Assembly: GCA_021234155.1 (NCBI GenBank)
Contig: JAJEKV010000022.1
Coordinates: forward strand, 3,343,996 to 3,407,995
Reading direction: 5' to 3'
Source of the DNA: Isoetes taiwanensis
Lineage: Eukaryota > Streptophyta > Lycopodiopsida > Isoetales > Isoetaceae
Length of the DNA stretch: 64,000 bases
Shown here: one piece after another, positions 1 to 64,000 of the stretch
How the letters are laid out: each line of letters opens with the position of its first letter
Position numbering within the stretch: position 1 is the first letter of the stretch
Notes under the pieces: model-generated
Told to the model about the DNA's origin: nothing
The model's database searches: none
Seen by the model: the letters and a program-made list of their open reading frames with translations, nothing else
Position numbers and translations under genes: made by a program

Positions 1-847
1 CTGATTTTTGTTCTTGATTTCTTTTGCCCATGATGAAAAACGGAGTACGATGATGAACAGAGAGAGCCAGAGAGGAGCAAAGGGAGATCCAAACGAATTG
101 GTTCCTAAATCGCGCCCTAAATTTGACAGTCTAGATCATTTCTCAAGATCTGATCGTCTAGACTGATTAGGATTGGGTAAGCACAGGAAATCCGGCATGC
201 AGATCGAGTTGTGCAGATCGAGTTGACAGAATTGGGCTGAGTTAAGGAACACTTTGTTCATAAGATAGCCATAATGAATATTGGAAGTTTATTTCAGCTT
301 TTGGTTAGAAGGTTGGATTTTTTCTTAAGGTCCGGTTTTATCTGAAGGATTTGGGTTTTTTTTTCAGAGGGTTTTCATGCCCAACTTTCTTTGGAACAAG
401 GATTGGAGCAGAGCATATAAAGCCCTATTATCTTGCGGTAAGAGCTGGAATAATAGTTAGCTCTGGAAGCAATTTAGTTTAGCTGCTCTCTTTCCAGAAC
501 TTACAACATCAACAGGGATTCTGAGCTTTGAATTATGCTGCTGTGCTTTGCAGAGCATGGAAGCTTTGGGCTCAAATGTGTTATATCTATCTATCTATCT
601 AAATTTCCAAGGTAAAATTCTTAGCTACACCTCTAAAGTTGGGCTTTTTTTATTCTAAAATGTGATGTTCATGGCAGAAAGATAAGTTCAAGAAGATAAA
701 CCATCCATGTACTTATCATAGATAACCGTGGAGAAAACGTGGTCTCTTATGTCTGCAACCATTTGGTCCTGAGTAACATGCTCATCATGTTATATGGAAA
801 TGAGAACTGTATCATTACCATTTATTTATTTTCATATTGAACTTTTA

Positions 848-1190
848 CTAAGTTTTGCCATCAGGATGCGCCCATTTCAAGGTCCAACTTTTCTACACTG
901 AGAGAAATCCTCGTGCCTAATTTCATAGCCACGACATGACTCAAAGGCATTTACACTGGTGTTTCATCTTTTGCATGGCCAAACATGTGGCTCTGATCAC
1001 CTGCTCCAATTTCTTCAGCAGACTTAGTGAAGTTCCCACCAATCTTAGCCTTGGTTGTGATCTCACCAAATAGTATTATTACATTTGATTTTAGACAAGT
1101 TTCACATGCAACCCTGCTTTCATTGACTAATATGAAAGCACTGACCATAACATCAATCAGAACCATAAGAGGACCATAAGATTGCATTTG
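848..1190 (-). pseudogene. S-adenosylmethionine synthetase fragment, copy 1
   Basis: Read on the minus strand, the 951-1217 frame contains [19 protein letters not shown] then ITTKAK, which matches the N-terminal region of plant SAM synthetase ([13 protein letters not shown]). It then runs directly into [20 protein letters not shown], the family's ATP-binding loop. About 45 residues that normally separate these blocks are missing. A stop follows ETPV, after which MPLSHVVAMKLGTR and, in another frame, WAHPDGKT continue the homology. The real enzyme is about 390 residues, so this is a deleted, frameshifted, non-functional remnant. No intron is visible across it, so it may be a processed copy. 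Confidence 0.85.
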
Positions 1191-1842
1191 TAGTATTCTC
1201 CATGATTTGTGTCTCATTGATTGTCCTTAACTTGAGATGAGAAATGTTTGTTCATAAGATAGCCATAATGAATATTGGAAGTTTATTTCAGCTTTTGGTT
1301 AGAAGGTTGGTTTTTTTCTTAAGGTCCGGTTTTATCTGAAGGATTTGGGTTTTTTTTTGCAGAGGGTTTTCGTGCCCAACTTTCTTTGGAACAAGGATTG
1401 GAGCAGAGCATATAGAGCCCTATTATCTTGCGGTAAGAGCTGGAATAATAGTTAGCTCTGGAAGCAATTTAGTTTAGCTGCTCTCTTTCCAGAACTTACA
1501 ACATCAACAGGGGTTCTGAGCTTTGAATTATGCTACTGTGCTTTGCAGAGCATGGAAGCTTTGGGCTCAAATGTGTTATATCTATCTATCTATCTAAATT
1601 TCCAAGGTAAAATTCTTAGCTACACCTCTAAAGTTGGGCTTTTTTTATTCTAAAATGTGATGTTCATGGCAGAAAGATAAGTTCAAGAAGATAAACCATC
1701 CATGTACTTATCATAGATAACCGTGGAGAAAACGTGGTCTCTTATGTCTGCAACCATTTGGTCCTGAGTAACATGCTCATCATGTTATATGGAAATGAGA
1801 ACTGTATCATTACCATTTATTTATTTTCATATTGAACTTTTA

Positions 1843-2186
1843 CTTAAGTTTTGCCATCAGGATGCGCCCATTTCAAGGTCCAACTTTTCTACACTGAGAG
1901 AAATCCTCGTGCCTAATTTCATAGCCACGACATGACTCAAAGGCATTTACACTGGTGTTTCATCTTTTGCATGGCCAAACATGTGGCCCTGATCACCTGC
2001 TCCAATTTCTTCAGCAGACTTAGTGAAGTTCCCACCAATCTTAGCCTTGGTTGTGATCTCACCAAATAGTATTATTACATTTGATTTTAGACAAGTTTCA
2101 CATGCAACCCTGCTTTCATTGACTAATATGAAAGCACTGACCATAACATCAATCAGAACCATAAGAGGACCATAAGATTGCATTTG
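1843..2186 (-). pseudogene. S-adenosylmethionine synthetase fragment, copy 2
   Basis: This is the second tandem copy of the same remnant, with the same internal deletion and the same stop after ETPV. It retains GDQGHMFG where copy 1 has GDQSHMFG; the family residue is G, so copy 2 keeps the ancestral state. One extra T near 1845 changes the last stop codon. A third, partial trace lies at about 2539-2640 and keeps only the 5' part of the fragment. Decay preceded the tandem duplication because the defects are shared. Confidence 0.83.
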
Positions 2187-2689
2187 TAGTATTCTCCATG
2201 ATTTGTGTCTCATTGATTGTCCTTAACTTGAGATGAGAAATGTTTGTTCATAAGATAGCCATAATGAATATTGGAAGTTTATTTCAGCTTTTGGTTAGAA
2301 GGTTAGTTTTTTTCTTAAGGTCCGGTTTTATCTGAAGGATTTGGGTTTTTTTTGCAGAGGGTTTTCGTGCCCAACTTTCTTTGGAACAAGGATTGGAGCA
2401 GAGCATATAGAGCCCTATTATCTTGCGGTAAGAGCTGGAATAATAGTTAGCTCTGGAAGCAATTTAGTTTAGCTGCTCTCTTTCCAGAACTTACAACATC
2501 AACAGGGGTTCTGAGCTTTGAATTATGCTACTGTGCTTTCACATGCAACCCTGCTTTCATTGATTAATATGAAAGCACTGACCATAACATCAGTCAGAAC
2601 CATAAGAGGACCATAAGATTGCATCTGTAGTATTCTCCATGATTTGTGTCTCATTGATTGTCCTTAACTTGAGATGAGAAATGTTTATG

Positions 2690-3262
2690 AATAATTGTAA
2701 ACTAACCATCATATTTGGCTCAAAAAGTTGAGACTGGAAAATGCAATGACTTACATATTCTAAATCAGGAACTAAGATGCATAAATGCATAAATCTAAAT
2801 CAGGCACCAGTCCCTGCTAAAAGCTGTGAACCTCAATCTCTTCATAGAAGAAGTTCTATGCAAGATAAACATATGCATTGAAGTTTATGTGTTAGAAGCA
2901 ATGGTTGAAGTGAATCCGTTTAAATGGCTCAATTTTGCAACAAGTTAAGAAATCAAATTCTTTAATGCAAACACGAAGAACGCAACCTAGCAATGCTCTC
3001 CCCTATCTAAGCTCGCTCATATATTGCCATGCCAACAATAAAAGATGTCAAGAATAAGAGTTCAACTGCAGAGTTTATACTACACTCTCGAGTTTATACT
3101 ACACTCTCTTCTCATTCTTCATATAACTTTACAAGGTTCAAACTAATCCCGAGCAACGCTGTGCACTGTTACTATGTTTGGACATTTTTGTTAAAAAAAA
3201 AAAAAGGTTACTGCACATTTTCCTCATTGCAATCAAAACATTTATAGACTTCGAACTTATGC
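2690..3262. other. No recognised gene
   Basis: AT-rich sequence between the tandem array and the LINE. It holds a short direct repeat of an ACACTCTCGAGTTTATACT-like unit near 3075-3110 and an A13 run near 3191-3204. No coding signal was seen on either strand. Confidence 0.6.
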
Positions 3263-3265
3263 CCA

Positions 3266-4487
3266 TCAGCGCTGGGCACCCTTACTAGTAATCTTAATAA
3301 AATGATTGGAGGCAGCCTTTTTAAGATCAATATCCTCAGAGAGAGTCATACCATCAGCTTGAATACTATAAATATGATTTCTTCTTATTTTGCTCTTAGC
3401 CTTGATAAAGAAATACTTGGAATTGGACCTTTCATCTTCCTTGAGCTCCTTTACCAATCTTAATTTCCTCCTTTTCAATCTTAAGTTTGATTTCCTCTTG
3501 TTGCTCTTGAGGGCAGGACTGAAGTTCAGCTCTAAGATCTTCAAGATACTTCTTGCCTTGGATGTGAATCTGCTTACCCCAGTTCTTGAGCCAGCTCTTG
3601 ATACTCTTAGAGGTCTGAACCCACCAATTCATCCATCCCAATTGATTAGTGGGCTTGGGGATACTGCTATAAATCTGCTCAAAGTCTTGAAGAAAACTAT
3701 CATGCTGGAGCAGGGAAACATTCAACTTAAAGAAAGAATTCCTCTTAGTGCTGTTGGGCTTACCATTGATTTCAATGAGCTGGGGGAAATGATCAGAAAT
3801 GGTAAAGCCATTAAGATTGGAGACTCTATCACAGCTATGCCAAAAATGTTCACTCACATAGAATCTATCATGCATACAAAGAATGGGATCATTAATTCTA
3901 TAATTGGACCAACTATGGAAATTGGGCTGAGTTCTAGCAAGCTTGAGATCATGGCTGAATAAAAGATGATTCCAAGAATTGGCCTCTTGATTAGTGAGAG
4001 TTTTGTAGTTGGTGCTTCTCATAAAATCATGAGTGACCATATTAAAGTCCCCTGCCATGATGCAATTTTCATAGGGGATCCTATCCAAACTGTTCCTAAT
4101 GCAATTCCACAGAGAGCTCCTTTCACTAGGCTGATGCTGGGCATAAATATTAACAAAGGCAAACTTTTTGAAGTTAATATCTCCATGAAGAATCTGCCAC
4201 TTGCCACAACTAGCATTCATCATTTGAATGTTAGAAATATTAAGACTATCTCTCCAAGCTATAGATATGCCTGCAGAAGAGTTATTGGCCTTAATAGCCC
4301 AAACCTTAAAATCAGATGGCAAAGAAAAGGAAATTAATTTTTCGAAATCATCATCATGAAGCTTATGTTCCTGAAAGAAAAACATGTCAGCTTTTATAGT
4401 TGAAAGACAAACCTTTAATCTATCTCTTTTAACATTAGAATTAATGCCTTGGAGATTCCAAGACACACATCTAAGATTAATATCCAT
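3266..4487 (-). pseudogene. LINE A ORF2: APE endonuclease domain, truncated
   Basis: The first 351 codons form an exonuclease/endonuclease/phosphatase domain. The visible order is RCVSWNLQGI near residue 6, FFQEHKLHD near 37 (catalytic E), FVNIYAQHQP near 112, IMAGDFNMV near 143, and DHFPQLI near 235 as the terminal SDH motif. These residues nick target DNA for target-primed reverse transcription. At about 3450 the reading shifts frame and continues as ERSNSKYFFIKAKSKIRRNHI down to AASNHF, the linker before reverse transcriptase. The element ends there. One frameshift and missing catalytic domains make it dead. Confidence 0.88.
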
Positions 4488-6528
4488 AGAAATCAGTTTT
4501 TTTAGATTTCCTTGAGCTTCTCCTCGATGGCTCAGGGGTTTGTTTTCTGCTGTTTTTCTTTTTTTTTATGTGGTATGAAACAATTTGCCAAGGATTAAGC
4601 ATTTCTTCTCTTTGCAGGTCTTTGTCAATAATATATATCAAATAAGCTTGCTCAAATAAGCCAGATTTATCACTATCATAGGGATCATCTTCATGGATAT
4701 TTGGATCTTGATTCTTGTTGCTTGAATCAGAGATGTCAATATCTTCAATAATTTCTTCAATGATCACATTGCTGCTAATCTTATTGCTACTCATCTGATC
4801 ATTCCAAGGTATGCAAACTTGGGCTGGTACAATTACCTTCACCTCTTTATATTCCCCCTTCTCAAAAGTGTGTTCTTTTTTCAGATCCCTTTTGGGGACC
4901 CATTCCTTCTTTCCATGAGTTTGATACATAGGATCTTTCCCCTTGGAATTTAGATTGTCCTTTTTAGGCTCAATAATTGGGGTTTTAGAGTAGCTGATCT
5001 TGATATCTAGGAAGGTGTCCTCATCAATTCTTGAACCAATATATTTCTCCCAGTTAGAGTTGATTTCCTTCATGATACATATGGAAGGAAAATCAGTTTA
5101 GGGAATGGATATATGAATTACTTTCCCCAAACACTCACCAATTTCCTTAAGATGATTATTTGTCCAAAACAAAGGAGGCAAATCCGGGCAGGAAACCCAA
5201 GTGGTGGTAGCAATGGTAGAGAAATTTCCTGGGATATAAAGAGGATTCCATTTCATAATGTAGGCAGGACAATTAGCAATAGAAGAGATTTTTCTGGTCA
5301 GAATGTACTTCATGTGGTTGCTATCCCTGCAGATAATCTGAAAAGTTCTGGAATCCATCTTTAAGATAGAAAGAATAGGAATGTTTATATTTTTATTGAT
5401 CCAGCCTTTAACTTCATAAATCTGAGGACAGTTTTTAGGAAAATGAACTAGAATACCATGGGAAGAGAATTTCACAAAGGCCTCTTTATCTTGGATAGCA
5501 TAAAGATCTACAACTGAGCCCTTAACAAATTCCTTACCATCTATATTACCAAAAGGACACTTCCCTATAGAAGAATTAAGAAAAACATTTTTGAAAGAGG
5601 GAAGCGTACCATTTATTTTATCATATTTGCCCAGGGTAGGGATTTTTTACTTGAGCTTGGTGTCTGAGATCTTTGTTGACTGCTTGTCCAAGTTAAGATT
5701 TACAATCTTTTGGCAATTCGGACATCCACACTGAGCAGCATCACGAGGATTGAAGTAGCCATTTGAATCACAAATGGTGCAATCTTTTGTAGGGGTAAGC
5801 TTGTGCATGACAGTATCGTGCTCCGCCTCAATGTTCTTAAGTTCAGCAGTAGCCAGGAGAGAGAGATCATCCTTAAATTTTTCCTTAAACTTTATGATTT
5901 CGTGATCATCCGCTGCCTCCCAAACTCGTACCAGGCGAAAAGAGGCTTTAGAATTCCACCCCAACAATTCTAGATCTTCTGCCAAATCTTTGGTTGTTTG
6001 CAACAGCTCGGTCATACTTTTCTTGAAGGCCTGATTTTTCAGACTGCAGCAATCTTCCTTGGAATGTCTTGTTTTGACTCTGATCATTTGGTAGAGGAGA
6101 AGGTCTAACTCTTGAATCCTCTTGATCATGTTCCAGACAAGATCTCGGTCATTGGCTTTCCCCTCGGCATATTGATTTTCTAGCCTTATGATTTCCTCTT
6201 CACATGCAGGAATAAGGCCTTCTTTCTTGATTCCCATGCATTCGGCTGCTGCTTTCTGTTGATCCCTGATAATATCGAAAGATACTGTAAGTTCTTTCAT
6301 TTTTGTCCATGCAGGGTCGACTTCTTTCTCCAGTGTGAGAATGATCTTCCAGTCTTTGTTATCTTGGTCTAAAGTTTTATAGTCTTCCTCATCTTCCCAC
6401 CTGTTTTGGCGTGAGGATTTGCCTTTGAGAACAGTTTTCTTAGGCCTCATTCTGGAGGACAAGAAGCTCAATTCCGGGGACCCAAGCAAAGTTCTTGACA
6501 AGATTAGAGATGGAAAATACTGCAACAC
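4477..6528 (-). pseudogene. LINE A ORF1 (DUF4283-type), two in-frame TAA stops
   Basis: One reading frame runs from 6528 to 4477, broken only by TAA codons at 5647-5649 and 5098-5100. The N-terminal third is acidic and coiled-coil-like and ends in a cysteine cluster (CTICDSNGYF, then CGCPNC). The middle (about 5640-5100) resembles the DUF4283 nucleic-acid-binding domain of plant LINE ORF1 proteins, ending WVSCPDLPPLFWTNNHLKEI. The C-terminal third is low-complexity and lysine-rich (SRRSSRKSKK). The family packages LINE RNA. Both stops could arise from CAA by C-to-T change. The Cys cluster could be a captured host piece, but the shared frame favours one ORF1. Confidence 0.7.
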
Positions 6529-6529
6529 A

Positions 6530-7640
6530 GTTTGATGACCTGAGGTACCGACTCCAAAACCAACAAATTTTCCAAGAAACTGTGGTTTCTCACCACCGTT
6601 TCAAGAAAACCAGAAGAATTAAGATCTCGAATGAGATGTTTCCCCTCCTCCGAGAAGGAGATCACGCACAAAACGTCTGTATCACTGCAAGATCTAAATC
6701 TGAAGAGTCCTACTGAAATTCTACTGCGTCTAGCCTCTGCTACCCACAATCTAATGACGAAATTGGCATGAGGTGACAGGTTTAGGCCAGGGATCAAGCT
6801 CTGGAGAACAGCAGAGGTGGCCTCTGCCTCATCCATCGAGCACCCCGGCGCTATTCCCAAGGCGCCAGGTCGAGCGCCTAGTCATCTCCCCCACCACTGC
6901 TGATCACCGCAGCCCGGCTGGATTTAATGCTACCACAGCTATTTGTCAATATGACTTAAAAGAAGTATTCAACAGGAAAACTTGATGGATCACTGATTTT
7001 TCCTGCTACTTATTTATATGACGTAATTGATCTAGACAAGCTTGTCACTTTTGACGAAGTGTATCAACATTTAGACTTGCTGGTCACCTCTGACAAAGTG
7101 TATCAATTATATATCTTGCTGTAAAAGAAGTTTTATCTTTTTATATGTCCTATGTATTGTTTGAATACGAAGTTTGATATGTTCTAATCCACTATTTTGA
7201 CAAGTTTATAATTTAGAAAAATTATATCCAAATCTTGGCCTAAAGAATAGAATAGAATAGAAAGAGAGTTGCACCTGTTCTCTTTAGGGCTGCTTATTGA
7301 ACCCTAAGTCCTTAATCTGCAGATTAGGATGGTAAGGTTAAAGTCTTCTAGAAAGACGTAAGGCCCTTTGTTGTTGTTGTTGTTTTTTTTTTTTTTTTTT
7401 TTTTTAAAATGTTTTTGCCCGAACGGCTATGGTGGATGTGTCCTGGAGCAGAAACAATGTATGGTGAGAAATCTCTTGCCTGAATGGCTATGGTGGAGAA
7501 GACTGGGCATTAAATCTAAGATTGGAGAACTTTGTTATTTCATATTTTACGGCTCAAATTGGGCGCCCAATTTGAGAAGACCTTTCTAAGAAAAGATGAT
7601 CTGAGGCAAAGTCATAAATAAATTGTAAAGCCAATAATCT
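6530..7640. other. No recognised gene; possible LINE A 5' leader
   Basis: The 6.5-7.0 kb part is GC-richer and open in several frames, but nothing in it is recognisable. It may be the LINE A 5' leader or the target site. There is an AGAATAGAATAG repeat near 7243-7262 and a long T run after GTTGTTGTTGTT near 7370-7405. No promoter or gene can be supported. Confidence 0.5.
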
Positions 7641-7761
7641 AATCTTCTTCACAACACATAGGCACCCACTCATCCATATGAGGGGCTGAACTTGTTTAAA
7701 TGGAGCTCCAAATTGAGTGCCGGTCCAATTTAAGGGGCTCCACAGTGCTAGTAAGGCTTTT

Positions 7762-8475
7762 TAGTATAGCCCCTGTATCTAGACACTGCTTTCGGCCTTC
7801 TTTACCTCCTTGGAAAGTTCATTCAAAGGACTTTAGTGAAATCACTAATCAGGCACACATTTATACAAATGGGGTCTCAAATTGGGCAGCCACCATGGCT
7901 GCAGAATAGGCTTTTCGGTATAACTCATGCATCCGGACTCCGTTTTCGACGTTCTTTAGGTCATTGAAAAGCTTATTCAAATAACTTTAGTATAGACACT
8001 AATCAAGTAAACTATTTACATAGACAATGCGTCACATTGGGCCAATTATGTGGCCGCCCAATTTGCGGACATAACTTTAGCATCTAGACTCTGTTTTTGG
8101 CATTCTTTAGCTCGTTAAAAAGCTTGTTCAGAGGGTCTTGATAAAGCCATTAATCAAGTATACTTTATACAAATGAGGCATAAACTTGAGCGCTCCAAGA
8201 TGGCACAATAGGCTTTTTGACATAACTTTTGCATTCAAACTACGTTTTTCGACATTCTTTGGCTTGTTGGAAAGCTTGTCCAGAGAGCTATGATAAAGAC
8301 GTTAATCAAACATGCTACTTACACAAATGGAGCCCCAAATTAGGCCCAAATTGGGTGGCCGCCCAATCTGAGGGCCGAAGGGTGGCAGAATAGGCTTTTT
8401 GGCATAACTCCTGCATCTGGACTCCATTTTCTGCATTTCTTAGCTCGTTGGAAAGTTTGTGCAGAGGGCTTGTGT
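7762..8475. repeat. Degenerate ~155-bp tandem repeats (satellite-like)
   Basis: About five units start at roughly 7762, 7919, 8069, 8220 and 8402. Each begins with ATAACTYYTGCATCYGGACT, followed by CCRTTTTY, a CATTCTTTAGCTCGTTGGAAAG-like block, and then AATCAAGTA, TACAAATGRGG and GCCGCCCAATTTG. Units are only about 70-80% alike, so the array is old. The same lead motif occurs once at about 57028, in front of a LINE ORF1. Read as protein in some frames, the units stay open by chance, which explains the short ORFs here. Confidence 0.8.
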
Positions 8476-8479
8476 GTGG

Positions 8480-9353
8480 GTTCTATGTATACAGATGTTA
8501 TCAACTGGTGGGCAACATGCATGCCCAAAAACAAAGGTCAGAGAAAAACAAGAATCATGCATGCCTAAATGCAAGAAAAGAAAGGGCCATACATGCCAAA
8601 AAGCAAGGGAGCCTTGATGTGGGCATACAGAGCATATAGAGAGAATAAACTCTACAAAAAGAATACAAGCAATATTTAAATGATATGCGCTAACCTTTAA
8701 CGAACTTGAACATACAAAACTGCGTCAAAAAGTCTTCTAAAGGATGGCACCTTCTTGGAGGAGCACACAAACTGATGGAGGAATAAAACAATAACCTGTA
8801 CCTCTCAAATAATGTCCTAACATTTGAAAAGCATATAGCAAAAAGCTGCAGGCATAATGAACACGTGGCATCATAATGAAAGGTCTTGGATACATTTGGT
8901 GGACCCATAATGCATCGTAAAATAAACCCCCCTTTTCACGACCATTTCAATTTAAACTGAAGTTGCCACGTGGACCATTCACGTGGTTGTTCAAATTGAA
9001 AATTTAAATTTGAATGTTGCAGTATGCATTGTCAACTAATGATGAGGTGATGAGCCACACCTTAAGCTTCAAGACAAGGTAAGAGCTCTTATCTTTGAGT
9101 TCACATAGCTAGTTGTGTTAGGGTTTGAATTAAGGTAAGGTTTAGACCAAGGTAGAGTTTGACGTCAAGATTAGGGCTGACCAAATTGGGTGGACGCCAA
9201 AAAAAAGGGAGTTTTGCTCTCAAATTAAACTCTCACCCAATTTGATCAGCCCAAATAGGGCAGATGACCACTTTCAGGGCTTTTTTTCCTGAAGAAACTT
9301 CTACCAAGTTTTGATATATTTTTTCAGATGTGTTTTGTACTTGCAAGCAGGCA
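8480..9353. other. No recognised gene; target region of the Copia element
   Basis: Contains short repeats of AAACGCAT-like text (8520-8610) and fragments of the upstream satellite theme (CCCAATTTG, 9190-9260). No coding or RNA feature was recognised. The last five bases (CCCAA, 9354-9358) are the target duplication of the adjacent retrotransposon. Confidence 0.6.
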
Positions 9354-9358
9354 CCCAA

Positions 9359-9481
9359 TGATAGAACTAGTGCAAAACCAGCACAGACCCCGCAAGATCA
9401 ACTTAAGAGATAGAATAGAAGAACAAGAGTAACTCTATTGAGAAAGCAATGGAAAATACAATCTCTACTTCTGAGCATTGC
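9359..9481 (-). repeat. Copia 3' LTR, partial
   Basis: 123 bp matching the terminal part of the 263-bp LTR at 13217. It runs directly into pol coding sequence at 9482, which marks the internal deletion junction (shared text ends at GAGCATTGC). Confidence 0.93.
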
Positions 9482-10361
9482 TCACACTCCTCACCATCGA
9501 AATCAAGCTCAAGCCTTGTGCCTGGATCAAAAGGACTTGCCACAACCTTGCAATCTTGCATAGGATACTGCCGTAACATTTCTTTGATATATTTTTGCTG
9601 AGAAAGATAGATGCCATCTGAGTGCTGCTACACTTATACACCTAAATAGTAATGCATAAGGCCAAGGTTAGTCATCTCGAAGGACGAAGATAACTTCAAC
9701 TTCAATGTAGAAATCAACACATCAGCATCTCATGTGATGATCAAATCATCAACATACAAAACCACAACGCACATTTGGCCTTCATGTGATTTGTAATAAA
9801 GATTGGGGTCTGCTGCACTTCTGCTGAACCCCTGCTCAAGAAAGAAAGCATTAATTTTCGTATACCAACATCTTCGAGCCTGCTTCAAGCCATATATGCT
9901 TTTCTTCAAATGATAAACCAGCTGCTCCTTCCCTTGAACAACAAATCCTAGAGGTTGAGCTCTTCCTCCAAATCACCATTCAAAAAAGCAGACTTAATGT
10001 CCATTTGAAACATTAACCAATCTTTCATTGCAGCAAGAGCTATAACTGATCTGATAGTGGACATTCTGGCTACGGGAGCAAAGACTTCATCATAATCTAA
10101 GCCTTTTTTCTGTGCAAAACCCCTGGCCACAAGTCTAGCTTTGTACTTTGACACTGTCCCATCAGCATGAAATTTGGTTTTAAACACCCACTTACAGCCA
10201 ATAACTTGCTTATCAGCTGGAAGTTCAACCAATTCCCATGTGCCTTGCTTCAGCAATTGAGAGTATTCTTCTTCCATTGCATGCTGCCACTGTGGATCAC
10301 TAGCTACTTCGTGAAAGGTGTGTGGATCAACGGGATCAACATGATCCTGGACCTTTGCCAT
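9482..10361 (-). pseudogene. Copia reverse transcriptase, C-terminus and RNase H lost
   Basis: Family RVT_2 is clear: QGTWELVELPADKQVIGCKW, FKTKFHADGTVSKYKARLVA, then DYDEVFAPVAR and FQMDIKSAFLNGDLEEE. After a frameshift near 9948 the coding continues to the catalytic VLYVDDLII (plus-strand coordinates about 9741-9770) and NLGLMHYYLGV. The sequence ends at EECEQCSE, where it meets the partial LTR at 9481. RNase H, which normally follows for about 130 residues, is absent. Confidence 0.92.
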
Positions 10362-10394
10362 TAAGGCAAGGTTACATGATCCATTAGACTTTTC

Positions 10395-11727
10395 CTATTT
10401 CTCCATCAGACGTGCTGATCTCCTAGGTTCAATAACAGGTACAACAGGTGCTGCAACCGGTTCTGCAACAATTTGTTTCTCCTTGAGACGTGCTGATCTC
10501 CTAGGTTCAACAACAGGAGGTATAGCAAGTGTTACAATAGGTGCTGTAACAGGTGCTGGATCAGGTACTACAGTACCTTCATGTGTGCTGGACTCCCCCT
10601 GAAAGGAACCAACCTGCTCATGGACCATAGGGCGAGTGGGATTGGGATCATCCCGTGCCACTACTTCAGGCAAATGTGAGTTCACTGGAGAAACCACTAC
10701 AGAGGGAGAGAAAGGTCTACCAGCAGCTGCTATTAGATCTCCAACATCCAAGATATTGTCATTGTGAACTGCAGGAGAATCAATGGAAGATATACCATCA
10801 TATACAACATCTTCAACAAACTGAACTGACCTGCTTACAATAATCTGCTTGTTGGAAGGATCATACAACTTGTAACCTTTCTGATTTTCTGGATACCCAA
10901 TGAAGATGGCTTTGACAGCCCTGTCATGCAACTTCCCATACTTTTTCAGCTTTTCAGCAGGTATAGAAGCATAAGCCAAACATCCAAACACCCTCAAATG
11001 AGACGGACTGCCTTAGTAGGCGACCTATTTGCCAAATATGCTGCTGTCACTACAGCCTCTCCCCAAAAAAATTCAGGCAGTTGCTTGTGATTCATCATAA
11101 ATCTTGGCAAATCAAGCAAAGATCTATTCCTTCTTTCAGCTACACCATTTTATGGATAAACATAAGGAATGATTAACTATCTTTCAATACCTTCTTCCAT
11201 GAGAAACTCATCAAAGGCATTAGAAACATATTCATCTCCATTGTCACTTCTCAACTTTTTTATTACTAACCCTGTCTGCTTTTTGATTGCTGCTTTGAAG
11301 GCCTTGAACTTGCCAAGCACCTCAGATTTGCAGTGCAAAGTATACACCCAAGCGTACCTACTGAAATCATCAATCAGGGTCAAAAAATACCTCTTTCTAC
11401 CTAGTGAAACATCAGGCATATAGCACAAATCAGAATGCAGCAGCTCAAGAGGTTGAGTTGCTCGATGAATAGCCTGCTGTGGAAAAGGCTGTTGAGGTTG
11501 CTTCCGAGATGGCATGCAGCACACTCAAGCTTGACACATTTCAGAGAGGGAATACCTGTAACCATCTTGTTCTTGTACAAAGCATGTACAGCAGTGCCTC
11601 CAACATGACGAAAACGAGCATGCCACAGATGCTCAGCAGTCAAATCAGCACATACAAGACCATGTTTAGTCTTATAAACTGAACCATCAAAGACATACAA
11701 GCCATTCTGCAGCGTCCACTTTGCCAT
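10395..11727 (-). pseudogene. Copia integrase region, frameshifted
   Basis: The first piece (11727-11401) has the gag-pre-integrase zinc site HLWHARFRHVG with CAACH. The catalytic core follows in another frame (11524-11177): LELLHSDL, LTLIDDFSRYAWVY, and LRSDNGDEY supply the two aspartates of DD(35)E. A broken stretch, where the glutamate should fall, separates this from RVFGCLAYASIP and KAIFIGYPENQKGYKLYDP (10997-10395), the integrase C-terminal region. The later part has a twice-repeated RRSARL motif. Integrase would insert the cDNA, but several frameshifts and stops make this copy inactive. Confidence 0.9.
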
Positions 11728-11730
11728 GAA

Positions 11731-12885
11731 CTACAGACTTTTCAAGTCAATTCCTTCAAGTGGATTCCTGCCCAGCAGATAGGCTTTGCCATTTCCAAGA
11801 ACAATGTGATGGCCTGCTTTATCAAATTCGATATTAGACTGTAATCCGGGAGCAAACATAACATTCCTCACCTTACTAACAACATCACGTACATGCAATT
11901 GAAAAGCTACAATCCCCTTTCCTGTGATAGGAAGAGGATATCCATCACCCATCTTCACATCACCTCCAGATCGAGGTTCAAGTTCAGAAAACACATCTGA
12001 ATTTCCGGTAAGATGAACCATGGCTCCTGAGTCCAAAATCCAGTCCTTCTGTAAGGTGTTGGCCGCTGCTGCAAGATTCAGATATTCAGCATCAAAAGTA
12101 GCACACGCAACAACACTTGTCTCTCCTTTAGAGTTGACTGTTGTGCTTCTCGTGTCACTATCCTTTGAGCTTTTCTTCTCCTTCTTAGAATTCGAACTGT
12201 AGTGACCCTTTTCACCACAATTCCAGCACTTGAACTCCTTGGATTTCTTACCATCAAACTTCACATTTTCTGACTTCCTAGAGTTTTTGCTATCAGCAAA
12301 CTTTTTCTTGGTGTCAGCCCGAGAAGTAGACACAAAACTTGCGTGGTCCACTCTCCCATCCCTTTGCTTCTGCACCAACTCCTCTTGTTGCAGTAGAATG
12401 GTTACTTTGGCTATATCAATCTTCTCCTTGTACCTAATCTTCGAAGAGATAATATCATACGAAGGAGGAAGACCAACCAAGATATCTTGAATCAGCTATT
12501 TTTCAGACAGCAATGCACCAGCAGCCATGTAATCCAAGCGCCATTGCTTCATCTGAGTAAAGTATGATGTGACAGATTTGAAATCACCTAATTGGGCATG
12601 TCTCATTTTGTTCTGGATCAGCATTTGGGTAGCCATACCCTTGCTATCAAGAGACTTCTCCAAATGAGACCACATCTCCTTAAACTCAGTAAAATGGTTG
12701 ATTTCATGACCAATTGTCTCTTCAGCCAACATTTTGACAAGAGCACAAGCTTTCTGGTTTACCCTGCCAGCATCAAACACCGCTCGCATGTCGCTAAATA
12801 TCAAATAATTCGCCATGAACTTCTTCCAAGCATGGTAATTATTATTAGTGAGCTTTGCATTATGTGAGAACTTGAATGGATCCAT
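11731..12885 (-). pseudogene. Copia gag and protease region
   Basis: The start MDPFKFSHNAKLTNNNYHAW is the typical Copia gag opening (L.G.NY..W). A stop after ALLSEK at 12496 interrupts the frame. It resumes in the same frame with MVGLPPSYDIISSKIRYKE, the UBN2/retrotran_gag type. A zinc knuckle CWNCGEKGHYSSNS follows, but its fourth ligand C is replaced, so it is probably defective. WILDSGAMVHLTGN is the aspartic protease site (DSG). The region ends near GKAYLLGRNPLEGIDLKSL. These parts make the particle shell and mature it. Confidence 0.92.
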
Positions 12886-13204
12886 GAATTTATCCTGCTT
12901 TCAACAGCCAAAAAATGGTTGAGAAAACAAATTCGTCACCAAACAAAGCACCCACCAGAAAAGTTGAATCTTGAATTTTGTCGCCAAAAAGGTCTTGGAA
13001 AACTCGAATCTCACAACAAAACTTGCTGGAAAATCCGAATCACCCTCCCAAAACACTTCCTCCAAGCCAAAAAGCAAGAATCTTCTTCAATGCTACAAAT
13101 GAGATTTTCCACCACCAAATCTCAGCCAAAGAACTCTTAGAAACGATGGCCAATCCAATTTGGATGCTTCTTCAATAGCTTGCTCTATTCTTCCCTCAAG
13201 AAAG

Positions 13205-13216
13205 CGTCTGATACCA
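13205..13216 (-). other. Primer-binding site, initiator tRNA-Met
   Basis: Immediately inside the 5' LTR, the minus strand reads TGGTATCAGACG. This matches the usual plant primer site complementary to the 3' end of initiator tRNA-Met (TGGTATCAGAGC) except near the end. Confidence 0.93.
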
Positions 13217-13479
13217 TGATAGAACTAGTGAAAAGCCGGCACAAACCCCGTAAGATCAACTCAAGAGATAGAATAGAAGAACAAGAATAACTCTATTGAG
13301 AAGCAATGGGAAATACAATCTCTACTTCTGAGCATTGCATAGTACATAACATACAATCAATATATACAACTGGTGCTGCCTTCTGTACATTTCAACACCT
13401 TCTTAGCACCTGTGTGCTAAGTGCTGAACCACTGCTGTTTCAGCACATTATGCTTAGTCAGCATATTTATATTCTAACA
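13217..13479 (-). repeat. Copia 5' LTR, complete 263 bp
   Basis: On the minus strand it begins TGTTAGAATATAAATATGC and ends CACTAGTTCTATCA, the canonical TG...CA termini. It is flanked outside by the CCCAA duplication and inside by the primer-binding site. An AT-rich TATAAATAT stretch lies at its start. Confidence 0.94.
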
Positions 13480-13484
13480 CCCAA

Positions 13485-15180
13485 TTTGTAATGATATATC
13501 TCTCACTATTTTGCAGATGATGAATATATTCAAAGATGGACATCTAGTTTTAAAAGGGTTTCTTGCCAAGACAATTCATAGTCACCTCATTAACTCCCAA
13601 CCTGCTCATAGTGTTGAAGAGGTATTTGAAGTCAGGGATTTCCTAGGATTGAAGTTCCATAACCGAAGGTTTCGTGACTATTTCATTGAACATGGACTAC
13701 TGCAATGCCAAAGCCATATGTGCCGTCTTGGACTACTGCAATTTACATCAAGAAGGCACTTTCATCGAAGTTGGCACTATCTATTCTCAGTATGCTAGTG
13801 GACTTGCGGTAATGCCTTAATGGATGAGCGCATAATGATGTGTTTCTATATCTTTCATTATCTTCAAGAAACATGTCCCTTACACTATTGTTAAGGTTCT
13901 AGATTGAAAATTTTCCTGGAGATAGATAGATAGATAGATAGTAGTTTTAACATCACGCCACTAGGCAGCATTCAACTGGACATGTGACCACACACCACAC
14001 TACATTGCTTGGTTGGGCCCTGCCCCCAACCACCTTACATTGCGTCTATTGGGAGGGGTTGACCAACTGATGTGAACGAAAATGCCCCGTTTGGTTAGGA
14101 TATGCTATTGAAAAGCCCCAGTGTTTATTTCGGTGCATCTAGACAATATCTTTGCCCTATTTAGGTAGGGTATACTACTAAAGTCTCTCAAATGGACAAT
14201 AAGAAGAAAAATTTCGAGACCATTTTTAGATAGAGTATGCCACTGAAAACCTCAAATGGACAATAAGAAGGAGAATTTTAAATCCATTCAGGTCATTTAG
14301 TGGGAGCCAGTCGTTGCAAAGAACCAAATATATACTTCTCATTATGTCATTTGTTGGAAGAAGAGATGGAGGTCAAGAACTGCTAGTGACCGCATTGACA
14401 TGGAGTCCATCAACTTTGCTTGGACTCCATCGAATAAGAAGAAGCTTCCCAACAATGCCAAGATTTCTGTGCTCATTTCTGAAACATATTCAACACTTGC
14501 TGGGGATGGCACTTAGTTTGAGAAAAGACGCATAGACAAAGAATTCAGAAAATGGTCCACAAATTCATATTTTGTCCAAATGTAATGAAAACTGCTTCTT
14601 CTATTCTAGCTCTGCAAGAATAAGGCCGTTATAGAGTCCTTTTTGGATAATCTGCCATAAAAAAAGTCTTGAATCTCAGATGCTCAGATGCATCAAACAA
14701 CTTTAGCACAGTTTTTTCTAGATGGTTGTGTAAATCCGGCCAAAATCTTTCATCCAAATGCGGCAGATCTCCGAAAAGGGTCCCCTTTTGATAATTTTGC
14801 ATGGAAATATGATGGTTCTGTATCATTTGCGAAGCATTATTTTAAATTTTTTAGACCAAAGCTGGACCTTCTACAATCATATATCTTTGCTTTTAGCCTC
14901 ATTTCGGTGCCAAAAAAGCTCTGCTAAACCCAAAATATGTAGATCTCAAAGAAGAAGACGATGTTGGAGCTTTCCTTTTCTTTTTCTTCTTCATACATAT
15001 TCTTCCTTTCCAAAACAACCCACTTCTGCAAAGAGTCATTGATCTCAGCGAGCCCCGTAAAAGTCCCTTAAGCTCTAGAAAAAAATTCTAGCAAGGTAGT
15101 GGCGCCTAGACTGGCAGAGAGAAAATTCCAGGGAAAAATGACACAATCTTACAAAAATTTGCCTAGGCGTATATTACATA
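13485..15180. other. No recognised gene; GATA microsatellite
   Basis: A (GATA)5 run lies at 13921-13942. A 95-codon frame at 13511-13798 (FKDGHLVLKGFLAKTIH... VEEVFEVRDFLGLKFHNRRF) looks protein-like at first but was not recognised and has no clear exon context. Short repeated phrases (AAATGGACAATAAGAAG) recur at 14190 and 14256. Nothing else can be supported. Confidence 0.5.
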
Positions 15181-15181
15181 T

Positions 15182-15278
15182 AAGGGTAATGCAATTGAGA
15201 CAAGATTCATGGTTTGGCAGCGACCGGCGTTAGCCGGGAGCTGCAAACCAAGAATCTTGGACCAATTGCATTGCCCTT
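15182..15278. ncRNA. 97-nt near-perfect hairpin 1 (MIRNA-like or foldback)
   Basis: The left arm 15182-15227 (AAGGGTAATGCAATTG ... GACCGG) is nearly the reverse complement of 15234-15278 (CCGGGAGCTGCAAACC ... GCATTGCCCTT), with a 6-nt loop. About 37-38 of 46 positions pair, with small bulges. That shape suits a plant miRNA precursor or a very young inverted duplication. No known miRNA sequence was recognised, and the strand of transcription cannot be told. It sits about 0.9 kb upstream of TIM14. Confidence 0.55.
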
Positions 15279-15463
15279 ACAATATAATAATTGGAGAGCG
15301 CAAGATCTGGCAATTTCTTGAAGGATTTGCTTGTTTTCTTACCTCTGCAGCCGGTGCTGAAAATGGAAAGATCAAAATGGCATTCCGTGAAATTGGTAGG
15401 GATGATGTGGGCGCAGGAAAATACAATACCGGAGATTACAGCGACCCAACTGTTATATTGTGA

Positions 15464-15594
15464 TGTGGAACGAGAAGGGGAAGGGCATTCTTGCCAGCCC
15501 CCTGACCTGCAGAATTCGAGAGCGCCGTTAAGGCATGACCGAATTTTGCAGGTCAGGGGGCTGGCAAGAATGCCTGACCCCTTCCCTTTCCACA
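15464..15594. ncRNA. 131-nt hairpin 2 with 55-bp stem (MIRNA-like)
   Basis: Arms 15464-15518 and 15540-15594 are 55 nt each and pair with about 6 mismatches around a 21-nt loop. The central GGCATTCTTGCCAGCCCCCT and the following GACCTGCA pair without mismatch. The mismatches cluster toward the base and one lies near the loop, as in many MIRNA foldbacks. It could also be a recent inverted duplication producing siRNAs. It lies only 186 bp after hairpin 1. Confidence 0.55.
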
Positions 15595-16193
15595 ACGTCA
15601 AGGTAAGATTACCTTACTCAACAGGTTTTGGGCAGCCCATTTGCCATTCTTATCCAGAATGATCTCAGATTTTGCGAGAATTGACACCCACTTAACTTGA
15701 TGTATACAGGAATGGCAAGTAGATTGCCACTCCTATAACATGGAAGCAACTTAGGTGCAATCCTGCGGTCTGGAATGCAAGGTAAAAGAAGAAGAATGCA
15801 GAGTAAACACCGGAATGGAAGATAAAGAGGAACGTAAAGGCCGGAATGCAAGGTAAACATTGTTCTTTGTCACAGAAATTTTTTTATGCAATATTCTGTA
15901 AATGAAAGGTGCAATGTGTCACGGCATGATTGGTTCCATGGGCAGGATTGCACATAAGTTGCTTTTATGATTTTTTGAGCTACAATTTACAAATCCCAGC
16001 GAATGTGGGTAGAAGAAGCCGGCTGGCATTGACTGCCACGTAGGAGTGCGATTGCATTAAAGTTGATAAAGGGCCGGCACTTTAGCCCGGATCTTCTGTC
16101 TCGACCAATTTCTGACCTAACTAGAACCCTAATATCCCGGTATGGTTCCATCCTCAGCGCCCACAGAGGAAGCTACAGACTTGCCGTAACTTG

Positions 16194-17058
16194 ATGGTAA
16201 GTAGATGAAATTTCCTGTTAAGCTTGCTAAGATTTGACATGGATTGATCATGGCAGGCAACGCCTTTAATTGCTGGAGTTGCAATAGCAGTGACGGCCTT
16301 GGCCGGAAAATATGGCATAGAGGCATGGCATGCGTTCAAGACAAGACCCGCTGTTCCTAGAATGCGAAAGTTTTATGAAGGCGGATTTCAGCCCACAATG
16401 ACGCGAAGAGAGGCGGCTTTGATCCTTGGTGTCAGGTATTTGATCTGTATAATTTCGATTTAGATAGCTTATTTTGCCTCAGATAAATTTCAAGCATTAT
16501 AGCTTGAGATCATTTTGAGTTCCTCCTAGACATGCCAAGTCAATTGTATGGTAGTATAATCCAGCTTTTATGGTAATAGCGGTAGTTTAAAGCTATTATG
16601 GTAATAGTTTGATGTTAGTATGTGCTGGAATTTTGTAGTTTAAAAAAGTCTTTGTACGAATAAGGTCATATTGTCCAATGAGTTGTCTGAGTAGATGGAT
16701 TTATATAATTCTTTGTCTTTCACCTTTTTTTTTGCTACACGTCCTACAGAGTCTATCCATTATGTCATGCAAAAGCATCGCCTAGAGCTTGGTTTTTGGC
16801 TGCATAGGCATAAAGAAGTTGCCTTATTTGGGAGGAAAAGTGTTGCATTAAGAGAAATCTTCATTGCTGTGAAGGGAAGCCTAATGTGCGTAATGCTGTA
16901 GGGAGTCTGCTGCTCAAGACAAGATTAAAGAAGCACATAAAAAGGTGATGATAGCAAATCATCCAGATGCCGGAGGGAGTGATTATCTTGCAACAAAAAT
17001 TAACGAGGCTAAGGACGTGCTTCTCGGCCAAACAAAAGGCAGTGGCTCTGCTTTTTAA
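16194..17058 (+). CDS. TIM14: TIM14/PAM18, mitochondrial import motor J-protein
   Basis: Three exons: 16194-16196, 16257-16435 and 16902-17058, with GT-AG introns (GGTAAGTAG donor, GGCAG acceptor; AGGTATTT donor, CTGTAG acceptor). The ATG alone forms exon 1's coding part. The joined frame is 112 codons, the usual plant length. It begins [20 protein letters not shown], which is the inner-membrane anchor. Then come [20 protein letters not shown] and a J domain containing the catalytic HPD in [13 protein letters not shown], ending GSGSAF. TIM14 stimulates mtHsp70 ATPase at the TIM23 channel to pull preproteins into the matrix. All key residues are present and no defect is seen, so this is the window's best intact host gene. 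Confidence 0.96.
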
Positions 17059-18590
17059 CAGATTACAACCTACTCAGGTACGAAATGGAGATGAAGAGTG
17101 TTTTAGCAATATGGAACCTTGAAGCAGTTTACCCACATCAATATTCTCAAGCAGGTAATATGGCTTTGAAATGTTTCCAACCGAGATGTTCTCTTGCTCT
17201 TGCAGATTATTTCTTTGTTGAAATAATGTGGACCAGAAATCAGTCAGGCCTCTGTGTATTGCCTTTTAGTAATCCTTTGCAAACATAAGAACATTTCATT
17301 GGGATTCTCAATTCTTGATGCTGGTTTTGTAAATAAAACGAACCACAGGAAAAAAAGGTTCTTTGGCGATGGAGGCTGGACACTTGGTTTATTAACTGTA
17401 GACAGGGGCTTGACTAGATGCTCAACTAGACGTTAGCAAAATACTGAGCTAGACATGGCTGATTTGGGTTCTATGATCCACGGTTTCTTTTGTTTTTTGC
17501 CCCATTACCTGATAACGTACCTAAGGGAATGTACAAATTGTTACACATAATCTGTAACTATGCTATGCTGAGGGGGTCACCTGCAATAAACCACCAATTG
17601 ACAGACCTAGAGTCAATATATGTTGAAGGACTAGGGATCCTCAGTTGAGCAAAATGAGTATAAAAATCATATGAGGCAGCATCATGAGACTCTCCAAAAG
17701 TACAACAATAACATATGGTCAGATTCATATTAACTTAAAAAATGATGCTTGTCTAATTGCGTCATAGCTTTCTTAAGAAAATTGCTTATGTAAGTTATCT
17801 TACCATATCAGGAAGAATGCCTGTTAGATTAACGCGAAAGAAGTAGCTTGTGTGCGCACAATTGCAAACAATTATGAAGTATAAGGTACCATAAGATATT
17901 GTTAAAAGGTTTAGAAGCAGCTCTTGACATTAATGATCTGCTGAGGAGGTTTGTGATTGCTCCAGATCATTCTGCCTTAGATATGGGCCCTTTTTATTAT
18001 AAAGCAGATGCAATTATTATCTTATATGATGCTGGAAGAAAATGAATTTGCTTTAGTAAAGCTCCACTCAAAATATTGAGCACAACAATCTCTATACATC
18101 CATATGCCATGTGTCTTTGATTAAGCAATTTGCATCACTTGTAAGCCCAATAGACAAAAACAAAATAATGCCTGTTTGCAAATACCTTGCTCCTTAATTT
18201 TCAGAAATAGATAGCAAATATTAACATCTACTGCTCCTTAATTTTCAGAAATAGATGGCAAATATTAACATCTTCTTGTAGCGCTTATTTCTTAGCACTA
18301 TATTTGCACCATGTCTAAGTAATGTACACCTTATAAGCTACCCAAAGCTTGAAATACAATCTGCATAATTAAAATCATCTTTCCTTCATATATACCTTCC
18401 AAACTTAAAGTAAAACAACTCCAAATCAGGCTTTGTTTCAGGCATATAGACTAGCATACACAATATATCCATAGGAAAATCCCATCATCCACACAACAAC
18501 ATAACAAAGTTATAAAATATTAAGGGTTCCTTGTATTGTAGAAAAACGTTAAAGTGTAGAACAATATCTAAAATCTGGCGCCCACATCAA
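17059..18590. other. TIM14 3' region and non-coding sequence
   Basis: The TIM14 3' UTR probably extends some hundred bases after 17058; AATAAA-like text occurs near 17330. A 43-44 bp unit starting GCTCCTTAATTTTCAGAAAT is duplicated in tandem at about 18190-18280. No gene was recognised. Confidence 0.5.
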
Positions 18591-20400
18591 CCTTGAGCTC
18601 TTTAGCCAAATGCCAGAAGCCCACTTTCAAGCAAGAACTGTTGGATCTTGTGTTAAAAGTTTACTAGAAAAAGTTGCCGAACAATGAGGTTAAAACTCAG
18701 TTTACTCGTGCATTTGCTTGGCAGCATGCAACAGCAGCTTTGGCTCAGAAAAGTGCTTTTAAGGTGAATTCGACATCATTTGCTGCCGAATTATACCAGA
18801 ATTCATTGAAGAAAAATGCGAAAAAGAAACCTTTTAATACTTTCGACGTGAACATTCAAAGTTCTTACACATGTTAAAACTCGAGGCAATGAAGGCTGAA
18901 GCGGAAGGCAATTTATGCAGTCTCGAGAATGATGCTCTAAGATTACAGGGCAACAGTTTAGCTGATGCAATTAACGAATGATGCTAAGGTTTCTTGCAAC
19001 AGTTTAGCTGATGCAATTAACGAAAAGGAAAAACCAGAATGGGCTTGATATTGAATTTTGCAGATGATCACGAAATGCAAAGAGATGTGCTGGTAGGCTT
19101 ACTTGGTAAGACAATGGCTTCTATGGGAAAAGATAGATACTTGGACATCAAAAACAAGATCAAGGCCAAAAAAGTGATATCAAATCATATGAAAATGCTC
19201 AGGAATTGTGGCCTGCAAGAGAAACTCAGATCTCCTTACTGTAGAACAAGAAGATAAACCCTATTAGCATGACCATGAGTGCGTATAATAGTTCTTTGAC
19301 CTCAGGTACCACTTGCAGTCTAGGTGGGTTTAGTTTTAGGAAGAATATGCTATGCATATTCAATTGAATTGCATCCATAAAGTTCATGTCTTCTGCTTTT
19401 CTGAGCAGGCTTGAGTCCATGCATTGTATTGTTCCTGGTTGTATTGAATCTGTGCCACATTCACTACTGGTTGAGCTTGGCCATGTAAGTGAAGATAAGA
19501 AACAGGATGACATTGTGGATTTGGAAGAAGGTCCAACAGAAGAGTCTGCTGAGAGTGTCGAAGAATCTGAGGAATCTAAGACTATGGAAAGGAAGAAAAA
19601 TATTGGCAATTCTGAAGAAGAATCAGGATCTAAAGATGTTGTATTAGAAAAATGAGGAAGAGGATGACAAGGAGTGCTTTGAAGAAGGAGGCTATTAAGG
19701 ACGCGGCTGATGGTAAGTGCTTTGAAAGTGCTTTTAATTTGTGGTTTTCTGCTTTTAGCTGACTATTTGGACCTATTGTGATATGCGGATGATTAAACTT
19801 CCAAGCGAAGTCCTAACCTTGCTAAACTCAAGGAGGATGCGCATTCAAAGGCCTATGTGATGTACTCTTCGGATTTAACACCTGCAAGTAATGGAATTTA
19901 TGATAATTTTTGTAGGAATGTTTTTACATTTGCAGATATTTTATTTTTTATGAATGAGGCTTATGGCCATCCATTGCATAGCACTTCGAAGGTAATTGAG
20001 TGTTTTATTAGATATAGGGCTTAGTTTCATTTGATTTCTGGTTATTAATCTGACTAATGATTCTTTTTGGAAAGTTTTACCCCACCTTCTAGGAAAAAGT
20101 TGATGTCAGATCCCTCAGCAAGTGGAACTACAGTTAATACTTTGGCATGTAAGTTTCTTCGCTGTTTAGCTTTATAACATTGTTATTTATATTCATAAGA
20201 ATCTAATTTATTTGGATTTGTTCTTGCAATGGTGCAGGAAGCTCTGGACAGTGTTGTATTACCTATAAATCCAAAGAGTGTGGCTGTGCCTAACAGTGCT
20301 GTTGTAGTTCCACATGTTGAGCCAGAAGAGTCAGAAGAAGACGTAAGTGGAGAAGACTAAGAAGGAAATGAAGTGGAGAAGTATCTGGCCAAGAGATGAA
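18590..20400 (+). pseudogene. Unrecognised decayed coding-like locus
   Basis: Several protein-like stretches follow each other on the plus strand. They include TQFTRAFAWQHATAALAQKS (18700), MKAEAEGNLCSLENDALRLQ (18890), DHEMQRDVLVGLLGKTMASM (19070), an acidic KKQDDIVDLEEGPTEESAES (19500), and a terminal VLPINPKSVAVPNSAVVVPH ending EESEEDVSGED and a stop (20250-20359). Stops and frame changes separate them, though GT-AG introns could join some. A 28-bp piece starting GCAACAGTTTAGCTGATG is duplicated at about 18951 and 18997. No family was recognised and no function is proposed. It may be a host gene fragment or an old transposon gene. Confidence 0.35.
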
Positions 20401-20706
20401 GGCAACAGACTGTAACTTGTTTTTTGCTTATCGTAACTCTGTGGAAATGCTAATATTTTGATCTTCAATATTAACTTATATTTGTGAACTGACACTTATG
20501 CATTTCTGAGAATATGAAACATATTTTCCAGTGTATTTCTTTCAAGTTTCAATGAAGTTACAATTACTGTAAAGTTTACAATTAGTGCTATATTTTTTGT
20601 CTCTTATGATTGTGTTCTAGTTAGCAATCACAATCAATGAAGTTACAATCACAATCAAGTTTACGCTCAATCAAGTGTATTTCTTATGTTGCCTTTCATG
20701 ATTGTA

Positions 20707-20828
20707 AAGTTTCAATGAACTTACAATCCCTGTAATCCAATTATTTCCATCGTAACAAAGTATTACAAGTTTCAATGAACTTACAATCCCTGTAATCCAA
20801 TTATTTCCATTGTAACAAAGTATTACAA
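20707..20828. repeat. 60-bp tandem duplication
   Basis: Two adjacent 60-bp units (GTTTCAATGAACTTACAATC start) differ at one base. Related GTTACAATCACAATCAA text precedes them at 20560-20660, so the stretch is a small, expanding minisatellite. Confidence 0.9.
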
Positions 20829-20867
20829 TTTGTTTTCATTGTAACAAGGTATTTACATTTTGAAGGT

Positions 20868-20992
20868 AAGGTTAGTGGGACTTGCACCCACCCACGTCTC
20901 CCACCCGATGGTAGCTAGTGGGTTTTGAACCCTGGTGGGGGTCACCCCAACCCAAGGCCTTACCACTAAACCACCACCACGATGGGCCTTCC
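20868..20992 (-). mobile_element. tRNA-derived SINE-like element
   Basis: The minus strand carries GGTGGTTTAGTGGTAAGG, a good Pol III A box, and 35-40 nt later GGGTTCAAAACCC, a B box with the stem of a T arm. The remainder (CATCGGGTGGGAGACGTGGG) does not fold as a tRNA. An internal promoter of this type followed by non-tRNA sequence is the signature of plant SINEs. The sequence resembles the tRNA-related head of Au-like SINEs, but the family was not verified. Confidence 0.65.
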
Positions 20993-21169
20993 AATTAAAT
21001 TGATTACAGTGTTTCCCATTATTTCCATTGTAACAAGGTATAGGTACAAGCTTTTGTGTCTACATTGCTTCAAGTTTACATTAATGAATGAATAGTGCAT
21101 GAATGTGAATGAATGAAAAATGAATCAACGTTGTAATTTTTTCCCAATTTGTTTTTTGTTATTTGCTGA

Positions 21170-24042
21170 CTTCTTTTCTCCATTGCCACATTGGGGGCTA
21201 AGAATATAGGTGAAGGGCATTTCCCTTGTCCTAAACACATCGTGCTTTGGGGGTGCTTTACCTAAGAGCACATATATTTTTCTTCTGCTTTCCATGGACA
21301 ACAACTCCATTCACCAATCTAATTCCATTCTCTCTGATTTTGGCCTCTTCTCTGGATGTAAGATCAATCTAGCCAAATCAAAAACTCACTACCCATAATC
21401 AAACTGTTGATATAAATGCTGCTTCTGCTCTCATTTGTATCTTCAACCCCCTCACGTTACTCGAAAATGCTTGGCATCCCCTTTACAATCAGAGTTAATG
21501 CTGCCAACCTCTGGTCCGAGCTCATTGAAAGGATTACCTCAAAGCCCTCAATGTCAAATATATGTCTAAAGCTGGTCATGCCATTCTAGCCAAATCTGTC
21601 ATTGCCTCCACCCATGTCTATCAATCCTCTCTTATTCTATCCCCCGGGAAGGTATACAAGAAGATTTAAAGTATTCTGAGCAGATTCATTAATTGTAGTC
21701 AAAATAAGAGGTGTTGGACCCCGATTTCATGGATGAGTGCTGCAAGACTAGGAGCCTGGGGGGAGCTGGGGATCATTGATGTCAAGAAGCATACAACCGC
21801 TCTTATAGCCAAATACCTATTCAAGATCATTAATAATGAAATCAAGCATCCAATTTATGTCCTCATTCGCCATTATATTTCTAAATGCAAACCTTATGGC
21901 TGGAACATTAAACTTCATCTCCCAGATGGCCTTTTCTTTGATCTCAAGATCCCTTCTCGTATCCCTTTCCTTATTTGGAAGTGGATCAAAGCTTGGCAGC
22001 AGGTAAAGTATATGTTCTCTTGGATTCTAGGTATCTTTCTGATAAAATATAAGAAAAGCCTTAGCAAAATTTGCTATCTAGTTAATGCTTGCTATAATTC
22101 TTCACAAAAGGACCCTTTAGCAATGCATATATATTCAAATGAAATTCAAATCATAGATCTAAAGTTTCAATGGTTACTGTTCATATGGGCATTGATCCGA
22201 TCACTGTAGCTACTTTGACTTATAAACCAAGCAAATTTAACTGAACTTTAATCAATCCATGAGATGAGTAGCTAGGCGGAATTGTGCCGAATTTTCCTTA
22301 TATCTTGTGACCAGAGTATGTTACATATATACAGAGTTTTCCTGGGCTTAAGGACGTCGGTTAAGCCAACAGAATCGGCCGACTTTGAGTTGGCATTATT
22401 TGAATGGTATTTGGCTCCTTTTCGGTAGCCTCGACCTCCTCAGCTTATTTATAAAAGATATTATACAACCATGGTTTATCAACCATTGAAACTTGTTTAC
22501 ATATGACCCTAGATCTAAACAATCATAATAACCTAGGTCATTGAAGTTTATGAGTGCACAAATGATTTCTATGCACTATTCTCTATGAAATATATGATGA
22601 TTCAATTGTAAATCCCAACACTATCTTGAACAGAATATTTTTTGGAATCCTTATCTGTTAGGGAGAAGCAACTTTGAATGTCTGATTCGGAATTTCTCTG
22701 ATCAAGCCAAACTCTAGCAAGACAAGGGTCTTATCTATATTTCTGACCGTTTCAACCAAGGGACTCTTATCGCCTTTGCTAATTCTGTTATCAGGGATCA
22801 AGACGAAGTAAATAGGAGATTGTACAACACAATTTTAGAATACATCTCAACTACAGAATGGAGTGATACCCCTATAATATGGCATCTCAATGGTTCACTC
22901 ATTTTCAAAGTTAAAAATGCCTAGAAGTTTCTGACAAGGAATCAAAGAATGATCATCCACAATAAATGGCAGATATCAGAGGAGAGATGCAAAATCAACA
23001 TCATGCATCTGTGCAAATCCTCCATCAACCCGAAGATAAAGGCATTCATTTGGCAGCTATGGCACATAAGCCTTGCCACAAACAAAAATCGTTATAGATG
23101 CCGATTTGCAACTTCAGATGCTTGTCCCAGATGCCTTTCTTATGCTGAAACAGGGGATCACCTTTTCAATTCTTGTTTCTGGTCTCAATGGACCGTCGAG
23201 ATTGCCTCAACAAAACTAAATCTGAATCTGTCCATGGACTGCTCTGAGCAAGACTTCTTCATGCCCACTCAACCCAGGCATTGGAGCTTCTATATCCTCC
23301 TCTGGAGAATTTGGAAAGCCAAAAACCAATAGGTCTTCAATGAAGAAATCATTTGGCCTCAGACCATTCTATCACAGGTCCAATATGATGTTAGTTGGAT
23401 CCACCATGTTTACTCATGATCTATTTTGTTTTGCAGGGAAAATATTCCTTCTATACAGAAGAATCTCTTTTCAGACAAGAAGTTCAAAGATATTGAGAAA
23501 TGGGCATCGAACTTCCTCCAAGAACTAGTTCCCATCACTTTGAAGAAGACTGTGACTGTACCTGCTCTTGGGCACTGGAACCGGACCTCAAAAGAAAATT
23601 CATATGTCGAAAAGACAATTTAGGCAGATTCAATTATGCCAAGGCTCACTTTTTTCCATGCATCTACTGCCACCTCACTATGGTTACTAAAAGCGCAGAT
23701 CCTTTCAACACCACAATGCATACTGTGGATGAAGAAGACTCTTAGAAGATCTCAGGAAGCAGCATATAGGATCGGATCCTATAAAGACAATCCTGACCTT
23801 TACATTTTCATTTTTCAGTTTTCAGCTTATGAACTAAGATTATGTTTGAAGTTTAAACCGTAACCTAGTTCCTTCTAGTTCTATTTTTAAAAGGTTATAT
23901 ATAGGACTATCTCTAAACCTTTTTGATAAGTCGAGTGTTTCTTGACTTACAGGGTGGACACTTCCCATTAAAAGTTGTCTTTTTGTACTCTTTTCAAAAT
24001 ATATAAATATATACCATACTTCAATTAAAAAAAAAAAAAAAG
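21170..24042 (+). mobile_element. LINE B, 5'-truncated, 3' end with poly(A)
   Basis: C-terminal ORF2 pieces in order are ILSDFGLFSGCKINLAKSKT (end of reverse transcriptase), GAWGELGIIDVKKHTTALIA, and NPYLLGRSNFECLIRNFSDQ. After them come the zf-RVT domain, IKAFIWQLWHISLATNKNRY and then CPRCLSYAETGDHLFNSC, and a short tail. Multiple stops and frameshifts are present. The element ends in an A15 run at 24027-24041. The 5' end was lost, the usual outcome of incomplete reverse transcription. A solo LTR interrupts it at 22079-22620. LINE B is on the opposite strand to LINE A and carries the part that LINE A lacks, but they lie 15 kb apart. Confidence 0.88.
22079..22620 (-). mobile_element. Solo LTR inside LINE B
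   Basis: A 542-bp insertion is flanked by CTATC (22074-22078 and 22621-22625). On the minus strand it begins TGTTGGGATTTACAATTG, a typical plant LTR start, and ends ATTAACTA, so the final CA is not conserved. Removing it and one CTATC restores the LINE frame across KICYLEQNIFWNP. No internal retrotransposon sequence remains, which fits LTR-LTR recombination. Confidence 0.82.
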
Positions 24043-24263
24043 AGAAGGCTTACAAAGGTCCTTGGGACCATAAATTTGCAACGATAGGAGGTGGTTATGT
24101 TTGATAAGTTCTATAAGTACATAGAAGACAGCAGGTACGAACGAACTTACTTAAGTTTGAACCAGATTGTAGTGTGTACAACCATTTAGTAATGGCATGC
24201 AATTTTGATATGAAAGATTTAGGGGATAATATTTTTGAGTTGACATCTGATGTGGATGAACAC
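24043..24263. other. Spacer between LINE B and the 4.2-kb element
   Basis: Short AT-rich spacer with no recognised feature. Its last bases, ATTC at 24264-24267, are the proposed target duplication of the next element. Confidence 0.5.
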
Positions 24264-24736
24264 ATTCAACAAAGTTTAAATTGAAACGCACTAATTTGCT
24301 CCAAACGCACTTCAAAAGGAATCTTTAAAAGATTCCCTAAAATTCCCCCAAAAAGGTCCATTTTCACGATCTATTTGTGACAAGCGTGACATTTTGGACA
24401 TTTTTTAGGTACCCTTTTTGAGGGGGTAATTGAACTTAGCTTACATGCGAAATTGTTTATTGCCCCGTTTTGGCCCCCTAGTTTGGTATGAAAAATACTA
24501 ACAAATCTAAATACAATAAAAAATTTGACATTGAAACAAATAGCAATTCCACTAGAGCAACAAAAGCATATAATATTCAAAGTTTTTAAAACCATTACAA
24601 ATTTTTAAACAAAATTGTAAAAAATGTAATACATTTGACATTCTGAATAAAGTTATATTTTGCGGCTTTAATTTCCCCCACATTTGTTGGACGATATGAA
24701 TCTGAACCATAGGTGAGCTCAAGAGGCATATAAAAA

Positions 24737-25105
24737 TATAAATTTATACCACGTGAGCTCAAGCAGTGCACGGAGAGACAACTCGAGCGGTATAAATTTA
24801 TACCGCTAAGCTCAAGCGGTATAAATTTATACCATCACCCCACAGGAAAAGAGCGGGAGCAGTATAAATTTATACCGACATTTTTTTACACGAGAAGCCA
24901 CGGTATAAATTTATACCGCGAGCTCTCTTTAGAAACGTTTTGCTACAACTCTAGTATGATATAACACACAAAAAATCATTTATATAAAACTATCTTCATG
25001 GTTATAACGTGACATTGCATAGATATAACATGCCATGGGTTGGTTAAAACAAGGCAAAATATGTTCTACATCTCGTTTTCAGCTTGACGGTATAAATCTA
25101 TACCG
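24737..25105. repeat. Left cluster of 18-bp palindromes (6 copies)
   Basis: Copies of CGGTATAAATTTATACCG or close variants lie at 24737 (left half degraded), 24788, 24817, 24860, 24901 and 25088. Most variants keep GTATAAATTTATAC, and changes fall in the outer CG pairs or one central base. Several are preceded by GAGCTCAAG-like text. Clustering and palindromic form suggest protein-binding sites. Confidence 0.93.
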
Positions 25106-25800
25106 AGACTAGGAAAAGTTTTTGTGAAGGAAGCTTTGGGATTTCTATATTCTAACGAATGCAGGAGTTTCTTAGAGCATGAGTTTCTTCTGAAAGTGGA
25201 AGAAAAAAGCATTTAGGGTTTTGTTGATGCGGCCAGTTTAGGGTTCATGCATATGCATATGAGGGACGGAGGCGCTGGATCAGAATGAGAGATGGAGTAG
25301 CAAAGTAATGTTGCTTGCTCCTAGATCTTCTCATAGCTACTAAACGTTCCTTTTCATGCCTACAAATCTTGCATCAGTTTATACGAGTTTTGCATCTTGG
25401 CTCTGTTTTGGCACAACCCTGAGTTTAGTTCCTGCCCATTCATGGATCTCTTGTTATATAGAGAAGAAATAACATTAGAATAGCCGAAGATTCACAAAAG
25501 GCCACTGGAAATTTGAATAGTTGGAACCCTGCGCAGCCATGTGTTGAGGTGCTGCTCTACGGATCAATGATGCTTCAGGAATAGGAGGAGCTTTTTCTTG
25601 TTTTTATGCTGCTCATTTTGGAGACTATTGCTAGTATATTCTGCGGGGCTGAGTTCACATTTTGGCAGTCGCTGGAGAAGAGCCCTTCTAAGCCAACTAT
25701 CCACCATAGCTAAGAGCTCCAGAATGCCTGAGAAGAGCCTTTTTCTACTTAAAGCTAAAAAAAGTCGGATGTTTTTTTTGTAGTGCACTGTCCTCTGAAG

Positions 25801-26145
25801 TTTAGGCATATGCAGAACCTGTAGAAGTAGCAGTTGTGGAAGTAGCTCCTGTTGAAGCAGCTGTGGAAGGTGCACAAGCTCCTGTTGAAGCACATGTCCA
25901 TTGAAGAGCCTGCCCAAGTGACACCAAAGGAAAACGGTGCAGCAGTGCCCTCTGCTCCTAGACCTTTGTCTCCCTATGCTAGGGTATGTCTCTTAAACTT
26001 GCACTACATATGTCTAGATTAAGATCATTTTGTTTCTATACTTGCACCAAATCTGTCTAGATTAAGATCATTTTGAATCTCATTAACCAACTTTGGTATG
26101 CAAGGTATCCGAGTTGAAACCCCATCTTCGCCAACTCCTTCGGGC
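25801..26145 (+). pseudogene. TROL/TIC62-type FNR-anchor gene fragment
   Basis: Exon-like text at about 25803-25982 reads AYAEPVEVAVVEVAPVEAAV, then after a one-base shift IEEPAQVTPKENGAAVPSAP and RPLSPYAR. A GT-AG gap (GGTATGTC ... TGCAAG) leads to Y-P-E-L-K-P and, after two one-base deletions, SSPTPSG. The pattern Pro/Val/Glu-rich stretch plus PLSPY..Y..LKPP.SPTPS is the FNR-recruiting motif of the thylakoid proteins TROL and TIC62. The rhodanese or dehydrogenase part is absent. It is a broken, intron-containing genomic fragment, apparently captured by the surrounding transposon. Confidence 0.7.
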
Positions 26146-26274
26146 CTTCTTTGAGATGAGAACTTTGCTCGAGGTAAATTTTACAAAGTTCTCATCTCGG
26201 CTCCGCTCCATTAGTTCTTGCAAAGTGGGAGAGAGATTCCATTGAGAAATGGATCAACAAAAAATAGCTTTAAC

Positions 26275-26633
26275 TTTTCAGGAGAAAGACCTTGGCAGCG
26301 TAAGTGAGATTGGCTTTTTGAAGATTCAAGAAGGTTCCACTTATACAGACATGCGCAAGGAGATTGAGAACGATGTAACTATGTTGTTACTTTCAAAAAC
26401 TCTAAAGTTACTTAAGGTGTAATAATGGTCTCAATCCTAGTGTAAACCTTCATCTCAATTTGTGGCACAATGGTACAATCCAGATCTAGAAGTTTCGCGA
26501 TATGCTAGCCAAAAGGAAGCATGGCCCATCTGCAAAAGTGACACGCCATGTGTTATGTGCTTATTCAAGGTTACAGAACCGCAGAATCGCCAAGGAGTTG
26601 GCACTAATTGAAAACGATCACATGTTCTTTTGA
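26275..26633 (+). pseudogene. Unrecognised coding-like fragment in the 4.2-kb element
   Basis: Two protein-like pieces: GSVSEIGFLKIQEGSTYTDM followed by RKEIEND (about 26295-26375), and FRDMLAKRKHGPSAKVTRHV followed by LCAYSRLQNRRIAKELALIE and a stop at 26631 (about 26495-26633). GT- and AG-type borders between them are possible. No family was recognised. Being inside the same transposon, it may be a second captured host exon or a relic of the element's own gene. Confidence 0.35.
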
Positions 26634-27088
26634 TTCAAAGTAATATGTGTGTTGGGTTTTGTAAGAAAAGGTTAAGGTTCCTTTCTAATAAAAAGTACAG
26701 AAGATTTAATAGGGTTCTTCCATTGTAGTTTCTTGGTAAGCTCTTTTTGTCGTCAGTAAACTTTTTTTGCATGTCTTGATTGTCGATTTGATAATTTTGT
26801 GTAAACTTTGGTCTTTCAAGCTTTGATTGTGATTGGATTGACCAAATTCGAATTTATCATTAAGTTCTGCAGTTAATTAGTAGCTAGAAAATATTCATAT
26901 TAAACTTGAAGATTTAATCAAATTCAAGATGTCTTTCACAAGCTCCAAAAAGTGCTAAATACAATAAGCAGGCTGAAGTACTTCAAATTATCAAACAAAT
27001 GCATACAGAAGAACGACGCTGGAGACATCAAGGAAAACAAAATCTCAAGGTGATGAGAGTCTTGTGGACTGGGTGGACCCACCACCTA

Positions 27089-27146
27089 TGGTATAAATTT
27101 ATACCGATGGGTTTTCATTTCAACTTGTCGGTATAAATTTATACCG
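27089..27146. repeat. Right pair of 18-bp palindromes
   Basis: Two copies at 27089-27106 (first base changed) and 27129-27146 (perfect CGGTATAAATTTATACCG), 40 bp apart start to start. They mirror the left cluster at nearly the same distance from the element end after removal of the nested MITE. Confidence 0.93.
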
Positions 27147-27221
27147 CTGCACCTGACTATTTCTTATTTGAAATATTCTCTGCAAATTGGCTATGACATG
27201 CCCTGTTATTTAAAGACCTTA

Positions 27222-28059
27222 GGGTCACTTCCCACTCGCCATTAAGTTAAGTTAGCTTAACTACTTGGTTATCTCTTAATCTAACTAGAAAAAATTTCTA
27301 CTTTTCCACTAAGGTGGTTAAATTAGAACTAACTTAACTAAGCATGAAAATTTGCATTCCCATCAAGCCCAATAAGTTATAATTAAAAAGTTGAATTAAA
27401 GCTTGAGTGGATGATTCACACTAGTAGTTAAAGTGCTAGGTTAGATTAGCATTAATTAAGCTTGTTTCACACTGCCAGTTAAGAATTTATGTTATGTTAA
27501 AGAGAGTTTTGTTGGCAAAAACAATTAATGCCAACTACCAACAATGCACACTTATTAAAATGCACTTAAGGTTAACACAAATGTAGTGCTAGACTTTGCA
27601 ACTAATTTTTTAGAAACAAGGGATCCTTCCATAGTGAAAACCTCGAGCAATTGGTGGGAGAGCTATAAAACTATGTATACACAAAATATTATGAAGATGC
27701 ATATTCCTAAATGGAAAGAGGCAACAAGAAATATGCATTTTCATATACAATAATATAAATAACTTAACTATACTATTAAGCCTTTCTCACTTAAAAGTTA
27801 GGTTAAGTTAGTGCCTAACCGAGTTAAGTGTACCTCTCCTAGGTCACTTAACTTCTAGTTTAAAATAAGGGGTCCAGTTAAAATTTTAATTAAACTTAAC
27901 TTAACTACTGTCAGTATGAAAGGGACCTTGTTAAGTTAACCATAGTTAAAATTTAACCAAATCCTAACTTAACTGCTAGTAAATTAAGTGCTAGTGTGAA
28001 AACAAGTTTCCGTTATTTGTCACATTTAACCTAACTTAACCGCCAGTGGGAATTGACCC
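27222..28059. mobile_element. Nested MITE, PIF/Harbinger-like (TTA TSD)
   Basis: Termini are GGGTCACTTCCCACTCGCCA on the left and, read in reverse complement, GGGTCAATTCCCACTGGCGG on the right, followed in both by TTAAGTTARGTTA-type text. The flanks are TTA (27219-27221 and 28060-28062), the target duplication typical of PIF/Harbinger. The 838-bp body is AT-rich and full of TTAAGTTA/TAACTTAA motifs on both strands. No transposase coding is present. Confidence 0.88.
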
Positions 28060-28456
28060 TTATACAGATAGTGCTATGTAACAACTTTTGGTAACACTAT
28101 TTAATATGAATACTTACTTCGAATGCTTTCTTCTCTGTTAAAAGTTTAAAGAATTTATTTCTGCTAAACGATGTGTTCTGCTACCGTGAGAGTATTCATG
28201 CACGCTTTGCAACACAACCTACTTCAATTGCATGTATTTTGGCAATGGAAATTCTATGGCTCCCGTGAAATTCTGCTTGACCCCCCTAAATGGCTTCCTT
28301 CAAAAGTGTCGTTTTCATGACGGCTTTGCAAAAATCATATCCAAAAAACTTGAATGCCTCTATTTTTTGCTCTTTTTAAAAATTTCCAATTTTTTTGAGG
28401 GAATCTTTCAAACGCACTTCTTAAATAAGTGCGTTTCATTTTAAACCTTGTTATTC

Positions 28457-30239
28457 TGGAAAGTCTACAAATATAGTATGCTGTCTCCTATGTGATGTTG
28501 CTAGCAGCAGTAAGACAACTTCAAGAAATCAGGGACCAAAAAGGGCAGTGACCAAGTCAGCAGGTAAAAAACAGCTAGTATTGAAGTTAGTCAACAAGTC
28601 AGTAGGAAAAAAGCAGGAAGGCATTTGTGGTCATGCCACTCATCTACAATATCTTTAGTACAAACCAATGACCTCCACATGTCGTTTGATGATTTGTATG
28701 TCATATCACATGGTTGACATGTTGGTCCAAGACCACAATAACACATGTACAAGTGCAATCAACACCATGGATTCTTGCATCTAACCTTATCTTGTTGAGT
28801 GCTTGTCTAACCAAGTCTTAATCTCACGTGATACACATCTGTCCGTCACTTTTCTCACAAATGGAGGCTTCAATGCCTGAGAATGAGATCTCGAATTTTG
28901 GATTATCCCTTCTAAACCTTCTAAAGAATGCAAACATTGATGTAGAAACAAAATGCAATCAACACCTTATGAACAATAGCAAAGAAAACTAGCAAATCAA
29001 AGCATTGGAAAATTCACAAACCTCAGTTTCTTCCAAAAAATGTAGAGGATGCAGGTACTTTTTACCTGGGCGTGCCAAATCTTTATGACATGCTTCGTGC
29101 ATGGTGAAACTCGAGAGTGAATCTTTCAAAAATCCGTGACTACTTTTTGTTGCTTTCTACTTAGCTTATCAGACCTTCTTTGCCTCTTGAACATTGACCA
29201 GGGACCATCTCCAATTTCAGCTTCTATTCTCCTACGTACGGTTGTTGTCACATACCTTCTATTCAAGTTCAAACATTTGGAAGTTCATAAGCAATTTGTT
29301 CCACTATAAATAGCAAAGACCATGGCAGAGGTCCCTGGTCGATTTTTTGCCTCATCATCCTGCCTTGTGCGCCTCCTGGTCGCCGCCCTGTGCGCCTAGG
29401 CACGGAAGGCCCTATGCACCATGCCCAGGTAACTCCCTGATGGAGTAAACACCAAGATACAGAGTATGGATTCGGTTTTATTCAGCAGCAACGCCTCGAG
29501 ACCAGCACACTGTGCACCATGCCCAAGTATCTCCCCATCGGAGTAAACACCAAGTTATAGAGTTCGGATTTAGTTTTGTTCGACCCCATCCGCAATTTCG
29601 GCCATCGGAATCAGGTTTTGGGTGGCTTTGAATTGAATTATTTTGGACAGTTGTGTGCCCAGTTTTAGTTCACATGCCCTTTCCAGCTATCTAGCATAGA
29701 GCTTTGAGTTGCTAGCATAGAGCTTAGAGTCTACACAGCCCTGTTTGGTGGCCCAGATTCTGCACCCAACTTAAACGTTGTCAATTTGGTTCAGAATTCA
29801 CAGCATCCTTGCAAGCCAAAGCCCCACCGCTCCAATATCTCATGACTAAGCATCGTCAATGCCACCATAACTTCATTGGTGCGGAGCTTTTGCGTGTCAC
29901 ATGGCTTGAACATTTTTCGCTTCCAGAATTTGATCTCATCAACCAGCACGCCTCTCCTCAATCACGGGTCCTCCGCGCTTGCCCTCATCAGACCAGCATC
30001 TTCTTCTGGACACCTTGCACAACGCATCTCTTGCAGGGCCGACGATTTCCTTGGGCGGTAAGCTTCTATTTCAGATACTGAATTTGCTCTACTCCACCAT
30101 CTTGTCGTCTCCCCCCTCTTGCCCAAACTAGAGGTAGTGTTGGACATGTGACTCTGGAAAGCTCTTCTGTAGAGTTGGTACTTCCAAAGGCACCTCCAAC
30201 ACATGTTGGAAGTTCTTCAAAACAAATGAGGTTAGTAGT
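28457..30239. other. No recognised gene; short direct repeats
   Basis: A roughly 90-100-bp phrase (CACCATGCCCARGTAWCTCC ... GGAGTAAACACCAAG) occurs twice at about 29417 and 29516, with the wording CGGTTTTATTC / TAGTTTTGTTC after each. Motif ACATGTTGGAAG recurs from 30145 to 30300. No gene was identified. Confidence 0.5.
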
Positions 30240-31077
30240 TCCTGTTCAGAAGAATGTCATATAGGCTACACTCCCAAAACATGTTGGGAGTCTCTCACAT
30301 GAAGGAGGCACTTCTGGACAAATAGAATATGCAATGCATGTTGAAGGTTCCTCAAGGCAGGAGGAGTTTCCTCCTCTTTCCTCGAGCAAGCCTGGGATAG
30401 CTTCTTCTTCAACCACACCGCATATCTCGACCTCTACACCATGGAGGTCTTCTGACACAGTGGCAAGGGTCACAGGTGTCCATTTTTCTGAGTGGCCATG
30501 CAAAGGCGTGTCATCTCCAGCCATTTCACTTCGTGTGTCAGAGGCTGTTGCCATCATGGTGGACAATAATAAGAAAGAAATTGCATCCTATTTTCAACAG
30601 TTGCAGGCCAAGCATGACTCAATAGATATTCTGTTACCACTAGGTGAAATTTTTTATGAGGTTCAGGAGTGCAGGTCAACCTTTGAGCGTTTTGGGGCCC
30701 CTATGGTGCAGATCAATCTTGAGGCTCTCCTCAGCACTTGCTCTATGTGATTCTGCTCCCCTGTCGCATATGGTCGCTTTGCTCCACTCCAGTGGGCTGA
30801 TTTGGCTGAAGATAATACTGTCTTGCCACAGGCCCAGGATATATCTTCAAACTCTCCTGAGATTCCAGTAGTCACATTTGATGTGACTCTGTCACAAATC
30901 CAATGCGGTTAGACCCTTAAGCGGAGCCGTATCTCCTTTTACTTATCTAGTATGGAGTAAGTACATTATGTTGCAGGCTCATGTTCTCGCGCCACCCTCT
31001 TGTGCAACCTAGATGAGAAATCTTCATTTTGTACTTATTGTTGATTAATAAACTTTTTGTTCGTCCTTAAAAAAAAA
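30240..31077 (+). pseudogene. LINE fragment: ORF1 N-terminus joined to a 3' tail
   Basis: The frame 30334-30750 has STPWRSSDTVARVTGVHFSE and AISLRVSEAVAIMVDNNKKE. These align in order with the ORF1 of the LINE at 57.5 kb (W..NDTVARL...FSDW, then RVTEALFILEQNNKKD). After about 30900 the sequence passes to a non-coding end with AATAAACTTTTTGTTCGTCC and a short A9 run near 31070. ORF2 is missing, so this is an internally deleted copy. Confidence 0.65.
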
Positions 31078-31770
31078 GGTTTAAGCCAGCCTTAAATTGC
31101 AAAAGATTCGTTAAGTCCATAAAAACCCCGTGTATTACTTTTTGTGATGTGGCTATAACATGTCAAAGAGCCGGATATACCATAGATATACCCGTGGTTT
31201 AAACATGATGGGCTCCGATATATATAATGCTCCAACCAAGAATTGAGATATTGTTTATTGTGATACCATACCCTAAAGTAAGCTTTCCTTACTTTTTGGG
31301 TGTGGTGGTGGAGACATCATGGTTGCAATGGATGCTTCATTGCAACATAGTAGCCATTGTAATTCCACTTTAGTATGCTTAGATTTTCGTAACATGGGTT
31401 CAGATCCTACATATTCAAGAACGCCTTGTGCGCCATTCAAAACTCACATATAGTCAACTATAAAATGCCGAACATTAATAATGGGTCCAACCTTGTAGAC
31501 TTGGAACCAACAAAATATTTGTGGTAGTGGCAAAGGCCACAGCTATAAACGGGCCACAAAATAATCTTTTTTGTACGCATAAGGGCCCCTGGGTATTTGT
31601 TCAAGAATTTGGTTCTCTAAAAATAGCTTTTATGCAGTTAGTTATACGAGTTAGAAGGCAAGACATTCTCCATTACGGCCTGCACTTGCTGGAAAAAGAA
31701 TGGCCTGTCTTTTAATTCAATTCAAAGAATCAATCAATCCTTTACAAAAGATAGTTACATACACTCTTAT
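31078..31770. other. No recognised gene; GALS downstream flank
   Basis: AT-rich, no coding signal recognised. On the minus strand it forms the 3' flank of the GALS gene, whose stop is at 31771-31773. Confidence 0.55.
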
Positions 31771-32725
31771 CTACAATACCACAGGTTGTTCGCCTATCTG
31801 TTGAACCTCATACTTCTTTATAGATGCAGCAATGGCCTTCATACTGTCGTCAAACACATAAGAGTTCTTTTTGTGCATGATCCTAGTATTATTCTTATTT
31901 AGGCTGACGTATTCGGTGCATAGTTCTTTCCTATTTGTGATGGTGTCATGGTAGTGGTAATAACGGAGCTTCAACCCCTTTGTGTATATCTTCTCTCCAG
32001 CCATCTGCTCTGATAAATGAACTCCTGCAGTTTCTGCCTTAGCAGCCCTCATTGCATATTTCCGGTTTAGAAAACCTTCGCTCATATCTCTGAAAACGAG
32101 CTTTTCAAATCCCCACTGGCTGCAAATAAAGGCGTTCCTTAAAAGTGTTAGAATTGAAACTAAAGAATGCAGTATTATATCACAATCCATGATGTTTAAT
32201 GACATAATCACGACATATTATGTCGTGAACACTATGGAAATTTATAAGATCTGAAGCATTACCTTGATGATCCAGTTTTGTTTTCATCCTCTTTCAAGCA
32301 TATGTTTCTAGCCATAGGAACCTGCTCAAATAGAACCTGACTATAGTTCTCATACTCAGCAAGAACATTCTCCAGTGTTGTATCAGGAGGAACATAAACA
32401 TACTCATCAACATCAAAGAAAAATGTCCAGTTTGCCATGAACTTGTATCTCAGCATGCAGTCATTAACAATCAAAAACTGGTTGTAGTAATAACCATCAT
32501 ATTTCTCTTGTTCCATATAGTTCTGGATTGTAACTCTCCCAGTCTTAACCCAAGGCTCTAAAACTTTTTGAACATCTGGATGAATGCCTCCTGCATCATG
32601 CAACACAAAATGTGATCTGGGGCCAAAGAATTTAGCATGGTAAGCCATCCATTCTCTGATCCTCTGGGGGCTCATATCACCATACAATGAGGATCCACAG
32701 TATAAATAATCATAAGGATATGGAG

Positions 32726-33384
32726 TAGATAACGCCCTGCCCCGAGGGCGTTATTGGAAAAAAAATTTGAGGGCCATCAAAATGGCGAGGGTGTGCGCGC
32801 AGCGCACGCCCGAGCCATTTTGATGGCCCGAAAATTTTTGCAATAACGCCCGAGGGGCAGGGCGTTATCGCCCTTAACACATTGGTTCGAGGGTTTGCTA
32901 AACAGGGGTTCTTCCGCCAAGGCCGAACGCAGGGATGCCAGAATGGAGCCGCTTTCAGAAGGTTTTGAGCTTGCTGGAATGAAACCGTTTTCAGAAGGGA
33001 TGCCGGAATGGAGCCGTTTTCAGAAGGTTTTCAGAAGGTTTCAGAAGGTCGGATTTAGGAAAGAAGGTCGGATTTCAGAAGGTCTGGCCGAAAGCAGGGC
33101 CTGTGGCTGTAAGCAGGGCTTGTTTGCCGGAACAGGGCTATGGCCGAAAACAGGGCTTTTGGCCGAAAACATGGGCTATGGCTGGAAGGGCTATTCTGGC
33201 GACTCATCTGATTTTATCACTGTAATACTCTAGGATGTTATAAGCATCCACTGTAATACTCTAGGATGTTATGCAAGAACGAGCAAAAAACAGGGGCCGG
33301 TGAACTGTTATTAGCTGATAACAACACTCTGATGAACGGCTGAGATTCAATCTCAGCCTGTAAACCTGAGAACCAATGTGTTAA
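32726..33384. mobile_element. 659-bp insertion in GALS with GGAG TSD
   Basis: GGAG at 32722-32725 and 33385-33388 flank it; on the gene's strand this is CTCC, and deleting the insert plus one copy restores the frame P-P-Y-P-Y-D-Y. The body (32874-33384) has 15-bp terminal inverted repeats TTAACACATTGGTTC / GAACCAATGTGTTAA. Inside are short imperfect repeats (TTTTCAGAAGG, GGCCGAAAACAGGG) and a duplicated CTGTAATACTCTAGGATGTT. A separate 142-nt hairpin occupies the left edge. No coding sequence is present. The class is uncertain: 4-bp duplications are unusual for common plant DNA transposons. Confidence 0.82.
32728..32869. repeat. 142-nt near-perfect palindrome
   Basis: GATAACGCCCTGCCCCGAGG at the left is mirrored by GGGGCAGGGCGTTATC at the right. 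The inner GGGCCATCAAAATGGC and GTGTGCGCGCAGCGCAC parts continue the stem almost to the centre. It would extrude as a strong cruciform or fold as a long RNA hairpin. It lies exactly between the GGAG duplication and the left inverted repeat, so it may be a second, nested insertion or part of the element. Confidence 0.93.
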
Positions 33385-34034
33385 GGAGGCTGGAAATCTC
33401 CAGCCTTATAATCTCCAGCCTTCTCTTCAAGGGCAACAAAAGTAGCAGGCATTTCAATACCTACTCCCTTACCCTGTGTAGCATGAACAATAAGCTGCCC
33501 TCCAAGAGCATCAGTGCCTATTTCTTGCTCAAATTTACAGCTTAAAACCACAACGGTATACATTCTGCCAAGTCCCCAATCTGTAAGGTATTTTTTAGCC
33601 TCAACTCTGGTGATATTGGAGGTCGAATTCTCCGAAGGAATCCATTCACATTGAAATGAGGGTTTTCCATAAATATGGAGTGGCTTTGAAGCAAGACCAC
33701 CAATGGAGAAGCTATTGGCACCCCCTCTATATGCTCCCAGCTCTATAAATAAAAATGCTGCTAATCCGAAGGGCTTTAGATGCCTAACGGTAGAATAAAA
33801 CCCTGATCCTTGCGTTTCTTCATGACCCAATTCAATCCCTTCTTTTAAACCCTCTTGCTGCACCATTTTCTCTGCATTGGGATCCAAAACTTTGTTCCTA
33901 GCCTTATAAACTTGCTGCAAACCCCCCCTTCGAAGCGCTATATTCTCTACCTTTTGCGCCCTTTCAAAGATCGAATAAAAAAGCACCAGCGTTAGCGACA
34001 TAACAAGAGAATTAAACAATACCCGAGTCTCCAT

Positions 34035-35560
34035 AGCCTCCGAAATTTACAACACTCTCCTGGATAGCTTGTTATTTGATTCCAAGTATGTAACAAAGGG
34101 AAGAATTTGCTTTAGTGGCAATAAACAGCGAGCAATTTGGAATACAGTTTAGGATAAGGAAAAAAGATTGACTTTAACGTTCTGCAATGCAAGGCATTTT
34201 ATTAAGTTATAAAGACAGAAGCGTAAAATCCACAACTACAAACATGCTGAGCCGTAAGTCCGGTGCTTTCAGCTCTGTTTCGTTCCTTCGGCCGGATCGC
34301 CGAGAAAAGATACCCTGACGTGTCGTCCATGTCATAAATTTGACCCAGTCAAAAAATACTTTTCCTTGTGTCCGATGCCTTCTTCGGCAACCTTTGAGGA
34401 TCCTACCAGGGCTCTAAATTGGGGGGTTCCTCCCCAGAATTTTCGGTTAAAGTTGTTAAAATCTGGTTTTTAAAATAGATGCCGGAAATTTTTCGTTTAA
34501 AATTTTGTCAAATACTTGTTAAATCCGACAAATTAGAGGATATGTTTCTTCAATCGTACCATTTCCTTACTCTGGGTTTATTCATGGCCTCGCACAAGAT
34601 TTCACAGTGTCAGGGCAATTAAGCAAGTGATTGCATTTTTCAATGGTCAGCTATGAATATTCAATATTATAATGTTTATGGGTTGGGTTTGTGAGGTTAA
34701 ATCCCAGCCGTGGATCTGGAGCATATCCTGGGTACGATGCCAGATCAGCGGCCAGCATCTTTTTGGAGAAGAAATGGCTTGCCATTTCCTAAGGTCTCCA
34801 TAAAAAATGGCATATCCGGCATACGCCTCCTGCCCTGCTTCTGCTCTGCTCTCTGCTGGTCTGCTCTGCGCTGCCGGATAACAAACCCAAATCCGGATAA
34901 CAAACCCAAATCCACGCTGCCGCTGAGACAGGTTTCCACGCCGCCGCTCCAGGCCCTGAAGCAGATCCGTTGCCGCTCCAGGCGCTGAGGCAGATCCACT
35001 GGGCGCTGCAGGCACCTTCATCGCCATACCTCTGCTCCTCTACCCCAGCCAAAAAAAAGAAGATACCTCTGCTCCCCTACCCAGCCAAAAAAAAGAAGAT
35101 ACCTCTGCTTCTAACTCCAGCAAACAGATTCGAGCAGATGGCATCATGACGGAGCATGGCGGCAGCCCAGCAGATCTCTTCCACAGCGACAAATGTAAGC
35201 GAATGTGTCTCTGATAGCGCGAAAACCCTGATAGCAGTTGTGACCATAGGGGAGGGGCGGGGCATATTCTATTCTAATAAAATATTGTTCCGCACAGAAC
35301 ATCTAAATGGCAAGAAGCTCCTCAAAGCCCCTAAAATATACGGATTCCCATACTATACACAGGCCAAATCTTACTCCACACCATTGCATTCCAAATACGA
35401 AACAAAAAATGGGGAAGTTTATCAATATTATTCCAAATTTAAACATGCAAGGGTGTAATGTATTTTAGGGTTTGCAAGGGTCGAGTAATGTATTTTAGGG
35501 TTTGCGTCTCCTTGGCACACGAGTTGTGTAGGAGGTTGCAGACGGGTCTTACTCTGAACA
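34035..35560. other. GALS upstream region and small repeats
   Basis: This is the 5' flank of GALS on the minus strand; no TATA box could be fixed with confidence. Within 34.85-35.12 kb are direct repeats of CCGGATAACAAACCCAAAT (twice) and of CCAGCCAAAAAAAAGAAGAT followed by ACCTCTGCT (twice), and GCCGCTCCAGGC repeats. ATTTTAGGGTTTGC is duplicated near 35460-35505. A short GC-rich open frame from an ATG at 35146 ends in a GT donor-like site (AAATGTAAGC), a possible first exon of an unknown plus-strand gene. Confidence 0.45.
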
Positions 35561-35757
35561 GGGTTCACTATACTTGAAAGAGATGGATTGGAATGTTGAA
35601 GTTGCATCTGCTGCAACAGCAATGGTTGCCGGCGATGGTCTTTTTAATAGGCTCATTGATGTTCTTCATGCACTCCTTGGTAATACTTGGGCAGCATGGC
35701 TGAAAGGTACTAGGGATGTTCCTCCTTTTGACCGTGAGGTAGCAGAGCAGATGCAGG
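35561..35757 (+). CDS. Candidate internal exon of an unidentified gene
   Basis: Open from an AG acceptor (CTGAACAG) to CAG|GCAAGT, a GC-type donor. It encodes EMDWNVEVASAATAMVAGDG, LFNRLIDVLHALLGNTWAAW, and LKGTRDVPPFDREVAEQMQ. It reads like a conserved alpha-helical segment. It faintly recalls a plant Mediator subunit (MED12 type), but I could not confirm that. No neighbouring exons were recognised, so it may also be an isolated gene fragment. Confidence 0.35.
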
Positions 35758-36440
35758 CAAGTACTTGTGAGGCTTCCTGACTTTGATGATTGTTACAAAA
35801 AAAACCACAATCATCATGTAGATTATATGAGTGACATGCATTGAAAATGATAGCAATAGATTAATTTACGTTTTTTGAATCGTCTAAAGAGGCAGCCTCA
35901 CCAGTGATGCACTTGGTAACAAGCCGAGCTTTGGCTCCCATGCTTCTTGTACATCTTTGCATTTTCATGCAGAGAGATGACACAGAATATCTATAGCACA
36001 AAAAGGAAGGATGCCTGTAACTTGCAGACCAAGTCTTGCACTCAGTTCCCGATTATAGTCCAGCTTGTAAACATGTATACTGAAATAATGTGCTAGATTC
36101 TTGTAACCCAAATTAAAACTCTATTCTGGCCTGACACCAGGAGTTGAGCATAAAAATTGTGTAGAATGAAAAGAGCGTCTAACTGACAGTGTTATCATCA
36201 AGCTTTCCTTGCAAGTTCTCCATTTCAAAGATCAAGTTTCAGGACCCCACTGGCTTACTAAAACCCTAACACAAAGGATGGCAAAGTAAGAGACCGTGCT
36301 AAACCATTAGCCAGCCATCTCCTGCACTGATTTCATTATGACACATTTTTATTTCAGTTCTAGTTCTAGTTACGACTTAGGATCCAGTCACTACTGAGCT
36401 TTTTCATCATTATCATTACAGAGTGTCTATTTTCAGCCAG
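35758..36440. other. No recognised gene
   Basis: No coding or repeat feature beyond short TTCTAGTTCTAGTT-type text near 36357. It precedes the 5'-truncated LINE C. Confidence 0.5.
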
Positions 36441-37508
36441 CTTCTCTGCCTGGGGCCACCAGTCACGCTTATTTCGGGCATTGGTCGAGCCGGTCCTTTT
36501 ATATGGGGCAGAAGTGTGGGGTTCGGTGATATCTCTCAACACCTGGAATGACCTCGAGCAGGTGCAGAAAGCCTTCTTGGCACGAGCCCTTGGGGTAAAG
36601 TCCACAGTCCCATACCAGATCCTACTCCAGGAGACAGGTTTTCTACCCCTTCAACGGGCTGCGTTGGAACGCCATATCATTTGCTTCCAGAAGGTGGTCG
36701 CTATGGGTGATACACGTTTGCCCAACTTTGCTTTGGCCATGGCGATGGGTCCTCAACGCCTGAAAGCCTGCTGGAAGGACAAGCAAGCTCAGTGGTTCTC
36801 ACGCTGTGGTGTACAGGAAAACAGATGCGTGCCCGTCAGGACAAAGAAAGATCACAAGGCACTTAAGTTGTACCTAGATGCTACCTTTCTTCGCAAGCTC
36901 TGAGATGCAGATGCTCTAACGCACGTTAAACTGGCACACTATCAGCAGCAAGTCAATCCCAGGCTCATGAGAGGCCCACACCAGTACTTGTACACCCAGT
37001 TGCCCATAAAGAAGCGCAGACTAATAGCTTCCATTCGCACGGGTGCACATCGCCTCTGCATTGAGACGGGCCGTTGGGCTCGGGAAGCACGAGAGTAAAG
37101 GCTTTGCCAGTGTTGCCACCGGGGCGCCATTGAGGATGAATGTCATGCCCTCCAGATCTGCTCAGCGTTTGCCCATATCAGAGAGCGATATGTTCAATTA
37201 CTAGTTCCTGGCCAACCGTTGCATGAGTTATTGAATATGGCGTCAATGGGTTTGTTGGGGTCATACCTCCAGGAGGTTATGGATGCACGGACTCAGTTGT
37301 GTCCTCCGATGGTATTGAACTGTCCTACAGAATTGTGCAGCATGCCAGTGGACCTATTACTGCTAAGGTTTTTCCCTCGAAAACCCTTCGGGGCGGGGGT
37401 TTTTTAATCCTGTCAGTAATACGCTTGTTGCTCTCTTTTTTGTTTGGGTCCCATAGGCTAGTCGGTCTCCGTGGACGCTAAAAATCTATTCTATTCTATT
37501 CTATTCTT
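36440..37508 (+). mobile_element. LINE C, 5'-truncated, with (TATTC)n tail
   Basis: Contains the C-terminal ORF2 region ALVEPVLLYGAEVWGSVI, VQKAFLARALGVKSTVPYQI, LLQETGFLPLQRAALERHII and a frameshifted cysteine region (CQCCHRGAIEDECHALQICS type). The 3' end has a conserved non-coding block with AGGTTTTTCCCTCGAAAACC, then CTTCGGGGCGGGGGTTTTTT, then GGTCTCCGTGGACGCTAAAA, and a tail of TATTC repeats (about 37486-37508) instead of poly(A). It shares all of this with LINE D. The 36481-36903 open frame has no start of its own and is a fragment. Confidence 0.85.
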
Positions 37509-37854
37509 ATCGGAAATCCCAATATAGTGTGGACTCAGCAAATGTGAAGAAGAATGTCAGCCAGTTTCAAGATACTGAATTGGTGGTTGTTCCTTGGACT
37601 CTTTTAGAGGATGGCACTGGTTCCTGAGGCCCCACTGGTAATGGGGCCAGCCTCACCTGGAACAGTGGGAACACGAGAGCGTGCTCTTGGTTGAAGGGTC
37701 CGATAAAAGTGAGGCGAACTGATTTAACCTATGTGGGCACAATTGATGGAGATGCATGATTTGTTATCGGACAGAACGGTGCTACATTACCATGTAATAG
37801 TACAACTGATAGGCATAATGCCTTCTCAAGGTGCCATTGAAGTGCAGCATGCAG

Positions 37855-37956
37855 GTATCTCAATATTCCCAACATTATTTCAGTTGCAGTAACCAGGCGC
37901 TGCACTATGTTGCATCCTGGTTATGGCTTTCTTTCAGAAAACGCAAATGTTTCCTG
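37855..37956 (+). pseudogene. Plastid biotin carboxylase exon fragment
   Basis: Translation gives [20 protein letters not shown] followed by [10 protein letters not shown]. This matches the conserved ATP-binding entry region of the plastid acetyl-CoA carboxylase biotin carboxylase subunit (S-Y-L...[21 protein letters not shown]), closer than to mitochondrial methylcrotonyl-CoA carboxylase. Borders resemble AG|G and G|GTATGT splice sites. The next family exon (GINFIGP...) was not found downstream, nor any preceding one, so it is an isolated, displaced exon rather than a gene. Confidence 0.72.
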
Positions 37957-37959
37957 GTA

Positions 37960-39060
37960 TGTTTCTTCTTGTTTCTCTTGCATATTTCATTCAATTCCAC
38001 TTTGATATTAGGTAGTTGGCTTGTTTGAGCATAGAACCTATGTATCGTTGATTAAAGCATGTGACTCCTGCTGCCACGATTTATCTCCAAATCATCCTGC
38101 TTCATGTTACTCGAACCAATGGTTTGATGCAGCATTCTTGGCCCAGTTTGTTGCAGATCTATGGACTATTACCCCATCTTAAAGTTATGCAGTTCAGATT
38201 ATGAGCCCATGGGGTGTTCGTTGAGTTCATTGTCGACAATTCAGTTTAATCTTAAACTGCCAATAAGTTTAAGTATGATGCAAAGTACCAATCTAGTTGG
38301 TCTTTTTGGACAATTCCCAGGCATCTCCAAAACATTGTGCTTGTTTTGTAGACAATGGAGTTGCTACCATGCCATGCAGAAATTCCAAGGTTAGTCCTGT
38401 TTGAGGTGAAGTACAGACCATCTGGTTACTGGGTTCAATTCCCGGGACTGTTCGACAGTTTTTGTGTTCCTTGGTATATTTAATGTTCTTGTACTTAAAT
38501 CTCATTTGACTATTGAAAACTGGGATTTGTTACTATTGGAGAAACATAAATGGTAAATAAATTTGCTGCATCTGGTCAATTTTGGGTTGTTCATCCTCGC
38601 TATAAAATGCAGGGCAAAAGTATGCTGGTGGGTACATGCTGACAGCACTCATATAGCACCCCATATGGCAGCTTGTTTAAGGTGTTACTGGTACTAGCAC
38701 ATGGTAATTAGGTAATCAATAGAAATATGTAACAACTCCAATTAATAACAAGTGGAATACTATGATAGAATAGTACATCCAGGGTGCTGATCTAAGTGCT
38801 GGGGCCGCGTTTTTTTGATACCCACTAGCATACTTTTGCCCTGCAGACAGTTTGTTGCATAACTTATTATTCAGATCGTCTATTTATTCTAGGAAATAGA
38901 TCAAACATTGTTTTGATACTACATTTTCACTTGCAGCTGGATAGAGATTACATTTTCACTTACAGGCTTCTGTCCTGTAATTAGATTACATGCACAAGTG
39001 TTTCTCGTGTTATTACATGCATAAGTGTTTGTAAAATTGGTACGTGAAGTTATGCCATCC
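37960..39060. other. No recognised gene
   Basis: Non-coding, AT-rich. A phrase ending GGGTTCAATTCCCGGG near 38428-38445 resembles a Pol III B box, but no A box was found at a suitable distance. Repeated TTACATGCA(C/T)AAGTGTTT lies near 38988-39030. Confidence 0.5.
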
Positions 39061-39068
39061 TTAATGCC

Positions 39069-39590
39069 CAAAGGCCTTTATTAGGGCCCGAAGGGCCCAA
39101 ATTTTTTTTATTAATATAAATATATAGCATAATAACAACCAACACATCACTACAATCAACATTAATTAACACAAAACATTACATCCAATACATTTAAATT
39201 AACATCCCTTTAAAACCCCCTTTGGTTTGGGTGCATATTCACATGGGGGGTTACGTAGGGCAGCGAGAGCCCCCAAAAACTTACAATACATGTACAAAAT
39301 TAACACCATTAAGTATATTCCCTCAAACCTTATAGTATTTTGCAAACCTCAATATACAGTATACAAAAACTTGTACATGCATACCCCACAAACGAGGATC
39401 GCTATGTACGGTCCATATTAAGGAATAAAGGGCAAATATGCCTATTCGACAGCACTCGATGCCCGGAGTAACCCCCCGTGTGAATATGCACCAAACCAAA
39501 GGGGGTTTTAGGGGAATGTTAATTTAAATGTATGGATGTAATGGTTTGTGTTAATTAATGTTGATTGTAGTGATGTGTTGGTTGTGATGT
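39069..39590. mobile_element. Foldback element, unit 1
   Basis: The left arm about 39136-39254 (CCAACACATCACTACAATCA ... GGGGGGTTAC) is the reverse complement, with few mismatches, of about 39468-39585 (GTAACCCCCCGTGTGAATAT ... TGATGTGTTGG). Arms are about 118 bp and enclose a 210-bp centre with CAATATACAGTATACAAAAA. The unit is preceded by GGCCTTTATTAGGGCCCGAA. No coding. It is a long-arm MITE or foldback transposon. Confidence 0.9.
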
Positions 39591-39777
39591 GTATGTGAAT
39601 ATAATTTCTTACTCTGATGAAACTAATAGACTTGATAATTATATGATAAGGTTTGCAATTGAAGGTATGCTTTGCTTTGCCTATGTACATCTCAGTGTTC
39701 TTTTTCTATTTTATATCTAAATGCCCTATATAAACATAGTTGAGATATTAGAGAAAAAATCCAATATCCTTAGTGTC

Positions 39778-40270
39778 CGAAGGCCTTTATTAGGGCCCGA
39801 AGGGCCCAAATTTTTTGTTAATATAACAACCAACACATCACTACTATTAACATTAATTAACACAAACCATTGCATCCAACGCATTTAAATTTAAATACCC
39901 ATGAAACCCCCTTTGGTTTGGGTGCATATTCACACGGGGTTACGTAGGGCAGCAAGAGCCCCTAAAAATTTACAATACATGTACAAAATTAATACTATTA
40001 AGTACATTCCCTGAACCTTATAGTATTTGGCAAACCTCAATATACAGTATACAAAAACTTGTACAGGCATACCCCATAAATGAGGATCGCTATATATGGT
40101 CCAGATCAAGGTATAAAGGGTAAATATGCCCATCCGACAGCTCTCGGTGCCCGGAGTAACCCCCCGTGTGAATATGCACCCAAACCCAAGGGGATTTCAT
40201 TCAAGGGGATTTAAATTTAAATGCATTGGATGCAATGGTTTGTGTTAATTAATGTTAATAGTAGTGATCC
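39778..40270. mobile_element. Foldback element, unit 2
   Basis: A direct repeat of unit 1, offset by 709 bp, again preceded by GGCCTTTATTAGGGCCCGAA. Arms are about 39826-39943 and 40155-40268. It differs by scattered substitutions and small indels (about 85-90% alike by eye), including loss of several bases in the poly-T and poly-G runs. Two units in the same orientation suggest a tandem duplication or two insertions into a shared target. Confidence 0.9.
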
Positions 40271-40289
40271 ACGAGTCATCCATTGCAGG

Positions 40290-42900
40290 AAATGGATCAC
40301 ATAAAAATAACCTTGTTCAAGATAACTATAAAATTGTGACCAATTTAGAAAAATGAGGAACTCAAAAGCTTATATGAATGATCATTGCTAATGAAATTGA
40401 TCTCCTGAGATAACTAGAATAATATAAAATGAGTCTAACGAGAATATCCAATATAAACTCATGTCACAAAAACTCAATGCGGTGCCAAATATGCGTCATA
40501 TCCCGATAAAACCAAATATATATAAAAAAAAATGCAATGATACATGATGGTGAGGCAAGACTATCGCTTGAAAAGCCTAGAATAGTAAAAACAACTTCAA
40601 GAGCACAATGCAAAACTACAATTTGCCAAATAGAATGCACTTTCGACAAAAAATGCAATGCAACATATTTACAACAATATGGAAATGTCAAATAAAAAAG
40701 AAGTGACAGTATGGAATGAGATCTCATAAGGAAAATAATGTCACATGCCTAATGCCATGAATCGATGCCCCAATATGAAAAATACTTTAAAAAATGAGGG
40801 GCGAGGTTGAGAAACATGCACAAAATCAGGAGGAAGGTCAAGAAGAAAATTCAGATTGAAGTTAATTTCGGATCACATCGTGGATCGAGCAAAAGTGAGT
40901 CTTAAACTTGAAGAAAATTAAAATGGCTATGTATGTCGAAATGTGAGGTCGAAGTCAAAGGTGAGGTTATAGCCAACAAGAAGGAGGAGATGGAGGTCAA
41001 GTGTGCCAAGGTCAGGGTAGAGTGCAAGGAGGTTAGCCATATGGTAGAATGGGAAAAAAAAGGACAAATGAGAACCCAATGACTAGGTAAAGTGACATAT
41101 TGTTAACAAAGCTAGTGCCATGCATATTATCTGCAAGATTAAAGCAAAAGAAGTAATGTACATAATAAATGAAAACAAAAACATAATGACTATATAAAGT
41201 GATATGTTATTAGAAAAGCTATCCACAGAAAGAGTTAGCTATTAAAAAGGAGAAAGTTGAGGTGCTAGGTGTAGACAAATTCGAGAGAAAAAACATATGT
41301 GGTTATTGCAGCCGTACCACTTCTCGTGAAGGAGGTCAAATCAATCAATTGGTTAAGAGGTCTATGTGCAAATGGACAAGCGAACAAAACGATAGAAATC
41401 AAGGTTGAGGTCAGGGGTGAAGCAGCAAAATTCGAAGTCAAAACTAACTGAGATTGAACTTTTTAGAAGGGTTTGGATGGATACACATGAGCATAAGCAA
41501 AGGGGCAAAGTCAAAGTCGAGAAGGGAGACTCAAAATCGACGTTGAGATTATATCAGGAACAGAGCTAATGCCAAGGCCAAATCGAGGAAATCTGAAGTA
41601 GTCATAAAATTGCAAAAATACCCATAACGATTGGGAAGATAACCATAAAATCCTCATATATGATCGATGAACATGTTTAACAACCCTATTGTATGAAGCA
41701 CATTACTTAAACTAAATAGGAAGCACATTGTAGAATGGTCGATCACTAGCAAACAACCACAAGTCCTACCATATTGAATTATCATCATGTGTGTAGGAAA
41801 AATCGGCCCAAGATATATGACGAATATGACGTCCCGAGGGTATGCAGATGCAACTCATGAAGATGCCATGTCGCAAATCATATCTTTTCGAGAATGGCAA
41901 AATTACCCACAACAATCAGAAAATGTTTATGTCCAACAATAAATGGCATGACGATGCCCCAAGAAGTGTTAGAGATTAAAAATGCAAATTGAGCTTTGGA
42001 AACTGAGCATGGAGGAACTTTAAAACCCCGAAAGCACCACCATCAGGAACTCAACTGACACCAATGAATTGTAAACCACATAGTCTTCACACAGAAGCAA
42101 AGGCGAGTTCACCATTTGGACTCGCACATTGGTAAAAAATGTAGAAAAGATGAACCATGTAGCAAAATACCACTGGGTTTAGTGTCATTTCGGTAATTTT
42201 GGAAAACTTTAATGGTATTTTGGTAATTTTTCCAAAACAATATCTCGAACAACTAAGATGGCATATTATGTGGACATGTATAGAACCTTATAAAATATAA
42301 ATATAAAGATAAAGATAAAGATAAAGATAAAGGAGGTACTATGCCCAAACAACATAAATTGAGATCCCCCCGATGGCAATGTCTAGACTAAAAACTCTCA
42401 ACAAATGGAAAACTTAAAAAATCCCTCGTGAGCAATATGATAATGTAATAAGTTTATTTCCATACCAAATCATACATACGACAATAATTGAAAATATCCA
42501 TATAATATGAATGCGGTGCTTGACATGTCAGAGCCCTTTCCAACACCATAAACTCCGTAAATAAACTTGACACAAATCTAACTACAACTCGTATATAAAA
42601 TTCAAAATCTAAACTTAAGCCACAACCTACATAGAAAAATCAAATCTGAATGCTTATGGAAGCAATCAAGGTGGTAAGCCTGAAAAGAGATACAGGGACT
42701 GCCATCGGCATTTTAAGAGGCTAAAAAAATTGCTTCCTCCCCCAGAAGGATAATCCTAGCATAGATAACTGTGATGTGAAAAATCGCTTCCCCCACCAAA
42801 TCTGGCCAGGTAGGCAAAAAAGGGTAGAGATGCAGAGGTATAAGATCGAGCTTGATGGTTGGGCAGATCCTACTGCATCCCCGCTTTGTTAGACAGAAAA
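40290..42900. other. Gene-poor region; AAAGAT microsatellite
   Basis: A (AAAGAT)n run lies at 42303-42332. From about 40800 to 41560 the plus strand is purine-rich with many GAGGTC/AAGTC phrases and stays open for up to 47 codons (EVEVKGEVIANKKEEMEVKC, near 40951-41092). That is low-complexity and not recognisable. No gene, RNA or transposon boundary can be supported here. Confidence 0.5.
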
Positions 42901-44645
42901 ACTAGAAGGAGATGAAAGAAATTGTTAAATCGCAATGGGAAAAGAAAAGCAGAGGATCAATTGGGTATCGGACCCAGTCTGTGTTGGACAAGGGGGTGTC
43001 ATCTTGTGGAACCTGAAAAAAGCACGTGCATTAATAGGAGGAGTTATTTTCTTACCTTTTTTCGTATGTATACTACGGGTCATAGGGATTTTTGGATGTT
43101 TTTATAGTTATAAAATCAAACAGAAAGAGGTCAAATTTTCCTATCAGAATGCGTATACTAGGATTTTTTGGCTACCTTATGCACACAGGTAGCATGTCCC
43201 ATATAAAGAAGGTGGATCCCCCGGGGTGTTGGAATTCTAGGACGGCTAGTTTTCGTTTTGCAGCCCTCCATCTGAGGTGGCATATATCTCGACCCTTGAT
43301 TTTCAGATTGTATGGTGCGGATTTGCCATGCCATTTTTTTTATTAATATCCATGTTTGCTCAGAGAACAAATGTGATACAATGAAAAGTTGGTACACTTC
43401 GGCTACCATTGAGAAACCTATGTTTACAGAACCTGGTTTTCTGACCATATGTTTGTTAGTTAGTTCAATGGTTAAAGCTATAAGAGGATTAAAGGTTTGG
43501 ATAAATTTTAAAACATACATTTTTGGTTATGCATTCGATTTAAGAATATAGCATAAGGTTTTTTTTAAAAAAACTAAGGAGCCAGTATTTGTTGGCATAC
43601 ATCGAGTTACGCTAATATGCATTTATGGCGGTCCAGTAGTTTGGTGAGAAAGCATGACTTTTACACATCTGCTGGGACTTACAAAATCTAAGAAATATCT
43701 GGCTTAGGGTATATGGAATACGATTCAGATGGGGAAGAGATTTCCGGGCCAGAACATGAATGGTTAAACGAAGAGGATCTTAGGCGAGAACTTGAGGCAT
43801 ATTGTGGTATTGAGAATCATTGCGATAGCAGTAAGGATAAGATCATGGATAACTGAGGCTACAGAGGCGGCTATGGCCATAATAAAAATGCATATAACAG
43901 AGATGAAAGGGCTAGAGTTCAGAGGGGATCAAGAATCTCCGGTAAAAAGAGACAAGGGAATTTTCTACCAGCTCAGAATGACAACGAAACACTGGAGATG
44001 GATGATGACATGGATCTTAATCAGGTTCTTTGATCTTGCCTGGTTAACATAGTTTGCCTTTTTCATAATACATGGGAAAACTGTAGACGAATCGCTGGGA
44101 CTACTCTGAATAAGGTAGATGCTATAGATTTAAAGAAATATCTCTTATCTTTAGCTGCCTGGATGTTATTCTGTTTTTTGACGACCATATTTAGTTATAT
44201 AGAGTTTTGGACTTACGGTTTTAATACGGCCTTCAGCCTTGGACTGACAGCGGATCTGTACTTTAGAATAGTAAGGCATGAGCCTCTCAAGTTCTTTCAG
44301 AGAGGTATAAGAATGCAGCTAATATGGTTCACCATTAGGGGACGTGTTTGTTTAAGATTGTTACATGGTTGGATCTGGGAATGATTTCAATAGAGACAAC
44401 TCTGATAATAATATTCCTATCAACATACTGCAGTTTAGATCTGGACGTAGTCCTTTCTTAAAACTCCTTAGTATTGTGCCTTGCACATAAATTTTAATAA
44501 TGTGGCTTTTGACACTAAACAAAATGATAGTTTATCTGATATATCTAGATAAATTTTATTGTTTATAAAAGGTTTTTACATGTATCATAAAGGTTTCTTT
44601 CCTCTTTAAATGTTTTTTCCTACATCTTTATTTAACTAAAAGGGA
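42901..44645. other. No intact gene; possible LINE trace
   Basis: At about 42935-43040 a plus-strand frame, GKEKQRINWVSDPVCVGQGG followed by VILWNLKKARALIGG, recalls the post-reverse-transcriptase W...C.P...GGL.I..L..A.AL pattern of LINEs. It has no neighbouring support. The rest is AT-rich with short open frames and nothing recognised. Confidence 0.35.
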
Positions 44646-44651
44646 CAAAAG

Positions 44652-44776
44652 GGACAAAGGGTGACCAGCGATGAGCTGAAGATCCCTATGTACCTTTTGG
44701 CCCTTGCATTGTTACCCGTAATCTGGCTAACAGTGTATTGAATGGCTGCAGGTACGGGATCTTCTTCCCTTTGTCC
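44652..44776 (+). ncRNA. Structured RNA-like element, copy A
   Basis: 125 nt with nested complementary segments. Outer stem: GGACAAAGGG (44652-44661) with CCCTTTGTCC (44767-44776). Small hairpin: CAGC-GATGA-GCTG (44666-44678). Stem 2: AAGATCCC (44679-44686) with GGGATCTT (44756-44763). Extension: GTACC (44690-44694) with GGTAC (44751-44755). Stem 3: CATTGTTA (44707-44714) with TAACAGTG (44728-44735). Strand is assigned arbitrarily. No known RNA family was recognised. Confidence 0.6.
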
Positions 44777-44779
44777 ATT

Positions 44780-45800
44780 TTTGTTCATTTTGGTTAAAGC
44801 TGGATGTTGGGACGTTGTTGATATGAAGAAGCTGTTTCCTTTGTTAATCTACTATGCTGGGGGACATAATGAAGCATATACTATGCGGATTGATAATTTG
44901 GAATATTACGTATTCCTAACCTTTACTTCTGTTTTCTGACTCTTATGAAGTATTGGCTAATATAGCCTACTGACCTGTGGTATACACACATAATATAGTT
45001 GTACGGTGTTATGACAGAGTTATAGATATGTTTGCATAAAGGATTATATGTCTAAAGAGTTTTATCATATGTAGTAATGTTATGACAGCTAGTTGGACAG
45101 TACGATTTGGATTCTGGCTCTCTACTATAATTAGTATGAGGGTTTTTAAAAAAAAAATGGAAAAAACAATTTTGAAAAAGGGTTGTGACCTTAAGTATTA
45201 GGTGAATGAGTGATCTTCTTGTGGTGCAATGTTCAGAATATGCTGGATTCGTTGTAGTTGTATCTAGCGGATTTACTGCTTTCTATATGAATATTTGATA
45301 CTGATTGTTTCTTCTAAGGGGCTGATAATAACATACGTACTCTAATTGCCTCTTTATTAAATTGGAGCTGGAAAGGTTTAGTATTATTTAAGATAAATAA
45401 TATGCTGACCTGTATCATGGGCAACATGTCCCCTTGGCTTTATTAAATAAATATGTATTTGGTTTAAGCTGACCTACACGGTGTGCTTTAGATTGAGACA
45501 TGAAAAAAGTCTGGTATCTAAAGATGAGGCATTGGTCTCGAAAAAGCATACCTCTATACTTTATAGGGGTTGGTGTTTAATAAGAATTCCCTGATTTCAG
45601 TATACATGTTCGGTAGATGGCCTCGTATACAGTTTTATCTTCTAAGTGACCATTGATTTATATGATAACACAAATGTTTGTTTGGAATTGTCTTAAAAAA
45701 GGAATAAAAGGTCATTTATATGGTATAAAGAAGAGAGAATAAAGTATAACATTGACACAATATTTGAAAAACTCGAGTAGATAATAAGATACTATGCTGG
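44780..45800. other. No recognised gene
   Basis: AT-rich sequence with no supported coding region. Short open frames only. Confidence 0.5.
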
Positions 45801-45805
45801 ATAAA

Positions 45806-45910
45806 CTCAGTCCGGTAGTAGGATGATAATACTACCGATGGATTGACTGAGGTGGATGTTTGATCTAGTTTCACTAGGTCAAACCGGCTCTCTCTTTTTT
45901 TTTTTTTTTT
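45806..45910 (+). ncRNA. Candidate hairpin RNA followed by T16
   Basis: CTCAGTC (45806-45812) pairs with GACTGAG (45845-45851), enclosing GGTAGTA (45814-45820) with TACTACC (45830-45836). A second hairpin TTTGATCTAG-TTTCA-CTAGGTCAAA follows (45859-45883, one G-U). CCGGCTCTCTC leads into a 16-T run (45895-45910), which would terminate RNA polymerase III. No internal A/B box was found and no family was recognised. Confidence 0.4.
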
Positions 45911-46028
45911 ACTTTCATGGCAAAATGTGAGTCTAGGTTGGCAGGTTGCTACCCCATAGTATGCTTCTATGGCAAAGGCATAATATACAAGCGAGTCTAG
46001 GTTGGCAGGTTGCTATGCCATAATTGAC

Positions 46029-47420
46029 ACATGGCATAGATGTATTTAGAGGTGTGGCTAAAAATTCTAACAAAGTTATCTACCTTGGCCGTGCTCTATC
46101 TTATGGAAAAGGTTTTTGTCTATGGACATATACCAATTAAATTGAAAGATTTTGCATGCATGTTTAACATTTGTTGTAAAAAGTCTTGCATGTTTGCCCC
46201 TATGCACTATGATAGCCGCGAAGTTGAAGTTGTAGATAGCTACAAGTATCTTGGTGTAGAATTCTGCCAGAACACACTTTGGGAACAGTGTATTACCAAG
46301 CGGGTGGCTGCTGGATGGAGAGCACTCTATGCCATGCAAAACAATTGTTTTCGCGTAGAAATTCATGATTGGCCACGGAAAGCCCACTTGTTTCGGGCTT
46401 TGGTAGAGCCTGTTTTACTGTATGGTTCTGAAGTGTGGGGGCCTGCCATTAGTGCTAGTGCTTGGGAGAGCTTGGAGCGGGTGCAAAAGTCCTTTCTTAC
46501 TTACAACCTTGGAGTTAAAACAACGGTGCCCTATGCTATTCTTTTACAAGAGACAGGTTTTTGGCCTCTTCAACATTCCGCTATGAAGCGCCATCTCCAC
46601 TATATCTGCAAGGTGCACCACATGGATGATGTTAGGTATCCTGTTCTTGCACTTGCCATGGCTGAATCTCCTCAGCGTTTGAAACGATGTTGGAAAGAGC
46701 ATTGGACTACATGGTTTGCCCGTTGGTCATGTGCAAACCGAATCGCCTTTGCGATGCTTGCCGATTCGATCCCGAGCTTTTGCAACAATATCTTAATGGT
46801 CGTTTTCTCAAAAGATATGGGACCTTGATTACTTTGGCCCAAGTGGCGGGGTCATTATCATGCACACATAAATCCCACTTTGGCACCGGGGCCCCAAGCT
46901 TATTTGCTTGCTTCATTGTCCGGGAACAAGCTTGTAGCTATTGAGTCAATTCGCACGGGGTCCCACAGTGCTACGGATTGAGGCGGGTAGATGGGAGCGG
47001 CCGCGAATTTTGCGAGAAGCGAGACTATGTACCTGTTGCCAGTTACAGGTTATTGAAGATGAAAGCCATACTCTTCTGAGTTGCCCTGCTTTTGAGATAG
47101 TCCGGAATTATTTTTCGACCTTAGTATTCCATTCCACGCTTCCACAACTTCTCAGCACACCATCTGTGCATGACTTGGCATTATATATACTTGAGGTTCT
47201 AGATAAACGTCTGCAATTACTGAGCCCTCAGTAGTCATTATCTAAGCTTGTCTAGTATCATCATTACTGCAAAGGTTTTTCCCTTGAAAACCTTTCGAGG
47301 CAGGGGTTTTTTAATCCTAGTAGTAATGATTGTACTAGCCCATTGTATGGGTCCCATGACCTATTGGTCTCCGTGGACGTTAAAAAAACTATTCTATTCT
47401 ATTCTATTCTATTCTATTTA
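46029..47420 (+). mobile_element. LINE D, 5'-truncated, with (TATTC)n tail
   Basis: The open frame 46040-46828 holds the ORF2 C-terminus: SREVEVVDSYKYLGVEFCQN, ALVEPVLLYGSEVWGPAISA, LGVKTTVPYAILLQETGFWP. Continuation in another frame has a cysteine-rich segment CTCCQLQVIEDESHTLLSCP (47020-47090). The non-coding end repeats the LINE C block (GGTTTTTCCCTTGAAAACCT, GGTCTCCGTGGACGT) and finishes in TATTC repeats (about 47390-47420). Just upstream a 70-bp unit (GAGTCTAGGTTGGCAGGTTG) is duplicated at 45930-46020. Reverse transcriptase itself is missing; 5' truncation is the likely cause. Confidence 0.85.
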
Positions 47421-47424
47421 TCTT

Positions 47425-48235
47425 TCTTGAAAATAAGCACTTTATGGCATGCCATTTTTAACTTTTTAATTTGGCACCTTACAAGATAGAAGGTACGTTG
47501 CTTTATTCCTTATGGTATAATAAAGGGATTTTTGGCTACGAAAGTTTGCAAATAGGATATTGTCTTTTCTCTCATTACATTTTGCAAAAGTAAAAAACAG
47601 AGAGGCAAGAGCTATGGAAACGGACAGCCGCCTCTAGCTTACAGAACTGTGAGCCACACGATTTTGCTGGAGTTGCTAGTTGGAAACTTGACTGCGAGAT
47701 GGAGACATTTCCTTCATACATTCCAAAGGTAAAATCTGATTCATTGATAGTTTAAGATAGTAAGCTTGGATGGATGTGAATGCTCTGACATAAAGCGGAA
47801 AGCTATTCAAAGATTTCCATATCCGGAAGTGTTAGGCTTTCTAAATAGCCACAGCCCACACAAGCGGTTTTTCCCAGGCAAAGGGCAGCATAAAGTTTAT
47901 ATGGATGCTCATTTAGATCAGACAACATTCTTGCAATGCCCTTTGCATGAGGCGCAAGGGTTTGGACCATAGTAAGGACGATGCTCTTATGCTAGACATA
48001 TGAAGACATGCAATAAGGTTTGCCATATTTGTTCTTAGAATTCAGAGGCTATATGAGTTTATCGTAGCCAAGTTTCTGGTTTTTTGCTCTACCATGCTAG
48101 CAGGCTTTAGCAATAACAGAAGTTTAATAGATTTACTCTGTTCATTTGATCTATACATTTGATAAGATCCTTTACTTTGTTCATTTGATTTATACATTTG
48201 ATAAGATCATGTTTGAGTCTACAATGGGCAAAGAG
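47425..48235. other. No recognised gene
   Basis: Non-coding. A duplicated phrase TTTGTTCATTTGATYTATAC followed by ATTTGATAAGATC is present at about 48137 and 48175. No coding family was recognised. Confidence 0.5.
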
Positions 48236-48362
48236 GATACAAATGGTGACCGGTGATGAACCGAGAAGCCAGTTGTACCTTTTGGCCCTTGCTACATTAC
48301 CATTTTCATGCTAATGTAGTATTGTTTGGCTGCAGGTACCAGGCTTCTCTTCCCTTTGTGTC
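48236..48362 (+). ncRNA. Structured RNA-like element, copy B
   Basis: Same architecture as copy A with different bases. Outer stem GATACAAATGG (48236-48246) with CCCTTTGTGTC (48352-48362), one mismatch and one G-U. Small hairpin CGGT-GATGA-ACCG (48251-48263). Stem 2 AGAAGCC (48264-48270) with GGCTTCT (48342-48348). Extension GTACC with GGTAC. Stem 3 CTACATTA (48292-48299) with TAATGTAG (48312-48319). Identical unpaired blocks include CCTTTTGGCCCTTGC and TGGCTGCAGGTAC. Confidence 0.6.
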
Positions 48363-48738
48363 TTTCTTTGCTTATGAAATTAGTTTTTGCTGAAGAATGG
48401 ACAAGAAACGTACACTGCATGTAGTTTTCAGCCAAGTTCTACATGCCAAGTTTATTTACACTTTAGATTTGATGATGGACGAATTTTTACAAATGAGGAA
48501 GTTTTTCTATGCTATCTACATCGAAAGATACACATCAAGTAATATCGTTCTCTTTTTCAAGATCTGATATTTACCATAATGGGGCTGAAGGCTGCAGGCA
48601 AATATATGATCTACTAAAATTAGAGTTGTTCTTTAGTTCAAATTCGTGCTTACCTTTCATCTTTCAAAGTATGTCTGTTATTCTGCTGTATAGTGGCAGC
48701 TTTGAGGGCAATGTTAAAGCCTTGAAATGAAAAGTCCT

Positions 48739-49155
48739 TTATACATCAGGCACACAATATACGAGAAAGCTTTTTGTGTAAGCAAAGCTTGCGTACAAGG
48801 AATGTAATAATGCTTTGGGACTAGCATTTTTCTTAAAAGTAGCAGTGAAACATAAAGAGTTTTTAAAAGCTTCATCATTCATCATGAATTCTAACAGGGT
48901 AGCAGGGCACTCAACATGTTTTACATCCCTTTTTGGCCACTGAATGAATGTGCCTACTGCTTCACCAATGTTATCTGCCTCTCCGCAGGGGATTGGAAGT
49001 TCAGTCGATGGGACCACAGACTCTGTGACCTCAATTGCTACATTCGAAGGATCTATGTCCTTGCCATGAAGAGTGGATTTATTTATAATATGGCCACTAG
49101 CAACAACTTCCCTCCGACGAACAAGCTGTACAGGGGAAAGTTGAAGCTGCTTCAA
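48739..49155 (-). pseudogene. DUF8039-like transposon-associated fragment
   Basis: Residues VVASGHIINKSTLHGKDIDP, SNVAIEVTESVVPSTELPIP, and CGEADNIGEAVGTFIQWPKR match the layout of DUF8039. That layout is VA.G.....VHG, a run of hydrophobic V.V..V, LP.P, then (D/E)A.GTF..WP. In plants this domain occurs with En/Spm (CACTA) transposon proteins. About 138 codons are open and no transposase (TNP2) domain was seen beside it, so it is likely a remnant. Confidence 0.6.
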
Positions 49156-49540
49156 GCAAGCCGAAATTTTTTAGAACATACGAATCAGTAGAAAAACATG
49201 TAGTAAACAAGCAAAAATGGCGTCATTTAGTACAAAAATTATTTGGGCAATATATGCAAGCAAATGGCGCCATGGACCATTTTGACCCAATTTGGACCAA
49301 ATGGCGCCATGGCGCCATTTCGTCCAAATGTACACCTCTCGATTAAGTTTGGACCAATTCATGCGGGATTACCCTGTAATGTTCTGGCCTTTGGCTCGAA
49401 CATCATGCACCACTCTTTGCAAAGATGGATTGAAATGCCTAGTTGGTATGAAATTTAATCCAAATGGCACCATTTGACAAGCGAAGGGAAAATATTAGTG
49501 ATTATCCCTAGCGATTATCAACACACTGCACCTTAGCTCC

Positions 49541-50983
49541 ATGAAAAAATTTACACAAGTCACTAATTGTGGTATATCCCAGCTATCCATATGTCCACTA
49601 GAGTTAGCAACTGAAGGATCTGTTAGTTGGGAGTACTGGGATTATGAAGAAGGTGGAAAAGATAAGTGGGGAAAGCCAAAGAAAATACTGAAGCGTTTGT
49701 GGAAAGAAACTGAGCCGCGAGCTTTAGTACACAAGTTAATTGACAGGTTGGCTAAATTTCCTTTGCATAGTTTCAGGCATAAGTGGCAGGCCAAGCAATT
49801 TAAGGAGTTGCTGGAAAATCTTCCACCAGGTACTCTTTTGTCAGTTGTAGATTTTGCTGAGAACTTTAGTATCCAGCTACAAAATCAGGTCCAATCTGCA
49901 TATTGGACTAGCAAACAGGTTACTATCTTAGTGCATATTACATACTTTGTAGATCCTGTATCAAATGATGTGATGAAGGATACCCATTATTATATATCAG
50001 ATGACACAAAGCATGATACTTTGTTTGTTCAGCATGCATTTATGATGCATTATGAATTTATGCAACAACAAGGAATGGATCCAAATAAACATTGGGTCTT
50101 TTCAGATGGAGCAGCATCTCAGTTTAAGGCAGCAAGACCTTTTTACTTTGTCGGAAGGTATGCATATGCCACACATATACAGATGATGTGGAACTTTTTT
50201 TGTTCCAACCATGAGAAAGGGGAGCATGATGGAAAAGATGCAGAATTGAAGAGATGGTTGAGGGAATTGATGAAGAGACATCAAGATCTGAAAATAGAAC
50301 GTGCAGCAGATATAGTGAAGATAGCTAGGGAGAGCTTCTCATCTGTGGCTCCATCATCTAGTGTGAACAAGAAGCCAGTACGAAGATGGTTTTGGGAAGT
50401 GGTGGGGGTGAATAGAAACATTTGGGCAGCAGAGACAGTGGAGGACACACGAAACATCCATTCTGTTCATGCATTTAATCCAGAATGCCCTACCCAATTG
50501 CAGGTAAGGTGTTTGTCATGCTTTTGTGCAAATTGCCTTGATGCTCAATGGGGTAAATGTATGAACAAAGAGTATGTAGATGATTGGAAGCTTGTAGTTA
50601 TTGAACCTAGCAAGGTTCTAGCTAATGAATTTGAGCTACGCAAATCCAAAAGAACAATTTTCTCTTCAGGGTCAGCCATGTTGAGTGATGCCGTAATAGT
50701 AGGTGATACGTTTGCTGTGGTAGCTCCAAAGGATAATGAAGAGGGTGCACTATTTTGGATGGTACTATGCACAAAGACTAAGTATGTTGTGGAGGAAGAC
50801 TTTGAGTTAAATGGACAAACATTTTATAGAGGAGAGGAACTTCTTGAAGGTACTTATTTTGAAAAGGTACCAAGATCACGTACAAGCTATGTTTTATGCT
50901 CTAATGAGCCAAAGGCGATAGTTTATGCAACCCAAATTTGTGAAATTAAAGTGGACATGCCACAAGCAAAACACCGAAAGTGA
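49541..50983 (+). CDS. Transposase-like protein, DFAEN / SDGAxSQFK family
   Basis: An uninterrupted 480-codon frame. Motifs in order: VVDFAENFSIQLQNQVQSAY (near 103), ILVHITYFVD (near 128), YYISDDTKHDTLFVQHAFMM (near 149), HWVFSDGAASQFKAARPFYF (near 182), and NFFCSNHEKGEHDGKDAELK (near 215). The C-terminus has a cysteine cluster CLSCFCANCL (near 325) and a VGDTFAVVAP...FWMVLC segment. The motif order matches a widespread eukaryotic family of uncharacterised proteins, and the spaced acidic residues suggest an RNase H-fold DDE transposase; that is inference. The ATG at 49541 is conventional, but an upstream exon is possible. Being intact, it is either recent or domesticated. Confidence 0.7.
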   Translation: MKKFTQVTNCGISQLSICPLELATEGSVSWEYWDYEEGGKDKWGKPKKILKRLWKETEPRALVHKLIDRLAKFPLHSFRHKWQAKQFKELLENLPPGTLLSVVDFAENFSIQLQNQVQSAYWTSKQVTILVHITYFVDPVSNDVMKDTHYYISDDTKHDTLFVQHAFMMHYEFMQQQGMDPNKHWVFSDGAASQFKAARPFYFVGRYAYATHIQMMWNFFCSNHEKGEHDGKDAELKRWLRELMKRHQDLKIERAADIVKIARESFSSVAPSSSVNKKPVRRWFWEVVGVNRNIWAAETVEDTRNIHSVHAFNPECPTQLQVRCLSCFCANCLDAQWGKCMNKEYVDDWKLVVIEPSKVLANEFELRKSKRTIFSSGSAMLSDAVIVGDTFAVVAPKDNEEGALFWMVLCTKTKYVVEEDFELNGQTFYRGEELLEGTYFEKVPRSRTSYVLCSNEPKAIVYATQICEIKVDMPQAKHRK

Positions 50984-50989
50984 AGGGCA

Positions 50990-52655
50990 AGATCGTATAC
51001 ACACTCGTGAGAGAGAGAGAGTGATAGTGAGAAGATCTTGGACAATCTACGGATGTATTATCGGATGATCTAAGACTAACACCGCGGTACATTTTGTAAT
51101 GTTAGTTGAATGTAAGGTTCTTTTTTTTAGACATCATTTCCATTGATACCTTTCACTTGTTGCAGGTCACAACTATCTCAATGGATTCATACTGTTGACT
51201 CAGATAAATGTTTGCTGAGAATTGCTCTCAGATTTTGATTTATCATAATTGCTCAGATTTGCTCAAACAAGGATAAATACTCTTAATCCTAAGCTTTGAA
51301 TCTACATATGACTATAGCTCAGCTCAGCTCAGCTTTGTTGTTCTCATATTTTAGTAATTCTCAGATTTTTGTTGTTCTCATATTTGCTTGTTATTTTGTT
51401 ATTCTGATATTAGTCAAAATTCATACAGACATGAACATTTCCATTAGTCAAAATTCATACAGACATGGTTGCTAGGGAGCATCAAATCTCGAGTAAATTG
51501 TTAGAGGATTCACAGAACTTCAATATAAGCTGGAACTTCAATATAAGTTGGAACTGCCCGAGCTTACCTAATAGCCAGAACTTCAATATAAGCTGGAACT
51601 TCAATATAAGTTGGAACTGCCCGAGCTTACCAAATACCAATGCTATTCAACTGTTATGGGCCTTGTACAAATGTGAAAACCTAAGAAAATGAAGAATAAA
51701 TCCAAATCTTATATATTCAAAATAGACCAAGTTATCATTGAGCTAAACTTAGCTCCCCTTTTTTCCAAAAAAGCCATTGTATTCCAAATATATATGAAAC
51801 CTCAAAGTAAATTCTTACCAAGTCTGCTGAAAGTAAAATGAATACACTACTAAACATATTTCAAGTTAAAACTGCAGATCTGGATCAAGATGATCCATTC
51901 ATAATATTCAAACAATTTGTAGTAGAATCCACTAACAAAGAGTAAGGAAACCTGTTACCTGCATCCACAAACTAGAACAAGCATTAGAATGGTTGGTCAA
52001 GTATGGGATAGCAGGTGTCGTGTGTTTCCTTAAGGTCATCCCCCGTCACCTTGCTAGCATTCAATTGACAAATAGAAAGCAAAGCTATATTATGAGTCCT
52101 AGATTAAGCAGTCAAAAAAGTCTGAATAAATTATTAACCACTTTTTCATATGATCATCTAGGAATCTTTTCTGTAAGCTGATCCCTGCTTGCAGAATTAA
52201 TCTCAGCATCAACCTCATCTATTTACACATGTATCTTACATTATTACCACTATCTGGCCGCTGATCCTGGGTGTATTTAACTGTCAGCTTAAATGCCAGT
52301 GCATGCTTTCTACATCATGACCCTGTTTTAAAGCTATAAAAAATTCAGCCAATAACAAACATAGGAACCCTGTTCTATTATCAAATTATTTTACACAAGC
52401 CAATGCAATTCCTAAAACCCTTTTTCAGATCTAATTTAGGCATTCTAGGTTATCATACCCCATGCTTTCCTTCATAAAATCCTGATCTAACATGTAAAAA
52501 AATTTTAGACTAGATCTGCATTATAGTATTACGTTAAAACTGCCTGCTATGGCTAGGCATAAACCCATATAATAGACAACTCTATTTTAAGCTTTAAAAA
52601 TCTGCACAAACATAGCCACATGGATAGATTTATTCTTAGAATAAATTTGCAATTA
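50990..52655. other. No recognised gene; minisatellite inside
   Basis: 3' flank of the transposase-like ORF followed by AT-rich sequence. CAGCTCAGCT repeats occur at about 51317-51334. No terminal inverted repeat for the upstream ORF was found by eye. Confidence 0.5.
51513..51635. repeat. 63-bp tandem duplication
   Basis: Two 63-bp units starting CAGAACTTCAATATAAG, nearly identical. Each contains an internal ACTTCAATATAAGYTGGA doublet, so this is a two-level repeat. Confidence 0.93.
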
Positions 52656-52662
52656 CATTTTA

Positions 52663-53016
52663 TCAAACCTTAGTGGAGCGCTCCTTGCTTTCTTGATTTT
52701 CTTTGGTGGTAGCAGAATAGCTAGGATCATTCGTTAGCACAATATCTTCAGTGGCTCCATGCTTGCTGCTGGCAGAGCTACCAATTCCAGCCTCCTTTGC
52801 CTCCAAATTTCCTCTAGCATGCTCAACATTACTGATTCCATCTACATCTCCAGCATTGTCTTCCATAGTGCTGTTAGTCCCAACATTACAGGGTTGCACA
52901 CCAATCCTAATGGCAGAAGCACGAAATTGGAATATCTTTTTTGTGTTTCTGCTATCTCTGCTTTTCTCCTCTGCCAATCTCTTGCGTGTGGCAAGGTCCC
53001 CTTTCTTCCTTACCAT
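52663..53016 (-). CDS. Hypothetical protein or exon, basic N-terminus
   Basis: 117 codons, MVRKKGDLATRKRLAEEKSR then DSRNTKKIFQFRASAIRIGV. After that it becomes acidic and Ser/Glu-rich (GIGSSASSKHGATEDIVLTN) and ends ESKERSTKV. The first 40 residues look helical and lysine/arginine-rich. No family was recognised. It may be an exon of a larger gene or chance. Confidence 0.25.
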   Translation of the reverse strand: MVRKKGDLATRKRLAEEKSRDSRNTKKIFQFRASAIRIGVQPCNVGTNSTMEDNAGDVDGISNVEHARGNLEAKEAGIGSSASSKHGATEDIVLTNDPSYSATTKENQESKERSTKV

Positions 53017-53109
53017 TTTTGAAGCAGGGCTTCACTCCCTGCCTTCAAAATTTCCTTCTACAGCTGCATGCTTCTGTTCATCTTTGGCATTTTATAGTAA
53101 TATTTAGAT

Positions 53110-54065
53110 GTGTTCCTAACACCGAGTGTTCTTATCCAAAGCTATCATACCTTTTTTCACTTTCTGTTATGTGATCATCATCAGCCAATGCCGCATCTCC
53201 TGGTCGCCAGCTGCATCAAGTCGCCCTACTGTATTCTCCAGGTAATTTTGCCCTAAGGCCCAACACAATATTCCACGGAAATTAATTTTTTGGCTTTCCT
53301 AATTTCCAAAACAACCATAACATATTCATTTTTTCGTTTTTGCCATGTATTTACATTTGCATTTCCCCTTCTATAGCATTAAAAGTCAAAATATCATTGT
53401 GCACTTTACTTCATGCTTCATTTGCCTGCAATACAAACTTCCAGCACAAAACACATCCAATGTTTTATTCTTTAGATCTATTCACAATAATAAAAAAAAA
53501 AAACCCTCCTAGTCTGTCTAAACAGACTTTAAGCCATTAAAATCCAATTTTGGAACTAAAAGACTTTCAATTGCAATCTTAGATTAGACTAGGTGACAGT
53601 CTAATCTAAGCCCTGATCTGAGGCTTTTTTTAAGAAAAATGAAAAATACAAATAAGGACAAGTTTATGAAACATTGACCAAATAGACAAAACGACTCAAA
53701 AGATATAGGAGATCAACATCAGACTATATGGAAGATTTTTTGAGCTATGAATTCAAACAGATGATAAAACATGTACATATATCAAAAAAAAAGGAACTTA
53801 ACAGTAAGATATGAACCACAAATCTAAGAAAAAAGGTTTATTAGACCAACATCTTCAAGTAGAAGTTAAAATACAGAATGAAAATCATTTTTTGATGTCA
53901 CCAATAGAATAGTAGCCCTTCTTATCCAACCTCCTAGTTAAGAGGCATCACAAAATATGCATAAGATAAGAGAGGATCTTAGATATCAGCAATCTGGAAA
54001 ACTTGACAAATCTGGAAAACTTGACAAATCTGGAAAACTTGACGATTTGAGCAATAGCTTTGCTC
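53110..54065. other. No recognised gene
   Basis: AT-rich. A triplicated AATCTGGAAAACTTGACA unit lies at about 53990-54043, next to the tail of LINE E. No coding region was recognised. Confidence 0.55.
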
Positions 54066-54071
54066 AATCCC

Positions 54072-56655
54072 TTTTTTTTTGAAGAATATAAGAATATATT
54101 AAACCACTAGAATGCCAAGTACAATGATAAGTGTGGTGCTAAGAAATGAAGCGCCCATCATGATCCACAATCTGTAGGAATATCGACCAAATTTCCCGCT
54201 TAACTGTGCCAGACAAGCTTGAGACTTGGTAAGCATGCCACAACTTATGCCTCAAGATCGGAACCAACCGAAAAGGGCTAAGCACTGCATTCTGAAAGAC
54301 CTTCGCTCTCCGTCTTTTCCAAATCAGCCACAAAAGCCAAGCTCTGCATAAATGAAATGCCTGCCGCTTGGCCACTGCTCACCTGCTAGGAAGGACTCCC
54401 AAGAGAATCTTCTGACTGCATAGTGAAGTCCCAAAGAGGGCTCTCACCCAGAACCAAGCTGCCCCTACCTCTGTGCATAGGACAAAGCAGTGCTCAATGG
54501 TCTCAGGTCGCCTCCCACATAAAGGGCATGTTTCCGCTACCTGAGGCTTGAACCTGTGGACTCGGACATTCACCCTGAGGCTACGGTGCAAGATCTGCCA
54601 CAAAAGGGTACGGATTTTAGGAGGAGGCAATGTATTCCACGCCCACTTCCACATGACGGGCCACTTACTCCCTGGAAGCTTAAGCGACCACTTATCCGAA
54701 GGCGGCAACGTGTCTTGAAGCGCTAGGAGCCCATAAGCCGATGCTACAAACTGAGATGCATCAAGTCCACTATGCGACTTCCAAACGCGATAGACTTGAG
54801 AAGACAACTGCAATGGAATAGCACTGGCAATTCTGGCCCAAGTCCGTATGTCCCACCGCCGAAGGCCAAATCTCTCCCTAAAAAACTCCCACGGCGCCAG
54901 ATGACCCTCCCAATACCAGTCACGGATGGATGTTACCCCTGCAGCAATCCATCGGCGTTGAGTACCTGGGTATAGGGAAGAGGCCAAGGGAGATGCCGAG
55001 TTCAAGGGTACCCAGAGAAACGGCGATGAGGCTACCATACACCTGCTAGGGTCTAATGAAAAGAGAACCTTGACCACCTTCCAGGCCTTCAGGAGACCCT
55101 TAAGAAAAGGCGAAGCATGAGGGAATGGCCGCAAATCCTCAAACAGAGCCCACGGCAACTGAGCCGGAATAGCTGGCTTCCTAAACACAATAGAGTGACG
55201 AAGCGACTGTGCCAACAGAGCCAAACCTGGGGATTGTTGCTCCCGCAACAACTGCCAGATGAATTTCGACACCAGAACCTTCGTGTGCAACGACACATCA
55301 AGCATACCCAAGCCCCCTGCCTGTCTGGGACGCACACACTTCCACCATGCGACCTTCACTGTAGCCCCCTCCTCATTCCCTCCCCAAACAAAATTGCGAA
55401 TGGTGTCATCCAACTCAACCACACTTTCTGGCGCAAGTATGCAGGAGGCTGCGTAAACATGGGTACTACAGAGCACTGACTTGGCTACCAGAATCCTACC
55501 AGCCATAGTGAGTTTACTTCCCCTCCACCAATTCAAATGCTGCTTAAGATTCTGTAATGTCTCCGCCCAAATTGCCCTAGCATTAATGTCCAAGCCAAAT
55601 GGCATGCCTAACAGTTTGGCAGCCGTGTGTGGCGGTGTTAGAGCCCAGGGAAACTGACTTAGCCACGCAGGAGGAGGTTCCTCCAGTACCCACATGGCCG
55701 AGCACTTCGACCAGTTAAGCAAGCATCCCGAAGCTAAATAAAAGGCATCCAAAATATTCTTGGTTGCCTGGAGATTGGACTCATCTGCATGAAGAAAGAG
55801 GAATGTATCATCTACAAATTGACTGCAGACCTGTTGCGACCCATCATCCATGCGGAGACCTTGCACCACATTGTCAGCAATTGCCACATGAAAAAGCTGC
55901 GAGAGAGCTTCTGCCACTATAGTGAACAGGAAGGGGGCAAACGGACATCCCTGCCTAATGCCTCGGCCCACAGAGAAGATTGAAGAGGTCTCACCCGACA
56001 CCACACTGTCGCCCTAGCAGACACGTGCAGCTTCATAACCGTTTCCCTGAAACTAGGCCCGCACCCAAAGGCCTGCATCATATCTACCAAGAACTGCCAG
56101 CTGACACTGTCATAAGCCTTGGCAAAGTCCAGCTTAAGAAAAACAAGGGGCTGCCTCATCCTACGAGCCCAATGCACTCCCTCAAAAGCAGCAGCCACAT
56201 TATGAAGAATATCCCGCTGAGGTATAAAACCAGACTGCTCTGCACTAATGGCGTGAACTAGTACTGGCTTAAGCCTCTCAGCCAAAGCCTTAGCAATGAT
56301 TTAATACACTACAGACAACAGAGTAATAGGCCTCCAGTCATTGATGGTTTTAGGATGCTTACACTTGGGGTATAAGTGAAATACAACCTGTATTCAGCAG
56401 AGGATGCATCGAGTTATTCCCCAAAAGATCCACATACACCTGCACCACCGAGTCCCCCACCCATTCCCAGTACTTCTGAAAAAACTCCACTGGTATTCCA
56501 TCCAACCCACGACACTTATTCCGAGCCAACAGGCGGCATGCGTCCCCCAACTCCTGCCCTGTCAATGGCTCCTCTAAGCTCTGCCTTTGAAGGGCTGAGA
56601 TTCGTGGCGATACCTTGGCCAGCAACAGCTCTTGAAAAACACTCTGTGGGATCAG
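54072..56655 (-). mobile_element. LINE E, 3' half (reverse transcriptase), minus strand
   Basis: Reverse-transcriptase half of an L1-type LINE. In order: SLEEPLTGQELGDACRLLAR, NKCRGLDGIPVEFFQKYW (56.6-56.4 kb), AEQSGFIPQRDILHNVAAAF, VFLKLDFAKAYDSVSWQFLV, GRGIRQGCPFAPFLFTIVAE, and the catalytic QFVDDTFLFLHAD. Then come GGLGMLDVSLHTKVLVSKFI and the zinc-binding CPLCGRRPETIEHCFVLC. Frameshifts lie near 56340 and 56000, and one TGA at 54379. On the minus strand it ends with A9 (54072-54080). Its upstream edge, at FQELLLAKVSP (about 56650), is exactly where the plus-strand half stops. Confidence 0.9.
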
Positions 56656-56771
56656 CTATAGAAAATGCATGGATCTACCTTGCACATGGTCTCTAAATTA
56701 AGAGTACAATACTGTGATAAATTGTGTTGTGATAAATTCTGTTCATTATATGATGAGTTTTTTTTAGAAAA

Positions 56772-56905
56772 ATAAATGGTGAATGGCATTAAGCCGGATG
56801 GGTCTTTAGCTTACTTGTTAGTGGCTTATGCATTTACCCTGTTTAGGCTAACTTGCATTTGGTTCCACTGCAGGTAACCGGACTTATTCCTCCATGTGGT
56901 TTATG
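56772..56905 (+). ncRNA. Structured RNA-like element, diverged copy C
   Basis: The order of parts resembles copies A and B. TAAGCCGG (56790-56797) pairs with CCGGACTTA (56878-56886), one bulge. ATGCATTTA (56828-56836) pairs with TAACTTGCAT (56849-56858). The block CACTGCAGGTAA corresponds to GGCTGCAGGTAC. The outer stem is weak. It lies between the two LINE E halves. Confidence 0.4.
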
Positions 56906-57072
56906 GTTAAGGATTGAGCAAAGCTGTTTTTTGAAGAGTATTAGGACTGGGCAGAGGAACTCAAGAGATCATGAGGCGCTCAGATGGGCGCCGTGGTGAG
57001 GGCGGCAGTGGTGGCTTGGTGAATCCTTCATAACTTCTGCATCCGGACTCCATTTTCAGCGATTTTTGGTTC

Positions 57073-58711
57073 TTGGAAAGCTCTTTAGTGTTCCTTCTTT
57101 TTGCACATATTTTTCTTTGGCTCTTGCTGTGTTTGGCGGCCGGTTTTGATACCCCTGTTGCGGCCTCCTGCTGTAAACCCCTGAATATGGTGATGGCGGG
57201 GAATTCTGCACCGATTTTGGGCCTGGAGAAGGCTGGGCCAGGGATTCGTGTCAGAGATGCTGCGAGAGGAAAGAAAGGAGGCAAGGACATATCCAAAAGC
57301 TGCATCAGCTTGGCGCTGGATCTCCAAGAGCCAATTCTTAGCCAGGATGTATCCAGTAGGCATCCGGTGGATTCCCAGGAGCTGGCTTCTGGAAATTCGG
57401 AGAGAATGGAGAATAGAGAGGTGGTGCCCAGCTCAATGCCACCTTTGGAGTCTGTAACTTTGCCATCTTTGGTTGGTGAGAATGGTGGTTTGCTGCCAGA
57501 AGACCCCTTTCGGGTATGTTCCCCCAGAGGTGATGCCTCAGCCACCACGAGCCCCAGCTTCTCATGCATGGAAAGGTAATGATACTGTTGCCCGTCTTTC
57601 TAGGCCTAGGTTTTCTGATTGGATTAGGCAACCGTTGCAAGCAGAAAGTGCAGAGAAAAGTTCTAGGGTGACAGAGGCACTGTTTATCTTAGAGCAGAAT
57701 AACAAGAAGGATTTGCAGCAAGTTTTTAAATCACTATCTCCTGTTGTAGAAATTAATCACCAGAAGCATGTGCAGTATACAGAGAATTTGGTTGCATCTG
57801 CGGTGTTAGGCCATTTCATTGGGGCCTTTTTGGATATGCAGAGGCTTGGCTACTGGCTACGGGCTCAGTTTAAGAGGCTGGGGTTGCCTCCATATATGAC
57901 CCTGAAGTCTCTGGGTAGTAATTTTTTTCTTATTATGGTTGATTCTGAGGCCACGGTGGAGCAGTTGGTCTCGCATGGAGTGGCACGTATGGGAGGGGCC
58001 TATGTTTTGTTCCAGCATTATGCTCTAGGTTTCTCTTCTGCTAGGCCTGCTGCAGTTAGAGTGCCATGCTGGCTTCAAATCCGGGATCTGCCTCCAGAGA
58101 TGATGGTGCCTGAGTTTCTAGTGGCCATGGCCAAAGGCCTGGGAACTCACATAGTGCACTCGATTGTGAATGCACCACAGATATGTGTAGGTATTCGGGC
58201 GGATGAAGTGTTACCTCAGAGTCTTGTGGTTAAGAGTGGTGATTATTATTCTTATTTCCAGCTGGAAGTCTCTGGGTAGTAATTTTTTTCTTATTATGGT
58301 TGATTCTGAGGCCGCGGTGGAGCAGTTGGTCTCGCATGGAGTGGCACGTATGGGAGGGGCCTATGTTTTGTTCCAGCATTATGCTCCAGGTTTCTCTTAC
58401 GCTGGGCTGCTGCGGTTAGAGTGCCATCTTCGGCTTCAAATCAGGGATCCGCCTCCGAGAGATGATGGTGCACGAGTTTCTAGTGGCCATGGCCAAAGGC
58501 CTGGGAACTCACATAGTGCACTCGATTGTGAATGCACCACAGATATGTGTAGGTATTCGGGCGGATGAAGTGTTACCTCAGAGTCTTGTGGTTAAGAGTG
58601 GTGATTATTATTCTTATTTCCAGCTGGACTTGCTCAATGGGGGAGAGCTTTTGGCAATGTTTCCCTCGCTTAAGCAGTTTCACCAGCATAATCTGCATTC
58701 AGCACCCAAGT
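57073..58711 (+). pseudogene. LINE E ORF1 (DUF4283-type), frameshifted, partly duplicated
   Basis: The N-terminal frame 57073-57520 includes MAGNSAPILGLEKAGPGIRV and NGGLLPEDPFR. It then shifts to APASHAWKGNDTVARLSRPR and RVTEALFILEQNNKKDLQQV. The DUF4283-like domain is YWLRAQFKRLGLPPYMTLKS, FFLIMVDSEATVEQLVSHGV, PCWLQIRDLPPEMMVPEFLV. A 361-bp segment of it is duplicated in tandem, which shifts the frame. The end carries LNGGELLAMFPSLKQFHQHN and a stop at 58711. The family binds LINE RNA. At least two frameshifts make it inactive. Confidence 0.85.
57904..58625. repeat. 361-bp tandem duplication in LINE E ORF1
   Basis: GAAGTCTCTGGGTAGTAATT occurs at 57904 and 58265. The 361-bp units are about 96% alike up to TTATTTCCAGCTGGA. 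361 is not a multiple of three, so the duplication breaks the frame. It postdates most of the element's life, as few differences have accumulated. Confidence 0.95.
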
Positions 58712-59101
58712 AGGCAGAGCAAATAGTGAGTGGGCCGTCTTCATCTTCTGCACTTGTTCCCCCTGTGTTGAAGGCAGTGGAGCAGGTGGGCAGTCCAGAG
58801 ACACAACCTGAACCCTCCTCTCGTATGGTGCATCCCGAGGTATGTAGGAGACTTGCACAGATTGAAGAGTTGCAGCAGAAAGAGGAAGGGTGGCAACATG
58901 TTGTTTCTAGGAGGTGAGCTCAAGTGAGAGCTCCTCAAGAGGGTCATTTAGCTCATCTGCAGCCCACTGTGCTGGACCCTCCTCAAGTGGATCGAATGGT
59001 GATTGATCAGGTAGTCCAGAACTTTTCTTCCTGGGCTGATCGTGTAGAGGCATGTGAGGCTTTGCAAGGGGATCCTGACCCCTTGGTGCACAAGGACCCA
59101 C

Positions 59102-60374
59102 ATGGATAAGAAAATTCTATCTTGGAATGTGAGAGGCATCAAATCCTCTCCAAATAAGCGAGCACGTCTCGCCATGGCTGTGAAGAATCTTAATCTAGAT
59201 ATCTTGTGTTTGCAGGAGCATAAATGTGCCTAGGGCAATATTAACAACCTAATGAATATCTTGGGTAATATCGGTATGTAGTCAGAAATGCTACAGCAAG
59301 GCGAGGGCGGGGGAGGTACTTTGATTTGTTGGAAAATGGGTGTGCATGTAACCTTTTCAGCCACTCTGATAGCTTGAGGGGCGATTGGGGCGATGATTAA
59401 ATGGAAGGAGGGCCAGTCTGAGTGGGGCTTAGTAAATGTGTATGCTCCAATTGGGGCCACTCAGAGAGGTTGTTTATGGGCACAACTGCGAAATAAGCTC
59501 CAGTCCTTCGATATGGGTTCTACATGGTTTGTGCTGGGTGACTTCCATGGTGGAGCTCCCAGAGGACAGGCATGGTATTGGTTCAGATATTGTACAGGGT
59601 TTTGAGCATGACCAATGGCTTAGGCTTGTGCAGGAGTGGGGTTTGACAAAGCTTCCCGGGGATCGGAGTTTTACTTGGTGCAATAATTGGCTGGGGCATG
59701 GTAGAGCATACTCTAGGCTGGATAGAGTTTATGGCACTCCAACAGTCTTGGATTATGCTCCAGCCTTCACTAGGATGAATGTTCTGGCCATCTCTGTCTC
59801 TGATCACACTCCCCAGATCATTCAGCGGCTTCATGACCACCCACCGCATGCCTCTCGTGGGGCGAGTTTTAGGCTTAACACAACCTTTCTTCAGGATCCA
59901 GAGTTCACAGCCGGCTGTAAGCTCATTTGGCAGCAGATATTCAATCAAGACAGTGGAATGAGTGCAATGGTTACAGCATTGGCTAGGGTAAAACAGTTTG
60001 CGAAAGAATGGGGGCGGCAAAAGGCTTTGGCTCAGCGTCGCAGGTTGGATGCCTTATATGCGGAACTGGAGTCTCTTAGAGGGCGGGTCTCTGATGGCTT
60101 GCGTGAGCAGCAGGTGCTTCGTCAGATCGAGGTTGAGGAGGAGGCCAAGGTGTCGCAGGCCAGGGTCAAAGCGGGTTTGACGTGGCTGAAGCAGTCTGAC
60201 ACTTGCTCTAAAGTCTTTTTCCGAGCAGCCCGCCAGAAGAAGTATGCAGCAGCCATGGCGGACATAGTTACACTCCAGGGAGTGTTGTTGCAGCAACCAG
60301 ATGCTATCAAGGCCTTTGTAGCAGAGCACTATGAAACATTTTTCAAGGAGAGCCCGCTTCTTTCCCAAACATAA
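59102..60374 (+). pseudogene. LINE E ORF2: endonuclease half, reverse transcriptase absent
   Basis: Starts MDKKILSWNVRGIKSSPNKR and LDILCLQEHKCA, then TAG. It continues in other frames with LVNVYAPIGATQRGCLWAQL and WFVLGDFHGG, and from 59590 in LTKLPGDRSFTWCNNWLGHG, RAYSRLDRVYG and SVSDHTPQIIQRL, the closing SDH motif. The long C-terminal frame to 60374 adds the linker LKQSDTCSKVFFRAARQKKY. Together this is the APE-type endonuclease with its linker, cut off before the finger and palm. At least one stop and two shifts are present. Confidence 0.88.
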
Positions 60375-60395
60375 GCAAATGGCACAGTCTTACTA

Positions 60396-61250
60396 CAAAA
60401 ATAGAGGCGCAATACTTGAAAGCAAAACATGGAAGTACAAGTGAGAGAAATCTAGCAACTTGATTACAACATTAACCAAATAGAGTAAAGAGAAACCAAA
60501 GCAAGAATTGGGCAAGATCCAATACTGCAACAAGGTTACAGAACATGAACAACGTTTGGTCCTTAGAATTCGCTTGTTTAAATTCATAAACATAAAGGCA
60601 AGCTTCTGGCCATAGCACAGCAGTTTAGGAAAGGGAATACCGTTATTATTTTGAGTAATGGAATAGAATAGAATAGAATAGAGGGAAAGGGCATGTTAAT
60701 TCACTCTAGGAGATTTAGAGCAGAGCTTAAAGAACCTATGATCTAAACAAACTAGTTTGCAATAATCTACGGCATGTATAAGCATGAGGAAATCAAGGAA
60801 ATTATTAAGAATGTGCTATAAAGCTGACAAAAATAGAGGAGCAATACATGAAAGCAATACATGGCAGTATAAGTGAGAGAAATCTAGCAACTTGATTACA
60901 ACATTAACCAAATAGAGTCAAGAGAAACCAAAACAAGAATTGGGCAAGATCCAATACTGCAACAGGGTCACAGATCTTTACAACAAAAACAATGTTTGGT
61001 CCAAAGAATTCGCTTGTTTAAATTCATAAACATATAGGCAATCTTCTGGCCATAGCACAGCAGTTTAGGAAAGGGAATATCGTTATTATTTTGGGTAAAG
61101 GGAAAGTGCATGTTAATTCGCTCTAGGAGATTTAGAGCAGAGCATAAAGAACCTATGATCTTAACAAACTAGCTTACAATAATCTATGGCATGTATAAGC
61201 ATGAGAAAATCAGGGAAATTATTAAGAATGGGCTATAAAGCTGACTAAAA
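60396..61250. repeat. 432-bp tandem duplication
   Basis: ATAGAGG(C/A)GCAATAC starts both units (60401 and 60833). Units are about 93-95% alike. Unit 1 alone has a (GAATA)4-5 microsatellite near 60659-60681, so either it expanded after duplication or unit 2 lost it. No coding. Confidence 0.93.
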
Positions 61251-62625
61251 TGCTAGGGATATTATCTAGAGTAGAAAATAGATAGAGCACAAGTTGGCTA
61301 AAGAGGTCTGATCCTCTGGAAGATGATCAGATCTAAGGCATAAGAGAAAGTAAATATTACAGAAAACGAATTAGTTCATCATATTAGAGACAATTATCAT
61401 GAGATTATGCGAGAAATAAATCTAAACAAAACTAGAACCTGGTTCGTCATGATGCCAACTATTAGACCGATTTGAGCTTCACCAGTTGACGCCAATTTGA
61501 TAAACTATGTATTGGACAAAGAGACTGGCTCCTCAAGAGTGCTTTGCTTATCAAAAATTTTTTTTTGCCCAACATGACCATAAACTGAGTCGCCCAATAG
61601 TGCCGCACATCTCTGATAGATCTATTCTCAAAGGAAAGGAAGTAAACTGGTGTATGAATAGGCACTTCATGAATTCTCGGATCATTAGCGATATGGCAAG
61701 CTACCCATACCTTTCTTTGCTGGTTACAGAGCTCGTTTCTTCTTCAAGAGCAGAATAAAGCCCAAGGGCAGTGGAGAAAAATGATCAGAAGCGAAGCATT
61801 TTAAGGGACCATGTAAATGCTACCCCATTGTTTACACCAGCATCTGTCCATCTATTTGCAGTTTGTATAGACCAGCTTGTGCAAGATAGACAGAGTAGAA
61901 AAAAATCCCCTGCCATTGAGGTGATGCTAGGTTAAGGGCAAACCCTAAACGTGGAAAAGGAAATGCATTAAGAAAATTTAGAAGCAAATATTTTTTGGTT
62001 TATTTGAAATGTATTATATATATACAAGATATGAGGTAGAAGTTCGGTGCCCAATGGTTACAAAATTTGGAAAAGAATTCAACTTGATACTCCTGGATAT
62101 GATGTCTATGCAGCAATCCAATATGAGGTCTATGCAGCTGGGACTTCACAACCATGGGTTTGAAGATGTTAACACCTTGTTTCAAGATGGGTTACATTTT
62201 CAACACAATAAACGAAAGCTAGTGAAAGTTAATAGGTACAACCCACCTTCAAATGCTGGGTAAATTATTGCTGCCCAAAACTTGTGTTTGTATCAGACGA
62301 AATCACATGTAGTTTAGAAAGCTTATTAGTGAAGCAAAGTTAATGAAATTGGTAATTTAGGAATATTCGAATGAGGGAATAAGAGGACATGGAATATTTT
62401 AGCTATTTTGGGGAACGGGTAAGTTTCTCAATATCTGCTACTTGGTTAACAAGAAATAGAGGTCCAAGCAAGTTAGAAAGAAAGGACAAGTACGTTGAGA
62501 ATGCCAAGGTAGTTGTTTAGACATGTCCCTCATATTTGTATAGGATATGTGTCCCAAAACATCCATTGCTAGTAAGGACCACCGAGGGCATGCTTTTAAG
62601 AAGAATCAGCAGTATATTAGTCAAT

Positions 62626-62662
<37 letters not shown>

Positions 62663-63195
62663 ATGTCTCTCTTTCTTTCTCTGCAAGCAATCCGGTCCTT
62701 CGTCTGCCATCGCCAAGCTTTTGCGCCTGACGGGCTCATGGCAGTCAGGTCAGAGCTCTGGCTATGGCGGAATGGGCAGCCATCAGTATAGTGCGACTGC
62801 ATCATTGAAAGCTCAAAAGTCAAGTTAAGCTGTGGAAGCCTGTCCGCCAAGTAGTCAGGCACTTCTGTTGTTTTCATCCTTTGTTTGCTTGCCTTTTGAT
62901 TTGGATTGACGCCTTCTAGTAGACTCGTTTCTTCGTAAATAGTTCATCCATTCCGCCTGATCTTCCATCTCCAAGGCCAATTCCAACCTGCCCTGCTCCT
63001 TCAAATCTGCTCTATGCACATGGGTTCGTCGTTAAATTGTCTTGAATTGCTTAAATAAGCTTCAAATCATGGCTTTTATCTGAATTGATTACAATAATCC
63101 ATTCATTCTATCAGTAATGAGCTGTTTTTTTCTCGAATTCTATAATGTATTTTTCAATGCATTTTTCGAAATTGTAAAAATTTTCGTCAAATCCA
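61251..63195. other. No recognised gene; long poly(A)
   Basis: AT-rich sequence with an A33-type run at about 62628-62660. Directly after it, an open stretch SAIAKLLRLTGSWQSGQSSG then YGGMGSHQYSATASLKAQKS is protein-like but not recognised. The poly(A) could be the reverse-transcription tail of an unseen element or simple sequence. Confidence 0.45.
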
Positions 63196-63199
63196 ATGC

Positions 63200-63710
63200 T
63201 CTAATGCTCTGTTGATGAAACTATACTTTTGCAGATTGATGCGAGAAAGGTCTTTGCATGTCGCCCGAGATGGAAAATCAACAGATTCTTAGCCAGTTGA
63301 TCATGGAAGTGCATAGAATCATTTGGGTGCCCAAATATAAGAGATTTGGATCTGAGATTTGAGGTTTGGGAATTTGCAACAGCGGCTGCCGTTGCAAGGA
63401 AGCATTTCACAGAACTGTTGCTGCACAAATCAACAGGTATGAGCTTCTAGTGTCATATGCAAAGCAATGGTCTGTTGCCATAACCAAGTCGGATTTGAGC
63501 TTGCGTCTGTATCTTCTAGGGAGATTTGAAAAATTAGAAGGCCAATTTGAAAGAGGCTCTGGATCGATTCCCATACTGGCATGATTGCTTCAAATTATTC
63601 AAATTAGACCCAGTTTTTGTAGAATTCGAGCATTCAGACAGGTTTCAGGCAAACATTCGCCTTTCATGGTTGCTTCCATGGACTGAGCTATGAGTTTCTG
63701 GCCTTCTCTG
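63200..63710 (+). other. Exon-like segments, unidentified
   Basis: FGCPNIRDLDLRFEVWEFAT then AAAVARKHFTELLLHKSTG (63330-63435), and in a different frame ALDRFPYWHDCFKLFKLDPV then FVEFEHSDRFQANIRLSWLL (63555-63685), read as conserved protein. They are separated by stops, perhaps an intron starting ACAGGTATGAG at 63432. No family was recognised. It may be a partial gene or pseudogene. Confidence 0.3.
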
Positions 63711-63779
63711 CGTCCTCAACATCTCAAACAAGGTTGCATATTAAATGGGAGTGTTGCAACACCCCCATTTGAAGATTCC

Positions 63780-64000
63780 CTTCCAAAATCATATTAATTA
63801 TTTGAAATGGCCCTTCTCGGGGTTTAGGCCAAAAAACCATGGTGATTACAATTTAATATGTGCTATTTTAGCCAAAAAAAAAAAAAAAAAAAACCCCACT
63901 AGGTATGTCAACCACTTGAAATAGCAGCTTTAGGGGTTACGTTCAAAACATCATTGGTGATTACGATTTTATATATGCTATTTCAACAACATTTATTTCT
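63780..64000. repeat. Two ~110-130-bp diverged repeat units
   Basis: TTTGAAATGGCCCTTCTCGG ... GGTGATTACAATTTAATATG recurs as CTTGAAATAGCAGCTTTAGG ... GGTGATTACGATTTTATATA, each ending in TGCTATTT. An A19 run at about 63874-63892 separates them. The array may continue beyond the window. Confidence 0.75.

Follow-up and report, generated by a model that had tools for sequence, protein, structure and literature searches.

A recurrent three-way-junction RNA in the terminal repeats of a putative Penelope-type retroelement of Isoetes taiwanensis

The window analyzed here, a 64,000-nucleotide stretch of the Isoetes taiwanensis genome, carries two pseudo-long terminal repeats (pLTRs), each of which holds one copy, A or B, of a folded RNA of ~130 nt that we call R1 (Table 1). 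These are two of many copies, as a genome-wide string count finds the 16-base core of R1 2,691 times vs once for the reversed control. The copy-A pLTR is a solo repeat bounded by T-runs, and just before the downstream run it ends in a second conserved block, R2. The copy-B pLTR is interrupted by a LINE-like fragment, separate from R1 and with no Pfam match, and its homology to related repeats ends before any R2. Both copies lie where the original prediction had placed them and are recovered by a covariance model built from 12 sequences, A and B among them; the window also holds two strongly diverged copies absent from that prediction. The minus-strand one belongs to a subfamily whose copies are often ~6.1 kb apart (40 genomic relatives scored out of 424 candidates), and the other to a subfamily that forms tandem units of ~5.56 kb elsewhere in the genome (40 scored out of 932); one tandem array has four R1 copies at this ~5.56-kb spacing. 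Among viral contigs, eight stretches contain the R1 16-mer and 20 the RT peptide pattern, with R1 detected by the covariance model in none of the eight and a relative confirmed in none of the 20.

Table 1. Features of the window discussed in the text (positions within the window).
Feature	Position	Strand	Evidence and remarks
T-runs bounding the copy-A solo pLTR	43334-43341 and 45895-45910
Solo pLTR with copy A	43342-45888	+	88-94% to the L031 terminal repeats; boundaries read from sequence
R1 copy A (three-way junction), span of the core model	44649-44778	+	Covariance model match, 136.4 bits; fold z -7.9
R2, conserved 3'-terminal pLTR block just before T-run	45793-45888	+	Start set by eye
Copy-B pLTR, 5' part	45911-46194	+	Begins after T-run; 90-97% to L003, L004, L005, L006, L008, L009
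LINE-like fragment (by eye) with (CTATT)n tail	46195-47416	+	Homology gap; tandem repeat 47389-47418; ORF 46040-46828
Copy-B pLTR, remainder	47417-48848	+	89-93% to L003-L007 and L011, up to 48848
R1 copy B	48234-48363	+	Covariance model match, 150.1 bits; fold z -6.7
Diverged R1 copy	51931-52059	-	Covariance model, 39.5 bits, E 1e-6
Diverged R1 copy	56767-56903	+	Covariance model, 37 bits, E 4e-6

R1 folds as a three-way junction in which a long basal helix is followed by a short hairpin, with a 4-bp stem and a GNRA-like loop of five bases, and then by a long interrupted arm whose core, GUACCUUUUGGCCCUU / UUGGCUGCAGGUAC, hardly varies in sequence; the structure also has invariant unpaired bases and a conserved C-C mismatch. 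Folding energies are -76.0 kcal/mol for copy A, whose basal helix is near-perfect, and -63.7 kcal/mol for copy B, and in neither case did any of 200 dinucleotide shuffles fold as well. The helix swaps between A and B quoted in the original prediction as a sign of selection on RNA structure (CAGC/GCTG vs CGGT/ACCG, AAGATCCC/GGGATCTT vs AGAAGCC/GGCTTCT and CATTGTTA/TAACAGTG vs CTACATTA/TAATGTAG) are all present in the sequence, and the covariation that it proposed to seek in further copies holds across 54 divergent ones. When 54 distinct divergent rows were aligned to the model, 92.8% of 2,469 cells were paired and two-sided changes occurred at 38 of 46 pairs, a number reached by 0 of 500 shuffles. 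In a MAFFT alignment of 54 copies made from sequence alone, 14 pairs out of 64 were significant (E≤0.05) under a tree-aware null of our own construction, with 15 of the 16,407 other column pairs passing the same cut against 12.8 expected. Both alignments omit four of the 51 R1 matches (L041, L046, L059 and L081; one cut off, three near-duplicates), and from the MAFFT alignment the two strongly diverged copies of the window were also removed, as were columns with gaps in at least half of the rows, while L034 and L035 were included. The RNA structure of R1 is under selection, as had been claimed from the two copies. The claim also covered the outer stem; there, the outermost basal pairs in copy A, formed by 44631-44640 and 44789-44798, are paired in just 20-27 of the 54 copies and are thus peculiar to copy A. 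Near-invariance makes covariation impossible in the middle of the long arm, so pairing there is predicted from folding alone.

R1 sits mid-way within the pLTR of an element with two ORFs (~530 and ~695 aa), direct repeats of 2.1-2.6 kb (observed in L031 and L034-L038) and flanking T-runs. A reverse transcriptase (RT) domain, RVT_1, was found by Pfam in all six ORF2 proteins, which bears out the suggestion that the RNA is a structured part of a retroelement; this element is a family numerous in the genome, with many open RT frames. An RT-anchored sample of 60 loci was taken from 81 RT matches, leaving aside 6 examined beforehand, 6 without the C-terminus and 9 that fitted (7 long, 2 fragments). 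Within 1.0-2.0 kb past the end of the RT match, R1 was found at E≤5e-8 in 51 of the 60 (the L041 copy being cut off at the edge), and three other rows (E 0.07-0.97) were weak antisense matches over R1 copies already counted; the neighboring 0-1.0 and 2.0-3.5 kb at the nine misses yielded two more. R1 therefore lies downstream of the RT in 53 of 60 loci, in sense orientation in 53 of 53, and was not found within the 3.5 kb searched at the other seven. The six RT loci examined beforehand, outside this count, all have R1, three of them having been reached through R1 itself. The snRNA-like gene family that had also been considered finds no support, as the examined copies belong to repeats and share the sense of the RT at all 53 RT-linked loci. 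A functionless foldback, MITE-like or miRNA-like insertion hitchhiking with the element would fit the near-perfect basal helix of copy A, but not the shared orientation, the compensatory changes and invariant core, or the retention of R1 where alignability is otherwise lost across the pLTR, and we regard this disfavored reading as highly improbable.

Five loci contain the R1 of both pLTRs inside the stretch (L031, L034, L037, L038 and L104), and in each the left-pLTR R1 lies upstream of ORF1 and the right-pLTR R1 lies 3' of the RT. This placement would suit an element controlling the RNA in its host phase, through nuclear export, stability, translation start or dimerization, but nothing points specifically to such control, and we think the role unlikely. 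Around R1, TATA and AATAAA motifs gave no clear signal in 79 stretches upstream and 57 downstream beyond small TATA rises 300-350 nt downstream, in a sample that includes antisense matches (several of the 30 rows listed).

In 28 comparisons among eight diverged pLTR or 3' pieces, the 26 BLAST matches all fell in R1 (13), R2 (6) or R3 (7), so that the only alignable noncoding islands among these pieces are R1 and the two blocks, R2 and R3, that abut U-tracts. R1 also flanks a broken RT copy of 39% identity on either side, and it is kept in each of three copies of the short tandem units at L033, which have mere remnants of ORF1 and RT. R2, a BLAST island between subfamilies, folds with a z of -3.45 in the window, but its consensus fold in a 12-sequence alignment is weak (-4.07 kcal/mol), so we grade it as conserved and only probably structured. 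The 17 distinct R2 ends fall into two main patterns, with seven followed by T7-9 and then AGnnAnTT (an internal start), nine by T10-40 and then other sequence, and one ambiguous. None of the copy ends that we read lies inside R1; they are at T-tracts ~0.65-1.3 kb 3' and >1 kb 5' of it.

The affinity of the element was approached through its proteins. Pfam found no RNase H, integrase or protease beside the RT in the six ORF2 proteins or in six ORF1 proteins, and an LTR retrotransposon was set aside on this basis; for ORF1, Pfam matches did not rise above chance and the structure model was poor (pLDDT 41.7), and querying the PDB with the ORF2 sequence returned nothing relevant. Compared with solved structures, the RT model had telomerase RTs as the best 10 Foldseek matches listed (best E 1.1e-3, none below 0.001) and as the 16 top-ranking VIA rows, whose Z values of 6.8-8.8 (next other row, 6.5) are barely above the level the tool calls common, for a model of mean pLDDT 52.9. 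Two of the telomerase structures among the best matches include the three-way-junction RNA of telomerase. This weak resemblance suggests a telomerase-related, Penelope-type retroelement, and, given an RT model closest to telomerase RT, its mode of action would be that of a Penelope-like element. Canonical Penelope-like elements carry a GIY-YIG endonuclease and endonuclease-deficient ones lack it; no Pfam match to GIY-YIG was found at E≤1 in the six ORF2 and six ORF1 proteins (one of each incomplete). Shared with Penelope-like elements are, tentatively, the RT model nearest to telomerase RT and, more plainly, the direct pseudo-LTRs, the solo pLTR of the window, the tandem arrays of R1 and a conserved RNA within the pLTR, whereas the present element differs in its two ORFs without a detected GIY-YIG, its location in T-tracts, an RNA outside Rfam, the lack of a detected hammerhead and pLTRs of 2.1-2.6 kb, compared with 193-218 bp for rotifer examples in the accessible text. 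Penelope-like elements and telomerase RT have a common ancestor, according to the accessible part of PMC3846280. The word 'Penelope' is absent from the main texts of two Isoetes genome papers, and neither R1 nor a Penelope-like family of Isoetes is named in the accessible literature (including PMC8566536 and PMC10541799), most subscription papers aside.

Minimal hammerhead ribozymes are described for the pLTRs of known Penelope-like elements in the accessible portions of PMC7761336 and PMC11167929, which raises the main alternative, that R1 represents a novel self-cleaving ribozyme class standing in for them. Such a ribozyme would cleave transcripts, whether tandem or read-through, into unit-length, perhaps circular, RNA, and rolling reverse transcription would then produce arrays and solo pLTRs. 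Tandem arrays of equal units do exist, and the junction, the GNRA-like loop, the unpaired bases that do not vary and the C-C mismatch of R1 are marks of a compact folded RNA. Hammerheads were found by Rfam in none of the loci scanned (none at E≤1 in seven, none at E≤3 in seven more), although minimal variants can escape the models. A loose hammerhead-core string occurs nine times in eight element loci; the occurrence beside a B-type R1 (L035, 9041) is absent from copy A and, by eye, lacks a self-complementary stem II, and was attributed to chance. Like the hammerheads of Penelope-like pLTRs and Terminons, R1 is a conserved RNA motif inside the pLTR, but it is a three-way junction of ~130 nt with other core sequences, and none of the Rfam models of self-cleaving ribozyme classes matches it in the window or the loci scanned. 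As the original prediction had judged by eye for several models, R1 matches none of the known RNA families searched: the whole window has no match at gathering score among the 4227 families of Rfam 15, a tRNA search found none, and relaxed runs on the scanned loci gave a few sub-gathering matches, none on R1, the strongest (RF00499 in L036, 40.7 bits) lying on an inverted-repeat insert outside R1. Also against cleavage, no copy end that we read falls in R1, and protein binding would account equally well for a core that is mostly paired yet invariant. We consider a ribozyme possible, if rather doubtful, and find it unlikely that R1 is a ribozyme that replaced the hammerhead in a plant lineage of telomerase-related elements, still active in many of the ~2,700 copies and making unit-length or circular RNA.

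The reading that we tentatively prefer, with somewhat less than even confidence, is that R1 is a putative cis-acting domain for ribonucleoprotein (RNP) assembly and RT binding in the RNA of a Penelope-type element. R1 would be where the element's own proteins, the RT and/or the ORF1 protein, dock and assemble, acting like the telomerase RNA three-way junction held by telomerase RT, and only RNA bearing it would be packaged and copied. Target-primed copying would start at the U-tract after R2, with a genomic poly(A/T) tract supplying its nicked A-strand as primer, and the cDNA would join at the other end via the U-tract after R3; such priming and joining would explain the T-run ends, solo pLTRs and tandem arrays. 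The covariation, the sense linkage to the RT, the retention of R1 in diverged pLTRs, beside the 39%-identity RT and in the ORF-remnant units, the telomerase RTs among the model matches and the junction pattern at R2 ends support RNP assembly, and near-invariance of the long-arm core is as expected of a binding surface. The seven RT loci at which R1 was not found and the weakness of the RT model count against it. Moreover, R2 rather than R1 adjoins the presumed start of reverse transcription, so R2 alone could serve RT recognition. LINEs and R2 retroelements have recognition structures in the 3'-UTR, and blocks R2 and R3 resemble these in directly preceding the T-tracts where inserted copies end, whereas R1 lies ~0.65-1.3 kb inside the repeat. 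The likeness of R1 to the telomerase RNA three-way junction (CR4/5, TWJ) lies in the junction, one short 4-bp hairpin and the link to a telomerase-type RT. Arms in telomerase RNA run basal, long P6, short P6.1; in R1 the order of short and long is reversed, so kinship with telomerase RNA is not demonstrated, and R1 is part of the element RNA whereas telomerase RNA comes from a separate gene.

Little is known of how Penelope-like elements select and process their RNA. With R1 in thousands of copies, many open reading frames for the RT, defined T-tract junctions and three conserved RNA signals, the present family makes that question testable. If R1 binds the RT, it would offer a retroelement parallel to the telomerase RNA three-way junction, and if it self-cleaves, it would represent a new ribozyme class; on either reading, R1 gives a specific model for annotating its host element family.

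The original prediction described two copies of an RNA-like element with paired helix swaps between them, and these swaps are indeed present in R1 copies A and B, both of which fold far better than their shuffled versions (z -7.9 for A and -6.7 for B). R1 consists of a basal helix leading into a three-way junction with a short hairpin and a long arm. The hairpin has 4 bp and a five-base loop (e.g. GATGA, GAAGA, GATAA or TATAA) that, if it forms a GNRA fold with one base turned out, presumably resembles the boxB loops of lambda. The long arm starts with a covarying segment, continues into near-constant sequence with GUACCUUUUGGCCCUU opposite UUGGCUGCAGGUAC, and terminates in a stem that covaries, with UUACC...GCUAA closing it and a C-C mismatch. 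Across the genome (1,658,258,908 bases in 1,110 pieces, with the window at G000:C1026:3343996-3407995), the 16-mer core of R1 has 2,691 exact matches (1,302 + 1,389) vs 1 for the reversed control, and copies A and B used as BLAST queries each gave 40 scored relatives, among 1,276 and 1,047 candidates, respectively. A covariance model built from 12 sequences recovered both predicted copies and, elsewhere in the window, a further two that have strongly diverged, each a member of its own separate repeat subfamily.

Selection acts on the R1 structure. When 54 distinct rows were fitted to the covariance model, 38 of the 46 pairs had changed on both sides, extending the predicted covariation to further copies, and pairing was kept in 92.8% of 2,469 cells; none of 500 shuffles reached this level of pairing and covariation, and slid structures scored 36-51%. 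For independence from the model, 54 copies were also aligned by sequence alone and compared with a null in which independent columns were simulated along the tree of copies, using a custom script that is R-scape-like rather than R-scape itself. Among the 64 proposed pairs, taken from the copy A fold (65 minus one lacking a column), 14 passed at E<=0.05 (200 simulations); the basal helix contributes 3, the short hairpin 2, P3 3 and the far arm 4, with another 2 from its apical stem. The null model behaves well, since at the same cut 15 of 16,407 non-proposed column pairs passed vs 12.8 expected. In the all-pairs test (40 simulations), five of 16,471 column pairs reached E<=0.05. P3 held two of these, and the basal helix and the far arm one each; the fifth was shifted by a column within that arm. 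Counting against parts of the fold, the ten outermost copy A pairs form in only 20-27 of 54 copies, and a few inner pairs fail in about half (for instance, 44653-44775 pairs in 28/54 and 44706-44736 in 24/54); the near-invariant pairs of the mid-arm carry no covariation signal for or against pairing.

The carrier was revealed by two R1 copies 6.9 kb apart, identical over the 109 bases searched, as a two-repeat retroelement. Locus L031 has a pseudo-LTR (pLTR) at each end; between them lie first ORF1, 531 aa from stop to stop, and then the RT ORF, open over 546 aa here, with frames of 690-700 aa in many related copies. The pLTR length ranges from about 2.1 kb (B-type, L005) through 2.3 kb (L037) to 2.5 kb (L031, L034, L035). 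ORF1 (~530 aa) has no relatives in Pfam and keeps 44-50% identity and many invariant residues across subfamilies. The RT matched Pfam RVT_1 weakly in all six proteins (best E 6.3e-6, 26.5 bits against a cut-off of 29.6); its AlphaFold model, usable in parts only (mean pLDDT 52.9), found telomerase RTs as its best solved-structure matches, none below E 0.001 in Foldseek. Neither ORF gave a detectable GIY-YIG, RNase H or integrase domain. This make-up is that of an endonuclease-lacking Penelope-type element, a putative placement based on domains.

R1 is co-inherited with the RT in sense orientation. Of the 81 RT matches, 60 were inspected on the downstream side; R1 lay within 1.0-2.0 kb at E<=5e-8 in 51 and within 3.5 kb in 53, always in the RT sense, and was not found within that 3.5 kb at 7. 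A broken RT copy with only 39% identity (L104) still has R1 on both flanks at 40.5 bits, and short tandem units with mere remnants of ORF1 and RT (L033) retain it in all three copies. L103 holds a unit with no recognizable RT match, delimited by two R1 copies at a distance of about 5.56 kb. On the reverse strand of this locus R1 lies at about 87-223 and R3, the block closing the internal region, at about 1203-1234; only about 1.0 kb separates R3 from the R1 before it, so the internal coding part is apparently absent from this tandem unit or has moved.

Between diverged pLTR pieces, little outside R1 is shared. Eight pLTR or 3' pieces taken at different loci gave, over all 28 pairings, 26 BLAST hits, 13 to R1, 6 to R2 at the pLTR 3' end and 7 to R3, which three of the eight pieces, starting beyond it, could not show; no hit fell outside these blocks, and 9 pairs had none at all. 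R2, a second conserved RNA block that is probably structured, reads GATAATAC...GATTGAC...GATG...CTAG...CTAG...CTGG immediately before a T-tract in 12 aligned sequences, its CTGG- or CCGG-like terminus being followed by the T-tract that abuts the internal part. R3 takes a CCTACGGTAGGAGGCAGG-like form plus T6-8 just upstream of the 3' pLTR even in the most diverged copies, ending in a GGAGGCAGG-like stretch before the T6-8 that abuts the pLTR.

Coordinates of R1 copies and runs, the conserved blocks R2 and R3, and ORF1
Feature	Location	Strand	Remarks
R1, strongly diverged	window 51931-52059	-	covariance model
R1, strongly diverged	window 56767-56903	+	covariance model
R2	window 45793-45888; L031 2662-2766, 9544-9651; pLTR ends of L034, L035, L036 and B-type loci		12-sequence alignment
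R3	L034 about 6345-6400; equivalent sites in L031, L035, L036, L103, L104		short block closing internal region
ORF1	L031 2956-4548; homologues in L034-L038		
R1 run	G000:C1098:208064-224881		four copies, spacing about 5.56 kb
R1 run	C73:245212-258950		spacing about 6.86 kb
R1 run	C46:108910-121982		spacing about 6.5 kb

The element occurs with T-tract ends and in solo and tandem forms. Of 17 distinct R2 ends found by motif search, 7 continue as T7-9 and AGnnAnTT, the internal start, 9 as T10-40 and other sequence, and one is ambiguous (L002: T6, an A, further T). Within the window, a 16-T run lies near the end of a solo A-type pLTR, and directly after this run begins a B-type pLTR, later split by a fragment that resembles a LINE and has a (CTATT)n tail. 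The window also contains a 362-bp unit in two head-to-tail copies with 95% matches (57904-58628), set among open frames that look LINE-like by eye. Further features, again judged by eye, are fragments of Copia-type gag/pol that include a CCHC zinc knuckle (about 10395-12495, reverse strand) and a 493-aa frame of transposase-type look that has no Pfam match (49502-50983, forward strand). Among the first 100 16-mer places listed, five runs of three R1 copies are near-equally spaced (C1, two on C46, C73, C78), a spacing consistent with head-to-tail elements.

In the favoured mechanism, a nicked poly(A/T) tract would provide an A-rich primer annealing to the U-tract after R2, from which the RT would copy the pLTR; a halt at the U-tract after R3 would leave a solo pLTR, and continuation through tandem or circular RNA would produce two-pLTR and tandem copies.

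R1 matches no Rfam model and was not turned up by paper searches, and the word Penelope is absent from the main text of both Isoetes genome papers (including PMC8566536). Retroelement repeats are already known to hold cis RNA structures; R1 itself, and the setting it occurs in, seem to be new. Because known Penelope-like elements carry hammerheads in their pLTRs, we retain the reading that R1 is a ribozyme, as a less likely one; in the one purified element, insertion in vitro was reportedly unaffected by HHR mutants (PMC11167929). We prefer assembly of an RNP over catalysis for two reasons: the invariant part of R1 is largely paired, as a binding site would be, and the nearest solved relatives of the RT include telomerases holding a three-way-junction RNA. 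The likeliest, though tentative, part for R1 is to assemble the RT/ORF1 RNP on the element RNA.
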